From: Flavihumibacter fluminis
GTDB lineage: Bacteria; Bacteroidota; Bacteroidia; Chitinophagales; Chitinophagaceae
Length of the DNA stretch: 64,000 nucleotides
Direction: 5' to 3'
Assembly: GCF_021491375.1 (NCBI RefSeq)
Contig: NZ_JAKEVY010000002.1
Location: forward strand, 372,001 to 436,000
A model generated the notes under the pieces. It did no database searches, had not been told where the DNA came from, and was given only the letters and a program-made list of their open reading frames with translations. The position numbers were made by a program, and so were the translations under genes. Position 1 is the stretch's first letter; each line of letters opens with the position of its first letter. Positions 1 to 64,000 of this stretch are shown in pieces.

Positions 1-816
1 GCATTCGCTACTTACCAGGCTAAAGATGCTAACGGAAACCCGGTTGCACACTCAGCAAATGGTCAGCGTGTAATTGGAAGCCCCAGCTTTGGTTCAACAG
101 GTGGTTACTATACTTACATGCGCCTGCAGGACTATAATGGTACCAGAAAAGTATTGGGTAGCATTATGGAAAAATTCCTTGCCAGCACAGTACAAACTGT
201 TAACTACAAAAACTTTGTATTCAATGTACAACTGGATGCAAAAATCGGAGGCCTGATGGCATCAGCTACTCACCAGTATGGTTCTGCAAATGGTTCATTC
301 AAGAATTCACTGTTTGGTCGTGATCAGGAATCAGGTGGTGTTGCATACACAGATGCAAATGGTGTTACCCGTTATGATGGTATCATTCCTGATGGTGTGT
401 TGAACGATGGTATTACTGCAACCAACGCAAATGGTCAGGTAGTTGATCTCGGTGGTATGACTTACGCAGAAGCGGTTAAGCAGGGTTTACTGCAGCCAAT
501 TCCTGCCTACGCATACTACGAGAACCTTTCTCAGTGGGCATCCGGTATTCGTGAGTATTCTGTTTTTGAAAACTCATGGGTGGCTGTTCGTGAAGTTTCA
601 GTAGGCTACAATCTTCCAAAAACCCTGGTTAGCAAAGTAAAAATGAGCAATCTGAGAGTTGGAATTACTGGCCGTAACCTTGGATACCTGTATACAACTA
701 CCAAAGGTGGTGTGAATCCGGAAAGCATTTATAGTAACCGTGCTGCTGCATTCGCAGAATATGGTGGATATCCCTGGGTTAGAAGTCTTGGATTCAATAT
801 CAATGCTACCTTCTAA
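1..816 (+). CDS. SusC/RagA-type TonB-dependent outer-membrane transporter, C-terminal fragment
   Basis: The reading frame is open from the first base of the window, so only about 271 C-terminal residues are present. They look like the last strands of a SusC/RagA beta-barrel: a GRNLGYLYTTTKGGVNPES segment (the usual late 'RNL...GvDPE' motif) and a closing strand GYPWVRSLGFNINATF that ends in phenylalanine, as outer-membrane barrels do. Proteins of this family import nutrients across the outer membrane together with a SusD lipoprotein and TonB. The susD-like gene follows after 27 bases, which fits co-transcription. The substrate cannot be told from this fragment, and no glycoside hydrolase is nearby. 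Confidence 0.93.
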   Translation, partial: AFATYQAKDANGNPVAHSANGQRVIGSPSFGSTGGYYTYMRLQDYNGTRKVLGSIMEKFLASTVQTVNYKNFVFNVQLDAKIGGLMASATHQYGSANGSFKNSLFGRDQESGGVAYTDANGVTRYDGIIPDGVLNDGITATNANGQVVDLGGMTYAEAVKQGLLQPIPAYAYYENLSQWASGIREYSVFENSWVAVREVSVGYNLPKTLVSKVKMSNLRVGITGRNLGYLYTTTKGGVNPESIYSNRAAAFAEYGGYPWVRSLGFNINATF

Positions 817-843
817 AGTTTTAACCTAAACTTTTACAAGAAA

Positions 844-2430
844 ATGAAAAATATAAAGAAAATATCGGTAGGTCTTTTGATGGGAGCAACGGTATTGGCT
901 ACTTCCTGTAAAAAACAGGCATTTGTCGATGCAAACATCGCGCCCAATACACTGTACGAAGTAAACCCTCAGGACCAATTTCTGAAAGCGTCCATCGCTA
1001 CGCAGAACGACTTTGAATATTACTACGATGTTTATAGAAAACTGAACTACTGGATGCAGTACACCACCCCATCTGCGGGTAACGGTGCCAACTTTAACCT
1101 GCCCAGTGCACAGTTTAATTATCGCTACGGTAATTTTTATAACAACATCGGGAATGCTTTAATCGATGCTATTAAAATTATCGAAAGCAAACCTGCAGAC
1201 GAGCAGCCTAGTTATGCGCAGATTAAGGCATTGTCTGAAATCCTGCTTGCATACTACGCGTTCTACACCAGTGATATCAATGGTAGCATTCCTTTTTCTG
1301 AAGCTTTCCAGGCTCGTTACGGTGGAACACTGACTCCAAAATTTGATACCCAGGAGCAGGTTTTTGACCAGGTTGATAACATGGTTAAAGCAGCTGTTGC
1401 TTCACTGAAGTCCAACACAAGCAACCAGGTTGCGGTTGGAAATAATGACCCCTTCTTTAACGGTAATATTACCAGCTGGATCAAGACGGGTAATGCGCTT
1501 CGTTTGAAAGTTGGGCTTCGTCTGATGAAGCGTAATCCAACTAAACTGGCTGCCATTGCAAACGAAGTATTTGCAGAACCAGACCAGATGTCTGCTATTG
1601 GAGATTCCTGGATGTTAAAAACAGGTCCTTCTTATGCAAATGCAACCGGTAACTGGAACCCAAGTGGTTTTCTTGCCGGTAAGCCGGTTGTTGATTTCAT
1701 GAAGTCAAAAGATGATCCCAGACTTCGTATTTTCTATCGCCCCAACAAGGATCAGGATTATGTGGGTAGCTGGACTAGTCCGGATGACACAAAAATCCCT
1801 GCTAATGCAGCTTTGTACCAGGAAGACAGTTCTTTCTCTGAACTGCAGCATAGAATCTTTACACCCAACCATAGCTATGGAACAGCAGGAGATGGTTCTG
1901 CCTTCTTCCCAATGCTGACATATGCTGAGTATTGTTTCATTCGCGCTGACCTGGCTGCCCGCGGTATTGCCGGTTCAAATGCAGAAACCTGGTATAAAAA
2001 TGGTATCATGGCTTCCATTGATCTGTACAACCAGCAGGCTAAACTTGCAAAAGTTCCTGAATATGTTGAGGTAACTGCTGCAGAGAAAGATGCCTATTAC
2101 GAAGAAGTTGGAGTTAAGTACGATCCAGCCAAGGCTACTGAACTGATTGCAATTCAGGCTTACCTGGACTTCTACAGAAATCCAATGGAAGCATGGGCCT
2201 GGTGGAAGCGTACCGGTTTCCCCAATACAACTTCAGTATTGGCATGGTCAGATCTGAAGTCTAATGGTTCAACTCTGCCTTTACCACGCAGAGCTTCTCT
2301 GTCTCCTTTACCAACAACCAGTATGTTGTTTGAAAACCAGGCGGCTGCATTCCAGCAGATGGGATCCGATCCAGAATATGGTAGTGGTCCTGGCGATGCT
2401 TTCGGCCGAGTATGGTGGGATAAGCAATAA
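844..2430 (+). CDS. SusD/RagB-family outer-membrane lipoprotein (SusD-like_2 type)
   Basis: A 528-residue surface lipoprotein partner of the SusC transporter upstream. The N-terminus has a lysine-rich start, a hydrophobic stretch and a lipobox LATSC with the lipidated cysteine at residue 22, followed by KK. The rest is helix-rich and resembles the SusD-like_2 group (DFEYYYDVYRK near the start, a YAEYCFIRADLAARG helix and a C-terminal FGRVWWDK). SusD proteins bind substrate and act as the lid of the SusC barrel. A terminator follows directly, so the pair forms the end of its own transcript. Substrate unknown. Confidence 0.93.
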   Translation: MKNIKKISVGLLMGATVLATSCKKQAFVDANIAPNTLYEVNPQDQFLKASIATQNDFEYYYDVYRKLNYWMQYTTPSAGNGANFNLPSAQFNYRYGNFYNNIGNALIDAIKIIESKPADEQPSYAQIKALSEILLAYYAFYTSDINGSIPFSEAFQARYGGTLTPKFDTQEQVFDQVDNMVKAAVASLKSNTSNQVAVGNNDPFFNGNITSWIKTGNALRLKVGLRLMKRNPTKLAAIANEVFAEPDQMSAIGDSWMLKTGPSYANATGNWNPSGFLAGKPVVDFMKSKDDPRLRIFYRPNKDQDYVGSWTSPDDTKIPANAALYQEDSSFSELQHRIFTPNHSYGTAGDGSAFFPMLTYAEYCFIRADLAARGIAGSNAETWYKNGIMASIDLYNQQAKLAKVPEYVEVTAAEKDAYYEEVGVKYDPAKATELIAIQAYLDFYRNPMEAWAWWKRTGFPNTTSVLAWSDLKSNGSTLPLPRRASLSPLPTTSMLFENQAAAFQQMGSDPEYGSGPGDAFGRVWWDKQ

Positions 2431-2443
2431 TTATAGGATGTCC

Positions 2444-2479
2444 AATAAAACCCCGGGCCAATGGTTCCGGGGTTTTATT
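2444..2479 (+). terminator. Intrinsic terminator after susD
   Basis: Inverted repeat aataaaaccccgg / ccggggttttatt with a 10-base loop, ending in a T-rich 3' arm. It begins 14 bases after the susD stop and separates susCD from the redoxin operon. Confidence 0.85.
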
Positions 2480-2522
2480 CTTTCAGGACAGGATCATCCT
2501 TTAAAGTTTTGTACTTTGTACC

Positions 2523-3089
2523 ATGAGAATTGGAATACTATTAGTAGTTTTTTATTGCATGTGTTTCGTCCCATCAGCGAAGGGGCAAAAGATTTTGCAG
2601 CATCCAGACATCGCTGCTTTAAAGGAGTTTAACAAAGAACTGCTGAGTGAAAACAAAATGACGCTCCTGGTATTTCTCGCAACCGAATGTCCGCTGAGTA
2701 AAAACTATTCAGTTGTGATTCAGAAAATTGCAGATGAATTTGCGCAAGAGCTGCAAGTGACCGCTATCATTCCCGGATCCACTGATTCAAAAAAAGAAGT
2801 CCGGGCTTTTGCAGTTAAATACAAACTGGACTTTCCGCTGCTCATTGATAAAAAAATGATTTCCGTGCATGCCGTACACGCTACTACCACACCGGAAGTG
2901 GTGTTGTTATCTCCAAAAGGCGAACTCATCTACCAGGGAGCGATTGACGACTGGGCTGTTGATCTCGGTAAAAAAAGAAACAAACCAGACCAGGAATATT
3001 TGAGGAATGCTATTTTACAGGCTAAATCCGGGTTGCCCGTGCTGGTGAATTATAATGAACCGGTCGGTTGTCTGATTAATGATTTTTAA
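2523..3089 (+). CDS. Exported redoxin (thioredoxin-fold, AhpC/TSA-like)
   Basis: A 188-residue protein with a signal peptide (about residues 1-21, ending SAKGQ) and a thioredoxin-like fold. The active-site region is FLATECPLSKNY, with a single cysteine at residue 56 in the peroxiredoxin/redoxin position. TTTPEVVLL holds the expected cis-proline. A second cysteine sits near the C-terminus in EPVGCLI (C183). In Planctomycetes and Acidobacteria this redoxin type, including its C-terminal VGC motif, is often fused to the heme c/copper monooxygenase encoded next door. Here it is a separate gene 14 bases upstream. First gene of a four-gene operon. Likely a periplasmic thiol protein; its partner is inferred from context only. 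Confidence 0.8.
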   Translation: MRIGILLVVFYCMCFVPSAKGQKILQHPDIAALKEFNKELLSENKMTLLVFLATECPLSKNYSVVIQKIADEFAQELQVTAIIPGSTDSKKEVRAFAVKYKLDFPLLIDKKMISVHAVHATTTPEVVLLSPKGELIYQGAIDDWAVDLGKKRNKPDQEYLRNAILQAKSGLPVLVNYNEPVGCLINDF

Positions 3090-3103
3090 TTGAGATTCAG
3101 TTT

Positions 3104-4426
3104 ATGTTGAAGAAAGTTTTTTTTGTCATTTGTTGCTTTATAGGGGTTACAATTTCTGCCATTGCCCAATCTCTGACGTATGTTAAAGATATTGAACCCA
3201 TCATCACCCTGAATTGTACGCCCTGCCATAAGCCTGGTGAGGCCGGACCCTTTACGCTTACTTCGTACCAGGATGTCGCCAAGCGTGCAAAATTTATAAA
3301 AGAAGTTGTTCAAAGTGGTTACATGCCACCCTGGAAAGCTGATAACGGATATGTACATTTTGCTAATGATCGTTCCCTATCTGAAGCAGATAAAAACAAA
3401 ATAATTTCCTGGGTTGATAATGGAGCCCCGCAAGGCCAGGTTTCCAAATCTGCTAAGCAGGCATCAGAGCAGCTCATTACCGGTACTGCCTATCCACGCA
3501 AACCTGATCTTACTTTACAAATGGAAGACAGCTTTACGGTTATCGGTGGGAATATTGAGCAGTTTGTGATTTTCAAACTGCCCTTCGAGCTTAGTGATTC
3601 CTTTAACATTGAAGCCATTGAGTTTGTAGCTAATAATAAAAAGCTGGTGCACCATGTGAACTATGCTATTCACCCGGTTTTGGACCCATCAATTGATCTG
3701 ATTAATACGCATAAACTGATTAACCTCACGTTTGATGATCGGAGGAAATTTGATCAATATATGCCCTACCGAAGGGCTATTACCTACTATGGAGGCTGGA
3801 TTCCCGGAGCCCGGTATGAAACCTATCCCCAGGATTTCGGTTGGGTTTTGCCAAAACGTGGCGTTATTCTGATGACGGTACACTTCAGCCCCATTGCAGT
3901 GGATGAAGTTTTCAAAGGGGGCGTTAACCTTTTCTTCAAAAAGACTCCTGTTAAACGCCCGGTAAAAGTGGTGAGCTTTGGCTCAGGTGGTATTGGTGAA
4001 CGTCAGATTGAACCCATCTTTTACGTTAAAGCCAACGAGAAACAAAAATTCACACTGGAAGTTACCAACCCCAGCGAAGATCAGTCCATCCTGCATGTAT
4101 GGCCCCATATGCACCTGATTGGTAAATCATTTAAAGCCTATGCCATCGCGCCAGGCGGAGATACCATCCGCCTCGTTCATATTCCGGATTGGGATTTTCG
4201 CTGGCAGGAAATCTACCAGTTTAAATCACCTGTCAAAATTCCAAAAGGTTCTATTGTCCGGTTGGAATGTGAATACGACAATACTGCCGATAACCCGTTC
4301 AATCCAAACAGTCCGCCTAAAAATATTTTTTCCATGGGCGATATGAAAACCACCGACGAAATGATGACCCTGATGATGATTTTTGCCCCTTACAAGCCCG
4401 GAGATGAAAAACTAAAACTTGATTAA
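3104..4426 (+). CDS. Exported cytochrome c / type II copper (PHM-like) monooxygenase
   Basis: A 440-residue exported protein (signal peptide to about residue 22). It has an N-terminal mono-heme c domain with CTPCH at 38-42 and an MPPW motif at 74-77, typical of the cytochrome module preceding ascorbate-dependent monooxygenase domains. The rest carries the copper ligands expected of peptidylglycine/dopamine-type monooxygenases: HH at 183-184 and H260 for the first copper, HMH at 335-337 and the methionine of TTDEM (M420) for the second. The spacing follows the PHM scheme, and the regions around HMHLIGK and DEMM resemble PHM's HTHHLGK and DEMC. Likely reaction: O2-dependent hydroxylation of an unknown substrate, with the heme feeding electrons. 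Cotranscribed with its neighbours (gaps of 14 and 10 bases). Confidence 0.82.
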   Translation: MLKKVFFVICCFIGVTISAIAQSLTYVKDIEPIITLNCTPCHKPGEAGPFTLTSYQDVAKRAKFIKEVVQSGYMPPWKADNGYVHFANDRSLSEADKNKIISWVDNGAPQGQVSKSAKQASEQLITGTAYPRKPDLTLQMEDSFTVIGGNIEQFVIFKLPFELSDSFNIEAIEFVANNKKLVHHVNYAIHPVLDPSIDLINTHKLINLTFDDRRKFDQYMPYRRAITYYGGWIPGARYETYPQDFGWVLPKRGVILMTVHFSPIAVDEVFKGGVNLFFKKTPVKRPVKVVSFGSGGIGERQIEPIFYVKANEKQKFTLEVTNPSEDQSILHVWPHMHLIGKSFKAYAIAPGGDTIRLVHIPDWDFRWQEIYQFKSPVKIPKGSIVRLECEYDNTADNPFNPNSPPKNIFSMGDMKTTDEMMTLMMIFAPYKPGDEKLKLD

Positions 4427-4436
4427 CTGCTGAATC

Positions 4437-7400
4437 GTGAACTGCTATTTTCGTTTGTTGCTTTTTGTTAGTATGCTGCTTTTCAACCGATCTATTGCGC
4501 AGCAGCAAGGCTCCCTCTTCAAGGAGAAGGATCCGAAGCAATCCGGATTGCAGTTTACTAACCAGGTCACCGAAACAGACAGCCTGCATGTATTCCGCTA
4601 TGAATACCTGTACAATGGTTCCGGGGTGGGAGTGGGAGATTTCAACAACGACGGACTGCAAGATTTGTTATTCTCCGGTAACCAGGTAGCCAACAAATTG
4701 TTTCTTAATAAAGGCCAACTTCAATTTGAAGATATCACCCAATCTGCCGGTGTTGCCGGAAACGGAACCTGGTCAACCGGCGTAACTATCGCAGATGTAA
4801 ATGGCGATGGCAGGTTGGATATTTATGTCTGCCATTCCGGAAAGTACAGCGACTCACTGCAGCTGCGCAACGAACTTTTTATCAATGAAGGAATTCAGCA
4901 GGGCAAACCTGTTTTTAAAGAGCGTGCGGTAGAATATGGGCTGGATGCAGCAGGAACCCAATCAACGCATGCCGTATTCTTTGACTACGACCTTGATGGC
5001 GATCTGGATATGTTCCTGCTCAATCACTCCAATCACACGTATAACCCCTTTCTCAATACACGCAAAACCAGGGCTACTCCCAATATGGCTTTTGGCAATC
5101 GTTTATTCCGCAATATTGGTAAGAATAAATTTGAAGATGTCACCCTCAAGGCAGGCATCATCAATCATTCGCTGAATTTTGGCCTGAGTGTTACCGTTAG
5201 TGATCTGAATAACGATGGCTGGCCGGATATCTATACCACCAGTGATTATACAGAAAAGGATTGCCTCTATATCAACAACCGCAACGGCACTTTCTCAGAG
5301 CAAGTGGAGAAATCCATGGGGCATATTTCCAAGTATTCCATGGGCGCAGATATTGCAGATATAAACAATGATGGCTGGGCAGATATTTTTACCCTCGACA
5401 TGTTACCCGAAGACAATCACCGGCAGAAAATGCTGAAAGGACCGGATGAATATGATCAGTATAACCTATTGCGCGACAGCGGTTATTTCAAACAGCAGAT
5501 GCGTAATATGCTGCAACTGAACAGGGGTGTAGATCAGGATGGCCAGCTTCGGTTTTCGGAAATAGGTCAACTGGCCGGAATCTCCAATACCGACTGGAGC
5601 TGGTCAGGTTTATTGGCAGATTTTGACCTGGATGGATGGAAAGATGCTTTTGTCACCAATGGATACCTGCGTGATTATACGGATATGGATTTTATGAAGT
5701 ATACAGTGGCGGAAGCAAGAATTGAAGCAGCAAAAGAAGGCCACCAGGTATTTCAAACCCATGCGCTGGTTAAGAAAATGCCTTCCAACAAACTGAAGAA
5801 CTACCTGTTCCGAAACAATGGCGGTATCAGTTTTACGAATACAACCAATGCCTGGGGCATGAACTCGGAAAGAATCTCTAACGCTGCCGTATATGCGGAT
5901 CTGGATAATGATGGAGATCTTGATCTGGTGGTGGTAAACAATAACGATCCGATTCAGCTGTTTGAGAATACTGCAAGAAATCTGCAACCATCCGGTAATT
6001 ATCTGGCCATTGAGCTGAAAGGCAATGCATCAAATCCTTTTGCCATTGGAGCTAAACTTGAATTGATTGCTTCGGATGGCAGCAAACAGATCCAGGAACT
6101 TTTCCCGGTTCGCGGTTATCAGTCTTCACAATCTTACCGAATCCATTTTGGTATCCCAGCCACAACTAAATTTGATACACTTACCATCCGTTGGCCCGAT
6201 CGTTCTGTTAGCATTCACACCAATCTTCAGGTAAATCAATTGCTACAATTTACTCAGCCCAGCACAAAGAACAATTCCGTAGCATCTATTCCGCTTCCTA
6301 AAAAAACCTGGTTACAGGATATAACAGAGCAATCCCGTATTAAATTCCAACACCAGGAAAATGATTTCATCGACTTTAAAGATGAAACCCTCTTGCCCTA
6401 TATGTTATCGCGTATGGGACCTGCACTGGCTTCGGGTGATGTCAATGGAGATGGACTGGATGATATTTTTATTGGAACGCCCATCGGACAGGTGGCTGCC
6501 TTATTTGTTCAAAAGGCCAATTACAAATTTGAATTGGTACCGGGGCCGTGGATTGCTGATAAGGAATCAGAAGATGTACAGGCAGCCTTCCTCGATGCAG
6601 ATGGAGATGGAGACCTTGATCTTTATGTGGTGAGTGGTGGTAATGAATACGCCCCGGAGTCTCCGGAATACCAGGATCGGTTATACATCAACGATGGTAA
6701 AGGAGGATTCACCAAATCGACCACAGCTTTACCATCTATGCTTAGTCCCAAACAGGCACTGGCTATTGCAGATTTTGACAAAGATGGCGATCCTGATATC
6801 TGGGTGGGAGGCATGTACCAGCCGGGATCTTTCCCTATGGCAGATCGTTCTTATCTGCTCAGAAATGATAGTAAGAAGGGTGCTGTGAAATTCACTGATA
6901 TCACCCCTGAATTTGATTTTCTTTTACAGCCCGGTGCTGTTACTGCAGCTCAATGGGCGGATACTAACGCGGATGGATATCCTGAATTGCTCCTTGCTGG
7001 TGATTGGATGCCCGTTCGCCTGATCGATAATCAGAAAGGAAAGCTCACGCTAAATAAAGTTCAACTTCCTGATAATCTTTCTGGTTGGTGGCGCTCGATT
7101 ACACCTGCTGATATAGATGGGGACGGCGACCTGGATTTTATCCTGGGCAATGCCGGAACCAACCTTCAAATTCGTGCCAGTAAAACCGAACCTGTTGAAT
7201 TGTTCACAACAGATCTGGATCAGAATGGTACCCTGGATCCAATTCTGACCCACTATATAAATGGGCAGTCCTATCCCATCGCATCAAGAGATGAATTGCT
7301 GGAGCAGGTGGTACCCATGCGTAAGAAGTTTGTGTACTATAAAGATTATGCGGATGTGAAGCTGGATGGCATCGTGCCTGCTTCCCAAAAGAAAAAGTTG

Positions 7401-7796
7401 CATCGCCTGGAAGTCAACAATTTTGCATCCGGCATTCTTTGGAATGAAGGATCGCAACCCTGGCAGTTCACAGCCCTTCCGGAACTGGCACAGATTTCTT
7501 CTCTGCAGGCAGCCATCGTGCTCGACTGGAATAAAGATGGTCGCCCGGATATCTACCTCGGAGGAAATTTTGAAGGCTACCGGGTACAATTTGGTCAGTC
7601 AGATGCCAGTTATGGCCTGTTGCTTGAAAATTCCGGCAACCAGCAGTTTAAACCCATTTCGCCCATGGAAACCGGTGTGTTCTTAAAAGGAGAACTGAGG
7701 CAGATGAAATTGCTGAATGCCGGAACCGCTGCTCCCATCCTGGTTACTGTTACCAATAATGGTCCCGTTCAGGTTGTAAAGGTTAATTTGCCATGA
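4437..7796 (+). CDS. Exported FG-GAP/VCBS repeat protein with ASPIC/UnbV domain (CRTAC1-like)
   Basis: An 1119-residue secreted protein starting at a GTG, which gives a complete signal peptide ending NRSIAQ; the ATG at 4473 would truncate it. Many FG-GAP/VCBS repeats with calcium-binding cores of the type DFNNDG, DVNGDG, DLNNDG, DLDNDGD and DADGDGD run along the length, so it should fold as beta-propellers. An ASPIC/UnbV domain lies at about residues 525-600 (IGAKLELIAS... RWPDRSV). Proteins of this group are surface or periplasmic, and their function is not established. The stop codon overlaps the next gene's start (ATGA at 7793-7796), which indicates translational coupling with the haloperoxidase-like gene. 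Confidence 0.88.
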   Translation: MNCYFRLLLFVSMLLFNRSIAQQQGSLFKEKDPKQSGLQFTNQVTETDSLHVFRYEYLYNGSGVGVGDFNNDGLQDLLFSGNQVANKLFLNKGQLQFEDITQSAGVAGNGTWSTGVTIADVNGDGRLDIYVCHSGKYSDSLQLRNELFINEGIQQGKPVFKERAVEYGLDAAGTQSTHAVFFDYDLDGDLDMFLLNHSNHTYNPFLNTRKTRATPNMAFGNRLFRNIGKNKFEDVTLKAGIINHSLNFGLSVTVSDLNNDGWPDIYTTSDYTEKDCLYINNRNGTFSEQVEKSMGHISKYSMGADIADINNDGWADIFTLDMLPEDNHRQKMLKGPDEYDQYNLLRDSGYFKQQMRNMLQLNRGVDQDGQLRFSEIGQLAGISNTDWSWSGLLADFDLDGWKDAFVTNGYLRDYTDMDFMKYTVAEARIEAAKEGHQVFQTHALVKKMPSNKLKNYLFRNNGGISFTNTTNAWGMNSERISNAAVYADLDNDGDLDLVVVNNNDPIQLFENTARNLQPSGNYLAIELKGNASNPFAIGAKLELIASDGSKQIQELFPVRGYQSSQSYRIHFGIPATTKFDTLTIRWPDRSVSIHTNLQVNQLLQFTQPSTKNNSVASIPLPKKTWLQDITEQSRIKFQHQENDFIDFKDETLLPYMLSRMGPALASGDVNGDGLDDIFIGTPIGQVAALFVQKANYKFELVPGPWIADKESEDVQAAFLDADGDGDLDLYVVSGGNEYAPESPEYQDRLYINDGKGGFTKSTTALPSMLSPKQALAIADFDKDGDPDIWVGGMYQPGSFPMADRSYLLRNDSKKGAVKFTDITPEFDFLLQPGAVTAAQWADTNADGYPELLLAGDWMPVRLIDNQKGKLTLNKVQLPDNLSGWWRSITPADIDGDGDLDFILGNAGTNLQIRASKTEPVELFTTDLDQNGTLDPILTHYINGQSYPIASRDELLEQVVPMRKKFVYYKDYADVKLDGIVPASQKKKLHRLEVNNFASGILWNEGSQPWQFTALPELAQISSLQAAIVLDWNKDGRPDIYLGGNFEGYRVQFGQSDASYGLLLENSGNQQFKPISPMETGVFLKGELRQMKLLNAGTAAPILVTVTNNGPVQVVKVNLP

Positions 7797-9106
7797 GAAT
7801 CTCAATCATCATATTGTCTTTCCTGATTTGCACCGGACTTGCCGGCCATGCACAAAATAAATCAAACACCGATGCGGCAGCTTTGCATAAAGCGCAGGAT
7901 TATCTTACCGAAATAATAGTTCACGATATTTTTTCTCCTCCTGTTGCAAGCCGGATCTACCTCTATCCGCATCTTGCTGCCTATGAAACACTGGTTGCAG
8001 CTGGTGTCAATAAGAGTGCTTCCTTTTATGGCCGGCTTCCGGCTTTTCCTGCCATCCCTAAAATCAAAGAATCCATTGATCCTGTCATTGCCAGCCTGGA
8101 GGCCTTTCGTATTACCGGCCGGCAGTTTCTGTTTTCGGAAGAACGATTTTCAGATTCCATGCAGGTTTTGATACAGGCTCAGCTTAAAGCACGGAAAGCA
8201 GAAAAACTCCTGAATGCCTCTCTTCAAGCTGGCAAGCAGGTGGCCGACAGTATCCTGCAATGGGCATCGAAAGACAGGTATAAAGAAACCCGGGCCATCC
8301 GTCGTTACCAGTTGAAAAAAACGCCCGGTTCCTGGCTGCCCACACCTCCTGGTTATATCGCGGCGATTGAACCCCACTGGAAACAAATTCGTTGTCTGAC
8401 CCTGGATAGTGCAGCTGTTTTTCGTCCCAAAGCTGCCACCGAATTTGCTGTCGAGCCCGGAACCCTTTTCCACAAAGAAGCCCTGGAGGTGTATACCGTC
8501 TGCACTTCTTTAACCGATGAACAAAAAGCGATTGCTGCCTTCTGGGACTGCAATCCCTTCCATATTACCATGCAGGGGCATCTGAATTTCGCTACCAAAA
8601 AGATTAGTCCGGGTGGCCATTGGATGCAAATTGCCGGCCTGGTCAGCCGGATGAAATCAGAATCTATCAGCCAGGCTTCCAAAGCCTATGCACTTACCGC
8701 CATTGCCATCTTTGATGCCTTTATCAGTTGTTGGGAGGAAAAGTATAACAGTCAGTTGATTCGCCCCGAGTCCTATATTAATAGTCATATTGATGAAAGC
8801 TGGCGGCCCCTGCTTCAGACTCCTCCCTTCCCGGAATACCCCAGCGGGCACAGTGTAGTATCAGGCGCAGCTGCTACTGTTCTGACAAAACTATATGGCG
8901 ATAATTTTGCATTTGTGGATGATACCGAACGGCCTTATGGGCTGCCGGACAGGTCCTTTTCCTCTTTTCATAAAGCCAGTGAGGAAGCAGCCATTTCCCG
9001 GCTGTATGGAGGCATCCATTACCGGCCGGCCATTGTAAATGGCCTGGAGCAGGGCAGAAAAGTGGGGGACCAGGTGGTAAAAAAGCTGGGACCTTTTGGC
9101 TTTTGA
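7793..9106 (+). CDS. Vanadium-dependent haloperoxidase / PAP2-superfamily protein
   Basis: A 437-residue exported protein (signal peptide to about residue 21). It carries the complete vanadate/phosphate-binding signature of the PAP2/vanadium haloperoxidase superfamily: K317-x6-R324-P325 (KYNSQLIRP), PSGH at 350-353 and SR-x5-H with S402, R403 and H409 (SRLYGGIH). After the last histidine comes YRPA, without the aspartate of acid phosphatases, which favours the haloperoxidase branch. Members oxidise halides with H2O2, but many bacterial homologues are untested, so a phosphatase role is not excluded. Last gene of the redox operon, overlapping its upstream neighbour by 4 bases. No terminator is visible before rpoB, and the rpoB -33 box lies inside its final codons. 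Confidence 0.88.
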   Translation: MRISIIILSFLICTGLAGHAQNKSNTDAAALHKAQDYLTEIIVHDIFSPPVASRIYLYPHLAAYETLVAAGVNKSASFYGRLPAFPAIPKIKESIDPVIASLEAFRITGRQFLFSEERFSDSMQVLIQAQLKARKAEKLLNASLQAGKQVADSILQWASKDRYKETRAIRRYQLKKTPGSWLPTPPGYIAAIEPHWKQIRCLTLDSAAVFRPKAATEFAVEPGTLFHKEALEVYTVCTSLTDEQKAIAAFWDCNPFHITMQGHLNFATKKISPGGHWMQIAGLVSRMKSESISQASKAYALTAIAIFDAFISCWEEKYNSQLIRPESYINSHIDESWRPLLQTPPFPEYPSGHSVVSGAAATVLTKLYGDNFAFVDDTERPYGLPDRSFSSFHKASEEAAISRLYGGIHYRPAIVNGLEQGRKVGDQVVKKLGPFGF

Positions 9107-9125
9107 ATTAAATAAGCTACCTTTG
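9095..9125 (+). promoter_or_regulatory. rpoB promoter (Bacteroidota housekeeping type)
   Basis: TTTG at 9095-9098, then exactly 19 bases, then TACCTTTG at 9118-9125: a full match to the Bacteroidota consensus TTTG-N19-TAnnTTTG. Expected transcription start is about 9132, giving an rpoB leader of roughly 105 bases. The -33 box overlaps the 3' end of the upstream gene. Confidence 0.8.
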
Positions 9126-9237
9126 CCGTCCGTTTTACTATATTCGGATAGCTATCTGGGAATTGTACAATATGGCCATTAAGTTGTAAATTCCTAATTA
9201 TCAGTGCATAAGACTTTAAAACCGGTTTAAAATACAT

Positions 9238-12200
9238 ATGTCTTCAACTAAACAGAACACCAGGATCAACTTTGGTAAGATCAAACACCTCGCTGAAGCT
9301 CCTGACCTGCTGGAAGTGCAGATTCAATCGTTTAAAGACTTCTTTCAATTAGAAACCACTCCCGACAAACGTAACAACGAAGGCCTGTTTAAGGTGTTCA
9401 AGGAGAACTTCCCGATCACCGACACCAGGAATATCTTCGTACTGGAGTTTCTGGATTATTTCATTGATCCTCCCCGTTACACTATTGAAGAGTGTATGGA
9501 ACGCGGACTTACCTACGCAGTTCCCCTGAAAGCCAAGTTGCGCCTGAGTTGTAATGACGAAGAGCACGTGGACTTCCAGACCATCGTACAGGATGTATTC
9601 CTCGGAAACATTCCTTACATGACCCCCCGCGGTACCTTTGTGATCAATGGTGCTGAGCGTGTAGTTGTTTCCCAGCTGCATCGTTCCCCAGGTGTATTCT
9701 TCGGGCAGTCTATTCACCCGAATGGTACCAAGATCTATTCTGCACGGGTTATTCCTTTCAAAGGAGCCTGGATGGAATTTGCTACCGACATCAACAACGT
9801 GATGTATGCCTATATCGATCGTAAGAAGAAGTTCCCTGTAACTACCCTTCTGCGTTCTATCGGCTTCGAAACTGATAAAGATATCCTGGAACTCTTCGGT
9901 ATGGCCGATGAAGTGAAAGGAGAGAAGAAAGCCCTGGAAAAATACCTGGGTAAAAAACTCGCTGCCCGTGTACTGCGTACTTGGGTAGAAGACTTCGTGG
10001 ATGAAGATACCGGTGAGGTAGTTTCCATCGAGCGGAATGAGGTAGTTATGGAGCGTGATACCATCCTGGATGAAGAAGCGATCGACGTGATTGTGGATAT
10101 GGATGTAAAGAGTGTATTCCTGCAGCGCGAAGATGTAGGTGGTGATTATGCGATCATCTATAATACCCTGAATAAGGATACCTCCAACAGTGAACTGGAA
10201 GCGGTTCAGCATATCTACCGCCAGTTGCGTGGTGCTGATGCTCCGGATGATGAAACTGCACGTGGTATCATCGACAAACTCTTCTTCTCAGACAAGCGTT
10301 ATGACCTGGGAGAAGTTGGTCGCTACAAAATCAACCGCAAACTGAACCTCAATTATCCTCTTGATCATAAAGTATTGACCAAGGAAGATATCATTGAGAT
10401 CATCAAATACCTGGTACGTCTGACTAACGGTAAAGCAGAAATCGATGATATCGATCACCTGAGCAACCGTCGTGTTCGTACTGTTGGTGAACAATTGTAT
10501 GCGCAGTTCGGTGTAGGTCTGGCCCGTATGGCCCGTACCATCCGTGAGCGTATGAATGTTCGCGATAATGAAGTATTTACGCCTGTTGATCTGATCAATG
10601 CGCGTACCCTTTCTTCCGTTATCAATTCCTTCTTCGGAACCAGCCAGCTGTCTCAGTTCCTTGACCAGACCAACCCCCTGTCTGAGATCACGCACAAGCG
10701 TCGTATCTCTGCACTCGGACCAGGTGGTTTGAGCCGGGAGCGTGCAGGCTTTGAGGTTCGTGACGTACACTACTCTCACTATGGTCGTCTTTGTACCATT
10801 GAAACACCGGAAGGACCAAACATCGGTCTGATCTCAACTCTTTGCGTACACGCGAAGATCAACGAGATGGGCTTCATTGAAACGCCTTATCGGAAAGTTG
10901 AGAATGGTAAAGTAAACATGAAGGAACTGACCTTCCTGAGTGCTGAAGAAGAAGATACTGCCAAGATCGCTCAGGCAAATACGCCGCTGGCAGAAAATGG
11001 TGAATTTGTTGATGAGAAAATTACCAGTCGCGAAACCGGTGATTTCCCCATCCTCGATAAAACTGAAGTTGAGTTCATGGACGTAGCCCCCAACCAGATT
11101 GTGGGTCTGTCCGCCTCTCTGATTCCTTTCCTTGAGCACGATGACGCCAACCGTGCCCTGATGGGATCAAACATGCAACGTCAGGCTGTACCGCTGATCA
11201 AACCACAGGTTCCTATCGTAGGTACCGGTTTGGAGGCAAAAGCTGCCCGTGACGCGCGTGTTCAGATTCTTGCTGAAGGTAATGGTGTGGTTGAATATGT
11301 TGACGGTAATGAAATTCATATCCGGTACGATCGTAATGATGAGCAGCGTCTCGTTAGCTTCGAAGAAGACCTGATTGTTTACCGCCTGACTAAATACCAG
11401 AAGACCAACCAGGAAACTTCCATCACCCTGAAGCCGGCTGTGAAAAAAGGTCAGCAGGTTAAAGAAGGTGATTTCCTTACAGAAGGATACGCTGTACAGG
11501 GTGGTGAAATCGCACTGGGACGTAACCTGAAAGTGGCCTTCATGCCCTGGAAAGGTTACAACTTTGAGGATGCGATTGTAATCAATGAAAAAGTAGTTCG
11601 TGAAGACCTGTTTACTTCCATTCACATTTCTGAATATGAACTGGAAGTGCGTGATACCAAACTCGGTGAAGAAGAACTGACTCCGGATATTCCAAACGTT
11701 TCTGAAGAAGCCACCAAAGACCTCGATGAGAATGGTATCATTCGTGTCGGTGCCCAGGTGAAGGAAGGTGATATCCTGATCGGTAAGATCACTCCGAAAG
11801 GAGAATCTGATCCTACACCGGAAGAAAAACTGCTCCGTGCAATCTTCGGTGATAAAGCAGGTGACGCGAAAGATGCTTCCCTGAAAGCACCAAATGGTGT
11901 GGAAGGTGTGGTAATCGACAAGAAACTGTTCCAGCGCGCGAAGAAAGATAAGAATGCAAAAGTTCGTGAGAAGGCTGCTTTGGAAAAAGTAGAAAAAGTT
12001 CACGAGAAGAATACAGCAGATCTCCAGGAAGTATTGCTGAGCAAATTGCAGACCCTGTTGAAAGAAAAACCTTCTGCAGGTGTTAGCAACAACTTCGGTG
12101 AAGTACAGATTGGTAAGGGTGCGAAGTTTACTGCCAAGAACCTGGCGGGACTTGACTTCCTGAACATCAATCCGCTTGGCTGGACTGGCGATGAAAAAAT

Positions 12201-13041
12201 CGACAGCCAGATCAATATTCTGCTGCACAACTACAGCATCAAGTACAACGAAGAACTAGGTCGTTATAAGCGTGAGAAATTCAACATCAGCATCGGTGAT
12301 GAATTACCTGCAGGTGTATTGAAACTCGCGAAAGTTTACCTCGCTGTTAAGCGTAAGCTGAAAGTAGGTGATAAGATGGCCGGTCGCCACGGTAACAAAG
12401 GTATCGTAGCTAAGATCGTTCGTGCAGAAGACATGCCATTCCTCGAAAATGGTGAGCCGGTGGATATTGTACTGAACCCACTGGGTGTACCTTCACGTAT
12501 GAACCTCGGACAGATCTATGAAACTGTACTTGGATGGTGCGGTGAGCAACTGAATGTACGCTTTGCTACTCCGATCTTCGATGGTGCAAGCACTGATGAA
12601 ATCGAGCAGTATTGCCAGGATGCAGGTATCCCGATGATGGGTCACACTTATCTGTATGATGGTGAAACCGGTGATCGCTTCCACCAGAAAGCAACAGTTG
12701 GTATCATCTATATGATCAAACTGCACCACATGGTGGACGATAAGATGCACGCACGTTCAATCGGACCATACTCTCTCATCACACAGCAGCCTCTGGGTGG
12801 TAAAGCTCAGTTCGGTGGTCAGCGTTTCGGTGAGATGGAAGTGTGGGCACTGGAAGCGTACGGAGCATCTAACATCCTCCAGGAATTGTTAACTATTAAG
12901 TCGGATGATATTATTGGTCGCGCTAAGACCTATGAGGCCATCGTTAAAGGTGACAACATTCCAAGAGCTGGTGTACCGGAATCTTTCAATGTATTGATCC
13001 ATGAATTGAGAGGGCTGGGACTTGATTTGAAATTTGATTAA
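9238..13041 (+). CDS. rpoB: DNA-directed RNA polymerase beta subunit
   Basis: A 1267-residue protein, full length for Bacteroidota RpoB. The rifampicin-binding region at about residues 465-520 reads [20 protein letters not shown] then [19 protein letters not shown], an unmutated, drug-sensitive type. The C-terminal part has [12 protein letters not shown] and the clamp-connecting [20 protein letters not shown]. It builds the catalytic core of RNA polymerase with RpoC. The start follows an A/T-rich stretch (ttaaaatacat) without a Shine-Dalgarno site, as usual in this phylum. It is not preceded by rplKAJL and not followed by rpoC; it has its own promoter and terminator, which is unusual. Confidence 0.99.
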
Positions 13042-13059
13042 TCAAATCTTTTTATAAGT

Positions 13060-13094
13060 AAAAAGAGGGTGCCAATTGGTACCCTCTTTTTTTT
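13060..13094 (+). terminator. Intrinsic terminator after rpoB
   Basis: Stem aaaaagagggt / accctcttttt with an inner gcc-aattgg part and a run of eight T, 19 bases after the rpoB stop. It closes the rpoB transcript, so rpoB is not co-transcribed with any downstream gene. Confidence 0.92.
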
Positions 13095-13117
13095 ATATTA
13101 CATCAAAGTACACAGGT

Positions 13118-14203
13118 ATGACTCTATTGACCAAAGTTATCAGAAGATGGACCGAAATTGTACCCTTTCTATCCCTGTTACTTTATTTTTTGAAACCAGC
13201 CGATAGTCCGGGTTGGTATAATTTGGTTTTGATCGGCGGACTCATTAGTGCGGTGCTGGTTGCAGTGCATCATGCAGAAGTGGTAGCACATAAAGTAGGA
13301 GAACCTTATGGTACCCTGGTGCTGGCAATAGCTGTTACCACCATTGAAGTGGCATTGATTGTATCTCTCATGATGGCTGGTGGACCCGGAACTGAAACGC
13401 TCGCAAGGGATACCATATTTGCGGCCATAATGATCATTTTAAACGCGATTACAGGACTTTGTTTACTGATAGGAGGATTGCGTCACCGGGAACAGACATT
13501 TGGCCTGGATGGGATCAGCGCCTCATTGGTTGCCTTGCTGGCCATTTCATTTTTGACAATGGTACTTCCCAACTACACCACTACACAGATGGGCCCATCC
13601 TATTCTCCATCGCAATTGCTGTTTGTCGGCATTGTAACCCTGATTATTTACCTCAGTTTTGTTTTCATTCAGACGATCCGGCATCGAGATTATTTCCTGC
13701 CTGAAGTTGGAGAGGAAAACAGTGAGGTCCATGCTCCTCCTCCAAGTACAAAAGTATTTGTGTTATCCCTGGTATTGCTGGTGCTGGCATTGGTTGCCGT
13801 TGTATTATTGGGCAAATCACTTTCTCCTGTAATTGAATCCAGTATTGAGAGTATTGGGGCACCCAAAACCCTGGTGGGCATTATCATTGCCATGGTGGTA
13901 TTATTGCCGGAAGGATTGGCTGCCTACCGCGCGGCAAAAAACAACCGGCTCCAGACCAGTTTAAATCTGGCACTCGGCTCTGCACTCGCAAGTATTGGGT
14001 TAACGATTCCAGTAGTCGCCGGCGTAAGTATTCTGATGGGATTTGACCTCTTACTGGGAATTGATTCCAAGTCTTCTATGCTCTTATTGATATCCCTGCT
14101 GGTGGTGATGATGTCACTAAGAACCGGGAAAACCAATATCCTGCAAGGCATTATCCTGGTGCTTTTATTCTTTGTTTATTTATTTGTCACGATTATTCCA
14201 TAA
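13118..14203 (+). CDS. chaA: Calcium/proton antiporter, ChaA-like (CaCA family)
   Basis: A 361-residue inner-membrane protein with about eleven hydrophobic segments. The two characteristic acidic repeats of the cation/Ca2+ exchanger family are present: GEPYGTLVLAIAVTTIEVAL in the first half and LVGIIIAMVVLLPEGLAAYR in the second, the latter followed by RLQTSLNLALGSALASIGLT. This matches ChaA, which exports Ca2+ (and in E. coli also Na+/K+) in exchange for protons. The ATG at 13118 is preferred: an upstream TTG at 13076 in the same frame lies inside the rpoB terminator. Stands alone between rpoB and an S9 peptidase. Confidence 0.9.
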   Translation: MTLLTKVIRRWTEIVPFLSLLLYFLKPADSPGWYNLVLIGGLISAVLVAVHHAEVVAHKVGEPYGTLVLAIAVTTIEVALIVSLMMAGGPGTETLARDTIFAAIMIILNAITGLCLLIGGLRHREQTFGLDGISASLVALLAISFLTMVLPNYTTTQMGPSYSPSQLLFVGIVTLIIYLSFVFIQTIRHRDYFLPEVGEENSEVHAPPPSTKVFVLSLVLLVLALVAVVLLGKSLSPVIESSIESIGAPKTLVGIIIAMVVLLPEGLAAYRAAKNNRLQTSLNLALGSALASIGLTIPVVAGVSILMGFDLLLGIDSKSSMLLLISLLVVMMSLRTGKTNILQGIILVLLFFVYLFVTIIP

Positions 14204-14236
14204 GCAATTCGTAAATTCCTGTTTTCCATTTTATTT

Positions 14237-16213
14237 ATGAAACAGGTTATAACTCTGCTTATTGGGATAGGATCCCTCACAAACGTAGTAGCGCAAACAA
14301 AAAGAGAGCTTCAGCCAGAAGACATTTACCGAATGAAAACAGTCTCTTCTCCCCAGGTATCACCTGACGGAAACTGGATCGTTTATCAGGTTCGTTCGGT
14401 TGACAGTGCTAAAGACAAGTCCAGCTCAGATTTATGGATGATGGGCTGGGACGGGAAGGAAAACTGGCAATTAACGTATGATGCTGCCGGTGAATCTGCT
14501 CCCAAATGGAGCCCGGATGGTAAGTATATTTCGTTTTTATCGACCCGAACAGGTGATAAAAACAGCCAGGTATATGCGCTTCCGACAAAAGGAGGAGAGC
14601 CGAAAAGAATAACCAATATCAAGGGCTCTATTAATGAGTACGTGTGGACGCCAGACGGACAAAAACTGGTGCTTAGTATTTCTGATCCCGACTATTCAGA
14701 TACGGCAGCCAGCAAGATCCGGAAGCCTTATGTAATTAATCGTTATCAATTCAAGCAAGACCGGGAAGGATACCTGGACAGCACAGGAACGCATCTCTAT
14801 TTGTTTGATATTCCCTCAGGCAAACTGGATACACTGACTTCCGGTGTATATTCTGAAACACAGCCTGCCATTTCTCCGGATGGTAAATGGCTGGCATTTG
14901 TGAGTAACCGAACCCAGGTGCCTGACAAAAATGATAATTCAGATATCTATCTGATGGAACTAAAAAAAGGTGCTGTTCCCCAGGCCTTAACCAGTTGGAA
15001 AGGCAGCGATAGCAGGCCTGTTTTCAGTCCGGATAGCAGGCATATAGCCTACCTCCAAAGCACCAGCCAGGATGATTTTACCATGTACGGGCACTCCATC
15101 CTTGGAGTTATTTCCATGGACGACCGGAAGCCGCGATTGCTTAGTTCCCAGCTGGACCGTCCGGTTCAGAATATCCGTTGGGAAGCAGACGGACAGGCAT
15201 TGCTCGCCTTAATGGAAGACGATCGCAGGGTTCAGGTGATTCGGGTAAATGCCAGCACAGGAGCACATGAAACACTCACCAGCGGAGATCATAGTTTTTA
15301 TGGAATGGAGCTCAATACTGCAAAGAAAACATGGGTTGGATTAAGAAGTACGCCAACGCTTCCTGCAGAACTGTTTGCTTTTGAATCCGGGCAACTGCGT
15401 CAGTTGACACATCACCAGGATAGCTTCCTGGCGCCGCTTCAATTGCCCCTGGTGGAAGGCTTTCAATCAACCAGTAAAGATGGTACCAAGGTATCCGGAA
15501 TCCTTTATAAACCACATACCTACCAGGCAGGTCAAAAACTGCCGTTGGTGATTTTTATACACGGTGGACCGGTAGCACAGGATGAGTTTGATTTTGATAT
15601 GACACGTATGGTATATGCTGCTGCAGGTTATGCAGTTGCTGCCGTGAATTACAGGGGTAGCAGTGGCAGGGGAGTTGCCTACATCCGGTCTATCTATGGC
15701 GATTGGGGTAATAAAGAAGTGATGGACGTGGTAGGAGTAGCCAATCACCTGGTTGCTACAGGTGTTGCAGATCCCGCTCGTATGGGCCTGGGAGGCTGGA
15801 GTTATGGTGGTATCACAACTAACTATACCATTGCAACCGATACCCGTTTTAAAGCAGCTGTAAGCGGTGCAGGTAGTTCGCTTCAGTTAAGCCTCTATGG
15901 CAGTGATCAGTATATCGCACAGTATGAATATGAATTAGGTGTGCCCTGGAAAAACCGCGACAAATGGCTGGCATTGTCCTATCCGTTTTTCAAAGTGGAT
16001 AAAATAAAAACGCCCACGCTGTTTATGGCAAGCGAGAGCGATTTTAATGTTCCGGTAGCCGGAGCAGAGCAAATGTACCAGGCATTTAAGTCAGTGGGTA
16101 TTCCAACTGAACTGGTTATCTATCCCAAGCAATACCATGGTATATCAGTTCCCAGTTACCAGATAGACAGGTTGAAACGTCATATTGCCTGGTATAATAA
16201 ATACCTCAAGTAA
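14237..16213 (+). CDS. Exported S9-family (prolyl oligopeptidase-like) serine peptidase
   Basis: A 658-residue protein with a signal peptide (to about residue 19, ending VVAQ), an N-terminal beta-propeller of WD40-like/TolB-like repeats (motifs QVSPDGNWIVYQV, KWSPDGKYISFLS, AISPDGKWLAFVS) and a C-terminal alpha/beta-hydrolase domain. The catalytic triad is visible as GGWSYGG (nucleophile serine), SESDFNVP (aspartate) and KQYHGIS (histidine). The HGGP oxyanion motif is present in VIFIHGGPVAQ. It is expected to cleave oligopeptides in the periplasm (dipeptidyl- or acylaminoacyl-peptidase type). It ends flush against the convergent bestrophin gene with no spacer. Confidence 0.93.
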   Translation: MKQVITLLIGIGSLTNVVAQTKRELQPEDIYRMKTVSSPQVSPDGNWIVYQVRSVDSAKDKSSSDLWMMGWDGKENWQLTYDAAGESAPKWSPDGKYISFLSTRTGDKNSQVYALPTKGGEPKRITNIKGSINEYVWTPDGQKLVLSISDPDYSDTAASKIRKPYVINRYQFKQDREGYLDSTGTHLYLFDIPSGKLDTLTSGVYSETQPAISPDGKWLAFVSNRTQVPDKNDNSDIYLMELKKGAVPQALTSWKGSDSRPVFSPDSRHIAYLQSTSQDDFTMYGHSILGVISMDDRKPRLLSSQLDRPVQNIRWEADGQALLALMEDDRRVQVIRVNASTGAHETLTSGDHSFYGMELNTAKKTWVGLRSTPTLPAELFAFESGQLRQLTHHQDSFLAPLQLPLVEGFQSTSKDGTKVSGILYKPHTYQAGQKLPLVIFIHGGPVAQDEFDFDMTRMVYAAAGYAVAAVNYRGSSGRGVAYIRSIYGDWGNKEVMDVVGVANHLVATGVADPARMGLGGWSYGGITTNYTIATDTRFKAAVSGAGSSLQLSLYGSDQYIAQYEYELGVPWKNRDKWLALSYPFFKVDKIKTPTLFMASESDFNVPVAGAEQMYQAFKSVGIPTELVIYPKQYHGISVPSYQIDRLKRHIAWYNKYLK

Positions 16214-17125
16214 TCACATCATATAATACGCCTTTTCAGGAACTAGTTCCTGTTCCGGTGTTTCCTCGGCCAGCATCTGCTTCAGGTTTTTCTCAATACC
16301 TGAAGCGATGCTGGTCATTGGAGTATCGGTAGGTTTGTTTTCAAATGGATCCTGCAAATGAATCGCCATCTTTTCAATCAGTAAAAAAGATGCGGAAATA
16401 GCAACCACCAGGGGCACTTCAAACATCCCGAAATACTGGATCACACCAAAGGGCAGCAGGGCAATAAATAACAACAAGGCAAAGTGGATGTACAGACTAT
16501 AGGTCACAGGGAATACTGTGTTTTTTATTCGCTCGCATTTTCCCATGCTATCGCATAAGCGACTCAGCGTACGGTCCAGTTCTACATGCTGGTAAGTGTT
16601 GATCCACCCCTTGTCCAGGGCAAGTTTTATATCTCTTGCGTGCAGGTCCAATAGTGCCGTGGGAACATTGTCAAATGCTTCCACATATTCAAAGTCCTTT
16701 TTGGAAAGTCTTTTTTCCAGTCCTTTTAATGCCGACTTTTTTCTGAGAGATTGGCCAAGGGCATAATTCCAGGCTATCTGGCGGTTGACGATTCGCTGCC
16801 TGAAACGGATAATATTCTCATCTTCATACAGGTTACTGGTAAAGCTGATCACCTGCCTGCCAAGGGTTCTGGAATCATTTACAATAGCTCCCCAGATATG
16901 CCTGGCTTCCCACCACCTGTCATATGCCTGGTTGCTTCTGAAGCCAAGTAAAAGGGATATAATTGTTCCAAGAATCGTGGGTACTGCAATAGGAATGGAA
17001 ATCCGGGTAATATGATAGTTTTCATATAAAACCGCGATCACAATAGCATACAGCGTGATGAGTAGTAACTCGGTTTTTATTTTCCCGAATATATAGGCAA
17101 ACGGGATGTGGTTTTTTAAAAGCAT
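16214..17125 (-). CDS. Bestrophin-family ion channel (UPF0187)
   Basis: A 303-residue membrane protein of the bacterial bestrophin family. An N-terminal pair of transmembrane segments precedes the signature RSNQAYDRWWEARHIWGAIV and NDSRTLGRQV, and another hydrophobic pair around YSLYIHFALLLFIALLPFGV leads to a C-terminal ENKPTDTPM segment, the typical bestrophin tail. Bacterial homologues form pentameric channels for cations or anions; selectivity cannot be read here. It lies 19 bases downstream of the UspA-like gene on the same strand, so the two are probably co-transcribed. Confidence 0.9.
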   Translation of the reverse strand: MLLKNHIPFAYIFGKIKTELLLITLYAIVIAVLYENYHITRISIPIAVPTILGTIISLLLGFRSNQAYDRWWEARHIWGAIVNDSRTLGRQVISFTSNLYEDENIIRFRQRIVNRQIAWNYALGQSLRKKSALKGLEKRLSKKDFEYVEAFDNVPTALLDLHARDIKLALDKGWINTYQHVELDRTLSRLCDSMGKCERIKNTVFPVTYSLYIHFALLLFIALLPFGVIQYFGMFEVPLVVAISASFLLIEKMAIHLQDPFENKPTDTPMTSIASGIEKNLKQMLAEETPEQELVPEKAYYMM

Positions 17126-17144
17126 GTGATCGGGTTAGGATAAG

Positions 17145-17639
17145 TTAATAGGATGCACTCAGTTCTCTCTTCTGCGTAACCACCTGTTTGGGCTTTTGGG
17201 CGGATACAACAGGAACTTCTCTGATTACTTTCACCGGTGCTGCATTGATAAAGGACGCAGGATTCAGGAAGCGCTGATGAGGTTGAATCAGTGTATATGC
17301 CTCTGGAAAAAACACTTCGTCTATATCATTGAACTCAAGATGGTTTTTGAATACTTTGAGCGTATTTCCGTACATGTATTTATAATAGATATTGCTGATT
17401 CTTTCCGAATATTTTTCCTTCAGTCGTTTGCATCCTTTCCTGAACTCTTCATTCATAACCAGGAGGTGAGGTTTATTGTCTGCTCCTACCACATCCTGTT
17501 CTGACTCGGGCATTTCAAATGCGGCAAACAATACGATGGTGTTTTTATAGGTGGAATTGCTTTTTATATACAGCTCCAAAACACTGAGAGATTGTGGTGT
17601 AAAATCAGTTGGGAATAAAATGTTTTTCATTATCATCAT
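17145..17639 (-). CDS. UspA-like universal stress fold protein
   Basis: A 164-residue cytoplasmic protein that begins MKNILFPTDFTPQSLSVLEL, the first strand and helix of the universal stress protein fold. The canonical C-terminal nucleotide-binding G-x2-G-x9-G motif is not visible, so this is a divergent, probably non-ATP-binding member. Three in-frame starts (17639, 17636, 17630) are possible; the third gives the usual family N-terminus. Two perfect 11-bp direct repeats lie in its upstream region (17708-17729), and the bestrophin gene follows directly. Role inferred only as stress-related. Confidence 0.72.
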   Translation of the reverse strand: MMIMKNILFPTDFTPQSLSVLELYIKSNSTYKNTIVLFAAFEMPESEQDVVGADNKPHLLVMNEEFRKGCKRLKEKYSERISNIYYKYMYGNTLKVFKNHLEFNDIDEVFFPEAYTLIQPHQRFLNPASFINAAPVKVIREVPVVSAQKPKQVVTQKRELSASY

Positions 17640-17707
17640 TTTATGTAAAGCTCTTAATTGCCTCTTAGAAACGGGTAAGCTTCACATAAAACTTTCTTTA
17701 GATGATC

Positions 17708-17729
17708 ATAAGAAAATTATAAGAAAATT
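17708..17729. repeat. Two tandem 11-bp direct repeats upstream of the UspA-like gene
   Basis: ATAAGAAAATT occurs twice head to tail (17708-17718 and 17719-17729), about 70-90 bases upstream of the UspA-like start. Eleven-base direct half-sites are the usual binding format of OmpR/PhoB-family regulators, and such a regulator is encoded 1.4 kb upstream. Binding is an inference. Confidence 0.5.
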
Positions 17730-17733
17730 AGCT

Positions 17734-17757
17734 GGAGCTTAAAATTGTTTAAGCTCC
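17734..17757 (-). terminator. Hairpin overlapping the histidine-kinase stop codon
   Basis: A perfect 10-bp inverted repeat GGAGCTTAAA / TTTAAGCTCC with a 4-base loop. On the mRNA the kinase stop codon lies within the 5' arm. The 3' side is T-rich but has no uninterrupted T-run, so it may be a weak terminator or a 3'-end stability hairpin. Confidence 0.5.
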
Positions 17758-19122
17758 GTTGTATATAGGCAGAGTTATTATTACACTTGTTCCTTTCGAC
17801 TCAACAGAGTTCACCTCAATGTTTCCGTGGTGGATCCGGATGATGTTTTTGGCCAATGGTAGTCCTACTCCATAGCCTTCAAATGAACGCGTATTACTTC
17901 CCCTGAAAAATGGCTCAAATACGCGCTGGATCTCATTTGCAGGGATTCCAATTCCTTTATCTGTGATCGTTATAGATATTGTTGTTCCCAGTTTTTTTAC
18001 CTGGATATCCACTGTTTTCTGGCTGGAATATTTGGCGCCATTAGCTATTATATTGCCAAGCGCCAGTTTTAATAATGTTCTAATTCCATTAATAGTGATC
18101 TTTTCATTGGACAGAATTTCCTCGTCAATGGAGAGGTTGAGCTGCGTTCCTTTGATCAGATTTTTAACAGAGAAAGCAGACTCTTCCACCAGTTCATATA
18201 CCCCGATTTCTTCCCATTCCTGTTGCTGGCCATTGAAACTGATCTGCGACATGGTCAGCAGTTCAGAAGTGATTTTGTTTAGCTGATCCGCATGTTGTTG
18301 AATGGAGCTGATTGACTGCTGGTATTCCTCCACAGTCCTCGGACGTGTTAATGCCCAGTCGGCTTCCCCGATAATATTGGTAAGTGGCGTACGTAATTCA
18401 TGCGAGGCATTGCTGATAAAATTATTCTGCGTTTCAAAGGATGTCTGGAGCCGGTCCAGCATATTGTTGAATGTCTTTGATAACTCAGCGATTTCATCAC
18501 CTCCTCCTTTATCTTCCAGGCGTAAGCCAAGATTATACGCACTGATATTTTTGGTTTTCTCGATGATATCCCGCACCGGCTGAAAGGTTTTGCGGGAGAA
18601 GAAAATACTGGTTGTATAAACGATGATTACTGCCAGGATAAATGTGGCGATTTTAATATTGCGCAGGTTTTTCAGGGTACTGATGCCATATTCATTTACC
18701 GCAGATTTTATAACAATATATTCGCCGGTTTCATCCGGGTAATACAAACCTGCAAAATCTATATCCCCTTTATTGAAATAAACAGGAGTACCTTTTAGCG
18801 CAATTATATTTTGCAGATAGGAGTAGGGGATGAAATTTTTTCTCTCTTTCAACCGATCCAATGTGTCCACTCTGAAAACATACTCTTTTTCCTGCGTCAG
18901 CGTTTCCAGGTATCGCTTTCGAAGTTCCTCATAGGTGGTTGTAGCAATATGATCCTGTTCAAATAATACTTTCGTGGCAACAATTACCCTGATTTCAAGC
19001 CGTTTGAAAAAATCCCTGCTCACAAAACTCTGTGTAATGAAATAGGATGTCCAGCTGATGATCAGGATGATGGTAGCTGTTATAACAGTGAAAAGAATAC
19101 CGGTTTTGGTCTGGACTTTCAT
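17749..19122 (-). CDS. Membrane sensor histidine kinase
   Basis: A 457-residue kinase. One transmembrane helix lies at about residues 9-30 and another at 158-175, enclosing a roughly 125-residue extracytoplasmic sensor region. A HAMP domain follows (about 176-228), then the H-box NFISNASHELRTPLTNI with phospho-accepting H241. The ATPase part has the N-box around N357-N361, G1 box DKGIGIP at 388-394, F-box FEPFFRG and G2 box GYGVGLPLAK at 416-425, all intact. The gene starts one base after its response regulator ends, so the two form a two-component system. The signal is unknown. Confidence 0.95.
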   Translation of the reverse strand: MKVQTKTGILFTVITATIILIISWTSYFITQSFVSRDFFKRLEIRVIVATKVLFEQDHIATTTYEELRKRYLETLTQEKEYVFRVDTLDRLKERKNFIPYSYLQNIIALKGTPVYFNKGDIDFAGLYYPDETGEYIVIKSAVNEYGISTLKNLRNIKIATFILAVIIVYTTSIFFSRKTFQPVRDIIEKTKNISAYNLGLRLEDKGGGDEIAELSKTFNNMLDRLQTSFETQNNFISNASHELRTPLTNIIGEADWALTRPRTVEEYQQSISSIQQHADQLNKITSELLTMSQISFNGQQQEWEEIGVYELVEESAFSVKNLIKGTQLNLSIDEEILSNEKITINGIRTLLKLALGNIIANGAKYSSQKTVDIQVKKLGTTISITITDKGIGIPANEIQRVFEPFFRGSNTRSFEGYGVGLPLAKNIIRIHHGNIEVNSVESKGTSVIITLPIYNGA

Positions 19123-19123
19123 A

Positions 19124-19807
19124 TCAGGAATCCTTTATAACATATCCCATTCCCACAACGGTATGCAGCAGTTTCTGTTCGAATGAAGTCTCAATTTTCT
19201 TACGTACATAGTTGATATAAACATCTACCACATTCGTGCTGATATTGAAATCAATGCCCCAGACATTCTCCAATATGGTCATCCTGGATAACACCTTCCC
19301 TTTGTTTTTCATCAGGAACTCCAGCAGCCTGAATTCAGTGGAAGTGAGACTGATTCTTTTGCCATTTCGTGTTACCATTTTACTATCCGGATTCATTTCC
19401 AGGTCAGCTACCCGCAACACATTGGTTTCCTCAGTTTGCAAAGGGTGTTTACGTCTCGCAAGAGAGCGAATCCGGGCTTCCAGTTCTGCAAACTTGAATG
19501 GCTTGGTTATATAATCATCAGCTCCGCTGTCGAGCCCGGTTACGATATTCTCTGTACTACTTAGTGCAGTGAGCATCAGAATGGGAGTATCGATTTTATT
19601 ATTTCTGAGGCGCTTGCATAATTCCAGTCCGTTCATCCCTGGCAACATGATGTCCAGGATCATGATATCAAATTCATTTTTGGTGGCCATTTCATAGCCA
19701 ATGTCACCATCCGGGGCAATACTGATTTTATATCCTCTCTCAGACAACCCTTTATTTATCAGATTGCCTACAGAAATTTCGTCCTCAACCAATAATACAC
19801 TGAGCAT
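19124..19807 (-). CDS. OmpR/PhoB-family response regulator
   Basis: A 227-residue regulator. The receiver domain has all key residues: E8/D9, phospho-acceptor D52 in MILDIMLPG, T80 and K102 in YITKPF. The C-terminal winged-helix DNA-binding domain (about 130-225) has the EFRLLEFLMKNKGKVLSR and DVYINYVRKKIE segments of the OmpR family. It is the first gene of a bicistronic unit with the histidine kinase. A possible target is the pair of 11-bp direct repeats at 17708-17729. Confidence 0.95.
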   Translation of the reverse strand: MLSVLLVEDEISVGNLINKGLSERGYKISIAPDGDIGYEMATKNEFDIMILDIMLPGMNGLELCKRLRNNKIDTPILMLTALSSTENIVTGLDSGADDYITKPFKFAELEARIRSLARRKHPLQTEETNVLRVADLEMNPDSKMVTRNGKRISLTSTEFRLLEFLMKNKGKVLSRMTILENVWGIDFNISTNVVDVYINYVRKKIETSFEQKLLHTVVGMGYVIKDS

Positions 19808-19884
19808 AAATGTGTTTTAGCGCGGGTCCTTCATCCTTTAAAGCGAAACTAAACGGTTCTGCACTTAGAAAGTTTAAAACCGGA

Positions 19885-21192
19885 TTAGAAAGGATTAGAA
19901 TTTACTAAATAGTCCTTCATTTTGCTATAGTCCACCTCAATCTGTGTTGCATTTTTGGTTTTCGTTAACGTTTCTTCAATGCTTGCCGGTACTGGTACCG
20001 GTTGACCAATTACAGGTTCTACCACATCCAGGAATTTAATCGGGTGGGCAGTTTCCAATACGATTCCTTTTTGGCCAGGATGCTGCCCGATCCAGTCAGC
20101 CAGGGCATCAAAGCCTACTGCTCCATGCGGGTCTGGCAGGTAGGCATGCTGTTGGTACATAGACCGGATGAGTTCCCTGGTGCGTTGATCGCTTGTGCGA
20201 TAACTCGACAACATGGTCTTTAATTGGTCCCGGTCTTTTCCAAACAGTTCCAATATGCGTACAAAATTGCTGGGATCTCCCACATCCATGGCATTTGAAA
20301 TAGTGGGTATGGCTTTTCGGGGTTCATAGTCGCCTGTTTCAAGGAACCTTGGCACTACATCGTTGGCATTGCAGGCGGCTATAAAATGACGTACCGGAAG
20401 CCCTGCTTTCCAGGCCATCATGCCGGCACAAATATTTCCAAAATTGCCACTTGGTACGCTGAATACCGGCGGCTGTTTTTCCTTCCATTGCTGCAGCGCG
20501 AAGAAATAATAAAACTGTTGTGGCAACCACCTGGCAACATTGATGGAATTGGCCGATGTAAGAAAGAGTTGGCTGGTCAGTTCGGCATCCTTGAAGGCTC
20601 TTTTTACCAGTTGCTGGCAATCATCAAAATTGCCATCCACCTCAAGTGCATGGATATTATCACCAAAAGTGGTCAATTGTTTTTCCTGTACGGAACTTAC
20701 TTTCCCGGAAGGATAGAGGATCACCACGCGTACTCCTTCCACGTTGTGAAAGCCACTCGCTACAGCTCCCCCGGTATCACCGGAGGTGGCTACCAACACC
20801 GTAATCGGCTGTTTTTCATCGCGGGCAAAATAGCCCAGGCAGCGACTCATAAATCTGGCTCCGATATCTTTAAAAGCTAGTGTGGGACCGTGAAATAATT
20901 CCAGGGAATATACCCCGTCGTACACCTGTTTGAGCGGTATCGGAAAGTCAATTGTTTCAGCTACTATCCTGCGTAATTCATCCTCCGGAATCGTATCGCC
21001 AACAAAAGGACGAATCACTTCATAGGCAAGCGCTTCCCTCGATAATCCGGCTAAGTTGTTAAGGATGGATGCCGGTAACTGCGGAATGCTTTCCGGAAAA
21101 TACAAGCCCCCGTCAGGCGCCTGTCCCTGTATGGTAGCCGTCCTGAAATCAACCCTCGGCGCTGTATGCTGTAAACTATAGTAATGCAACAA
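19885..21192 (-). CDS. thrC: Threonine synthase
   Basis: A 435-residue PLP enzyme that converts O-phosphohomoserine to threonine. The N-terminus MLHYYSLQHTAPRVDFRTAT and the PLP-lysine motif HGPTLAFKDIGARFM (K108) are diagnostic, and TSGDTGGAVASGF forms the phosphate-binding loop. Last gene of thrABC. The 87-base gap from thrB is filled by GTGAGAC and AATTCAT repeats. The last codons and the stop lie in a short tandem repeat (TTCTAATCC twice). Its expression should follow the leader-peptide attenuator in front of thrA. Confidence 0.97.
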   Translation of the reverse strand: MLHYYSLQHTAPRVDFRTATIQGQAPDGGLYFPESIPQLPASILNNLAGLSREALAYEVIRPFVGDTIPEDELRRIVAETIDFPIPLKQVYDGVYSLELFHGPTLAFKDIGARFMSRCLGYFARDEKQPITVLVATSGDTGGAVASGFHNVEGVRVVILYPSGKVSSVQEKQLTTFGDNIHALEVDGNFDDCQQLVKRAFKDAELTSQLFLTSANSINVARWLPQQFYYFFALQQWKEKQPPVFSVPSGNFGNICAGMMAWKAGLPVRHFIAACNANDVVPRFLETGDYEPRKAIPTISNAMDVGDPSNFVRILELFGKDRDQLKTMLSSYRTSDQRTRELIRSMYQQHAYLPDPHGAVGFDALADWIGQHPGQKGIVLETAHPIKFLDVVEPVIGQPVPVPASIEETLTKTKNATQIEVDYSKMKDYLVNSNPF

Positions 21193-21279
21193 TTATGAAT
21201 TTAGAATTATGAATTATGAATTGTCTCACGTCTCACTTCTCACGTCTCACGTTCCCTCTTCCTTTCCCCCTTTCCTCCT
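21193..21279 (-). repeat. Intergenic repeat block between thrB and thrC
   Basis: On the mRNA strand, directly after the thrB stop: a purine tract (AGGAGGAAAGG...), about four GTGAGAC-type heptads, then AATTCATAATTCATAATTC-type repeats up to the thrC start. Same family as the blocks at 27591, 38744, 44675, 45851, 46498 and 62547. Confidence 0.75.
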
Positions 21280-22239
21280 TTATCCCGTGATCCGTACCTC
21301 ACAACCCTTTGAATTAATTGAGGTAACATATACTTTGGATTCTATTCCTAACTGGGTATATACCTGCTTCATGATCTCTGCAATACTGTTGGCGGTTGCC
21401 GCTTCTTTGCTGAGCATGAAAATTGACGGTCCCGAACCACTGATTCCCCCTCCCAATGCACCGGCTGCTTTAGAGCGTTGTTTTACTTCATCAAAGCCAG
21501 GTATCAGGATGCTTCGAACCGGTTCAATGATCACATCCTCCAGCGATCTTCCAATCAACTCATAGTCTTCTTTCAAAAAGCCTGCTACCAGTCCGGCTAT
21601 ATTGCCCCACTGCCGGATGGCATCTTTCAGTAAGACCTCTTTTCTCAGTATCTGCCTGGCATCGGAGGTCCGTACTTCAATCTGGGGATGCACTACTGTA
21701 ACCTGTAAGGGCGGGGCCGACAAGCCAATGATATCCAGCGGGAAAATAGAGCGTATAAGGGTTACCCCACCCAGGATACAGGGCGTGATATTGTCGGCAT
21801 GTTTCACACCACTCGCCACCTTTTCACCTGCCATGGCAAAACGTACCAGGTCTTCATCAGAGAAAGGTTTTCCAAGCAGGTAGTTCGCACCTACCACTGC
21901 TCCGGCAGCACTGGCAGCACTGGAACCCAGCCCACTGCCGGGCTTAATTTCTTTGGTGATGCTAATCTCAATTCCAACAGGTTCAGGAATGGCCTGTAAA
22001 AGATCCAGCAATGCGGCACCGGCTACATTCTGTGCCGGTTCCGTTGGTAGTTTGTATTCATCGGTGTGCTGAATCCGGATACCCGGTTCCTTGCTTAGTC
22101 GCATTCGGATTCGATCCGAAGGATCCTGTAATGCCATCCCGAGGATATCAAATCCACATACCAGGTTGGCTACAGTAGCCGGACAAAGCACTTCAATCTC
22201 CGTATCAAAAAGCGGTTGTATGTTAAGGTTAGTTTGCAT
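21280..22239 (-). CDS. thrB: Homoserine kinase
   Basis: A 319-residue GHMP-family kinase that phosphorylates homoserine with ATP. The ATP-binding motif PGSGLGSSAASAAG lies at about residues 100-113, the N-terminal CPATVANLVCGFD segment is typical of ThrB, and the C-terminal GGGISGSGPSIFML is the third GHMP motif. It begins 13 bases after thrA ends, in the usual thrA-thrB-thrC order. The stop codon is followed at once by the purine-rich repeat block. Confidence 0.97.
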   Translation of the reverse strand: MQTNLNIQPLFDTEIEVLCPATVANLVCGFDILGMALQDPSDRIRMRLSKEPGIRIQHTDEYKLPTEPAQNVAGAALLDLLQAIPEPVGIEISITKEIKPGSGLGSSAASAAGAVVGANYLLGKPFSDEDLVRFAMAGEKVASGVKHADNITPCILGGVTLIRSIFPLDIIGLSAPPLQVTVVHPQIEVRTSDARQILRKEVLLKDAIRQWGNIAGLVAGFLKEDYELIGRSLEDVIIEPVRSILIPGFDEVKQRSKAAGALGGGISGSGPSIFMLSKEAATANSIAEIMKQVYTQLGIESKVYVTSINSKGCEVRITG

Positions 22240-22252
22240 CTGAATGGATTTC

Positions 22253-24697
22253 TCAGGTTAGAGTAGCTCTTAAAATATCAGCAAATACGCCGGAGGCTGT
22301 TACATCTGCACCTGCTCCCGCTCCTTTGATCACCATCGGTTGCTCAGGATATCTTTCGGTATAGAATAATACGATGTTATCCTTGCCATAGAGATGATAC
22401 AAATCATGACCCGGACTTATCTGCTGCAAGCCAACTTCCGCTTTACCATTATGAAAGGCCGCCACAAATTTGAGTTTGTTTCCATTTTTATTGGCTTCCT
22501 CATAGATGTTCCGGAAATGATCTTCTTCCTTTAACATGCTGGCATAAAAATCTTCAACAGAACCTTCCATACAGGAAGCCGGCAGGAAACGATGATTGGT
22601 GATCGCATCCATTTCCAGTTGCTCTCCCGCTTCTCTTGCAAGGATCATGATCTTACGCATCACATCGGTTCCACTCAGATCAAGGCGCGGATCCGGCTCG
22701 GTATAACCTTCATTCTGTGCCTGGCGAACTACTTCCGCAAATGGTCTTGATCCATCATAATGATTGAATACGTAATTCAGTGTTCCACTCAGTACAGCCT
22801 CAATCCGTTTGATTTTGTCACCGCTTCTCACCAGGTCGTTCAGTGTGCCAATTACCGGTAAGCCTGCGCCCACATTGGTTTCAAAGAGAAATCCTGTATT
22901 GTTTACTCTTGCTTTTTCTTTCAACTCACGGTAATATACATACGGAGAAGAGCAGGCAATTTTATTGCAGGCAACTACCGCACAACTCTTTTCTAACAGC
23001 CTGGGATAAACGCCGGCCACTTCCTTGCTGGCAGTGATATCTACAAATACGGTATTTCTCAGGTTGCGTTCCAGTATGCCATCTACAAATTCATGTATGC
23101 TTGCTTCTTTTCCATTATCAAGAAATGCTTTCCAGTTGGATAAGTCAATCGCATCCTCGCTAAACGCGATTTTCTTACTGTTGGCCAATCCAACTACTCT
23201 CAATTGCAGCTTATTATGATGCAGCAGATATTGTTGTTGCTGATGTAACTGTTGCAGCAAACGACTACCCACATTGCCAACACCACTGATGAAGAGGTTC
23301 ACCTGCTTGAGACTGGTTTCAAAGAATTCTTCATGCAGTAAGTTGATAGCTTTCTTTACATCTGATGTTGCAATTACAGCCGAAATATTCCGCTCGGAAG
23401 AACCTTGTGCAATGGCCCGAACATTCACCCCGTTGCGACCGAGAGCGCCAAAGAGTTTACCACTGATACCAGGATGACTCTTCATTTGTTCTCCCACCAA
23501 TGCAACAATGGATAATCCTTTTTCAATTTCAAGTGGATCCACTTTCTGCAAACTGATCTCCGGCGCGAATGCTGCATCTACAGCTTCTTTCGCCAGTTCT
23601 GCAGCAGCTTCATCTACTCCTACGCAAATGGAATGTTCAGAGGATCCCTGCGTTATCAGAATTACATTGATTTGCTGTGCCGACAAGGCTTCAAACAACC
23701 TGCGTGAAAAGCCCGGTACTCCCACCATGCCGCTTCCTTCGAGGCTCAGTAAGGCTAATTTGTTGATGCTTGATATGCCTCTTACAGGTGAGCCGTTGCG
23801 ATATCCTTCCTGTTGAATCAGGGTTCCTGTATCAGCTGCTGCAAAAGTATTTTTAATCCATATCGGAATCTGTTTGTTCATTACCGGCTGGATAGTAGGC
23901 GGATAAATCACCTTCGCGCCGAAATGAGATAACTCCATGGCTTCCTGGTAAGAGATGGTTGGTATCACCCTGGCATTGGGTACCCAGCGCGGATCAGCTG
24001 TCATCATACCACTTACATCTGTCCAGATTTCAAGTGATTCAGCATCCAGGCAGGCTGCTGCAATGGCAGCTGTATAATCGGAACCGCCCCGGCCCAGTGT
24101 AGTGGTTATTCCTTCTGCGCTGGAGGCGATGAATCCAGGCATTACAATATGATTGCCACTTACCTCTTCTGCTGCAGTTTTCAATTGCGCTTCTGTTGTT
24201 TTGAAATCAACAATCGCATTTCCATATTGTGCATTGGTACGAATCAGTTTTCGGCTGTCCCACCAGGTGGTAGCAACTCCCGCTGCCTGAAATGCCGCCG
24301 TTATGATCTGGGAAGAGATGAGTTCACCATAACTCACCAGTTTATCTTTCGTACGGGCCGTAGTTTCTCCCAACAGAAAAATTCCATTACAAAGATCTTC
24401 TACTTCATTGCAGCTCTTTTTGACTGCACTCAGGTAACTGCTCTGCTGCTGAACCGGTATGAGTTGTTTCACCGCATCCAGATGCCTGGTAGTAATTTTC
24501 TGGATCAGTTCCTTGTAAGCCTCATCCCCGCTTGCAGCCATTTGCCCGCATTGCAGGAGCAGGTCTGTGGTTCCACCAAAAGCCGATACTACCGTGATTA
24601 CTTTATTCTTTTTGATTTTTTCTGAAACGATGGAGATAACATTCTGAATTGCTTCCGGACTGCCAACAGATGTGCCGCCGAATTTTAATACCTGCAT
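22253..24697 (-). CDS. thrA: Bifunctional aspartokinase / homoserine dehydrogenase I
   Basis: An 814-residue fusion of the first and third steps of threonine synthesis. The N-terminal aspartokinase starts MQVLKFGGTSVGSPEAI; two ACT regulatory segments follow at about residues 310-460 (LEGSGMVGVPGFS, IVALVGEQMKSHPGISGK), then the homoserine dehydrogenase NAD(P)-binding motif FISGVGNVGSRLL at about 468-480 and catalytic-domain motifs (GAGLPVIGTLNDL, LSGTLNYV). The frame is open further upstream to 24793, but the ATG at 24697 gives the conserved start and the extra stretch is attenuator leader. Threonine feedback through the ACT domains is expected, in addition to attenuation. Confidence 0.97.
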   Translation of the reverse strand: MQVLKFGGTSVGSPEAIQNVISIVSEKIKKNKVITVVSAFGGTTDLLLQCGQMAASGDEAYKELIQKITTRHLDAVKQLIPVQQQSSYLSAVKKSCNEVEDLCNGIFLLGETTARTKDKLVSYGELISSQIITAAFQAAGVATTWWDSRKLIRTNAQYGNAIVDFKTTEAQLKTAAEEVSGNHIVMPGFIASSAEGITTTLGRGGSDYTAAIAAACLDAESLEIWTDVSGMMTADPRWVPNARVIPTISYQEAMELSHFGAKVIYPPTIQPVMNKQIPIWIKNTFAAADTGTLIQQEGYRNGSPVRGISSINKLALLSLEGSGMVGVPGFSRRLFEALSAQQINVILITQGSSEHSICVGVDEAAAELAKEAVDAAFAPEISLQKVDPLEIEKGLSIVALVGEQMKSHPGISGKLFGALGRNGVNVRAIAQGSSERNISAVIATSDVKKAINLLHEEFFETSLKQVNLFISGVGNVGSRLLQQLHQQQQYLLHHNKLQLRVVGLANSKKIAFSEDAIDLSNWKAFLDNGKEASIHEFVDGILERNLRNTVFVDITASKEVAGVYPRLLEKSCAVVACNKIACSSPYVYYRELKEKARVNNTGFLFETNVGAGLPVIGTLNDLVRSGDKIKRIEAVLSGTLNYVFNHYDGSRPFAEVVRQAQNEGYTEPDPRLDLSGTDVMRKIMILAREAGEQLEMDAITNHRFLPASCMEGSVEDFYASMLKEEDHFRNIYEEANKNGNKLKFVAAFHNGKAEVGLQQISPGHDLYHLYGKDNIVLFYTERYPEQPMVIKGAGAGADVTASGVFADILRATLT

Positions 24698-24749
24698 AAA
24701 ATGGATAATGATGATAAAGAATCTGAATAATTGAACTGATAATTCCTGG

Positions 24750-24769
24750 AAAAAACAGCCCGAAGGCCC
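24750..24769 (-). terminator. thr attenuator terminator
   Basis: On the mRNA strand GGCC-TTCG-GGCT, a 3 bp G-C stem plus one G-T pair closed by the extra-stable C(UUCG)G tetraloop, followed by six T (24755-24750). The stem is short for a terminator. Its 3' arm CGGGCTGT (24763-24756) can instead pair, with one mismatch, with ACAACCCG (24808-24801) at the end of the leader ORF. Confidence 0.6.
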
Positions 24770-24788
24770 ATGGCATAATATGGTAATG

Positions 24789-24809
24789 TACAACCCTTAG
24801 CGGGTTGTA
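24789..24809 (-). promoter_or_regulatory. thr leader hairpin over the leader stop codon
   Basis: A perfect 8-bp stem TACAACCC / GGGTTGTA, with the leader-peptide stop codon in its loop. A ribosome reaching the stop would disrupt it; a ribosome stalled on the threonine codons just upstream would leave it free. It shares bases with the alternative antiterminator pairing. Confidence 0.6.
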
Positions 24810-24850
24810 ATAGTAGTGGTAGTAGTTGTGTATGTAGAAATGAATGCCAT
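24797..24850 (-). CDS. thrL: thr operon leader peptide
   Basis: A 17-codon ORF on the mRNA strand encoding MAFISTYTTTTTTITTR, with nine threonines and two isoleucines and an uninterrupted run of six Thr codons. It is followed by a stem over its stop codon and by a hairpin with a T-run before thrA. Composition and position match the E. coli thr leader (Thr/Ile-rich), so stalling at scarce charged tRNA-Thr/tRNA-Ile should decide read-through into thrABC. No Shine-Dalgarno site is seen, as usual in this phylum. Confidence 0.85.
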   Translation of the reverse strand: MAFISTYTTTTTTITTR

Positions 24851-24860
24851 GAATCGAGCA

Positions 24861-24890
24861 TGAAATTACCACAGCCAATTTTTATAACAA
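24861..24890 (-). promoter_or_regulatory. Possible thr operon promoter
   Basis: On the minus strand CTTG, 19 bases, then TAATTTCA, an imperfect match to TTTG-N19-TAnnTTTG. Transcription would start only a few bases before the leader peptide ATG at 24850. Plausible but not certain. Confidence 0.35.
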
Positions 24891-24957
24891 GCGTTAGTTT
24901 TAAATTTTTTTTGATCTGTTTTACCAACGGTCAAAGTGCAACTGTTTTGGTATATTC

Positions 24958-27585
24958 ATGGCCCGATTGCTGCCCTTAACAACGAATAAATTACCCCATA
25001 TGGCCAAAATTGACCCGGCAGCCCTTCAACAATTTAAAAGTGAAGTTGCGCTGAAGTTTCAATTGTACAACAGTCTCTTTACTTCATTGCCGTTTCACCG
25101 GATTGAAAAGACCGGCATCCTGCTTTCGGTTCTGCTGAATGTTTGTGAAGAAGGTTATAAAAAGAAAAAGACTCCTTTACAGATTCTGGATGATTTTTTT
25201 GCAAGCCACACCAGTTTCAGAACGGAACAGGAAAAAGCAGATTTACTTTTTCGCTTTGTGCAGTATGTGGAAAGACAGGTAGTGCTTTTTGATGCGCTGG
25301 AAGATGCCGCATTCAGTAAGATCAATGATTTTTCCGGTCCGGGTACGCTGAAACAACTCGCCTCTTTTTTACAGCAGCCGGATCTGGATACCAGCCAGCT
25401 GGAAAAAAATCCATTCTGTGTGCGCATGGTATTAACCGCGCATCCAACTCAGTTTTATCCGGGCTCTGTTCTTGGAATTATTCATGACCTGGCCAAGGCC
25501 TTGCAGGAGAATAATACCTCTCTCGTAAATAGTTATCTGCAGCAATTAGGGAAAACCCCTTTCTTTAAAAAACAGAAGCCCACTCCATTTGATGAGGCGA
25601 TGAGCCTGATCTGGTACCTGGATAATGTTTTTTATCCTGCTGTTGGTAAAATTTTATCCTATGCCGATAGCGAACTGGCCGGCAAAGTGAATAATAATCA
25701 ACCCTTGCTTCAAATGGGTTTCTGGCCTGGCGGAGATCGCGATGGTAACCCTTTTGTTACGGCAGACACTACCATCCAGGTAGCTGCCGCCCTTCGTTCG
25801 AGTATCATCAAACAATATTACCTGGATGTACGGCGACTGAAAAGAAGACTCACGTTTAAAGAAACCGATCAGTTGATTGGGGATCTGGAAAAGCAGTTGT
25901 ACAACGAGGTATTTGGTGAGCAGCCATCGCGCAGCCTGAGTGCAGATTCGATGATCCGTCAATTGCAGCAGGTGAGGGATACCATCGTTTTACAACACAA
26001 TGGTTTATTCGCCGACCGGATTGATAACCTCATTCAAAAGATCCGGGCCTTTGGTTTATTCTATGCATCGCTGGATGTTCGGCAGGATAGCTCTGTTCAT
26101 GAATCCTTCTTTGAAGTGATCTCTCAATCTGGTAACATATTTTCCGGATTGTACAGTAGTCTCACACCAGAGGAACGCCTGGATCAACTCAGTAAATTGC
26201 CTGCACTGGCAACTGATCCAACATTCAGGGAAGCTGTACATGCCGATACGCTTGCTTCTGTAAAAGCGATCGCCCGCATTCAGCAGGAGAATGGAGAAAT
26301 TGGTTGTCATCGCTATATCATCAGTCATTGTACCAGCGCTGCCAATGTGATGGAAGTATTCGGACTGTTTTTGCTCGGTGGCTGGAAAAAAGAAGAGTTG
26401 ACAGTGGACATCGTTCCGCTGTTTGAAACGATTGAAGATTTACTGCAGGCAGGTGCTATCATGGATGCCTTATACCAGCTTCCGGTTTATCGTGAGCACC
26501 TGAAAAGGAGAGGAGATAAACAAACCATCATGCTTGGTTTTTCGGATGGCACCAAGGATGGCGGATACCTCATGGCTAACTTCAGCATCTTACAGGCTAA
26601 AAAAGAACTGACTGCATTGTCTGCAAAATACGGATTGGATGTCTTGTTCTTTGATGGCAGAGGTGGTCCGCCTGCAAGAGGTGGTGGCAAAACACATAAG
26701 TTCTATGCTTCGATGGGCAAGGATGTTTCCAGTAAGGAAATTCAGTTGACCATACAGGGACAAACCATCAGTTCCAATTTCGGAACTATTGATGCGGCAC
26801 AGTTTAACATGGAACAATTGCTGAATGCCGGACTGTCGGCCGCTGCTAAACATTCAACCCGGGCAACCCTGGATCAGGGACAGGAAGCATTGTTATTGCA
26901 GCTTGCTAATGATGGATTTAATGCCTACTCGGCACTGAAGAATCATCCGACATTCCTGGAATATCTTTCGCATGCAAGTGCATTGCGTTTTTATGCTGCT
27001 ACCAATATCGGATCCAGGCCAGCCAAACGCGGATCTGCAACCCGGCTGAGTTTAAGTGATCTGCGCGCTATTCCCTTTGTCGGTGCCTGGAGTCAGCTAA
27101 AGCAGAATGTGACAGGATATTACGGTGTGGGTACTGCATTGAAACTGGCTGAAGAACGCGGCGAATGGAAGAAAGTAAAAGAGATGTACCAGCACTCCCT
27201 TTTCTTTAAAACGCTTATTGATAACTGTGAGATGGCCATGCTGAAATGTTATTTCCCGCTTACCAGTCACCTTGCCGATCACAAAGAGTTTGGAGAGATC
27301 TGGCATATGATCTACAGCGAATACGAACTCACCCGAAAATATGTGTTGCTCCTTTCAGGTAATACGGAACTGATGGCTGATTATCCGGTGGAACAATTAT
27401 CGGTTTCCATGCGGGAACGTATTGTTTTACCCCTTACAACCATACAGCAATATGCGATTACCCGTGTGCGTGAGTTGGAAGCCGGCAGTCCGCATGATCC
27501 TGCTGCAGGCATGAAAACTACGTATGAAAAGCTGGTGATGCGTTGTTCCTTTGGTATTATTAATGCGGGTAGGAATTCGGCGTAA
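24958..27585 (+). CDS. ppc: Phosphoenolpyruvate carboxylase
   Basis: An 875-residue enzyme that makes oxaloacetate from PEP and bicarbonate. Motifs in order: VLTAHPTQ with catalytic histidine H162, GGDRDGNPFV, GFSDGTKDGGYL, an FFDGRGGPPARGGG loop and GSRPAKR. In the loop most PEP carboxylases have FHGRGG; here the histidine is aspartate (D566), which I believe is shared by Bacteroidota homologues. The start may instead be the ATG at 25000 (MAKIDPAALQQF), since the first 14 residues look unlike the family. Transcribed divergently from thrABC, whose precursor aspartate derives from its product. The 3' end runs into a repeat-rich 635-base intergenic region. Confidence 0.95.
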   Translation: MARLLPLTTNKLPHMAKIDPAALQQFKSEVALKFQLYNSLFTSLPFHRIEKTGILLSVLLNVCEEGYKKKKTPLQILDDFFASHTSFRTEQEKADLLFRFVQYVERQVVLFDALEDAAFSKINDFSGPGTLKQLASFLQQPDLDTSQLEKNPFCVRMVLTAHPTQFYPGSVLGIIHDLAKALQENNTSLVNSYLQQLGKTPFFKKQKPTPFDEAMSLIWYLDNVFYPAVGKILSYADSELAGKVNNNQPLLQMGFWPGGDRDGNPFVTADTTIQVAAALRSSIIKQYYLDVRRLKRRLTFKETDQLIGDLEKQLYNEVFGEQPSRSLSADSMIRQLQQVRDTIVLQHNGLFADRIDNLIQKIRAFGLFYASLDVRQDSSVHESFFEVISQSGNIFSGLYSSLTPEERLDQLSKLPALATDPTFREAVHADTLASVKAIARIQQENGEIGCHRYIISHCTSAANVMEVFGLFLLGGWKKEELTVDIVPLFETIEDLLQAGAIMDALYQLPVYREHLKRRGDKQTIMLGFSDGTKDGGYLMANFSILQAKKELTALSAKYGLDVLFFDGRGGPPARGGGKTHKFYASMGKDVSSKEIQLTIQGQTISSNFGTIDAAQFNMEQLLNAGLSAAAKHSTRATLDQGQEALLLQLANDGFNAYSALKNHPTFLEYLSHASALRFYAATNIGSRPAKRGSATRLSLSDLRAIPFVGAWSQLKQNVTGYYGVGTALKLAEERGEWKKVKEMYQHSLFFKTLIDNCEMAMLKCYFPLTSHLADHKEFGEIWHMIYSEYELTRKYVLLLSGNTELMADYPVEQLSVSMRERIVLPLTTIQQYAITRVRELEAGSPHDPAAGMKTTYEKLVMRCSFGIINAGRNSA

Positions 27586-27590
27586 GGAAA

Positions 27591-27720
27591 GTGAAACGTG
27601 AAACGTGAAACGTGAGAAGTGAAAAATGTGAAAAGTGAAACGTGAAAACATGGACGGGGTGGCAAAGGAGGCGGGGGGCAAAGGAGAAGGGAGGAAAGGA
27701 AGAGGGGGGAGGGAGTATAG
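27591..27720 (+). repeat. Purine-rich GTGAAAC / GGAGGCAAA repeat block after ppc
   Basis: Starting 6 bases after the ppc stop: heptads GTGAAAC, GTGAAAC, GTGAAAC, GTGAGAA, GTGAAAA, ATGTGAAAA, GTGAAAC and so on to about 27648, then an almost pure A/G tract with GGCAAAGGAG units to about 27716. The purines are on the mRNA strand. Overlapping long ORFs on either strand are low-complexity and not taken as genes. Confidence 0.8.
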
Positions 27721-27780
27721 GAGCACCGGTGGTGGGACGTATCTGGGCTGAAGCTGGGTCAAATGAAATACCTGGGAAGA

Positions 27781-28034
27781 CGTAGGATCACGTAGGATGG
27801 CGTAGGATAAATTAAAAAAATTTGATCGAAAGCGCAGCCTGCCCTGTACATTATTTTTCCTGAAAAGCCCGCTGTTACTGAAATACAAGGCGATAGCTTC
27901 TGTTTTTAGGGCATTGGGGAATTGGCTCATACAATGTCTGAATTGGCTCATTTTACTCCAAATTTGCCCCAAAATCTGCCATAATTGGCTCACAATAGCC
28001 CATAATTGGCTCAAAAACCAGTATAATTGGCTCA
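27781..28034 (+). repeat. Composite intergenic element, copy 1 (CGTAGGATN tandem plus 21-bp-phased AATTGGCTCA array)
   Basis: Three CGTAGGAT units at 10-bp spacing (27781, 27791, 27801), then AAATTTGATC (27818-27827), a 92-base spacer, then the decamer AATTGGCTCA at 27920, 27941, 27983, 28004 and 28025, with a degenerate copy AATTTGCCCC at 27961. The spacing is 21 bp wherever two intact copies adjoin. The same order of parts occurs at 56560-56755. No coding function; no CRISPR-like spacers. Confidence 0.75.
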
Positions 28035-28135
28035 GTCTCCTTTGTTTCCCGTTTCCTTTGTCTCCTGCCTCCTTTGTTTCCATTCTCCTTTGTCTCCTGC
28101 CTCCTTTGTTTCCCGTTTCCTTTGTCTCCCGTTCC
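28035..28135 (+). repeat. Pyrimidine-rich TCTCCTTTG / TTTCC repeat block
   Basis: About ten degenerate units of TCTCCTTTGTTTCCCGT type, the reverse-complement class of the purine block at 27650-27716. The two blocks flank composite element copy 1 as inverted arms and could pair in a single transcript. Confidence 0.75.
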
Positions 28136-28220
28136 ATGCTCTCAGGATAGAACAGGATGCCGTAACTTCAGGAAAGCAGTAATTTCTCACACGATAATTT
28201 GACTAAACCGTTGCTGCCAA

Positions 28221-30539
28221 ATGATTCTGAGAAGAAACGTTTTCATTCCCGTATTGCTGTTTTTGCTGGTTGGTGGGTTGCTGTATTCCTGTGACAACAC
28301 TAGTATGCAAACAGCTTCCGTAATTCCGGATTCCGTTAGCTATAATTTTGATGTAAGACCTATACTGTCTGATAAATGCTTCAGTTGTCATGGCCCGGAT
28401 GCCAATAAAAGAGAAGCCGGATTACGACTGGATATCGAAGACAGTGCGTTTAAGGCACTCCAGGACAATCCATCTGCACATGCCTGGGTGCCTGGAAAAC
28501 CTGATGAATCCGATGCTTTTTTGAGAATAACCACGCAGGATACTTCCCTGCTGATGCCTCCCCTGTATTCGAACCTGAGTTTGACCAGCCAGGAAATTGC
28601 CATCATAAAAAAATGGATTAAGCAGGGCGCACGCTATGAAGATCACTGGGCTTTTGTTGCTCCGCGCAAACAGGCCCCGCCTGCCATTAAAAAGTCCGCC
28701 TGGCCGATTAATGAAATTGATTTTTTCACCCTGGCTGCAATGGAGGCAAAGGGATTCTCACCAAATGAACCGGCCGACAAAGAAAGACTGCTTAAAAGGC
28801 TTTGCCTGGATCTCACCGGTCTTCCTCCCAGCGTTGAACTGATGGATGCTTTTCTTGCAGATACAAGACCGGATGCCTATGAGCGGATGGTAGATCAGTT
28901 ATTAGCACTTCCTGCTTATGGTGAAAAAATGGCCCTGCACTGGCTCGACCTTGCACGGTATGCTGATTCACATGGATACCAGGATGATGGGTATCGCACC
29001 CAATGGCCCTGGCGTGATTGGGTGATCCATGCGTTCAATGAAAATAAACCTTATAATGAATTTGTAACCTGGCAACTGGCAGGCGATCTGCTGCCCGATG
29101 CTTCCATGGAACAACTGCTTGCTACTGCATTCAATCGCAATCATAAGATTACCGAAGAAGGTGGTGTGATCCCGGAAGAATACAGGGTTATGTATGTTAG
29201 CGATCGTACTGATTTGCTCGGTAAAGGAATACTGGGCGTTACGATGGAATGTGCCCGCTGCCATGATCATAAATACGATCCTTTTTCCCAAAAGGAATAC
29301 TTTCAGCTCTACTCCTTTTTCAACAATATCCGGGAAGAAGGAATTGAGTCGGTGATAGGCGGACCGGAAACCTATGCCAAGAAACCCATGATGCAAATCA
29401 CCAATGCGGATGTTACCAACATGCTTCAGTTCATCAACAAAACAGATACGGGCAAAATGATCGTTTCTGTGATGGGCGAACTGGATACCATACGTCCAAC
29501 TTTTGTGCTGCATCGCGGTGAGTATGATGCTCCGGGTGAAAAAGTAGAGCCCGCAACTCCGGTATCCATTCTTCCATTCGATAACAGCTACCCCAAAAAC
29601 AGACTGGGATTGGCCAAATGGCTCTTTGATCCAAAGCATCCGCTTACGTCAAGAGTATATGTTAACCTGTTATGGCAGGAGTTTTTTGGAAGAGGACTTG
29701 TCAAAACCTCTGGTGATTTCGGGATGCAGGGAGATCTGCCTTCTCATCCCGCATTGCTGGACTGGCTGGCAGTGGATTTCAGGGAACATAACTGGGATAT
29801 AAAAAGACTGGTAAAGCTGATGGTAACATCTGCCACTTACCGCCAATCTGCAATTGTATCCAAAGAAAAGCTGGCGAAAGACCCGGAGAATATCTATCTC
29901 TCCCGTGGGCCCAGGTATAGGATACATGCTGAGTTCATCCGCGACCTGGTATTGTCGAGCAGTGGGTTGCTGAATCCTGAAATAGGCGGACCAAGTGTGA
30001 AACCTTATCAGCCTGCAGGATTGTGGGAAGGAGCTACCTCCGGTCGTGGTTTACTTTCGATTTACACGCAGGATCATGGTGCAGCGCTTTACAGGAGAGG
30101 GATGTATACACTGATTAAACGTACGGTACCTCCTCCTGCCTTGTCTATTTTTGATGCGAGCAACCGGGATATCTGCGAGGTAAAAAGACTTCGCACCAAC
30201 ACTCCGTTGCAGGCACTGGTTATGTTGAATGACCCAACTGTATTGGAGGCTGCCCGGGTACTGGCAACTAAACTGCAACAGGAAGCAGGAGCACCCGAGG
30301 CAAAAATCAAGCAGGCTTTCAGAAGAATTGTATGCCGGAATCCGGATGCAAAAGAAACTGAGGTACTCGTGAATTATTATCAGCAGGAGCGAACAACAAT
30401 GGACAAATCAACCGCTCAGAAAATGATCCGGGTGGGAGAAAGCCCCCTGCCGCAGCAAGCTGACATCCTCGAGATCGCTTCCCTGATGCGGGTTATAACA
30501 GCTATCTATAACCTAGAAGAAACCATAACCAAATCCTGA
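28221..30539 (+). CDS. PSD1 / DUF1549-DUF1553 cytochrome c lipoprotein
   Basis: A 772-residue lipoprotein (lipobox LLYSC, cysteine 24). It carries an N-terminal Planctomycete-type cytochrome c motif (CFSCH at 53-57, followed by GPDANKREAGLRLD), the DUF1549 domain (about 150-360, with AMEAKGFSPNEPADKERLLKR-type text and HWLDLARYADSHGYQ) and the C-terminal DUF1553 domain (about 440-700, with RVYVNLLWQEFFGRGLV and TNTPLQALVMLNDPT). A further CARCHDHKYDP motif in the middle is a conserved C-x2-C-H of this family. These proteins are nearly always paired with a DUF1501 protein, as here. Biochemical function is not established. First gene of a three-gene operon. Confidence 0.9.
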   Translation: MILRRNVFIPVLLFLLVGGLLYSCDNTSMQTASVIPDSVSYNFDVRPILSDKCFSCHGPDANKREAGLRLDIEDSAFKALQDNPSAHAWVPGKPDESDAFLRITTQDTSLLMPPLYSNLSLTSQEIAIIKKWIKQGARYEDHWAFVAPRKQAPPAIKKSAWPINEIDFFTLAAMEAKGFSPNEPADKERLLKRLCLDLTGLPPSVELMDAFLADTRPDAYERMVDQLLALPAYGEKMALHWLDLARYADSHGYQDDGYRTQWPWRDWVIHAFNENKPYNEFVTWQLAGDLLPDASMEQLLATAFNRNHKITEEGGVIPEEYRVMYVSDRTDLLGKGILGVTMECARCHDHKYDPFSQKEYFQLYSFFNNIREEGIESVIGGPETYAKKPMMQITNADVTNMLQFINKTDTGKMIVSVMGELDTIRPTFVLHRGEYDAPGEKVEPATPVSILPFDNSYPKNRLGLAKWLFDPKHPLTSRVYVNLLWQEFFGRGLVKTSGDFGMQGDLPSHPALLDWLAVDFREHNWDIKRLVKLMVTSATYRQSAIVSKEKLAKDPENIYLSRGPRYRIHAEFIRDLVLSSSGLLNPEIGGPSVKPYQPAGLWEGATSGRGLLSIYTQDHGAALYRRGMYTLIKRTVPPPALSIFDASNRDICEVKRLRTNTPLQALVMLNDPTVLEAARVLATKLQQEAGAPEAKIKQAFRRIVCRNPDAKETEVLVNYYQQERTTMDKSTAQKMIRVGESPLPQQADILEIASLMRVITAIYNLEETITKS

Positions 30540-30563
30540 TTAGGAGATAATCAATACAGCGCA

Positions 30564-32015
30564 ATGGATAAAGAAATCATAGAACATGGGTTCAGTTGGA
30601 ACAGGCGGCGTTTTTTATCTGCCATGAGTATCGGTGTTGGTAGTATGGCACTGGGATCACTGCTGATGCCTGATTTGTTATCAGGTGCTGGTGCTGAGGA
30701 AGGATGGGCACCAGGAGTTCCGCACTTTGCTCCAAAAGCCAAACGGATCATCTATTTGTTTCAAAATGGAGCACCCTCTCAACAGGAACTGTTCGACTAC
30801 AAGCCTAAGCTGCGTGAAATGCATGGACAGGAGATTCCTCCATCTGTGAGAGGTAAACAGCGCCTGACCGGAATGACAGCTAACCAATCAGCCTTTCCGC
30901 TGGTAGGCTCCTTCGTAGACTTTAAGCAATATGGTCAATCAGGTGCCTGGATAAGTGACCTGATGCCGTATACTGCTAAGATTGCAGACGAGTTGTGTAT
31001 CATTAAATCGATGTATACCGAAGCAATCAATCATGATCCTGCACTTACCTTTCTTCAAACCGGCGCGCAACAGGGGAATCGTCCCAGTATGGGCGCCTGG
31101 TTGAGTTATGGATTGGGGAATGAAAACAACAACCTGCCTGCATTTACCGTATTGCTATCCCGTGGCGTGGGCAATGGTCAGGGTGTGTATTCCAAATTGT
31201 GGTCCAATGGATTTCTGGATTCTGTTCACCAGGGGGTGCAATTCAGCAAAGGGGAGGATCCGGTTCTATATCTGCGCGACCAGGATGGTATGAGCAGGGA
31301 ATCCCGACGCATCATGCTTGACCAGATTGCGGAATTGAATGAAAAATCCTACCTGGAATTTGGTGATCCTGAAATCGCCAGCCGCATTCAGCAATATGAA
31401 ATGGCTTACCGGATGCAAACAGCTATTCCTGAAGTGATGGATATCTCAAAAGAGCCGGAGAGTATTGTAAAGCTCTATGGTCCTGATTGCCTCGTACCGG
31501 GAACCTTTGCTGCGAATTGTCTCCTGGCTCGCAAACTTTCAGAGAATGGGGTCCGCTTTGTTCAGCTGTATCACCAGGGATGGGATCAGCATGGCAATCT
31601 TCCCTATGAAATTGCACAACAAGCCAAAGATGTAGATCAGGCATCTGCTGCTCTGGTGATGGATTTAAAACAAAGGGGATTGCTGGATGAGACCCTTGTA
31701 ATTTGGGGTGGAGAATTCGGGCGAACCAGTTATACCCAGGGAGAGCTGACAAAGGATAATTATGGTCGTGATCATCATCCCCGTTGCTACAGTATCTGGA
31801 TGGCAGGTGGTGGTATTAAACCAGGCATTGTTTATGGTGAAACGGATGAACTTGGATATAACATCATTAAGGACCCTGTTCACGTGCATGATTTTCAGGC
31901 AACCGTTCTGAATCAAATGGGCCTCGATCATAAAAAACTAATCTTCAAACATCTTGGTCGCCGGTACCGCTTAACCGATATTTCCGGAGAAGTAGTTCGA
32001 AACATCATTAGTTAA
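30564..32015 (+). CDS. Tat-exported DUF1501 protein
   Basis: A 483-residue protein of the DUF1501 family, which is related to the alkaline phosphatase/sulfatase superfamily. The N-terminus has a twin-arginine signal, NRRRFLSAMSIGVGSMALG, predicting folded export to the periplasm. Family motifs include LFQNGAPSQQELFDYKP, a YHQGWDQHGNL segment, VIWGGEFGRTSYTQ and GRDHHPRCYSIWMAGGGIK, whose D/H residues are likely metal ligands. It follows the PSD1 gene by 24 bases and precedes a DUF2231/cytochrome gene by 8 bases. The substrate is unknown. Confidence 0.92.
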   Translation: MDKEIIEHGFSWNRRRFLSAMSIGVGSMALGSLLMPDLLSGAGAEEGWAPGVPHFAPKAKRIIYLFQNGAPSQQELFDYKPKLREMHGQEIPPSVRGKQRLTGMTANQSAFPLVGSFVDFKQYGQSGAWISDLMPYTAKIADELCIIKSMYTEAINHDPALTFLQTGAQQGNRPSMGAWLSYGLGNENNNLPAFTVLLSRGVGNGQGVYSKLWSNGFLDSVHQGVQFSKGEDPVLYLRDQDGMSRESRRIMLDQIAELNEKSYLEFGDPEIASRIQQYEMAYRMQTAIPEVMDISKEPESIVKLYGPDCLVPGTFAANCLLARKLSENGVRFVQLYHQGWDQHGNLPYEIAQQAKDVDQASAALVMDLKQRGLLDETLVIWGGEFGRTSYTQGELTKDNYGRDHHPRCYSIWMAGGGIKPGIVYGETDELGYNIIKDPVHVHDFQATVLNQMGLDHKKLIFKHLGRRYRLTDISGEVVRNIIS

Positions 32016-32023
32016 TCCTCCTT

Positions 32024-34159
32024 ATGCAGTGGTACTCAAAAATCAGGCTGGTAACCGAACAATGTTTGCTGGCGGTTCTGCTTCTTGCCAGCTTTCTGTT
32101 GTTATTTGAACAATACCTGGAGATTCCTTACTGGCTGCAGCCGGTTGGCAGGATGCATCCCATGCTCTTACATTTTCCAATCGTGCTGCTGGTAGTTGCA
32201 TTGCTGCTATTATGGATGCCCCGAAGTCTTGAAATGGCCCAGGCTTTTTTATTATGGGGGAGCCTGCTTTCCGGTATAACGGTGATCATGGGATTGTTTT
32301 TATCAAAGGAAGAGGGATATACCGGTGAAGCGCTCAACTGGCACAAGTGGAGTGGCGCCCTACTGTTTTATTGCGGAGCAGGATTGTACTGGTTGAGTAC
32401 AAGGAAACAAAAACCAGTTGTTACAAAATGGCTTGGTTCTCTTTTGATAGTACCGGCTCTTTGGATAACCGGCCATTATGGTGCCAGCCTCTCGCATGGT
32501 GAAAATTTTATTCTGGAACCGATACTTGCTCAAAAGAAAGAGGCTCCCGTTGTGTTGGAGGAGGCCATTGTTTATGCGCATGTCATTCAGCCCATTCTGC
32601 AACAAAAATGTGCAAGTTGCCACAGTGTGCAGAAGATGAAGGGTGCTCTCAACCTCACTGATACCCTGGCCATGTTGAAAGGTGGAAAAACGGGCAGGCT
32701 TTTTATTCCGGGTAATTCAGATCTCAGTTTATTGTTGGAGCGGGTTCATCTTCCACTGGAAGAAAAAAAGCACATGCCGCCTCAGGGAAAGCCGCAATTG
32801 ACACCAGTAGAAGTTGAGTTGTTAACCAGGTGGATTGATGGAGATGCCAGTTTTCATAGCAGGCTGATGGAGCTTCCCGAGACTGATTCATTGCGCATAC
32901 TCGCGCAGTCGCTTTTACAACCATCCGGTCAATTGGCTGAACAATTTGATTTTGCTGCTGCAGATGAGAACACGATCACGCAACTCAATAATTTTGACCG
33001 CTCAATTAAACCAGTTGATCGCGAAACTCCTGCTTTGGAAGTTGCCTTGTATAATCGGAACAAGTATACAGTAAAACACCTGCAGGAATTATCCTCCATT
33101 CGTAAGCAGGTGATTTCCATCAATCTCAATAAACTTCCGGTAAAAGATGCCGATCTGTCTGCCTTACAACAGTTTCAAAATCTTCGCAAGCTGGATTTGA
33201 ATTTTACAGATATAACGGATGCGGGATTGGCAACACTGGCTGCATTGCCACAGTTGCGTTCATTGGCGATATCGGGGACAAAGATCAGCCATGCAGCGCT
33301 TACCAATTATCTTCCTGGTTTCAAAGCATTGCAATCTATTGCTATCTGGAATACAGCAGTAAATCCGGAAGATGTGATCAGTCTGAAGAAAAACTTTCCA
33401 AAAATCAATATAGTGGAAGGCTTTATTGACACAGGAGTGGATACGTTGAAATTAAATCCGCCCCAGGTCAGGAATCAGGAGATGGTTTTCCCTAAAGCAT
33501 TACCGCTGGAGTTGTATCATCCGGTAAAAGGAGTAACGATCCGTTATACCATGGATGGCTCAGAGCCTGACAGTATACGCTCTCCAATATTTGATGGAAA
33601 TACCATACTGCAACAACATACAACGATAAAAGCAAAAGTATTCAAGCCTGGATGGTATTCCAGTGAGGTGGCAACATTTGACTTTTTGAAGAATTCATTT
33701 ATTCCGGATAGTGTTCGTTTACTTAGCAAACTCAATGATGTTCACCAGGCTGAGGGAGCGGAAACATTTTTTAACCGGAAGCTGGGAGCGATTGGCGCCA
33801 ATAATCCTGCCTGGGCGAATTACTGGGCGGGAGTGCGAAATAATGATTTGGTGCTGGAAGCAAGGTTTGATCAAGCCATTCCTTTGACTTCGGTTGGATT
33901 GCATTATATGGTGGAAGAAGCTACCGGCATTTACCCTCCGGCTGTTGTAGAAGTGTGGGGCGCTGCGGGGGCTGAATCTCCTAAACTACTTACAAAAATC
34001 ACTGCTCCTTTACCACTCAAGGGAGAAAAGCCGTCTTTAAAATTGGTACAAAAAGAGATGCCCATGAAGCAGGTTTCTTATCTCAAGATTATTGCCCGGC
34101 CTTATCAAAAAGGGAAGAACCGATATCTTTTACTGGTAGATGAAATGTTCCTCAACTAG
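32024..34159 (+). CDS. Membrane DUF2231 / cytochrome c / leucine-rich-repeat protein
   Basis: A 711-residue multidomain protein: an N-terminal DUF2231-type membrane part with four to five helices (RMHPMLLHFPIVLLVVALLL, HKWSGALLFYCGAGLYW, ITGHYGASLSHGEN), a heme c domain with CASCH at 196-200 and a KKHMPPQGKPQL motif, about three leucine-rich repeats at 375-455 (LRKLDLNFTDITDAGLATLA and following), a chitobiase/Fn3-like domain at about 490-560 (IRYTMDGSEPDSIRSPIF) and a C-terminal beta-sandwich-like region. It probably anchors the operon's extracytoplasmic redox activity in the inner membrane. Exact role unknown. It ends at a hairpin shared with the convergent porin gene. Confidence 0.85.
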   Translation: MQWYSKIRLVTEQCLLAVLLLASFLLLFEQYLEIPYWLQPVGRMHPMLLHFPIVLLVVALLLLWMPRSLEMAQAFLLWGSLLSGITVIMGLFLSKEEGYTGEALNWHKWSGALLFYCGAGLYWLSTRKQKPVVTKWLGSLLIVPALWITGHYGASLSHGENFILEPILAQKKEAPVVLEEAIVYAHVIQPILQQKCASCHSVQKMKGALNLTDTLAMLKGGKTGRLFIPGNSDLSLLLERVHLPLEEKKHMPPQGKPQLTPVEVELLTRWIDGDASFHSRLMELPETDSLRILAQSLLQPSGQLAEQFDFAAADENTITQLNNFDRSIKPVDRETPALEVALYNRNKYTVKHLQELSSIRKQVISINLNKLPVKDADLSALQQFQNLRKLDLNFTDITDAGLATLAALPQLRSLAISGTKISHAALTNYLPGFKALQSIAIWNTAVNPEDVISLKKNFPKINIVEGFIDTGVDTLKLNPPQVRNQEMVFPKALPLELYHPVKGVTIRYTMDGSEPDSIRSPIFDGNTILQQHTTIKAKVFKPGWYSSEVATFDFLKNSFIPDSVRLLSKLNDVHQAEGAETFFNRKLGAIGANNPAWANYWAGVRNNDLVLEARFDQAIPLTSVGLHYMVEEATGIYPPAVVEVWGAAGAESPKLLTKITAPLPLKGEKPSLKLVQKEMPMKQVSYLKIIARPYQKGKNRYLLLVDEMFLN

Positions 34160-34160
34160 T

Positions 34161-34191
34161 AAAAAAAGAGTCCCCCGTAGAAACGGGGGAC
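34161..34191 (-). terminator. Terminator of the porin transcript (shared hairpin)
   Basis: Inverted repeat gtcccccg / cgggggac with a 6-base loop. On the minus strand it is followed by TCTTTTTTT, a proper intrinsic terminator for the porin gene. On the plus strand it follows the DUF2231 gene by 10 bases but lacks a T-run. Confidence 0.85.
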
Positions 34192-34225
34192 GATCAACGA
34201 TTGCTTGCCATATGTGAAACAGTGG

Positions 34226-35338
34226 TTAGAAGCTATAGATAGCGGCCAGCAGGAAACTGCCTGCTGATTTTTTACCGGTACCATTTGCGTCTGCATAAAT
34301 TTCTTCTGAAGCATTTTCAACCCTGAATTCTGGAATGAATGTCAGTCCGCCTACTTTGAAATTGGCTGATAGGGTAGTGGCAAAAAGGCTGGCTCCATCT
34401 GGTCCTGCAGTTGGAATCTTGAACTGATTCTTATCACTGAAGTATTCGCCTCTCAACGTCAGGCCAAACCAGGGTTTAGGGTCGAGGTTTAAATAGAGGG
34501 CGGATCCCCACCAGGATTTTCCGGATTCATTTTTAGCGCCATCCCAGGTTTTGGTAGTGTTAACCGTACCATTGTAACCGATACTGAAGGCATCCGAAAT
34601 ACTGGCTGTCATCACAAGGTCGAACTGGTTGGTTTTAGAGGTGTCCGGATTTTTGCCACCTACATAATTCAGGTAGAATTTCAGGTTATCACTTGCTGCG
34701 AAACTATACTGGGCAAGGATGAATTTCCGGTTGATTTGGTCAGTTGGAGGAATGCGATAATCTGTAGCGTTGGAGATACCAAGCATGAATCCGCTCTTCC
34801 CTTTTGATACTTCTGCTTTCAGACCGGTATGAGAGAACGGACCGTTGGAAAACATGTAAGACATGCTGTAGTTCCGGTTCAGTTGTGGATCAACGAGTTC
34901 ATATCCAACATGGGTTGCCCAGGTACCTGCAGTAAACTTCAACCAATCGGTTGGAGCATAGCTGACATAGAGCTGTTTAATAGCCTGGGTAATACCTTCG
35001 TCTGCATAGGTGAATTCCTTGGCGCGTGGGCCAAAACCAAGATCCAGCACAACGCCGATCTTATCGCCCTGGTGTTCAGCTTTCAGGCTGGCCATACCAA
35101 GCGCGAAACTGTTATGTGTATTGGTAAAGCTGGTACGATTGTTACCGGCCTGTTTTCCAAAATCATATCGGTAGTAAACATCAGCGGATCCGGAAAAGCT
35201 GATCAATGGTTTTTTTTCTTCGGGTGGGGTGGCAGCCGCTTCCGCGGTGCTGGTTGTTTGGGTTGATTCGGCAGTCTGGGCATGGCTAATTGTTATACAG
35301 GATAGCGCAATGCCTGTTGCCAATAATTTTTGTAACAT
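34226..35338 (-). CDS. Outer-membrane beta-barrel porin (OmpL-like, BBP2 type)
   Basis: A 370-residue exported protein: signal peptide to about residue 20 (ISHAQ), a low-complexity Thr/Ala/Glu linker (ESTQTTSTAEAAATPPEEKK), then alternating amphipathic strands typical of a 12-16-strand barrel, with ISFSGSADVYYRYDF as the first strand and GSFLLAAIYSF as the last, ending in phenylalanine. It resembles the putative beta-barrel porin-2 family. It lies 133 bases downstream of amtB on the same strand, suggesting that it admits small nitrogenous solutes; that is inference. Confidence 0.8.
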   Translation of the reverse strand: MLQKLLATGIALSCITISHAQTAESTQTTSTAEAAATPPEEKKPLISFSGSADVYYRYDFGKQAGNNRTSFTNTHNSFALGMASLKAEHQGDKIGVVLDLGFGPRAKEFTYADEGITQAIKQLYVSYAPTDWLKFTAGTWATHVGYELVDPQLNRNYSMSYMFSNGPFSHTGLKAEVSKGKSGFMLGISNATDYRIPPTDQINRKFILAQYSFAASDNLKFYLNYVGGKNPDTSKTNQFDLVMTASISDAFSIGYNGTVNTTKTWDGAKNESGKSWWGSALYLNLDPKPWFGLTLRGEYFSDKNQFKIPTAGPDGASLFATTLSANFKVGGLTFIPEFRVENASEEIYADANGTGKKSAGSFLLAAIYSF

Positions 35339-35471
35339 TGTGAAACATTTTAAGTGTTAAGGGAAAGGGTACGGCGATAAACTTGTATCAGAAGTTTGTC
35401 AATATGCTGTACCTTTTTCTCGTTTACTGCCTGGCCCAAAAGTGGAGAGTGCAGTTAGTTTTGGTTGGTTA

Positions 35472-36854
35472 TTAAATTTCAGAAAGCTCTTCTTCTTTCA
35501 ATTTGCCGTTATTGTGAACCAGCAATGTTCCCTGCAGGTATTTTTCATTGTGCTGGGTTTCATCCAGTCCAAGTTCTTCTTCTTCAGAACTAACCCGCAA
35601 TGGCAACAGGAAATTGATGAATTTGAATATCGCATAAGAAACTACAAAGCTGTATCCTACTGCTATCAGCATGGCTTTCAACTGAGTCAGGAAGAAGGCT
35701 GCATTTCCGTAGAACAGACCATCCTGGCCCGCACTGTTTACTGCTGTTGTGGCGAAAATACCAGTCATCAGCATACCTACCATACCACCAATACCGTGAC
35801 AAGGGAATACATCCAGTGTATCATCCAGGGAAGATTTTTGCTTGTAATAAACAGCCAGATTTGAAATCAGGGCAGCTACCACGCCAATGAAAATACTTTG
35901 TGGAATAGCTACAAATCCGGCAGCGGGCGTGATGGCAACCAGGCCAACCACTGCACCAATACAGAAACCGATAACAGATGGTTTTTTGCCACGCATTACA
36001 TCAAAGAACATCCAGCTACAACCGGCTGCACCTGCTGCAACATTTGTAGTAATGAAAGCAGAAACTGCCAGCGCATTAGCACCCAGTGCAGAACCTGCAT
36101 TGAAACCAAACCAGCCGAACCACAGCAAACCGGTTCCGATTAATACATAAGGGATATTTGCAGGAGGAATTTCTTTATGTTCCATGTGTACCTGGCGACG
36201 CTTTAATACCAGTGCACCTGCCAATGCTGCACAACCGGCAGAAATATGTACTACTGTACCACCGGCAAAGTCAAGTGCTCCCATTTTCAGGAGGAACCCA
36301 TCTGCATGCCAGCTCATGTGTGCGAGAGGTGCATATACTAAAACAGCGAACAGTACAATAAATAAGATATAGGAAGTGAAGCGGATTCTTTCAGCCACAG
36401 CTCCTACTACGAGTCCCGGTGTGATGATCGCAAACATCAGCTGGAATACCGCAAACAGGGATTTGGGGATGCCACCAACCGGTTCACCACTGTTAACGCC
36501 TTTCCAGAACATATGGGTAAAAGGATTACCAATAAAACCTCCGATAGATTCTCCGAAGCAAAGGCTGTATCCAAAAAACACCCATAAAACACTAACAACT
36601 CCTGCTGCTACCACACTTTTAATCATAGTGGAGATTACATTCTTCCTGTGTACCATTCCGCCATAAAAAAATGCAAGTCCGGGTGTCATAAGAAATACCA
36701 GGGCTGAGGCTACCAGGATCCAGGCAATATCTGCCCCATTATAAACCTTGTCGGGGTCAGCGAAATCTGCAACGGTTGGGGCAAAGAGCGCCGCTACAGA
36801 AACAGCAGCCAAAATCAGAAAGGGGGCTACCTGTTTGATCGTCAGTTTACTCAT
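35472..36854 (-). CDS. amtB: Ammonium transporter
   Basis: About 460 residues with an N-terminal signal-like helix and eleven transmembrane segments. Amt signatures are present: GLAFFYGGMVHRKNV, the MSWHADGFLLK / DFAGGTVVHISAGCAALAGA block and CHGIGGMVGMLMTGIFA with the pore histidine. It imports ammonium for the glutamate synthase encoded upstream on the same strand. The ATG at 36854 (MSKLTIKQ) is chosen because it follows an A-rich stretch; an in-frame ATG at 36875 would add seven residues. No glnK is adjacent. A terminator separates it from gltD, so it has its own promoter, which I could not identify. Confidence 0.96.
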   Translation of the reverse strand: MSKLTIKQVAPFLILAAVSVAALFAPTVADFADPDKVYNGADIAWILVASALVFLMTPGLAFFYGGMVHRKNVISTMIKSVVAAGVVSVLWVFFGYSLCFGESIGGFIGNPFTHMFWKGVNSGEPVGGIPKSLFAVFQLMFAIITPGLVVGAVAERIRFTSYILFIVLFAVLVYAPLAHMSWHADGFLLKMGALDFAGGTVVHISAGCAALAGALVLKRRQVHMEHKEIPPANIPYVLIGTGLLWFGWFGFNAGSALGANALAVSAFITTNVAAGAAGCSWMFFDVMRGKKPSVIGFCIGAVVGLVAITPAAGFVAIPQSIFIGVVAALISNLAVYYKQKSSLDDTLDVFPCHGIGGMVGMLMTGIFATTAVNSAGQDGLFYGNAAFFLTQLKAMLIAVGYSFVVSYAIFKFINFLLPLRVSSEEEELGLDETQHNEKYLQGTLLVHNNGKLKEEELSEI

Positions 36855-36875
36855 TTCAGTTGGTTTTAATTGCAT

Positions 36876-37205
36876 TAAAAAAATAGTAACTATAAATTAT
36901 TTTTCTAAAGTAGTGATAAAACCGATTAGAAATGCTCTAATATATACACATATAAATAAATATAATGTTATATCTGATTCCCTGGAAGAGGCTCTTCAAA
37001 GAAGAAGCTAGGGTATGCTGAATATTTTGTTTATAACAATTGATATTCAATTAGATATGAATCGATTAATGTTTTTCAGGAAATCGCTGTAATCCAGGTT
37101 AATAGAATTTTATCCTTTGGGTTAAATTTTGTTTTATTCCGGTCGGTAAATAAAAAAAGCGGCCAAAAGCCGCTTTTTATTAAATATGATAAAAAATATA
37201 ATATG
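36876..37205. other. Intergenic region between amtB and gltD
   Basis: Contains the gltD terminator (37152-37178) and a very A/T-rich amtB upstream region. A 13-base palindrome GAAGAG-G-CTCTTC at 36985-36997 is the only operator-like feature seen. No ORF of coding character and no sigma-54 type promoter (GG-N10-GC) was recognised. Confidence 0.5.
37152..37178 (-). terminator. Intrinsic terminator after gltD
   Basis: Stem aaaaagcggc / gccgcttttt with a 5-base loop and T/A runs on both sides. It is symmetrical and could act in both directions; it lies 28 bases after the gltD stop. Confidence 0.9.
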
Positions 37206-38708
37206 TTAGAGTGCCATGGATAACATTGCATCCTTGGTTTCCAGTACAGATTGCCCCATCAGGTATTCATCCACTTTACGGGCACATTCCCTTCCTTCAC
37301 TGATCGCCCAAACCACCAGGCTTTGTCCCCTCCGCATATCACCAGCAGTAAAAACTTTGGGAATATTGGTTTGGAAGGATTTTTCTCCTGCTCTTACATT
37401 ACCTCTTTCATCCAGGTCAACACCCAATTCTTCCAATAATCCTTTATGCTGCGGGTGTAGGAATCCCATAGCGAGGAATGCTCTTTCACAGGGGATTTCC
37501 CGAACACTTCCTGCTACTTCCTTAAACTGAGAGGGGCGCCCATCTGCTCCGGAACTCCATTCCAGGTCAACTATCTGCAACGCTTTCAGGTTTCCCTGTT
37601 CATCACCAATAAAGGATTTGGTGGCAATCGCCCAATGGCGTTCACAACCTTCTTCATGGGAGGTGGAGGTTTTCAATACCATCGGATAACTTGGCCAGGG
37701 CATGAAATCCGTTCTTTGAGCAGGAGGTTTTGGTAACAGTTCAAATTGTGTTACTGAAACAGCACCCTGGCGATTGGATGTACCTACACAGTCACTACCC
37801 GTATCTCCACCACCGATTACAACTACATTTTTCCCGGTGGTCAGGATGTTTTCTCCAACAACGTTACTTTCAATTTCTTTGAATGCGAGGGGATCCGACT
37901 GATAATTGCGTTTGTTCTGCTGCTTCAGAAAGTCCATCGCAAAATGAACGCCGTTTAAATCGCGACCAGGAATCGCAAGGTCACGAGGCACAGTTGATCC
38001 GCCTGCCAGTACAATTGCGTGGTACTCTCTCAACAAATCATTCACGCGTACATTCACTCCCACATTGGAATGACATTTAAATACAACACCTTCCTCCTCC
38101 AGTAATGCCACCCGGCGCTCTACAACCCATTTCTCCAGTTTAAAATCGGGTATGCCATACCGTAAGAGCCCACCTGGCTTTTCATCCCGCTCGTATACAG
38201 TTACTTGGTGACCTGCATAGTTCAGTTGTGCAGCGGCTGCCAGTCCGGCCGGACCAGAACCAATCACAGCAACTTTTTTACCTGTTCGGAGTGTTGGCTT
38301 CTGTGGTTTTACCAGTCCTTTTTCAAAGGCGACTTCAATAATATGTTTTTCGATTTCTTCAATCGTAATGGCCGGCTGGTTAATTCCCAGTACGCAGGCA
38401 GTTTCACAAGGAGCCGGACAAATTCGTCCTGTAAACTCCGGGAAATTATTCGTGGATTTCAGAATGTCATAAGCTTCTTCCCAGTTCTTGCGATACACGG
38501 CATCATTGAATTCGGGTATCACATTTCCTAAAGGGCATCCGTTATGACAAAAAGGAATGCCACAGTTCATGCATCGCGCAGACTGTTTGTTCAGCTGCTC
38601 ATCCGAATACCGGTTGATGAATTCGTTGTAATCTTTCACACGCTCTTCTACAGGTCGCTTGCCTGGCAACTCCCGTGTGAACTCCATAAATCCGGTTGGC
38701 TTACCCAT
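37206..38708 (-). CDS. gltD: Glutamate synthase (NADPH) small subunit
   Basis: A 500-residue flavoprotein that passes electrons from NADPH to the large subunit. The N-terminal [4Fe-4S] cysteines are visible as CMNCGIPFCHNGCPLGN and CPAPCETACVLG, the FAD-binding motif as VAVIGSGPAGLAAAAQL and the NADPH-binding motif as VVVIGGGDTGSDC. It follows gltB by 77 bases, a spacer made almost wholly of purine-rich repeats on the mRNA strand, and ends before a strong terminator. Confidence 0.97.
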   Translation of the reverse strand: MGKPTGFMEFTRELPGKRPVEERVKDYNEFINRYSDEQLNKQSARCMNCGIPFCHNGCPLGNVIPEFNDAVYRKNWEEAYDILKSTNNFPEFTGRICPAPCETACVLGINQPAITIEEIEKHIIEVAFEKGLVKPQKPTLRTGKKVAVIGSGPAGLAAAAQLNYAGHQVTVYERDEKPGGLLRYGIPDFKLEKWVVERRVALLEEEGVVFKCHSNVGVNVRVNDLLREYHAIVLAGGSTVPRDLAIPGRDLNGVHFAMDFLKQQNKRNYQSDPLAFKEIESNVVGENILTTGKNVVVIGGGDTGSDCVGTSNRQGAVSVTQFELLPKPPAQRTDFMPWPSYPMVLKTSTSHEEGCERHWAIATKSFIGDEQGNLKALQIVDLEWSSGADGRPSQFKEVAGSVREIPCERAFLAMGFLHPQHKGLLEELGVDLDERGNVRAGEKSFQTNIPKVFTAGDMRRGQSLVVWAISEGRECARKVDEYLMGQSVLETKDAMLSMAL

Positions 38709-38743
38709 ATTTCTTTCTCAGTTAAGTTTTGTTATTAATTTTT

Positions 38744-38806
38744 TTCCTCCTTTCTTCCCTTCTCCTTTGTCTCCTCTTCCCTTCCTCACTTCTCACTTTT
38801 CACTTC
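38744..38806 (-). repeat. GTGAGAA / GGAGACAAA repeat block between gltB and gltD
   Basis: On the mRNA strand: GTGAAAA-GTGAGAA-GTGAGGA heptads that encode the last gltB residues and its stop codon, then GGAAGAGGAGACAAAGGAG-type purine repeats to about 38744. Same orientation relative to the upstream gene as the other blocks. Confidence 0.75.
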
Positions 38807-41800
38807 CATGCTCCTGCGCTTTTGCAACACTTTCTTGTAATCACTCGGGAACACTTTCACAAAATTCTTCAGCTGGTTCTCAAAATCAGTTAAGATGAAT
38901 TGCGCTACTGTACTTCCGGTATAGGTATAATGCTGCTGCAACAAATCTTTTAGTTGTGCGATATCCTCATCCGCAACCGGATCCAGGTCCACCATTTCCT
39001 TATTACAGAGATCAGGGAAATTTCCTTTTACATCGTAGATGAAAGCAATTCCTCCACTCATACCTGCAGCAAAGTTTCTTCCAGTGTCTCCCAGTATCAC
39101 AACTGTACCTCCGGTCATGTATTCACAACCATGATCACCAACTCCTTCCACAACTGCTGTTGCGCCTGAATTTCTTACCGCAAATCGCTCACCCGCTTTA
39201 CCGCGAATGAATGAAATACCGGAAGTAGCGCCATAAAATGCTACGTTACCAATGATGATGTTTTCCTCCGGAACAAAACTTGCCTGCAGAGATGGATATA
39301 CCACCAGTTTCGCACCGCTTAATCCCTTTCCAAAATAATCATTGGCATCTCCTTCCAGTTCGAGTGTTACTCCTTTTGTATTGAACGCTCCAAAACTTTG
39401 TCCGGCTGTTCCGGTAAACTTGAAATGAATGGTATCGTCCGGTAACCCTTCTTCTTTGTACTTCTTCGAAATCTCATTGGACAGAATGGTGCCAATGGTA
39501 CGATCCGTATTCTTCACATCAAATGCCGCAAATACTTTCTGCTGGCTTTCCAGTGCTGGTTTAGCTGCTTCCAGCAATTTCCAGTCGAGCACATTGCTCA
39601 ACCCATGATCCTGTTCTTCCATTTTGTACAAACCTGTGTAACGTGACGCAGGTTCCTTATACAATACAGGAGAGAGATCGAGGCCTTTGTATTTCCAATG
39701 TGTTACATCTGTTTTTGCTTCCAGGAAATCTACTTGTCCCACCATTTCATTGATGGTTCTGAATCCAAGCTCTGCCATGATCTCTCTCAGATCTTCTGTG
39801 ATAAAGCGGAAGAAATTCACCACATGATCCGCATTTCCGGTGAAACGTTTTCTGAGCTCGGGGTCCTGGGTAGCAACACCAACCGGACAAGTATTCAAAT
39901 GACACTTACGCATCATGATACAACCTTCCACAACAAGTGCTGCAGTTGCAATGCCCCATTCTTCCGCACCTAATAAAGTTGCTATCGCGATGTCGCGACC
40001 TGTACGCATCTGCCCGTCTGCCTGCAATACCACGCGACTCCTGAGTTTATTTTTCAGCAGGGTCTGGTGCGATTCAGCCAACCCCAGTTCCCAGGGTAAA
40101 CCTGCATGTTTGATGGAGCTGATAGGAGAGGCCCCTGTTCCGCCATCGTGACCAGCAATCAGAATTACATCCGCTTTTGCTTTGGCTACACCGGCTGCAA
40201 TGGTTCCAACACCTGCTTTACTTACCAGCTTCACACTGATGCGTGCCGCACGGTTGGAATTTTTCAGGTCATAAATCAGCTGCGCCAGATCTTCGATACT
40301 GTAGATATCGTGATGCGGTGGTGGTGAAATCAATCCTACACCCGGAGTAGAGTGACGAACCTTGCCGATCCATTCATCTACTTTATGTCCGGGTAATTGG
40401 CCACCTTCTCCCGGCTTGGCACCCTGCGCCATTTTAATCTGTAATTCATCTGCCATGGTGAGGTAGTAGCTGGTCACACCAAAACGACCGGATGCTACCT
40501 GCTTGATCGCACTGCGCATGGAGTCTCCATTGGCCATGGGCTCATAACGCAATACATCTTCACCACCTTCTCCGGTATTGGATTTAGCACCAATGCGGTT
40601 CATCGCAATAGCCAGGGTGGAATGTGCTTCGTGTGAAATGGATCCGAAACTCATTGCTCCAGTTGCAAATCGTTTCATGATGCTTTCTGCAGGTTCAACT
40701 TCGTCAATGGAAATAGACGGACGATTGGTTTTAAACTGCAACTGGCTTCTGAGTGTGGCGGCTTTTACGCTTTGATCATTTACCAGCTTCGCATATTTTT
40801 TGTAAGTCGCATAATCATTCATCTTGGTTGAATACTGCAACAAGTGAATGGTTTGCGGATTGAATAAATGGAATTCTCCTTTGCGCTTCCATTGGTAAAC
40901 ACCACCAACCGGCAGACGATCCACAGGAATTTCTTTTTTACTGAACGCAAGGAAATGTTTGGCTAATGCTTCTCTTGCGATTTCATCCAGCCCCATTCCT
41001 TCAATGCGGGATGTGGCACCGGTGAAGTATTTTTCAACTACTGTTTTATTCAGGCCGATAATTTCAAAGATCTGTGCACCCTGGTAAGATTGCAGGGTAG
41101 AGATTCCCATTTTAGAGAAGACTTTCAACAGTCCTTCATTAACCGCTTTGATATAATTTTTCTTGAGCTGATCCGGATCCAGGCTGGTTTCCAGCTTGCC
41201 ATTCAGTCGCAGATCACGAATGGTGGACAATGCCAGGTAGGGGTTAATCGCAGTAGCGCCAAATCCAATCAAACAGGCGAAATGATGTACTTCCCATACA
41301 TCGCCGGCTTCTACTACCAATCCTACTTGTCCACGTAATCCTTTTCTTATCAGGTGATGATGAATCGCTGCAGTGGCCAGCAAAGAAGGAATGGGAGCGT
41401 GATCCGAATCAATCGCACGGTCAGAAAGTATCAGTACTTCAAATCCATCCTGTGCAGCATCTACTGCATAGCGGCAGATACGATCCAATGCTTTCTGCAG
41501 TGATCCGGGTTTGCCATCGGCGCGGAAATAACATTGCAGGGTTTTGGCCTGAAATACGCCGGTATCAATACTTCTGATTTTTTCCAGTTCATGATTGTTG
41601 AGTACCGGATGTTTCAATGCAACACTATGCGCGGCCAGTGGTTCTTCTGTCAGCAGGTTGCCATTGTTACCTACAAAGGTGGCGAGTGACATTACCAGTC
41701 GCTCACGAATTGGATCAATTGGCGGATTGGTTACCTGAGCAAACAGTTGTTTGAAATAACTGCTGAGGTGTTGCGGCTGATCACTTAATATCGCAAGTGG

Positions 41801-43306
41801 GGTATCAGTACCCATTGAACCTACTGGCTCTTTGCCATCTATTGCCATGGGTGCAATGATGGTTTCAAGATCTTCCGTAGAATAACCAAAAGCTTTCTGG
41901 TATTTGAATACCTGGTCGTGTTCCAGGTGAGTAAACAATACTCTTGGCTCCGGCAATTCTTCCAGGCGGATCTTATATTTATTCAACCAATCTCCATAAG
42001 GTTTCTGAGAGCAGATCTGTTCTTTTAATTCGGTATCACTGATGATGCGGCCCTGTTCCATATCCACCACGAACATCTTACCTGGCTGCAGACGACCCTT
42101 TTCTATTACGATGGAAGGATCCACTGGCAATGCTCCGGTTTCAGAAGCCATGATTACACGATCATCATTGGTAACGCAGTAGCGGGAGGGGCGAAGACCA
42201 TTCCGGTCGAGCGTAGCACCAATAATTTTTCCATCTGTGAAAGAGATAGAAGCAGGACCATCCCAGGGTTCCATAAAGGAAGCATGGAACTCATAAAATG
42301 CTTTTTTAACAGGATCCATGCTCTCGTTGCCATCCCATGCTTCGGGAATCAGCATCATCATTACATGTGGTAATGAACGACCTGATAAAGTCAGCAATTC
42401 GATCATATTATCCAGGCAGGCGGAATCTGATTGTCCATCTGTTACGATAGGCAGCAGCAGATCCATTTCCTCCTTGGTAAAGTAGGGAGATGTAAATCCT
42501 TTTTCATTGGTGCGAAGCCAGTTCAGGTTACCCTGCACTGTATTGATTTCACCATTGTGCGCGATAAAGCGGAAAGGCTGTGCCAGCTTCCAGGAAGGGA
42601 ACGTGTTGGTGGCAAAACGGGAGTGCACCAGGCCGAAAGCACTCACCAGTCTTTTGTCATTCAGGTCGGGGAAATAGCCTCGTACCTGGTTACTGGTAAG
42701 CTGCCCTTTATAAACTACAGTTTTGTAGGAAAGCGATGCAATGTAAAATCCGATAGCATCTTTCTTCACTGTATTGTTGATGGTATGGCTGGCGTAATTA
42801 CGCAGGATAAAGAGTTTGCGTTCGAACTCATCCGGGTTGTTGATATGATCCGGACATGCAATGAATACATGCTCCATTTCCGGTTCCACACTTAAGGCGG
42901 TTGCACCAATTCCCTCTGTATTCACCGGTACCTTACGGTAACCAATAATTTCAAGTCCGAGTTTTTCTGCTGCCCGGTTGAAGATATCTCTACACTCTTC
43001 ACGCAGGCGGATTTCCCTTGGGAAGAATAAAACACCTACACCATAGCGGCCGAAGGAGGGGAGATGAAATCCCAGTTTCACACACTCATCAAAATAAAAT
43101 TCGTGCGGTACCTGGATCATGATACCAGCGCCATCGCCGGTATTGGCTTCACAGCCGCAGGCACCCCGATGCTCCATATTTTCCAATACGGTAAGTGCAT
43201 CCGAAATGATTTGATGAGATTTGTTGCTCTTGATGTTTGCCACAAAACCGATCCCACATGCGTCACGCTCAAAAGAGGGATGGTATAAACCCTGGTTGCT
43301 TGCCAT
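38786..43306 (-). CDS. gltB: Glutamate synthase large subunit
   Basis: A 1506-residue enzyme that forms two glutamates from glutamine and 2-oxoglutarate. The N-terminal glutaminase of Ntn type is made as a propeptide, with the catalytic cysteine at residue 17 ([12 protein letters not shown]). The central and FMN-binding synthase domains follow ([25 protein letters not shown]), with the [3Fe-4S] cysteines in [12 protein letters not shown] and a C-terminal beta-helix ([17 protein letters not shown]). The last seven residues, MEVKSEK, are encoded by the purine heptad repeat. First gene of gltBD. Confidence 0.98.
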
Positions 43307-43413
43307 CGTTGATAATGCAGTTTAGAAAATTTTCAATAAAAAATACCTTCTGTTAGACAGAATTAATTATATGCAGCAAGCAAGGCTATGAATATACAAC
43401 AAAATATGAATAT

Positions 43414-44604
43414 TCAGACGAGGTATCCAAAAAGATTATCGTCTTTATTCAATTCTGTGTAATTGATATGGTACTGCTGCATATTTTTCAGCAGGATATG
43501 GTAATCTGTCGGGCTTTTAAGTTCTATTCCTACCAATGCTGGCCCGGTTTCTTTGTTGTGTTTCTGGATGTATTCGAACCGGGTTATATCATCTGATGGT
43601 CCCAGGACAAAATTTACAAATTCTTTCAATGCGCCGGGGCGCTGTGCAAAACGGATGAGGAAATAATGTTTGAGTCCCTCGTATTGGAGGGCTCTCTCCT
43701 TAATTTCCTGCATTCTGTCAATATCGTTGTTGCTGCCGGATACAATGCAAACCACCTTTTTTCCCTGTATCTGGTCGGCATATTGGTCCAGGGCAGCGAT
43801 CGAGAGGGCTCCGGCAGGTTCTACCACGATGGCATCCTCGTTGTACAGCTTCAGGATTTCCGCGCAAACCCTTCCTTCCGGTACCAGCAGCATATCCGTT
43901 AATACTTCCTGGCAGATGGGGAAGGTCTTTTCACCCACTCGTTTCACTGCAGCACCATCCACAAATCGTTCGATGTTGTCGAGGGTTACAGGTTCGCCTG
44001 CTTTAAGTGCCTGGTACATGGAGGGAGCTCCTTCCGGCTCCACCCCAATTATTTGAGTGGCGGGGGCATAAATCTGGAGATACTTGCCTACACCTGCGGA
44101 AAGGCCACCACCTCCCACGGGGATAAAAACAAAATCTGGATCGTTCAGCTCTTCCAGGATTTCAACGCCTACTGTTCCCTGTCCCTCTATGATGCGCTCA
44201 TCATCAAAGGGTGGAATAAATACCATTTCATTGGCCTCCGTATAAGCTTTGGCTGCAGTTGCGCAGTCGTCGAAGGTATCTCCGGTCAGGCGTACTTCTA
44301 TCCAGTCTTCCCCAAACATTTTTGTCTGGCTGACTTTCTGATTGGGGGTTATGATGGGCATGAAAACCACACCCTTTACTTTTAGCTGTTTGCAACTGAA
44401 TGCAAATCCCTGGGCATGGTTGCCGGCACTGGCGCAAACCACTCCTTTGCGAAGTTGTTCCTGCGGCAGGCTGCTCATCATGTTGTAAGCTCCTCTCAAC
44501 TTATAACTTCTCACTACCTGCAGGTCTTCCCTTTTCAGGTAGACATGACAGTTATACCGCCGCGATAAATTGGCGTTATAGGTCAGCGGTGTTTTTTTAA
44601 TCAC
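43414..44604 (-). CDS. ilvA: Threonine ammonia-lyase (threonine dehydratase)
   Basis: A PLP enzyme that makes 2-oxobutanoate from threonine, the entry to isoleucine. The PLP-lysine motif is VRSYKLRGAYNMM; SAGNHAQGFAF and GGGGLSAGVGKY are further fold-II motifs, and a single ACT-like regulatory part lies at the C-terminus (HYFLIRFAQRPGALKEFV). The first standard start is a GTG at 44604, but the same frame continues upstream to a stop at 44673 and encodes SILDFHKAAHRLKK, the conserved first helix of the family. The true start is therefore probably upstream at a non-standard codon such as ATT 44658. Last gene of ilvDBNCA, separated from ilvC by a hairpin of repeats. Confidence 0.93.
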   Translation of the reverse strand: MIKKTPLTYNANLSRRYNCHVYLKREDLQVVRSYKLRGAYNMMSSLPQEQLRKGVVCASAGNHAQGFAFSCKQLKVKGVVFMPIITPNQKVSQTKMFGEDWIEVRLTGDTFDDCATAAKAYTEANEMVFIPPFDDERIIEGQGTVGVEILEELNDPDFVFIPVGGGGLSAGVGKYLQIYAPATQIIGVEPEGAPSMYQALKAGEPVTLDNIERFVDGAAVKRVGEKTFPICQEVLTDMLLVPEGRVCAEILKLYNEDAIVVEPAGALSIAALDQYADQIQGKKVVCIVSGSNNDIDRMQEIKERALQYEGLKHYFLIRFAQRPGALKEFVNFVLGPSDDITRFEYIQKHNKETGPALVGIELKSPTDYHILLKNMQQYHINYTELNKDDNLFGYLV

Positions 44605-44674
44605 CTTCTTCAGGCGATGCGCTGCTTTGTGAAAGTCGAGTATGGAGTTAACTTGAATGACTATGAATTTTTAA

Positions 44675-44743
44675 GTGAGATGTGAAATGTGAGACGTGAA
44701 ATGTGAGATGTTCTTCTGACGTCTCACATCTCACGTCTCACGT
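44675..44743 (-). repeat. Repeat-built hairpin between ilvC and ilvA
   Basis: Arm one (44687-44710) and arm two (44719-44743) are inverted GTGAGAC/GTGAGAT heptads. About 24 positions pair, and the few differences are T for C, which keep G-U pairs on one strand. The loop is 8 bases. No T-run follows, so it is more likely an mRNA processing or stability element than a terminator. Confidence 0.75.
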
Positions 44744-44746
44744 ATT

Positions 44747-45799
44747 TTACTTTGCCTGATTTTCCGGTCGCAGACTCCGTACGGTTTTACCAGCCTGCCA
44801 CATTTCACTCTCCCGAAGTTCTTTCAGTTCTTCTTCCAGTTTCTCGCGATAGTCGGGCTGACTGTTGGAATCGATAGAACGCTGTGATTCTTTTCCGGTT
44901 GCCACGCTTTCGTACAGTTCTTTGAATACAGGTGCTGTTGCATCTCTGAATTTTTTCCACCAGTCGAGTGCACCACGCTGAGCAGTAGTAGAACAGTTGG
45001 CGTACATCCAGTCCATTCCGTTTTCAGCAACCAGTGGCATCAGTGATTGTGTCAATTCTTCCACCGTTTCATTGAATGCTTCAGAAGGAGTATGGCCTTT
45101 ATCACGCAATACCTGGTATTGTGCTGCAAAGATCCCCTGGATAGCACCCATCAGGGTTCCTCTTTCACCAGTCAGATCAGAGTATACTTCTTTTTTGAAA
45201 TCTGTTTCAAACAGGTAACCGCTTCCTACAGCAATACCCAATGCAATTACACGGTCTTTTGCTTTACCGGTTGCATCCTGGTAGATGGCATAAGAGCTGT
45301 TCAAACCACGACCCTGCAGGAACATCCGACGCAGGGAGGTACCACTTCCTTTCGGAGCTACCAGGAATACGTCTACATCAGCAGGAGGAATAATTCCAGT
45401 TTGCTCATTAAATGTAATTCCGAAGCCGTGAGAGAAGTAAAGGGCTTTCCCTGGAGTCAGGTGTTTTTTCACCGTTGGCCACAGTGCGATCTGTGCTGCA
45501 TCACTCAGCAGGTAACAGATGATGGTGCCACGCTCCAGCGCTTCTTCAATTTCAAACAGGGTTTCACCGGGAACAAATCCATCAGCGATTGCCTTGTCCC
45601 AGGTCTTGGAATTCTTACGCTGACCAACAATAACATTGATGCCATTGTCGCGCTGGTTCAATGCCTGACCAGGACCCTGAACACCGTATCCAATTACTGC
45701 TACGGTTTCATTTTTCAATACTTCCTGTGCTTTTGACAGGGGAAACTCTTCCCTCGTTACTACATTCTCCTCAACTCCTCCGAAATTTAATTTTGCCAT
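44747..45799 (-). CDS. ilvC: Ketol-acid reductoisomerase (class I)
   Basis: A 350-residue enzyme that isomerises and reduces acetolactate or acetohydroxybutyrate. The N-terminal Rossmann motif VAVIGYGVQGPGQALN and cofactor loop VGQRKNSKTWDKA are followed by the knotted C-terminal domain with Mg-binding acidic residues (SDLTGERGTLMGAIQGIFAA, then the EAFNETVEELTQSL helix). Its length corresponds to the short class I type. It lies in the ilv operon between ilvN and ilvA; both flanking spacers are composed of heptad repeats. Confidence 0.97.
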   Translation of the reverse strand: MAKLNFGGVEENVVTREEFPLSKAQEVLKNETVAVIGYGVQGPGQALNQRDNGINVIVGQRKNSKTWDKAIADGFVPGETLFEIEEALERGTIICYLLSDAAQIALWPTVKKHLTPGKALYFSHGFGITFNEQTGIIPPADVDVFLVAPKGSGTSLRRMFLQGRGLNSSYAIYQDATGKAKDRVIALGIAVGSGYLFETDFKKEVYSDLTGERGTLMGAIQGIFAAQYQVLRDKGHTPSEAFNETVEELTQSLMPLVAENGMDWMYANCSTTAQRGALDWWKKFRDATAPVFKELYESVATGKESQRSIDSNSQPDYREKLEEELKELRESEMWQAGKTVRSLRPENQAK

Positions 45800-45850
45800 G
45801 ATTTAAATTGATTAAGAAATTTTACGGTTGCTTGTTATATATTGATTTTT

Positions 45851-45882
45851 TTCGTCTCACGTCTCACATCTCACGTCTCACA
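45851..45882 (-). repeat. GTGAGAC heptads at the ilvN stop codon
   Basis: Four heptads (GTGAGAC, GTGAGAT, GTGAGAC, GTGAGAC) on the mRNA strand. The ilvN stop TGA is part of the first one (ATGTGAGAC). Confidence 0.8.
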
Positions 45883-46468
45883 TGGTAAACACCTCATCCT
45901 GCTTATCCAAATACTCATTCTCCACCACTTCCTCACTCGGTTCCTGCGCTTCAAATTCTCTCAGCTTTTCATGGAATCCACTGCTCGCTTTAATAATCGC
46001 TACGCGTGCACTTCTCACAAACTCGATTAAACCATATGGTTCCAATACATTGATGAGTTTGTCGGTTTCTTCGCGGTGACCGGTTGTCTCAAATACAGTA
46101 TAGTCTTTCCGGATTACTACGGCACGTGCGCCATACTCTCTTAAGAGACGCTCTACTTTTACTTTTTCCGCAATCTCATCCGTAGATACTTTATACAGTG
46201 CCAGTTCCTGCCAGATGAGTTCTTCGTTATTGTTGTAGTAGGCCTTCAATACTTCCACCTGCTTTTCAATCTGGCGCACCAGTTTTTTCACCACCTCTTC
46301 AGTTTCATGTATCACAATAGTAAAGCGATGAATTCCCTCCACTTCAGAGGGCGAAGTATTCAGGCTCTCAACATTGATTTTTCTCCTGGAGAACATGATG
46401 GCGATCCGGTTCAGCAACCCGATCTGGTTCTCCGTATATACTGTTATGGTAAATTCTTGTTTGGTCAT
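45878..46468 (-). CDS. ilvN: Acetolactate synthase small (regulatory) subunit
   Basis: A 196-residue protein with an N-terminal ACT domain (TVYTENQIGLLNRIAIMFSR, then KINVESLNTSPSEVEGIHRF) and a second C-terminal regulatory domain, as in IlvN/IlvH of normal length. It binds IlvB and gives valine feedback. Its stop codon lies within the first GTGAGAC heptad of the spacer to ilvC. Confidence 0.96.
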   Translation of the reverse strand: MTKQEFTITVYTENQIGLLNRIAIMFSRRKINVESLNTSPSEVEGIHRFTIVIHETEEVVKKLVRQIEKQVEVLKAYYNNNEELIWQELALYKVSTDEIAEKVKVERLLREYGARAVVIRKDYTVFETTGHREETDKLINVLEPYGLIEFVRSARVAIIKASSGFHEKLREFEAQEPSEEVVENEYLDKQDEVFTM

Positions 46469-46497
46469 CGTTTGTTGTTTTTGAAATCAATTTATCT

Positions 46498-46567
46498 CTC
46501 TTCCCTTCTCCCTTCTCCATTCCCCCGTCTCCCGTCTCCCTTTTCACGTCTCACGTCTGACGTCTCA
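46498..46567 (-). repeat. GTGAGAC / GGGAGAC heptad block between ilvB and ilvN
   Basis: About ten heptads on the mRNA strand running from the ilvB stop: GTGAGAC, GTCAGAC, GTGAGAC, GTGAAAA, GGGAGAC, GGGAGAC, GGGGGAA, TGGAGAA, GGGAGAA. The ilvB stop TGA is within the first unit. This block shows the transition from GTGAGAC to GGGAGAC units within one array. Confidence 0.8.
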
Positions 46568-48304
46568 CTTAAGTCTAATCTCCGCCACACTGCAACCCTG
46601 CGGTACCATTGGGAATACATTGTTTTCCTTACCTACCATTACTTCCAGCAGATAAGCGCCCTTGTGGTTCAGCATGGTTGATAGCGCTTCCTTCAGGTCT
46701 TTTCTTTCACGAACGCTGTTGCCATCTATGTGATATCCTTTGGCTACCTGTACAAAATCCGGACTCGTAATATTCACAAATGAATACCGGCGATCATGGA
46801 AAAGCTGTTGCCACTGACGTACCATTCCCAGGAACTCATTATTCAGGATCAGGATTTTTACATCCACATCAAACTGCATGATGGTTCCCAATTCCTGGAG
46901 TGTCATCTGGAAACCGCCATCACCGATTACTGCAACTACTGTTCTTTTGGGATCACCATATTTTGCTCCAATGGCAGCGGGCAATGCAAAGCCCATGGTT
47001 CCCAATCCACCCGAGGTTACATTGCTCTTGGTTTGATTGTAGTTGGCATATCTGCAGGCTACCATCTGGTGCTGACCAACATCTGTTACGATGATCGCAT
47101 CACCACCTGTTAATTCATTCAGGGTATTGATCACTTCACCCATGGTTAATACCTCTCCGGTTGGATGCAACTCGGGCTGGATGCATTGCTCCTGCTCCTG
47201 CTGCGCATAGTCACGGAAACGCTGTAACCATTGAGGATATACTTTGGGTTCAATCAATTCCGTCAGCATAGGAAGTGTCTCCTTACAATCGCCCCATACC
47301 GGAACAGTTGTCTTCACGTTTTTATCAATCTCTGCCGGATCAATATCAAGATGGATTACTTTCGCCTGCTTGGCATATTTATCCAGCCGGCCGGTTACCC
47401 TATCATCAAAGCGCATACCCACGGCAATCAATACATCACATTCATTGGTCAGTACATTCGGGCCATAGTTGCCATGCATTCCCAGCATTCCAACTCCAAG
47501 CGGATGATCTGTTGGGATAGCACTCATGCCCATGATGGTCCAGGCAGATGGTATTCCAGCTTTTTCTATAAAGGCAATGAATTCTTTCTCCGCTTTGCCC
47601 AGGATCACACCCTGACCAAAAATCACAAAGGGCTGTTTTGCTTCGTTGATTAATGCAGCTGCCTGCTCAATATATTCTTTGCGCACATTGGGTTTCGGGC
47701 GATAGCTACGGATATGATCACACTTTTTGTAGCCTTCATACTCAAACAACTGCAACTGCGCATTTTTGGTGATATCGATCAGCACCGGACCAGGGCGACC
47801 GGTTCTTGCGATGTAAAATGCCTTTGCCAGTACAGCAGGAATTTCTGCTGCATCCGTTACCTGGTAATTCCATTTGGTTACAGGAGTAGTGATATTGATT
47901 ACATCTGTTTCCTGAAAGGCATCTGTCCCAAGCAGGTGTGCAAATACCTGTCCTGTTATAGCTACCACGGGAGTAGAGTCAATCATTGCATCTGCCAATC
48001 CTGTTACCAGGTTGGTTGCACCCGGACCGCTGGTTGCAAATACAACTCCTACATCACCAGATGTACGTGCATATCCCTGGGCAGCATGTATACCTCCCTG
48101 TTCGTGACGTACCAGGATATGTTCCAGTTGATCACTATAATCATAAAGTGCATCGTATATGGGCATGATAGCCCCACCGGGATAACCAAATATGGTTTTC
48201 ACACCTTCCGCAATTAATGCTTCCAGTACAGCTTTCGAACCACTAATGGTCTCAGTCTTCGTCGGTAACGCAGCCTTCTGCGGCTGACTTAACGTGCTTT
48301 GCAT
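46565..48304 (-). CDS. ilvB: Acetolactate synthase large (catalytic) subunit
   Basis: A 579-residue thiamine-diphosphate enzyme that condenses pyruvate with pyruvate or 2-oxobutanoate. The catalytic-glutamate region [15 protein letters not shown] differs from the usual family text only slightly; [15 protein letters not shown] carries the conserved glutamate. The TPP/Mg motif is [18 protein letters not shown] followed by [12 protein letters not shown]. The only start codon before the conserved domain is the ATG at 48304, which lies inside ilvD, giving a 53-base overlap and implying translational coupling. Confidence 0.97.
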
Positions 48305-49937
48305 ATTTATAAAGAATTCCTTTTGTTACTTTTAATGAAGGTTTTTTCCAATTCGCTTTACGCTGATCAATCACGCCCTGTTCTACTTTCAGATTGATGG
48401 TGTTATTCGTTGCATCCAGTTCAATGATATCATCATCCTGAACCAGTCCGATTAATCCGCCATCATAAGCTTCAGGCGTGATGTGACCGACGACGAATCC
48501 ATGCGTACCACCACTAAAGCGGCCATCTGTAATTAATGCCACGGATTTGCCTAACCCCGCGCCAATGATAGCAGATGTGGGTTTCAGCATTTCCGGCATT
48601 CCCGGTGCACCTTTAGGCCCTACATTTCTGATCACCACAACATCCCCTGCTTTCACGCGACCACTGCTGATGCCATTGATTAATTCAAACTCACCGTCAA
48701 ATACTCTTGCTGGTCCAACAAATTTTTCTCCTTCCTTGCCACTGATCTTGGCAACACTTCCACCTTCAGCGAGATTGCCATAGAGGATCTGAAGATGTCC
48801 GGTTGTTTTCAATGGCGCTTCCAGCGGATAAATGATCTTCTGTGTTTCAAAATCCAGATCCGGAACTTCCGCCAGGTTTTCTGCAATTGTTTTACCTGTT
48901 ACTGTCAAACAATCACCATGTAATAAACCTTTGCTCAATAAATATTTCATTACTGCAGGTACACCTCCATATTGGTGCAGATCCTGCATCAGGTATTTTC
49001 CACTTGGTTTGAAATCTGCGAGTACGGGCGTTTTATCACTTATGGCCTGGATATCATCCTGCGTAAGAGGAACATCCACACTTTTCGCCATCGCAATCAA
49101 ATGCAGCACAGCATTGGTTGATCCACCCAATACCATGATCACCGTAATCGCATTTTCAAATGCTTTGCGGGTCATGATATCACTGGGTTTAATATCTTTT
49201 TCCAGTAATAAACGGATGGCTTTTCCGGCTGCCCGGCACTCATCCTGTTTTTCCTGGCTCAGGGCAGGGTTGGAAGAAGAGTAGGGTAGACTCATGCCGA
49301 GTGCTTCAATCGCGGATGCCATTGTATTCGCAGTATACATACCGCCGCAGGCACCTGCACCCGGACAAGAATGCTGCACAATTCCTTTGAAATCCGCTTC
49401 CGATAATTGTCCCGCGATTTTTTGTCCTAATGCCTCAAATGCAGATACAATATTCAGATCCTGTCCTTTATAATGTCCTGGTGCGATGGTTCCACCATAC
49501 ACCATAATAGAGGGGCGATTCAAACGACCCATCGCAATGATAGAGCCCGGCATATTTTTATCACAACCCGGAACAGTGATCAGGCCATCATAATACTGCG
49601 CACCGCATACTGCTTCAATTGAGTCGGCAATGATATCCCGGCTTACCAATGAATAGCGCATGCCATCTGTTCCATTACTCATGCCATCACTTACGCCAAT
49701 CGTATTGAAAATGAGTCCGACCAGGTTTTCCTGCCAAATACTTTCCTTGATAATCTTCGACAGATCATTCAGGTGCATATTGCAGGTATTGCCATCGTAA
49801 CCCATACTGGCTACGCCCACCTGTGCTTTCGCGAGATCTTCATCTGTTAGTCCGATTCCGTACAACATTGCCTGTGCGGCAGGTTGTGTTGGGTCCTGTG
49901 TGATTGTTCTTGAGTACTTGTTTAACACGTGCGACAT
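48252..49937 (-). CDS. ilvD: Dihydroxy-acid dehydratase
   Basis: About 561 residues; an Fe-S enzyme forming the 2-keto acids of valine and isoleucine. Cluster cysteines are recognisable in [20 protein letters not shown] and [15 protein letters not shown], and the C-terminal [21 protein letters not shown] is diagnostic. The ATG at 49937 is preferred over an upstream in-frame TTG at 49943. It is the first structural gene of ilvDBNCA and starts about 40 bases after the attenuator terminator. The end overlaps ilvB by 53 bases. Confidence 0.97.
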
Positions 49938-49978
49938 GAGCAAACTGTTGTTTAAAATATTGTTGGTTGTTTTAGGAT

Positions 49979-50015
49979 AAAAAAAACGATCCGCCTTTTT
50001 GGAGGCGGATCGTTT
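49979..50015 (-). terminator. ilv attenuator terminator
   Basis: A perfect 12-bp stem AAACGATCCGCC / GGCGGATCGTTT with an 8-base loop, followed on the mRNA strand by a T-run of about six (eight T counting stem bases, 49986-49979). It lies between the leader peptide stop (50038) and ilvD. Its 5' arm plus loop, CCGCCTCC (50008-50001), is complementary over 8 positions to GGAGGTGG in the leader ORF. Confidence 0.95.
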
Positions 50016-50037
50016 GCAATGCTTTTATGAAACCAGA

Positions 50038-50142
50038 TTACATACTGTTACCACCTCCTGTTATGACAGGAATAATCACCACCACCACAATAATGACTGC
50101 AGCGAAAAGGCGAATAATAGATGTGATAGTAACGTTGTTCAT
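50038..50142 (-). CDS. ilv operon leader peptide
   Basis: A 34-residue ORF that begins MNNVTITSIIRL, has a central run AVIIVVVVIIPVIT (residues 15-28) and ends GGGNSM. It contains eight isoleucines and seven valines, so it senses exactly the end products of the operon, like the E. coli ilvGMEDA leader with its VVVIII run. After the Ile/Val run, a small hairpin CCTGT-CATA-ACAGG (50070-50057) leads into GGAGGTGG (50058-50051), which can pair with the terminator 5' side as an antiterminator. The start has no Shine-Dalgarno site, as usual here. Confidence 0.9.
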   Translation of the reverse strand: MNNVTITSIIRLFAAVIIVVVVIIPVITGGGNSM

Positions 50143-50207
50143 CTGTTCAATGATAAACGAATGTACTAACTACATCGAAACAAAAAAAAGAACTATTGAT
50201 TATTTTT

Positions 50208-51323
50208 TTAAATAATCGTTGACTTCCGCAACTCAATGTTTTCCGGGTGCAGCTCGGTTGGGATCTTGTCCTGCACCAGGTCTGCCACCAGTTCACCAAT
50301 AGTGGAAGTGAAATAAAAATTCATCGGGTCAATGTCTTTTGTTACAAAACCATTGTCCAATGTCCATTGTACTGCTAATCTCACTTTTGTTGCTTCTTCC
50401 TTCAAACCAAAATGGTCCAGCATCATCGCTGCCGATAAGATTGAACCCAATGGGTTGGCAATATCTTTTCCGGCTGCTGCGGGATAAGAACCATGAATCG
50501 GTTCAAACAAAGCTCCTCCATTTCCAATGGAAGCAGAAGGCAATAATCCCAGGGAGCCGGTTAATACACTGGCTTCATCACTGAGAATATCACCAAACAT
50601 GTTTTCTGTAAGGACCACATCAAATTGCGCCGGATTCAGAATGAGCTGCATGGCAGCATTATCAACAAAGAGAAAATCGACGGATACATCCGGGTACTGC
50701 GACTGCATTTCACGCACCAGCTTTCTCCAGAGTCTTGATGTTTCCAGGACATTGGCCTTATCTACGAGGGTTAATTTCTTTTTACGCTGGCGGGCTGCCT
50801 GAAATGCGAGATGGGCGATCCGTTCGATTTCATTCTTCGTATAGGCGCAATCATCAGAGGCCATATTGCCATCAGCTGACAATGTCTTGTTTCCAAAATA
50901 AATACCGCCGGTTAACTCACGGTAAATGATGAAATCTACTCCTTCCAGAATTTTTGCTTTGACAGGTGTGAGATGCTGGAGAGCAGCATAGGTAGTAACC
51001 GGACGTATATTGGCGAAAAGTTGTAAGGATTTACGCAGCTTCAGTAAGCCCTGTTCCGGACGTACTTTGGCATTAGGATCATTATCATATTTAGGATGCC
51101 CGATGGCTCCGAATAAAATAGCATCGCTGTTCAGGCATAATTCGATGGTGCTATCCGGAAGAGGATTACCTGTTTTATCGATTGCATCTGCACCCATCAA
51201 ACCATATTCATAATGAAAATGATGATGAAATTGTGCAGCAACGGCATTCAGCACATGAATGGCCTGCCGGGTTACTTCCGGACCGATTCCATCTCCTGTT
51301 ATAACGGCTATTTTCTTATCCAT
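50208..51323 (-). CDS. leuB: 3-isopropylmalate dehydrogenase
   Basis: A 371-residue NAD-dependent decarboxylating dehydrogenase of leucine synthesis. The N-terminus KIAVITGDGIGPEV, the substrate loop LLKLRKSLQLFANIRPV, the YRELTGGIYFG motif and the metal-binding NMFGDILSDEASVLTGSLGL are intact. It follows leuA by 13 bases. The leuC and leuD genes for the intermediate isomerase are not in the window, so the leucine pathway is split. It ends 66 bases before the ilv leader peptide. Confidence 0.97.
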   Translation of the reverse strand: MDKKIAVITGDGIGPEVTRQAIHVLNAVAAQFHHHFHYEYGLMGADAIDKTGNPLPDSTIELCLNSDAILFGAIGHPKYDNDPNAKVRPEQGLLKLRKSLQLFANIRPVTTYAALQHLTPVKAKILEGVDFIIYRELTGGIYFGNKTLSADGNMASDDCAYTKNEIERIAHLAFQAARQRKKKLTLVDKANVLETSRLWRKLVREMQSQYPDVSVDFLFVDNAAMQLILNPAQFDVVLTENMFGDILSDEASVLTGSLGLLPSASIGNGGALFEPIHGSYPAAAGKDIANPLGSILSAAMMLDHFGLKEEATKVRLAVQWTLDNGFVTKDIDPMNFYFTSTIGELVADLVQDKIPTELHPENIELRKSTII

Positions 51324-51336
51324 TTATTATTGCTGC

Positions 51337-52497
51337 TTATGAAACGGCCAGTGTATGAGCTTTTGCCAGGGTATTCAGGTCCTCATCGCTTACTTCTTTT
51401 TTTGTATCGGCGATTTCAAGGAAACGTGCATATAGTTCATCAATGTCGTTGCGGTTGAACTGATGTCCCAGTTTCTGAAAGCGATAGGCCAGGGCACTGC
51501 GGCCGCTGCGCGCAGTCAGCACAATTTTGGAACTATCTGCTCCTACTTCTTCCGGCGCAATAATTTCATACGTAGTAGTGTCTTTCAGGAATCCGTCCTG
51601 GTGGATACCAGAGGAGTGAGAGAAGGCATTTGCTCCAACAATCGCTTTATTAGGCTGAACCGGCATGCGCATGGTATCTGCTACTTTGCGGCTCATCGGG
51701 TTCAGTTGAGTTGCATTGATTCCGGTGAAGAAACCCATACTACTATGTTGTTTGATGATCATCACCACTTCTTCGAGAGCAGTATTACCTGCTCTTTCAC
51801 CGAGACCGTTGATGGTACATTCGATCTGGCGGGCTCCGGCAATGATACCTGCAATTGAATTGGCAGTGGCAAGACCAAGATCGTTATGACAATGGCAGCT
51901 GAGCACCGCTTTATCCACATTGGGAACATTATTAATCAGGTAAGCGATCTTCTCACCATACTGGTGGGGAAGGCAATACCCGGTAGTATCTGGAATATTA
52001 ACAGTAGTGGCACCTGCTGCGATCACTGCTTCCACCACGCGCGCCAGGTATTCATTATCAGTTCTACCGGCATCCTCTGCATAAAACTCTACATCATCTG
52101 TAAAGTTGCGGGCCCATTTTACACACTGGATGGCACGCTGCAGGATATCTTCCCGGTTGCTGTTGAATTTGGATTTGATATGAAAATCAGAAGTACCGAT
52201 CCCGGTATGGATGCGCTTGCGGGCGGCGGGTTTCAGGGCTTCTGCAGCTACTTCAATGTCTTTCTGCACAGCGCGACTTAATCCGCATACCACTGTTTTT
52301 TTCAGGAGTCTGGCGATCTCATGAACCGCATCAAAATCTCCGGGAGAGGAGATAGGGAAACCTGCTTCAAGTATGTCCACGCCCATGGCTTCCAGTTGGA
52401 GGGCCAGCTCAATTTTTTCAGCTTTATTGAGTTTGCATCCGGGAACCTGTTCGCCATCTCGAAGGGTGGTGTCGAAAATGAAGATTTTTTGATCCAT
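51337..52497 (-). CDS. leuA: 2-isopropylmalate synthase, short form without regulatory domain
   Basis: A 386-residue enzyme that condenses acetyl-CoA with 2-oxoisovalerate. The TIM-barrel motifs are [13 protein letters not shown] (metal aspartate, arginine), [29 protein letters not shown] (metal histidines) and [10 protein letters not shown]; the C-terminal communication part has [11 protein letters not shown]. The LeuA allosteric dimerisation domain of the 520-residue enterobacterial enzyme is absent, as I believe is common in Bacteroidota, so leucine feedback must differ. A homocitrate/citramalate synthase is excluded by the leuB context rather than by sequence alone. A candidate attenuator lies upstream. 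Confidence 0.94.
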
Positions 52498-52517
52498 AAA
52501 TCGCGTGTGTTTTAGGT

Positions 52518-52602
52518 AAAAAGGCAGGCACCGTAAGCGGGTTCTGCTTGCTATAAAGCTGCATTACGGCAACCTGCTTTTCGAAAGTACCGATAGGGGC
52601 AT
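52518..52602 (-). promoter_or_regulatory. Candidate leuA leader and terminator-like hairpin
   Basis: On the minus strand a short ORF (52602-52564) encodes MPLSVLSKSRLP with three Leu codons including the rare CTA. Its 3' end forms the 5' arm of a hairpin: GCAGG-CCGTAA (52577-52564) pairs with TTACGG-CCTGC (52536-52524) around a 3x2 internal loop, with an inner GCTT...AAGC stem, followed by CTTTTT. The terminator structure is convincing; the peptide is only weakly leucine-rich. Confidence 0.45.
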
Positions 52603-52702
52603 GCGAAAAGAAATCAAAATGCCTCGTATATTACAGCGCTTAATGCCCCATAAATCGGCTGAAACCCACGCCAGATAAGGATTTAAAATTAGATTAATTA
52701 CG

Positions 52703-54253
52703 ATGCCCAACAGATCCATAGATCCGCTGTTTCAACTGATCAAAACGTTGGAAAAGTCCGAAAAACGGAATTTTAAGCTCTATGTGACCCGGAATACCTC
52801 ATCGGACAACCTGAAAATCATTGAATTATTCGATGCGCTGGACAAGCTGTCGGACTATGATGAAGCCCAGCTGCTCAAAAAAACGCCGGGTATCAAGAAA
52901 CAGCAGTTAAGCAACCTGAAAGCCCATTTATACAAGTCGATTTTATCCAGTTTAAGGCTGATAAAGGATGATCAAAACATTGATATTCAATTACATGAGC
53001 AGATGGGTTACGCCCGCGTGCTCTACAATAAGGGTTTGTATCACCAGAGCCTGAAGATACTGGACAAAATGAAAGACCTTGCCCGGCAACACCACCAGGT
53101 GAGTTTCCTGGTCCAGGCCCTGTTTTTCGAGAAAAAGATCGAGGCCCTTCATATTACCCGAAGCAGTGAGCACCGGGCGCAAAGCCTGGTAAAGGAGTCG
53201 GAGGAAGTGGTAAGCCGGATCAAGGCTATCAACAACAGTTCGAATCTCTCGCTAATGCTGTACGACTGGTATATCCGGCATGGCCATGCCCGGAACCAGC
53301 AGGATGCGGAAGAACTGAATGCCTTCTTCCAGCAGCATATGCCAGAGCGGGTTCGGCAATTCAGGGGATTTTATGAAGAGCTCTATGTAAGCCAGAGTTA
53401 TTGCTGGTACGCCTTCATTCGCCAGGATTACCTGCAATACTACCGATACACTTCCAAGTGGGTTGAATTGTTTCAGCGGCATCCGGATATGATCAAGGTG
53501 GAAACCCTGCAATACATCAAAGGATTGCACAACCTGCTGAGCGCCCATTTTGATTTAAAAAATGAAGAAGGGTTTACTAAAACACTAAAGCAATTTGAGG
53601 AACTGGAACAGACGGAATGGGTGCAGCAAAATGATAATAACCGGATTCAGGCATTCGTGTACCTGCAACAGGGAAAAATTAACCAGTATTTCATGACGGG
53701 CAGGTTTACGGAAGGGTTGACCATTGTGCCGCATCTGGAAGAAAAACTGCAGGAATACCAGTTGCAGTTGGACAGGCACCGGGTCCTGGTTTTTTACTAT
53801 AAAATTGCCTGTCTGTATTTCGGTAGCGGCGATAATGAAAAAGCTATTGATTACCTGCAGAAAATCATCAATTGGAAACTGGATCTGCGAACCGATTTGC
53901 AATGTTATGCACGCCTCCTGCATTTGATTGCACATTATGAACTGGGAAATTTCGACTTGCTGGAATACCTGGTAAAATCCGTGTATCGATTCATGGCGAA
54001 AATGGGTAGTCTGAGTATTGTGGAAGAAGAGATGTTCAGCTTTATCCGGAAATCTTTTCAGTTTGCTGCCGGTGATGAACGACCTGCTTTTCAGCACCTG
54101 CTGGATCGCATCAAACCCTACGAAAATGATCCCCGCGAAACAAGAACCTTTTCCTACCTGGATGTGATCTCCTGGCTGGAAAGTAAAATTGAAGGCGTGC
54201 CGGTTCAGGAAGTGATCAGAAGAAAATACCTGGCAAGTAAGCGCAAGAAATGA
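52703..54253 (+). CDS. Uncharacterised helical-repeat (TPR-like) protein
   Basis: A 516-residue protein I cannot assign to a named family. It has no signal peptide or transmembrane segment. The whole length is predicted helical and has TPR-like pairs, for example ARVLYNKGLYHQSLKILDKM, KIACLYFGSGDNEKAIDYLQ and LLHLIAHYELGNFDLLEYLV. The N-terminus PLFQLIKTLEKSEKRNFKLY and the basic end RRKYLASKRKK stand out. Similar proteins seem to be common and unnamed in Chitinophagaceae. A scaffold role is a guess. It is divergent from leuA, and its 3' end overlaps the convergent desaturase gene by 38 bases. Confidence 0.85.
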   Translation: MPNRSIDPLFQLIKTLEKSEKRNFKLYVTRNTSSDNLKIIELFDALDKLSDYDEAQLLKKTPGIKKQQLSNLKAHLYKSILSSLRLIKDDQNIDIQLHEQMGYARVLYNKGLYHQSLKILDKMKDLARQHHQVSFLVQALFFEKKIEALHITRSSEHRAQSLVKESEEVVSRIKAINNSSNLSLMLYDWYIRHGHARNQQDAEELNAFFQQHMPERVRQFRGFYEELYVSQSYCWYAFIRQDYLQYYRYTSKWVELFQRHPDMIKVETLQYIKGLHNLLSAHFDLKNEEGFTKTLKQFEELEQTEWVQQNDNNRIQAFVYLQQGKINQYFMTGRFTEGLTIVPHLEEKLQEYQLQLDRHRVLVFYYKIACLYFGSGDNEKAIDYLQKIINWKLDLRTDLQCYARLLHLIAHYELGNFDLLEYLVKSVYRFMAKMGSLSIVEEEMFSFIRKSFQFAAGDERPAFQHLLDRIKPYENDPRETRTFSYLDVISWLESKIEGVPVQEVIRRKYLASKRKK

Positions 54254-55319
54254 GCATTTGAGTTGGATTCCCAAGTGATTTAAGCAAACTGAAATGGCCT
54301 TTCAATGCCGCGCCAAAATCGGTTTCGTGGTAAGGTATTCCCTCTAAGCGAAGCGTTTCTTTTATGCGTTTCGTCAATTCCCGGTAATGAATGTGGCAGA
54401 TATTAGGAAATAAATGATGCACGAGATGTGTGTTCAATCCACCACTGAGGTAGTTTAATACTGAGCTGTTGGTGGATGCATCAACCGTAGAATAGATTTG
54501 CCACAATGCCCAGTGATCCTGATTTTTCAAAGCGGATGGAGTGGCTGCTGTGGATGCTGTTTCGTTGATATGCGGAACAATCAATACTAGTAGCATCATC
54601 GCGCCGCAAATGGCCATGCACATGAAACAAAGCAACAATACAATCCACCACTTGTAGGGAAGCACAAACAATGGAATCAGATAACTGATAACCAGGAACT
54701 GCAGTTTTATGTAGATAAGTCGCGGCAGAGAAATGCCGGATGTTTTGCCACGGATACCATCCTGCTTTCTCAACTGCACATACAAAACAAAATCTTTCAC
54801 ATACACGATGTAAATGCCAAATAATCCATACAGGACAGGTGCATACAAATGTTGCAACCGGAAATAATTTCTATACGGATAATTGGCGTGTAATCTTAGC
54901 AAAGGGCTCTCAGCAATATCGGTATCCTGGTGGGGGATGTTGGTATAGATATGATGTGCATGATGATGTTTGATTTCCCAGATGATTTTGCTGATGCCAA
55001 GCAAATTCCAGGAATAACTGAGCAGTTTATTGGTGGTTGCATTCGGAGAAATAGCCTTGTGGGATGCATCATGCGCCAGATTTACAACCAGCAGGGTAGT
55101 GCCTAATATGAAAAGGAAATAAAACAGGAAGGCCAGTCCGATTGACAAGGATCCCCAAACTAACAGTCCTGTATAACCGCCAATCATCAGTATTGCCATA
55201 ACTGCAATCTTGCTCCAGTACTTTTTGTTGGCGTATCGGGTGGTTTTATTTTCTTCAAAAAACTCCCGGACAGTGCTTTTCAGGGTACGGTAAATATGAA
55301 TCTTGTGGTGGGTATTCAT
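54216..55319 (-). CDS. Membrane fatty acid (acyl-CoA type) desaturase
   Basis: About 367 residues with four hydrophobic helices. The three histidine boxes of the di-iron desaturase family are present: HDASHKA, HHHAHHIYTN (as EIKHHHAHH) and LNTHLVHHLFPNICHIHY, the last with the H-x2-HH pattern of front-end/linoleoyl-CoA-like desaturases. The ATG at 55319 (MNTHHKIHIYRTL) is chosen; an open frame continues to 55427 but overlaps the esterase gene. Likely introduces a double bond into membrane acyl chains. The C-terminal codons overlap the convergent TPR-like gene. Confidence 0.9.
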   Translation of the reverse strand: MNTHHKIHIYRTLKSTVREFFEENKTTRYANKKYWSKIAVMAILMIGGYTGLLVWGSLSIGLAFLFYFLFILGTTLLVVNLAHDASHKAISPNATTNKLLSYSWNLLGISKIIWEIKHHHAHHIYTNIPHQDTDIAESPLLRLHANYPYRNYFRLQHLYAPVLYGLFGIYIVYVKDFVLYVQLRKQDGIRGKTSGISLPRLIYIKLQFLVISYLIPLFVLPYKWWIVLLLCFMCMAICGAMMLLVLIVPHINETASTAATPSALKNQDHWALWQIYSTVDASTNSSVLNYLSGGLNTHLVHHLFPNICHIHYRELTKRIKETLRLEGIPYHETDFGAALKGHFSLLKSLGNPTQMLISCAYLPGIFF

Positions 55320-55349
55320 AATGCCGTTTTTAAGGTTAAAATGAAGCTG

Positions 55350-55380
55350 GTTGGATTGGTGTTTAAATTTCTTACCTTTT
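55350..55380 (+). promoter_or_regulatory. Putative esterase promoter
   Basis: GTTG at 55350-55353, 19 bases, then TACCTTTT at 55373-55380; one mismatch in each box from the TTTG-N19-TAnnTTTG consensus. It would give a leader of about 25 bases before the ATG at 55412. Confidence 0.45.
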
Positions 55381-55411
55381 AACTGCTTTACAATCATTAA
55401 ATCTATCTGAT

Positions 55412-56488
55412 ATGAAAAAGAATGCAACGCTTCTTCTGTTCAGTTTATGCCTGCTCTCTTTTTACAGCCAGTCGCAGGGGAGGTTAGAGCGTAAAGAAAT
55501 GAAGGCTGTATCATTGGAAAACAATCCTGCGGGAGAGTCGGCCAATCGAATGGTTTCTGTTTACCTGCCGCCCGGTTATGATAAATCCGGTACGCGGTAT
55601 CCTGTTATCTATTTTCTGCATGGTTTTTCCACATCTGATACAGACATCACAGGGTGGTTTCAACTTCAAAAGATGATGGATAGTGCCATTGCAGCGGGAC
55701 AAACAAGACCTGTTATTGTTGTTGTACCCAACAGTGATACTAAATACAGAGGTAGTTTTTATACCAACTCGGCAGTGGGAAATTGGGCCGATTTTATTAC
55801 GAAGGATCTAGTAAACTGGGTGGATCAGCAATATCGTACACTGCCATCAGCTTCTAATAGAGCCATAACAGGGCATTCAATGGGAGGCAATGGCAGCCTG
55901 AAATTGGCTATGCAAAACCCGCAGGTATTTTCAATGGTATATGCGTTGAGTCCTGCTGTATTAAACTGGCATGGCGATTTCAATTTGAATAATCCAGCCT
56001 TCAAACGGTTATCAAAATTACAGGCAGATTCAAAATTGAAGAATGCGGTGGATAGTATCTATAAAGAAGATAACTGGCAGTCTTTTTATTCCGGCGTTTA
56101 TGCTGCCATGGGAATTGCTTATTCCCCTGATCCAACCAGAAAATCTTTTCCTGTTTTATTGCCGGTTACTTACATCGGTGACAGTGCGGTCTATCATCCC
56201 GAACGAATCAAAAAATGGGAGGATAACTTTCCATATTTTATGATCGAGCGTCATTTGGCTGAATTACGAAAACTAAAAGCAATTAAACTGGATTGGGGCC
56301 GAAATGAAGATTTTGCTCATATTCCGGTTACCGCACTGGCATTCAGCAAGAAGCTGGAAGCCTATGGTATTGAACATGAGGCCGAGGAATACATAGGAGA
56401 TCATGGTAATAGGATTGGCGGATTCCAGGGACGTTTTTTTACTGAAGTACTTCCTTTTTTCGAGCGGAACTGGTCACAAAAGCAGTAA
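55412..56488 (+). CDS. Exported esterase (alpha/beta-hydrolase, esterase D/feruloyl type)
   Basis: A 358-residue exported hydrolase. The signal peptide covers about residues 1-22 (FYSQSQG). The alpha/beta-hydrolase core follows: VSVYLPPGYDKSGTRYPVIY, oxyanion motif FLHGFS, the nucleophile elbow GHSMGG and the late histidine in YIGDHGNRIGG. This is the esterase family of PF00756, which includes feruloyl and acetyl-xylan esterases and mycolyltransferases; the substrate cannot be told. Transcribed alone, divergent from the desaturase. The 3' flank is the second composite repeat element. Confidence 0.88.
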   Translation: MKKNATLLLFSLCLLSFYSQSQGRLERKEMKAVSLENNPAGESANRMVSVYLPPGYDKSGTRYPVIYFLHGFSTSDTDITGWFQLQKMMDSAIAAGQTRPVIVVVPNSDTKYRGSFYTNSAVGNWADFITKDLVNWVDQQYRTLPSASNRAITGHSMGGNGSLKLAMQNPQVFSMVYALSPAVLNWHGDFNLNNPAFKRLSKLQADSKLKNAVDSIYKEDNWQSFYSGVYAAMGIAYSPDPTRKSFPVLLPVTYIGDSAVYHPERIKKWEDNFPYFMIERHLAELRKLKAIKLDWGRNEDFAHIPVTALAFSKKLEAYGIEHEAEEYIGDHGNRIGGFQGRFFTEVLPFFERNWSQKQ

Positions 56489-56559
56489 TTCCTGATTCAA
56501 TTGATTCAATTCCATCGATACATAATCGACTGATAATGCATTCATTAGTAGTTGAATTA

Positions 56560-56755
56560 CGTAGGATGTACGAAGGATGTACGAAGGATGTACGAAGGAT
56601 GACAAGAATTTGATCAGAAAATGGCACTAAAACAGGAAAAACTGGTACTTTATTGATGATTTTGGTTAAAAAAAGCATAAGATGGGAGCTGATTTCAAAA
56701 AATAATCAGCTCAAACAGTAAAATAATCGGCTCAAATTCCCATGAAATCGGCTCA
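56560..56755 (+). repeat. Composite intergenic element, copy 2 (CGAAGGATGTA tandem plus 21-bp-phased AATCGGCTCA array)
   Basis: Four CG(T/A)AGGATG units at 11-bp spacing (56560, 56571, 56582, 56593), then GAATTTGATC (ending 56615), an 88-base spacer, then AATCAGCTCA at 56704 and AATCGGCTCA at 56725 and 56746, each exactly 21 bp apart; a degenerate fourth may begin at 56683. Order, orientation and distances parallel copy 1 at 27781-28034, but the spacer sequences differ. Confidence 0.75.
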
Positions 56756-56758
56756 AAA

Positions 56759-57205
56759 CTAGAGCTCACTTTTCAACCGGGCGTATTTCAATTCCTCTTC
56801 CTCCAGCCAGAATTCCCAGTGCGGGTTCATGAAATCATCGGTTTCATGGATCCAGCGGCCACCGCCAAGAGGAGCAATCAATTCCTTCAGGAAAGATTTG
56901 ATTTCCGATTTGCGCTGCTGAAAAGCAGCCTTACGATCCTGCAGGGCGGTCAGTTCATCATGCACCTGCTTGATAGCCAGGATTTCTGAATCAGTATAGG
57001 TTTTGTCTGATTTCCGCAGTATCAGTTGGTGATACCGGGCTTTTACATTCTTAATATCCTTGTCCAGCGAACCGGCCTTTTTGTCCTGTTCAAACAGTTC
57101 CTGTACCAATACCTTTAAGTCAACCGGCTGGGCAGGGGAGGAAACAGGAGTAGGGTAAATCACAGAGGCAGGGTGGGAACTGGCAATTTTGAGGGCTTCA
57201 GACAT
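56759..57205 (-). CDS. Uncharacterised small coiled-coil protein
   Basis: A 148-residue cytoplasmic protein with a Pro/Ser/Ala-rich N-terminus (about residues 10-27), a charged helical middle likely to be coiled coil (ELFEQDKKAGSLDKDIKNVK to SFLKELIAPL, about 35-112) and a Trp-rich C-terminal segment GGRWIHETDDFMNPHWEFWL. I do not recognise the family. It is divergent from rpoC. The stop codon is 4 bases from the last decamer of the composite repeat. Composition looks coding, and no overlapping gene competes. Confidence 0.65.
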   Translation of the reverse strand: MSEALKIASSHPASVIYPTPVSSPAQPVDLKVLVQELFEQDKKAGSLDKDIKNVKARYHQLILRKSDKTYTDSEILAIKQVHDELTALQDRKAAFQQRKSEIKSFLKELIAPLGGGRWIHETDDFMNPHWEFWLEEEELKYARLKSEL

Positions 57206-57287
57206 AAGATCGGATATTATGCCACTTGAACGTTCAAAAATCCGGCTTGGTATCCTGGCCCGGTCTATTCATCGATTAATTTTATAA

Positions 57288-57319
57288 ATTGACTTTATTG
57301 GATACATTCCTTACCTTTG
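57288..57319 (+). promoter_or_regulatory. rpoC promoter (Bacteroidota housekeeping type)
   Basis: ATTG at 57288-57291, 20 bases, then TACCTTTG at 57312-57319. The -7 box is identical to that of rpoB, as are the flanking bases (TACCTTTGCC in both). It predicts a 5' leader of about 155 bases and independent transcription of rpoC. Confidence 0.75.
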
Positions 57320-57481
57320 CCCACTATTTAAGTTGGGAAAAATCGGTGCATTTCATATAACGCGTTGAAAATCATCCTGTTTCGTTTGGCCGGAAAAGGG
57401 CTCTGAACGAACGGGATCTTGTATGTAGTACCATCAGTACCAACCGGGTAGTATCCATAAAACACAATCTGTAGTATATAT

Positions 57482-60400
57482 ATGGCTATCAAAAAAGAAA
57501 ATCGTCCCAGGTCCAGTTTCTCCAAAATCACTATTGGACTGGCTTCACCCGATTCCATTCTGGAAAAAAGTTACGGTGAAGTGTTGAAGCCTGAAACCAT
57601 CAACTATCGTACGTACAAGCCTGAAAGAGACGGTCTGTTCTGCGAGCGCATCTTTGGTCCGGTTAAGGATTACGAATGTGCCTGTGGAAAGTATAAGCGG
57701 ATCCGTTATAAAGGTATTGTCTGCGACCGTTGCGGTGTGGAGGTTACGGAGAAGAAGGTTCGTCGTGAGCGCATGGGACATATCAAGCTGGTAGTTCCAG
57801 TAGTGCATATCTGGTATTTCAAGAGTCTGCCGAACAAAATCGGTTACCTGCTGGGTATGAGCTCCAAGAAACTGGAAAGCATTATTTACTACGAAAGATT
57901 TGTGGTTATCCAGCCGGGTATCCGTGCGGATAAAGGACAAAACGTAGGTGACCTGCTGACAGAAGAAGAGTACCTGGATTTGCTGGAAACACTTCCAAAA
58001 GATAACCAGTACCTGCCGGATGAAGATCCCAACAAATTCATCGCCAAGATGGGTGCGGAAGCAGTGCATGACCTGCTGGCCCGTATCGATCTGGATCAGT
58101 TGAGTTACGACCTGCGGAATGCAGCAGCCACAGAAACTTCTCAGCAGCGTAAGGCAGATGCCCTGAAGCGTCTGAGTGTTGTGGAAGCTTTCCGTGATGC
58201 CAATAGCAGAATCACCAACCGCCCTGAGTGGATGGTAATGCAATATATTCCTGTCATTCCACCAGAACTGCGTCCCTTGGTTCCCCTGGATGGTGGTCGT
58301 TTCGCGTCTTCTGACCTGAATGATCTGTATCGCCGGGTGATTATCCGGAACAACCGTTTGAAGCGTCTGTTGGAGATCAAAGCACCTGAAGTAATCCTTC
58401 GTAACGAAAAAAGGATGCTGCAGGAAGCAATTGACTCTCTGTTTGATAACAGCCGTAAATCAAATGCGGTTAAAGCAGAAGGCGGACGTGCACTGAAATC
58501 TCTTTCTGATGTATTGAAAGGTAAGCAGGGACGTTTCCGTCAGAACCTCCTCGGTAAACGTGTTGATTATTCTGGTCGTTCTGTAATTGTGGTAGGACCT
58601 GAATTGAAAATGCACGAATGTGGTCTGCCGAAAGATATGGCGGCTGAATTGTTCAAGCCATTTATCATTCGCAAACTCATTGAGCGCGGTATTGTAAAAA
58701 CTGTAAAGAGTGCCCGTAAACTGGTTGACAAAAAAGAGCCGGTGATTTGGGACATTCTTGAAAATATTCTAAAAGGGCACCCGGTAATGTTGAACCGTGC
58801 CCCAACGCTGCACCGTCTTTCTATCCAGGCCTTCCAGCCTAAACTGATTGAAGGTAAAGCGATCCAGCTGCACCCATTGGTAACTACAGCCTTCAACGCC
58901 GACTTTGACGGTGACCAGATGGCGGTACACGTACCACTGAGTAATGCAGCGATCCTCGAAGCACAGTTGCTGATGCTTTCTGCTCACAACATTCTGAACC
59001 CGCAGAATGGTACACCAATTACCCTGCCTTCACAGGACATGGTACTCGGACTGTATTACATTACCAAAGGGAAGAAATCCACCGAAACTGAAAAGGTTCG
59101 TGGAGAGGGCATGAGCTTCTATTCTCCGGAAGAAGTAATCATTGCATACAATGAGGACCGCATTGATCTGCATGCGCCGATCAAAGTGAAAGTGAATGTG
59201 CGTGATGCAAAAGGAAAACTGGAGAAGAAACTGATTGAAACTACTGTAGGTCGCGTACTGTTCAACCAGTTCGTACCTGTTGAAGTAGGATATGTGAATG
59301 CGTTGCTGACTAAAAAATCGCTGAGAGACATCATTGGTGATATCATCAATATTACCAACGTTCCCAAAACAGCGAAGTTCCTGGATGAGATCAAGCAACT
59401 CGGATTCCGTATGGCCTTCCGTGGAGGTTTGTCGTTCAACCCGCAGGATCTGATCATTCCGGATGTGAAAGGTCAGTTGCTGGAGAATGCCAAAGCTGAA
59501 GTGGATGAAGTATGGGATAACTATAACATGGGTCTGATCACCAATAACGAACGTTATAACCAGATCGTAGACATCTGGTCAAGGGTGGATACCCGTATCA
59601 CGGAAACCCTTATCCGCGAAATGCAGAATGACAAGCAGGGCTTCAACTCTGTTTACATGATGCTGGATTCCGGTGCCCGTGGTTCGAAGCAGCAGGTTAA
59701 GCAGCTGGCAGGTATCAGGGGTCTGATGGCCAAGCCGCGTAAGAGTGGATCTACTGGTTCTGAGATCATCGAAAACCCGATCCTCTCCAACTTTAAAGGT
59801 GGATTGAACGTATTGGATTACTTCATTTCAACCCACGGTGCGCGTAAAGGTCTGGCGGATACGGCTCTTAAAACAGCGGATGCTGGTTACCTGACCCGTC
59901 GTTTGGTGGATGTTGCCCAGGATGTGGTGATCACTGAAGAAGATTGTGGTACACTGCGTGGTATTGCAACCACTGCGTTGAAAGATAATGAAGACATTAT
60001 CGAACCACTGAAAGACAGAATTGAAGGACGTTACAGTCTGCATGATATTTTCGATCCGATCTCTGAAGAACTGCTGGTATCAGCAGGTGAAGAGATCTCT
60101 GCCTTCACTGCCCAGCGCATTGATGATTCAGGAATCGAAACAGTTGAAATTCGCTCCGTACTTACCTGCGAAAGCAAGCGTGGTGTGTGTGTGAAATGTT
60201 ATGGTAAGAACCTGGCAACCGGTTACACGGCGCAGAAAGGTGATGCGGTAGGTATCATCGCTGCACAGTCTATCGGTGAACCTGGTACACAGCTTACCCT
60301 GCGTACCTTCCACGTGGGTGGTGTTGCAGGATCTGCTTCTGTAGAATCCAGCCTGCTAGCGAAATTCGATGGCACCATGCTGTTTGATGGCCTGCGTACT

Positions 60401-61774
60401 GTAACCACAGAGAACCAGGAAGGAGAGAAGGTAGAGATCGTAATTGGTCGTACCGGTGAAATTCGTAACATGGATGTGGAGAACGATCGCCTGCTGAATG
60501 TGGTGAACATTCCTTATGGTGCAACGCTGGTGGTGAAGAATGGTCAGAAGGTGAAGAAAGGAGATGTGATCTGTACCTGGGACCCTTACAACAACGTTGT
60601 GATTGCGGAAATTCCGGGTGTGGTGAAATTCGAGCACGTAATTGAAGGTATCACCTATCGCGAAGAGTCGGATGAACAAACCGGTCACCGCGAGAAAGTG
60701 GTAATCGAAACCAAGGATAAAACCAAGATTCCTTCTATCCTCCTCGAAGGAAAAGAAATCAAATCTTATAACCTCCCGGTTGGTTCTCATATCATCATGG
60801 ATGAAGGAGAAGAGGTGAAAGCCGGACAGGTACTGGTGAAGATCCCGCGTGTGCTTGGAAAATTGCGTGATATCACAGGTGGTCTGCCACGTGTAACGGA
60901 ATTGTTTGAAGCACGTAACCCGGGTAACCCTGCGATCGTTTCTGAAATCGACGGTGTGGTAGCATTTGGTGCCATCAAGCGTGGTAACCGTGAGATCATT
61001 GTAGAAGCAAGAGATGGTGTAACCAAGAAATACCTGGTACCGCTGACCCGTCAGATCCTGGCTCAGGATGGTGACTTCGTAAAAGCGGGTGTGGCACTGT
61101 CTGATGGTCAGATCGCTCCAAGTGATATCCTCTCTATCAAAGGACCATTTGCAGTACAGGAATACGTGGTGAATGAGATCCAGGAAGTATACCGCTTACA
61201 GGGTGTGCGTATCAATGATAAACACATTGAGGTGATCGTTCGCCAGATGATGAAGAAAGTATCCATTGTTGATCCGGGAGATACCAAGTTCCTGGAAGAC
61301 GATACAGTTGATAAGTTCGACTTCATCGAAGAGAATGACTGGATATATGATAAAAAGGTAGTAACTGATCCGGGAGAAAGCACAAGAATGCGTGCCGGTC
61401 AGATTGTGAACCTGCGTGAGCTGCGTGAAGAGAATTCCATCCTGCGTCGTTCTGACAAGAAGCTGGTGGAATATCGCGATGCACAATCTGCAACTTCTCA
61501 TCCGTTGTTGCTGGGTATTACCAAGGCGTCTCTGGGTGTACAAAGCTGGATTTCTGCAGCTTCCTTCCAGGAAACTACAAAAGTGCTGAGTACTGCAGCG
61601 ATTAATGGTAAAACTGACGACATGATGGGACTGAAGGAAAATGTGATCACTGGTCACCAGATTCCTGCCGGTACCGGATTGCGTGATTTTGAAAACATGA
61701 TCGTAGGAAGCAAGGAGGAATATGAATTGCTCCAGACTACCCGCGAAGCCATGAATTTCGACGACGAAGAATAA
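57482..61774 (+). CDS. rpoC: DNA-directed RNA polymerase beta' subunit
   Basis: A 1430-residue protein, full length for Bacteroidota. The N-terminal zinc site is [20 protein letters not shown], the catalytic magnesium loop NADFDGDQM lies at 472-480, the bridge helix region reads [19 protein letters not shown] and the second zinc site includes [13 protein letters not shown]. The trigger-loop region follows [19 protein letters not shown]. It pairs with RpoB to form the active centre. The gene lies alone, 44 kb from rpoB, with its own promoter and terminator; the neighbours are a small coiled-coil gene and an OmpH-like gene. Confidence 0.99.
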
Positions 61775-61790
61775 TCCTTATAACAACTTT

Positions 61791-61830
61791 AAGTGCCTGA
61801 TACTGCCTTGTATCAGGCACTTTTTCTTTT
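61791..61830 (+). terminator. Intrinsic terminator after rpoC
   Basis: A perfect 12-bp stem AAGTGCCTGATA / TATCAGGCACTT with an 8-base loop, followed by TTTCTTTT, 16 bases after the rpoC stop. Confidence 0.93.
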
Positions 61831-61946
61831 ACTGATACAAGATTTTTTTGTGATGTTCACACAAAGCGTTAAAATTAGGCTGAAATTAAAAGGTCAGTAA
61901 AAGGTTCTGCCAAATCCCTTAATTTGCCGTTATCAAATACTATTTC

Positions 61947-62549
61947 ATGAAGTATCTTTCTCTGGTTTTAAGTGCTGTTGCTACCCTGATTAGTGGTTAT
62001 TTATTGGTTCAGCATACAAGTAAAAAATCCGGTACCAGCGATTCTGGTGCAAGTACTGAGGCTGCTGCCGGATCTGCTGCTGAATTTAAAATCGCCTACT
62101 TCGACATCGATTCATTACAGAACAAATACGAGTATTTTAAAGATGCCCTGGCCCAGTTAAAGGCCAAGGAAGAAAATATGAATAAAGAGCTTTCCGGATT
62201 GGAACGTTCTTATCAGAAAAAAATCAATGAATGGCAGCAACAAGGTGCCAGCATGAGCCAGTCGCAGGCAGAAGCAGTTCAGCGTGAATATGGCCAGATG
62301 CAACAGAATTACCAGCAGCGTCGGCTCACCCTCGAGCAGCAGCTGGAGAACCTGAAAATGGATTACAAGAAAAACATTAAGACTAAAATTGAAGAATACC
62401 TGCGTGAGTTCAATAAGGACAAAGGATATGCCTATATTATTTCCTATGAACCCGAACTGATGTTTTACCGGGATACCGTTTACAATATTACCGATCAGAT
62501 CATCCAGGGGTTGAATGCGGAGTATAAGAAGGGGGAGGAGAAGAAGTGA
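61947..62549 (+). CDS. OmpH/Skp-like periplasmic chaperone
   Basis: A 200-residue protein with an N-terminal hydrophobic anchor/signal (MKYLSLVLSAVATLISGYLL), a Ser/Gly/Ala-rich linker and a domain starting FKIAYFDIDSLQNKYEYFKD, which is the first strand of the OmpH/Skp family. A long charged coiled coil follows (about 65-160) and a return strand GYAYIISYEPELMFYRD. Skp-type proteins hold unfolded outer-membrane proteins in the periplasm. The final codons and the stop (GAGGAGAAGAAGTGA) grade into the purine heptad repeat. Confidence 0.85.
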   Translation: MKYLSLVLSAVATLISGYLLVQHTSKKSGTSDSGASTEAAAGSAAEFKIAYFDIDSLQNKYEYFKDALAQLKAKEENMNKELSGLERSYQKKINEWQQQGASMSQSQAEAVQREYGQMQQNYQQRRLTLEQQLENLKMDYKKNIKTKIEEYLREFNKDKGYAYIISYEPELMFYRDTVYNITDQIIQGLNAEYKKGEEKK

Positions 62550-62605
62550 GAAAAAGTGAGACGTGAGACGTGAGAAGTGAGAGGTGAGAAGGCATGGAAG
62601 AGGAA
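62547..62605 (+). repeat. GTGAGAC heptad block after the OmpH-like gene
   Basis: From the stop codon on the mRNA strand: GTGAGAAAAA, GTGAGAC, GTGAGAC, GTGAGAA, GTGAGAG, GTGAGAA. Five successive units keep an exact 7-base period. A purine-rich tract with GGAGGCATGGAGACGGGA units continues to about 62640. Confidence 0.8.
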
Positions 62606-62663
62606 ACAATGGATACGGGAGGCATGGAGACGGGACAGGGGTAAGAATGTGAAAGTTTTTTGG

Positions 62664-62691
62664 ACCCGCGGATTTTATTCGCGGGTTTTTT
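62664..62691 (+). terminator. Intrinsic terminator after the OmpH-like gene
   Basis: Stem ACCCGCG / CGCGGGT with a 9-base loop, followed by six T. It lies between the purine repeat block and the pyrimidine repeat block. Confidence 0.88.
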
Positions 62692-62822
62692 GTGCCCCGC
62701 CTCCTTTGTCTCCCTTCTCCCTTGTCTCCCTTGTCTCCCGTTCCCCGTCTCCCGTCTCCTTTGTTTCCTCTTCCAATCCTCCATCTTCCATTCTTCCATT
62801 CCCCCTTTATTCCTATCTTCCA
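62692..62822 (+). repeat. Pyrimidine-rich GTCTCCC / CTCCTTTGT repeat block
   Basis: About fifteen units of GTCTCCC, TTCTCCC and CTCCTTTGT, the reverse-complement class of the purine blocks, ending in CTTCCATTC repeats shortly before the permease start. With the block at 62547 it forms inverted arms around a terminator. Confidence 0.75.
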
Positions 62823-62839
62823 TGCTTAACTAACTGCTT

Positions 62840-64000
62840 ATGGCCCAGGAAGGCGCTTCTTTTAAACCCACACTTGGATTATTGGATGCCACGATGATTG
62901 TAGCAGGATCCATGATCGGCTCAGGCATCTTTATTGTTTCATCAGATATTGCACGCAATGTTGGCAGTGCCGGCTGGTTGATTTTTGTCTGGTTACTGAC
63001 CGGATTTATGACATTAACGGCTGCCCTGAGTTATGGCGAATTAAGTGCCATGTATCCTAAAGCAGGCGGACAATACGTTTACCTCAAAGAGGCCTATAAC
63101 CCCCTGATTGGATTTCTTTATGGCTGGAGTTTTTTTGCGGTAATCCAAACCGGTACCATCGCAGCCGTAGGAGTAGCATTTTCCAAATTTGCAGCCTATA
63201 TCTTTCCCTCGCTCAGTGAAAAAAACATCCTGATTGATGCAGGATACATCCAGATTTCCTCTGCTCAGCTGGTTGCCATCCTGGTAGTAGTAATTCTCTC
63301 ATTCATAAATACACGGGGCGTCAAGGAAGGCAAGCTGATCCAGACCACCTTTACGCTGGCCAAACTGCTTGCGTTATTCGGATTGATCGTATTTGGTTTC
63401 CTGATCGGTGCAAAAGCCGGTATCTGGGATGCCAACTGGGCTGATGCCTGGAGCTTTGGTAAACTGGCAAAAACGGAAGCCGGTGATGAATTGGTGTATG
63501 TGGGAGAAACGGTCAAAAAAACGTTTTATGAAAACTGGCCTGCCATCATCGGAGCCTTATCTGCAGCGATGGTAGGTTCGGTATTCAGCAGTGATGCCTG
63601 GAACAACGTAACTTTTATTGCAGGAGAGATCAAACGGCCGGAGAAAAATATCGGTCTCAGTTTGTTCCTGGGAACCCTGATTGTTACCATCATTTATGTT
63701 TCTGCCAACCTGATGTACACGGCTGTACTGCCCATCAATGAAATCGCATTTGCACAGGATGATCGCGTGGCAGTTGCAGCATCACAGAATATTTTTGGAA
63801 GCGTCGGTACGATTGTGATCGCACTGATGATCATGGTTTCGACTTTTGGTTGTAATAACGGCCTGATCTTATCAGGTGCCAGGGTTTATTATACGATGGC
63901 GAAAGATGGTTTATTCTTTTCCTCTGTTGGTCGCCTGAATAAAAATGGAGTACCTGCCAAAGCCCTCTGGATCCAGTGTGCCTGGGCCAGCCTGCTTTGT
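62840..64000 (+). CDS. APC-superfamily amino acid permease, N-terminal part
   Basis: The gene runs off the right end; 387 residues are visible, from an ATG at 62840. The N-terminus LGLLDATMIVAGSMIGSGIF is the first helix of the APC family, with the substrate-binding GSGIF break. AALSYGELSAMYPKAGGQYV (helix 2-3) and FSSDAWNNVTFIAGEIKRPEKNI (helix 6, GEI-RP motif) are typical of the LAT/amino-acid antiporter-like branch. About nine transmembrane segments are visible. Substrate unknown. The upstream region is the pyrimidine-rich repeat block, with no clear promoter. Confidence 0.93.
   Translation, partial: MAQEGASFKPTLGLLDATMIVAGSMIGSGIFIVSSDIARNVGSAGWLIFVWLLTGFMTLTAALSYGELSAMYPKAGGQYVYLKEAYNPLIGFLYGWSFFAVIQTGTIAAVGVAFSKFAAYIFPSLSEKNILIDAGYIQISSAQLVAILVVVILSFINTRGVKEGKLIQTTFTLAKLLALFGLIVFGFLIGAKAGIWDANWADAWSFGKLAKTEAGDELVYVGETVKKTFYENWPAIIGALSAAMVGSVFSSDAWNNVTFIAGEIKRPEKNIGLSLFLGTLIVTIIYVSANLMYTAVLPINEIAFAQDDRVAVAASQNIFGSVGTIVIALMIMVSTFGCNNGLILSGARVYYTMAKDGLFFSSVGRLNKNGVPAKALWIQCAWASLLC

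Follow-up and report, generated by a model that had tools for sequence, protein, structure and literature searches.

The heptad repeats with the unit GTGARAY that lie at gene ends of Flavihumibacter fluminis are, in the reading to which we lean, fast-changing sequences that build hairpins at transcript ends and form the arms of inverted repeats that lie between genes and keep one polarity. What recurs is most likely the fixed-polarity hairpin at gene ends, of which the heptad is the material. This reading builds on the positions of the arrays, on their polarity and pairing potential, on a bias among the types of spacer they occupy, and on the hairpin at the end of ilvC, which occurs with differing arms in 13 of 15 genomes of the genus. 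Our best guess is that the repeat functions in the 3' mRNA, as a hairpin arm rather than as a spacer of ribosomes; neither ribosome spacing nor an insertion mechanism aimed at gene ends, both suggested in the preliminary description, gained direct support.

Repeat unit, abundance and samples

The window is the whole 64,000-nucleotide stretch that was analysed (G000:C21:372001-436000, where G000 stands for its own genome). Doublets of GTGARAY number 280 in this 4.71-Mb genome (136 on the plus and 144 on the minus strand) versus one for the reversed pattern, and in the window two adjacent units with at most two mismatches are matched 31 times, 4.9 being expected. GTGAGAC and GTGAGAT together account for 114 of the 227 units within the 14 commonest kinds in the sample from contig C11. 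The preliminary description of this DNA had named arrays after thrB, ppc, gltB, ilvC, ilvN, ilvB and an OmpH-like gene and had assigned them a period of 7 bases; arrays are present at all seven places, and the period is borne out by a lag-7 peak in self-comparison. This peak is clean in G004 (866 bases) and G041 (493 bases) versus 0-94 bases at lags besides 7, 14 and 21. In the C11 sample a constant background of about 1,070 bases appears whatever the lag, which agrees with 1,074 consecutive N in one of its spacers (the whole own-genome sample contains 11,074 N, G004 none and G041 13).

Rfam gave no match at gathering score in the window, five array strings of this repeat had no occurrence in the open-licence literature, and no description of a Flavihumibacter intergenic repeat was found in that literature. 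The IlvN protein encoded in the window shares 98% identity with its counterparts in Flavihumibacter cheonanensis and in a metagenome-assembled genome labelled Flavipsychrobacter, and 92-96% with those of five further Flavihumibacter genomes; many other matches are named Chitinophagaceae.

Positions relative to genes were scored in an own-genome sample of 1.26 Mb, which joins the window to 1.2 Mb of contig C11 and amounts to 27% of the genome. Its genes were called with a simple codon-usage script of our own and no established caller. The pooled set of 90 arrays combines this sample with those from G004, of the same genus, and G041, of another genus of the same family; G014, with two arrays in its 400 kb, both sense at a stop, was left out. 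Two arrays initially classed as coding are counted as gene-edge arrays in the final classification.

Orientation of the arrays relative to gene edges

The arrays had been described as lying always with the purine strand on the mRNA and within about 10 bases of the upstream stop codon, a pattern that equal orientations or positions far from stops would contradict. The sense bias at stops stood: 28 of the 45 arrays in the own-genome sample are sense and lie no more than 40 nt from a stop, and 13 overlap it. The others took the opposite orientation in part, with 9 antisense arrays within 40 nt of a stop, one antisense array overlapping a stop, and 8 antisense and 2 sense arrays within 40 nt of a start, where in short spacers a single array may enter two of these counts. 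Among the pooled 90 arrays, the 40 nt next to a stop had 53 sense arrays versus 16 antisense ones, the 40 nt next to a start had 5 sense arrays versus 12 antisense ones, and a stop was overlapped by 18 sense arrays and one antisense array. Orientations are thus unequal near stops, yet the stop codon itself does not dictate them.

The remaining generality of the early description did not hold. The thrB array starts 29 nt past the stop, behind another purine stretch, and an array at 44675-44709 on the plus strand, between the minus-strand genes ilvC and threonine dehydratase, had been overlooked and runs against the claim of purines on the mRNA, as do the repeats at 28035-28132 and 62701-62827, which are rich in pyrimidines on the mRNA strand. 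Among the 39 arrays of the C11 sample, 27 come after a gene on their own strand and 12 take the other orientation. Even in co-directional spacers 10 of 22 arrays are antisense; six of these ten lie at most 20 nt upstream of a start codon, two are arms of inverted pairs, and those at 101158 and 473066 are neither near a start nor a pair arm. Because of the antisense arrays and the far arm at 44675-44709, we replace the rule of purines on the mRNA with one in which the purine strand points inward from the nearest gene edge. It does so in 71 of the 90 pooled arrays; of the 19 that point outward, 9 are pair arms and the other 10 are real exceptions.

The density of arrays also depends on the type of spacer. 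In the C11 sample it amounts to 1.26 arrays per kb of convergent, 0.37 of co-directional and 0.07 of divergent spacer (binomial p of 2e-5 for the excess in convergent spacers and 3e-4 for the deficit in divergent ones), and the corresponding values are 2.37, 0.72 and 0.24 in G004 and 0.71, 0.45 and 0 in G041.

Four antisense arrays before starts (1025635 in the G000 sample; 39768, 237232 and 372589 in the G004 sample) precede TATCTTCGCNCCATG or CCTTCGCTCCATG by no more than about 20 nt. We take these two motifs to resemble the -7 promoter element of Bacteroidota; they lie almost on the start codon and therefore hint at leaderless mRNAs.

Opposed arrays and their predicted folding

Opposed pairs were defined as neighbouring arms at most 200 bp apart, with a looser definition of an arm than that used for arrays. 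All 30 close pairs in G000, G004 and G041 have the purine (+) arm first and none has the pyrimidine arm first; no pair was found in the reversed-pattern control or in G014. Single loose arms are noisy, because the reversed control yields 32 of them versus 64 real ones in the C11 sample, and 9 versus 7 in G014. A stricter partner test pointed the same way, with a strong complementary arm within 250 nt on the 3' side of 24 of the 90 arrays and on the 5' side of none. Solitary arrays are common, and some of these are antisense and lie immediately upstream of start codons.

Compared with dinucleotide shuffles, the predicted folds of the pairs have a median z of -7.3, and 28 of the 30 lie at about -3.3 or lower, the weakest three being -0.3, -1.4 and -3.3. 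A GC-rich stem with a T run stands between the arms in 6 of the 30 pairs, and in none of the 13 from G041. Arms of the same locus have units in common slightly more often than arms of different loci do, with a mean cosine of 0.51 versus 0.41 after permutation; 22 of 2000 permutations reach the observed value.

A separate stretch, GTCTTAA, recurs 20-30 nt past the far arms at 148509, 160673 and 180824 of the G041 sample; it may be another dispersed repeat or else a promoter.

Paired and lone arms in the window

Three spacers of the window carry both arms, and their whole-spacer folds reach z values of -5.4 (ilvC), -2.7 (ppc) and -3.7 (OmpH-like gene). After the ilvC stop, the near arm at 44721-44741 (minus strand), purine on the mRNA, faces the far arm at 44675-44709 (plus strand), pyrimidine on the mRNA; the pair at 44675-44741 has a predicted minimum free energy of -36.0 and a z of -7.7. 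Behind ppc, a GTGAAAC array at 27591-27648 is followed by a purine tract at 27657-27710 (both plus strand), which in the predicted fold pairs with 28035-28132 (minus strand), where 16/32-bp repeats that are pyrimidine-rich on the mRNA strand form the far arm of the ppc inverted repeat before the next gene. Between 27920 and 28034 the same spacer contains AATTGGCTCA five times (0.3 expected), with successive copies 21, 42, 21 and 21 bases apart; these steps are multiples of 7, and the block stands directly before the pyrimidine repeats.

The OmpH-like gene ends in a stop codon at 62547-62549 that itself lies within a GTGA, and its near purine arm is a GTGAGAC array of five units at 62556-62590 (plus strand). 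A GC-rich stem-loop followed by a T run at 62664-62691 (plus strand), which has the canonical look of an intrinsic terminator, separates this purine stretch from a far stretch at 62701-62827 (minus strand) of GTCTCCC-type repeats, pyrimidine-rich on the mRNA strand, and the two stretches pair in the predicted fold.

At four other gene ends of the window, the purine arm stands alone. A heptad array at 45854-45881 overlaps the ilvN stop, an array with a tract at 46502-46568 the ilvB stop, and a tract with three GTGA heptads at 38744-38803 the gltB stop (all minus strand). The placing of the TGA stop inside a GTGA unit, noted earlier for these three genes and the OmpH-like gene, is confirmed, the unit being the third one in gltB. 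The ilvN-ilvC and gltB-gltD spacers are unstructured (z of 0.8 and 0.6) and the ilvB-ilvN spacer is barely structured (z of -1.4); judging from the gene names, all three probably lie inside operons. The thrB array at 21223-21250 (minus strand) has no partner arm that we could find, and its 174-nt spacer, with one arm, forms no hairpin (z of 1.4). A second heptad array, of the unit AATTATG, adjoins it at 21191-21222.

The same spacers in relatives

In 13 of the 15 genomes of the genus the ilvC 3' spacer forms a hairpin whose z is no higher than -3.7; G003 and G010 lack it. The arms differ between these genomes and consist of GTGARAY, GTRAACR, GTAAGCG or GTGAATN-type units, or of no repeat. Behind the OmpH-like gene, purine array, T-tailed stem-loop and pyrimidine stretch are found in G000, G004, G008, G014, G002 and G013, with a purine tract in place of the array in G002, and the spacer of G007 is short and without an array; this comparison left out G001, G011, G012, G006, G003 and G009. 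The folds of the OmpH-like spacers range from a z of -2.0 (G004) to -11.8 (G013), those of G004, G008 and G002 (-2.0 to -2.5) being moderately better than shuffles.

The unit itself changes between species. After ilvN, the window has GTGAGAC/T units where the relative L031 has GTGAAAG, and a 45-base stretch about a dozen bases past the repeats is identical in both. The L031 genome contains 366 matches versus 16 in its reversed control, with GTGAAAG and GTGAAAA chief among the matches listed, and shows the same counts and places as G008, a close relative. Also among the matches listed, GTGAAAG/A is commonest in G008 and GTGAGAC/T in the species of the window, whereas G012 has GTAAACG/GTGAACG and GTGAATR, and G013 has GTAAGCG and GTGAATR. 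The ppc array is similar in the window and G004, but several units end in C in the former and in G in the latter. Synteny between G000 and G004 gave 23 shared spacers, five of which have an array in G000, all in the window; by a strict rule two of these five also have one in G004, and none of the 23 has an array in G004 only.

Among relatives, GTGANNNGTGANNNGTGA occurs in 61 of 119, with 0 to 1,017 matches per genome and a patchy distribution even within the genus; the reversed pattern also matches in relatives and sometimes exceeds the real one (133 reversed versus 64 real matches in G082). Loss of SbcCD, which we take to act as a hairpin nuclease, was considered as a cause and rejected. No SbcD exceeded the family cut-off in the 15 genomes of the genus, weak matches being seen in eight, and the six family members that do bear SbcD have 0-1 matches to GTGANNNGTGANNNGTGA. 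However, at least 10 matches are reached by 7 of 20 SbcD-positive and 28 of 100 other genomes (counted by hand), so loss of the nuclease has no consistent link with repeat abundance over these 120 genomes.

Proposed explanation and alternatives

We propose that the arrays belong to inverted repeats whose purine arm comes first and pyrimidine arm second, whichever strand is read. Where a transcription unit ends, the purine arm would lie right past the stop and the complementary pyrimidine arm further on in the mRNA, sometimes with a GC-rich stem and T run enclosed between them, and both would fold jointly into a long hairpin. Such a hairpin may terminate the transcript or insulate it and protect the 3' end, and it could serve both strands when genes converge. 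In gene clusters like ilvB-ilvN-ilvC the purine arm stands alone, unable to fold on itself. Lone purine arms are predicted to leave the spacers of clusters unstructured, which would presumably be their purpose. The arms would expand, contract and be rewritten by slippage and arm-to-arm copying while their ability to pair persists, which could be why the seven-base unit varies by species. Slippage in 7-base steps combined with copying between arms could rewrite both and yet keep their complementarity. The terminator of A-tract, stem and T-tract has the same purine-first polarity, and this likeness may be the reason why the arms grow that way.

A further idea, that hundreds of gene ends within a species are homogenised towards one heptamer, which differs from species to species, seems rather doubtful to us. 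If true, it would need, besides slippage within arrays, either a trans-acting factor with a preference for one unit or a process between loci, such as ectopic template switching or gene conversion, by which purine-first arms are copied to gene edges.

The alternative that survives best, a possible explanation though one to which we give clearly less credence than to hairpin arms, regards the arrays as neutral heptamer microsatellites. They would arise by 7-bp slippage and have no function, selection doing nothing but purge them from coding DNA and promoters, and the paired arms would come from template switching. Because all three frames of a GTGANNN array meet a TGA within 21 nt, sense arrays would be tolerated at gene ends. 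Among long simple repeats, heptamers ranked first in most genomes surveyed (Mrazek 2007, cited in PMC4679880), and the distribution of the GTGARAY arrays across the family is patchy. In the C11 sample, sense stop overlaps fall at offsets of -4 (6 arrays), -11 (1), -18 (3) and -32 (1), the first three covering the three reading frames, albeit with -4 in excess, and TGA is enriched among the array genes (19 of 23, versus 285 of 1015 genes). This enrichment, however, is not significant in G004 (6 of 14) and absent in G041 (2 of 11). Neutrality does not by itself yield the purine-first order of all 30 pairs, nor an ilvC hairpin with changed arms. Moreover, a stop-codon filter cannot explain the same layout of the Xanthomonas heptamer GGGAATC as reported in PMC4692102, because that unit contains no stop codon.

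It is quite unlikely that the pyrimidine arrays are Rho-loading (rut-like) sites, at which C-rich unstructured RNA would halt read-through and antisense transcription, a sense purine array being the same site for the antisense RNA. The polarity would fit, in that a convergent gene meets the C-rich stretch before its neighbour's stop, and solitary arms would be accounted for. However, rut sites prefer C-rich unstructured RNA, and strong folding of the RNA is predicted where the arms pair.

Mobile palindromes of the REP/BIME kind, moved by a RAYT transposase, are a very improbable source, despite sharing with the arrays the listed REP features of being extragenic, downstream of genes, rich in convergent spacers, arranged as inverted pairs and species-specific (PMC3733652). 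The Y1 transposase found no match in G000 or G008 and weak matches in 4 of the 15 genomes of the genus, over the cut-off in two (G014 and G007), and inspection by eye of the pairs listed revealed no common GTAG/CGTC tag, loop or conserved palindrome. Least credible of all are fail-safe tandem stop codons past the true stop: each GTGA unit does carry a TGA and all frames are closed within 21 nt, but the far arms (GTYTCAC on the mRNA) carry none, antisense arrays would be senseless, and a bacterial survey, in the part consulted, saw no evidence of selection for extra stops (PMC6764699).

Comparison with known systems

Several known elements resemble the proposed hairpins in part. Intrinsic terminators, some of them bidirectional, place a stem-loop and a T run after stops. 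The stem-loop past the stop is shared, and some GTGARAY loci have the T run; unlike terminators, the arms here are built from repeats and extend up to tens of bp, and 24 of the 30 pairs are without a stem and T run by the criterion used. REP, BIME and REPIN elements are likewise extragenic and convergent-rich and form opposed pairs with hairpin potential (PMC3733652, PMC3116915), whereas the GTGARAY arms are tandem heptads with no tag seen and no clear transposase. Ribosome termination structures likewise put stable mRNA structure past the stop; the part of that report consulted does not describe them as repeat-built (PMC7518266), and the lone GTGARAY arms in clusters are unstructured. The TAACTGA repeats of Beggiatoaceae, cyanobacteria and five Bacteroidetes are also intergenic heptamers of patchy distribution, but their unit is another one and, in the main genome described, they lie mostly just upstream of starts, in 169 direct sets and one indirect set (PMC4679880).

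The closest system is that of the G-rich intergenic heptamers GGGAATC of Xanthomonas and GGGGAYT of Nostoc, which lie within 50 bp of a stop on the coding strand or of a start on the non-coding strand, overlap stops in the sense orientation, are few between divergent genes, and form opposed paired sites, 70 in one Xanthomonas genome and 75 in another (PMC4692102). The GTGARAY arrays agree with them, as far as that account was consulted, in having a tandem 7-bp unit with many intergenic copies genome-wide, in lying sense near stops and antisense near starts, and in forming opposed paired sites with few arrays between divergent genes. Transcripts were found to start or stop more often at quadruplex-capable than at control repeats, the authors leaving the function open (PMC4692102). 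GTGARAY differs in lacking a G-quadruplex capacity of that kind, because its unit has no GGG. What we add to that work is the folding of paired arms and the replacement of the unit between species at one locus.

The edge rule for heptamers was thus published earlier and discussed through G-quadruplexes, and GTGARAY follows the same rule without one. Because it obeys the rule but cannot form a quadruplex, the rule has another cause, for which hairpin arms at gene ends are our leading candidate. The ilvC spacer, in which the hairpin stays while its arms differ by species, offers a natural series for weighing structure against mutation as the driver of such repeats.
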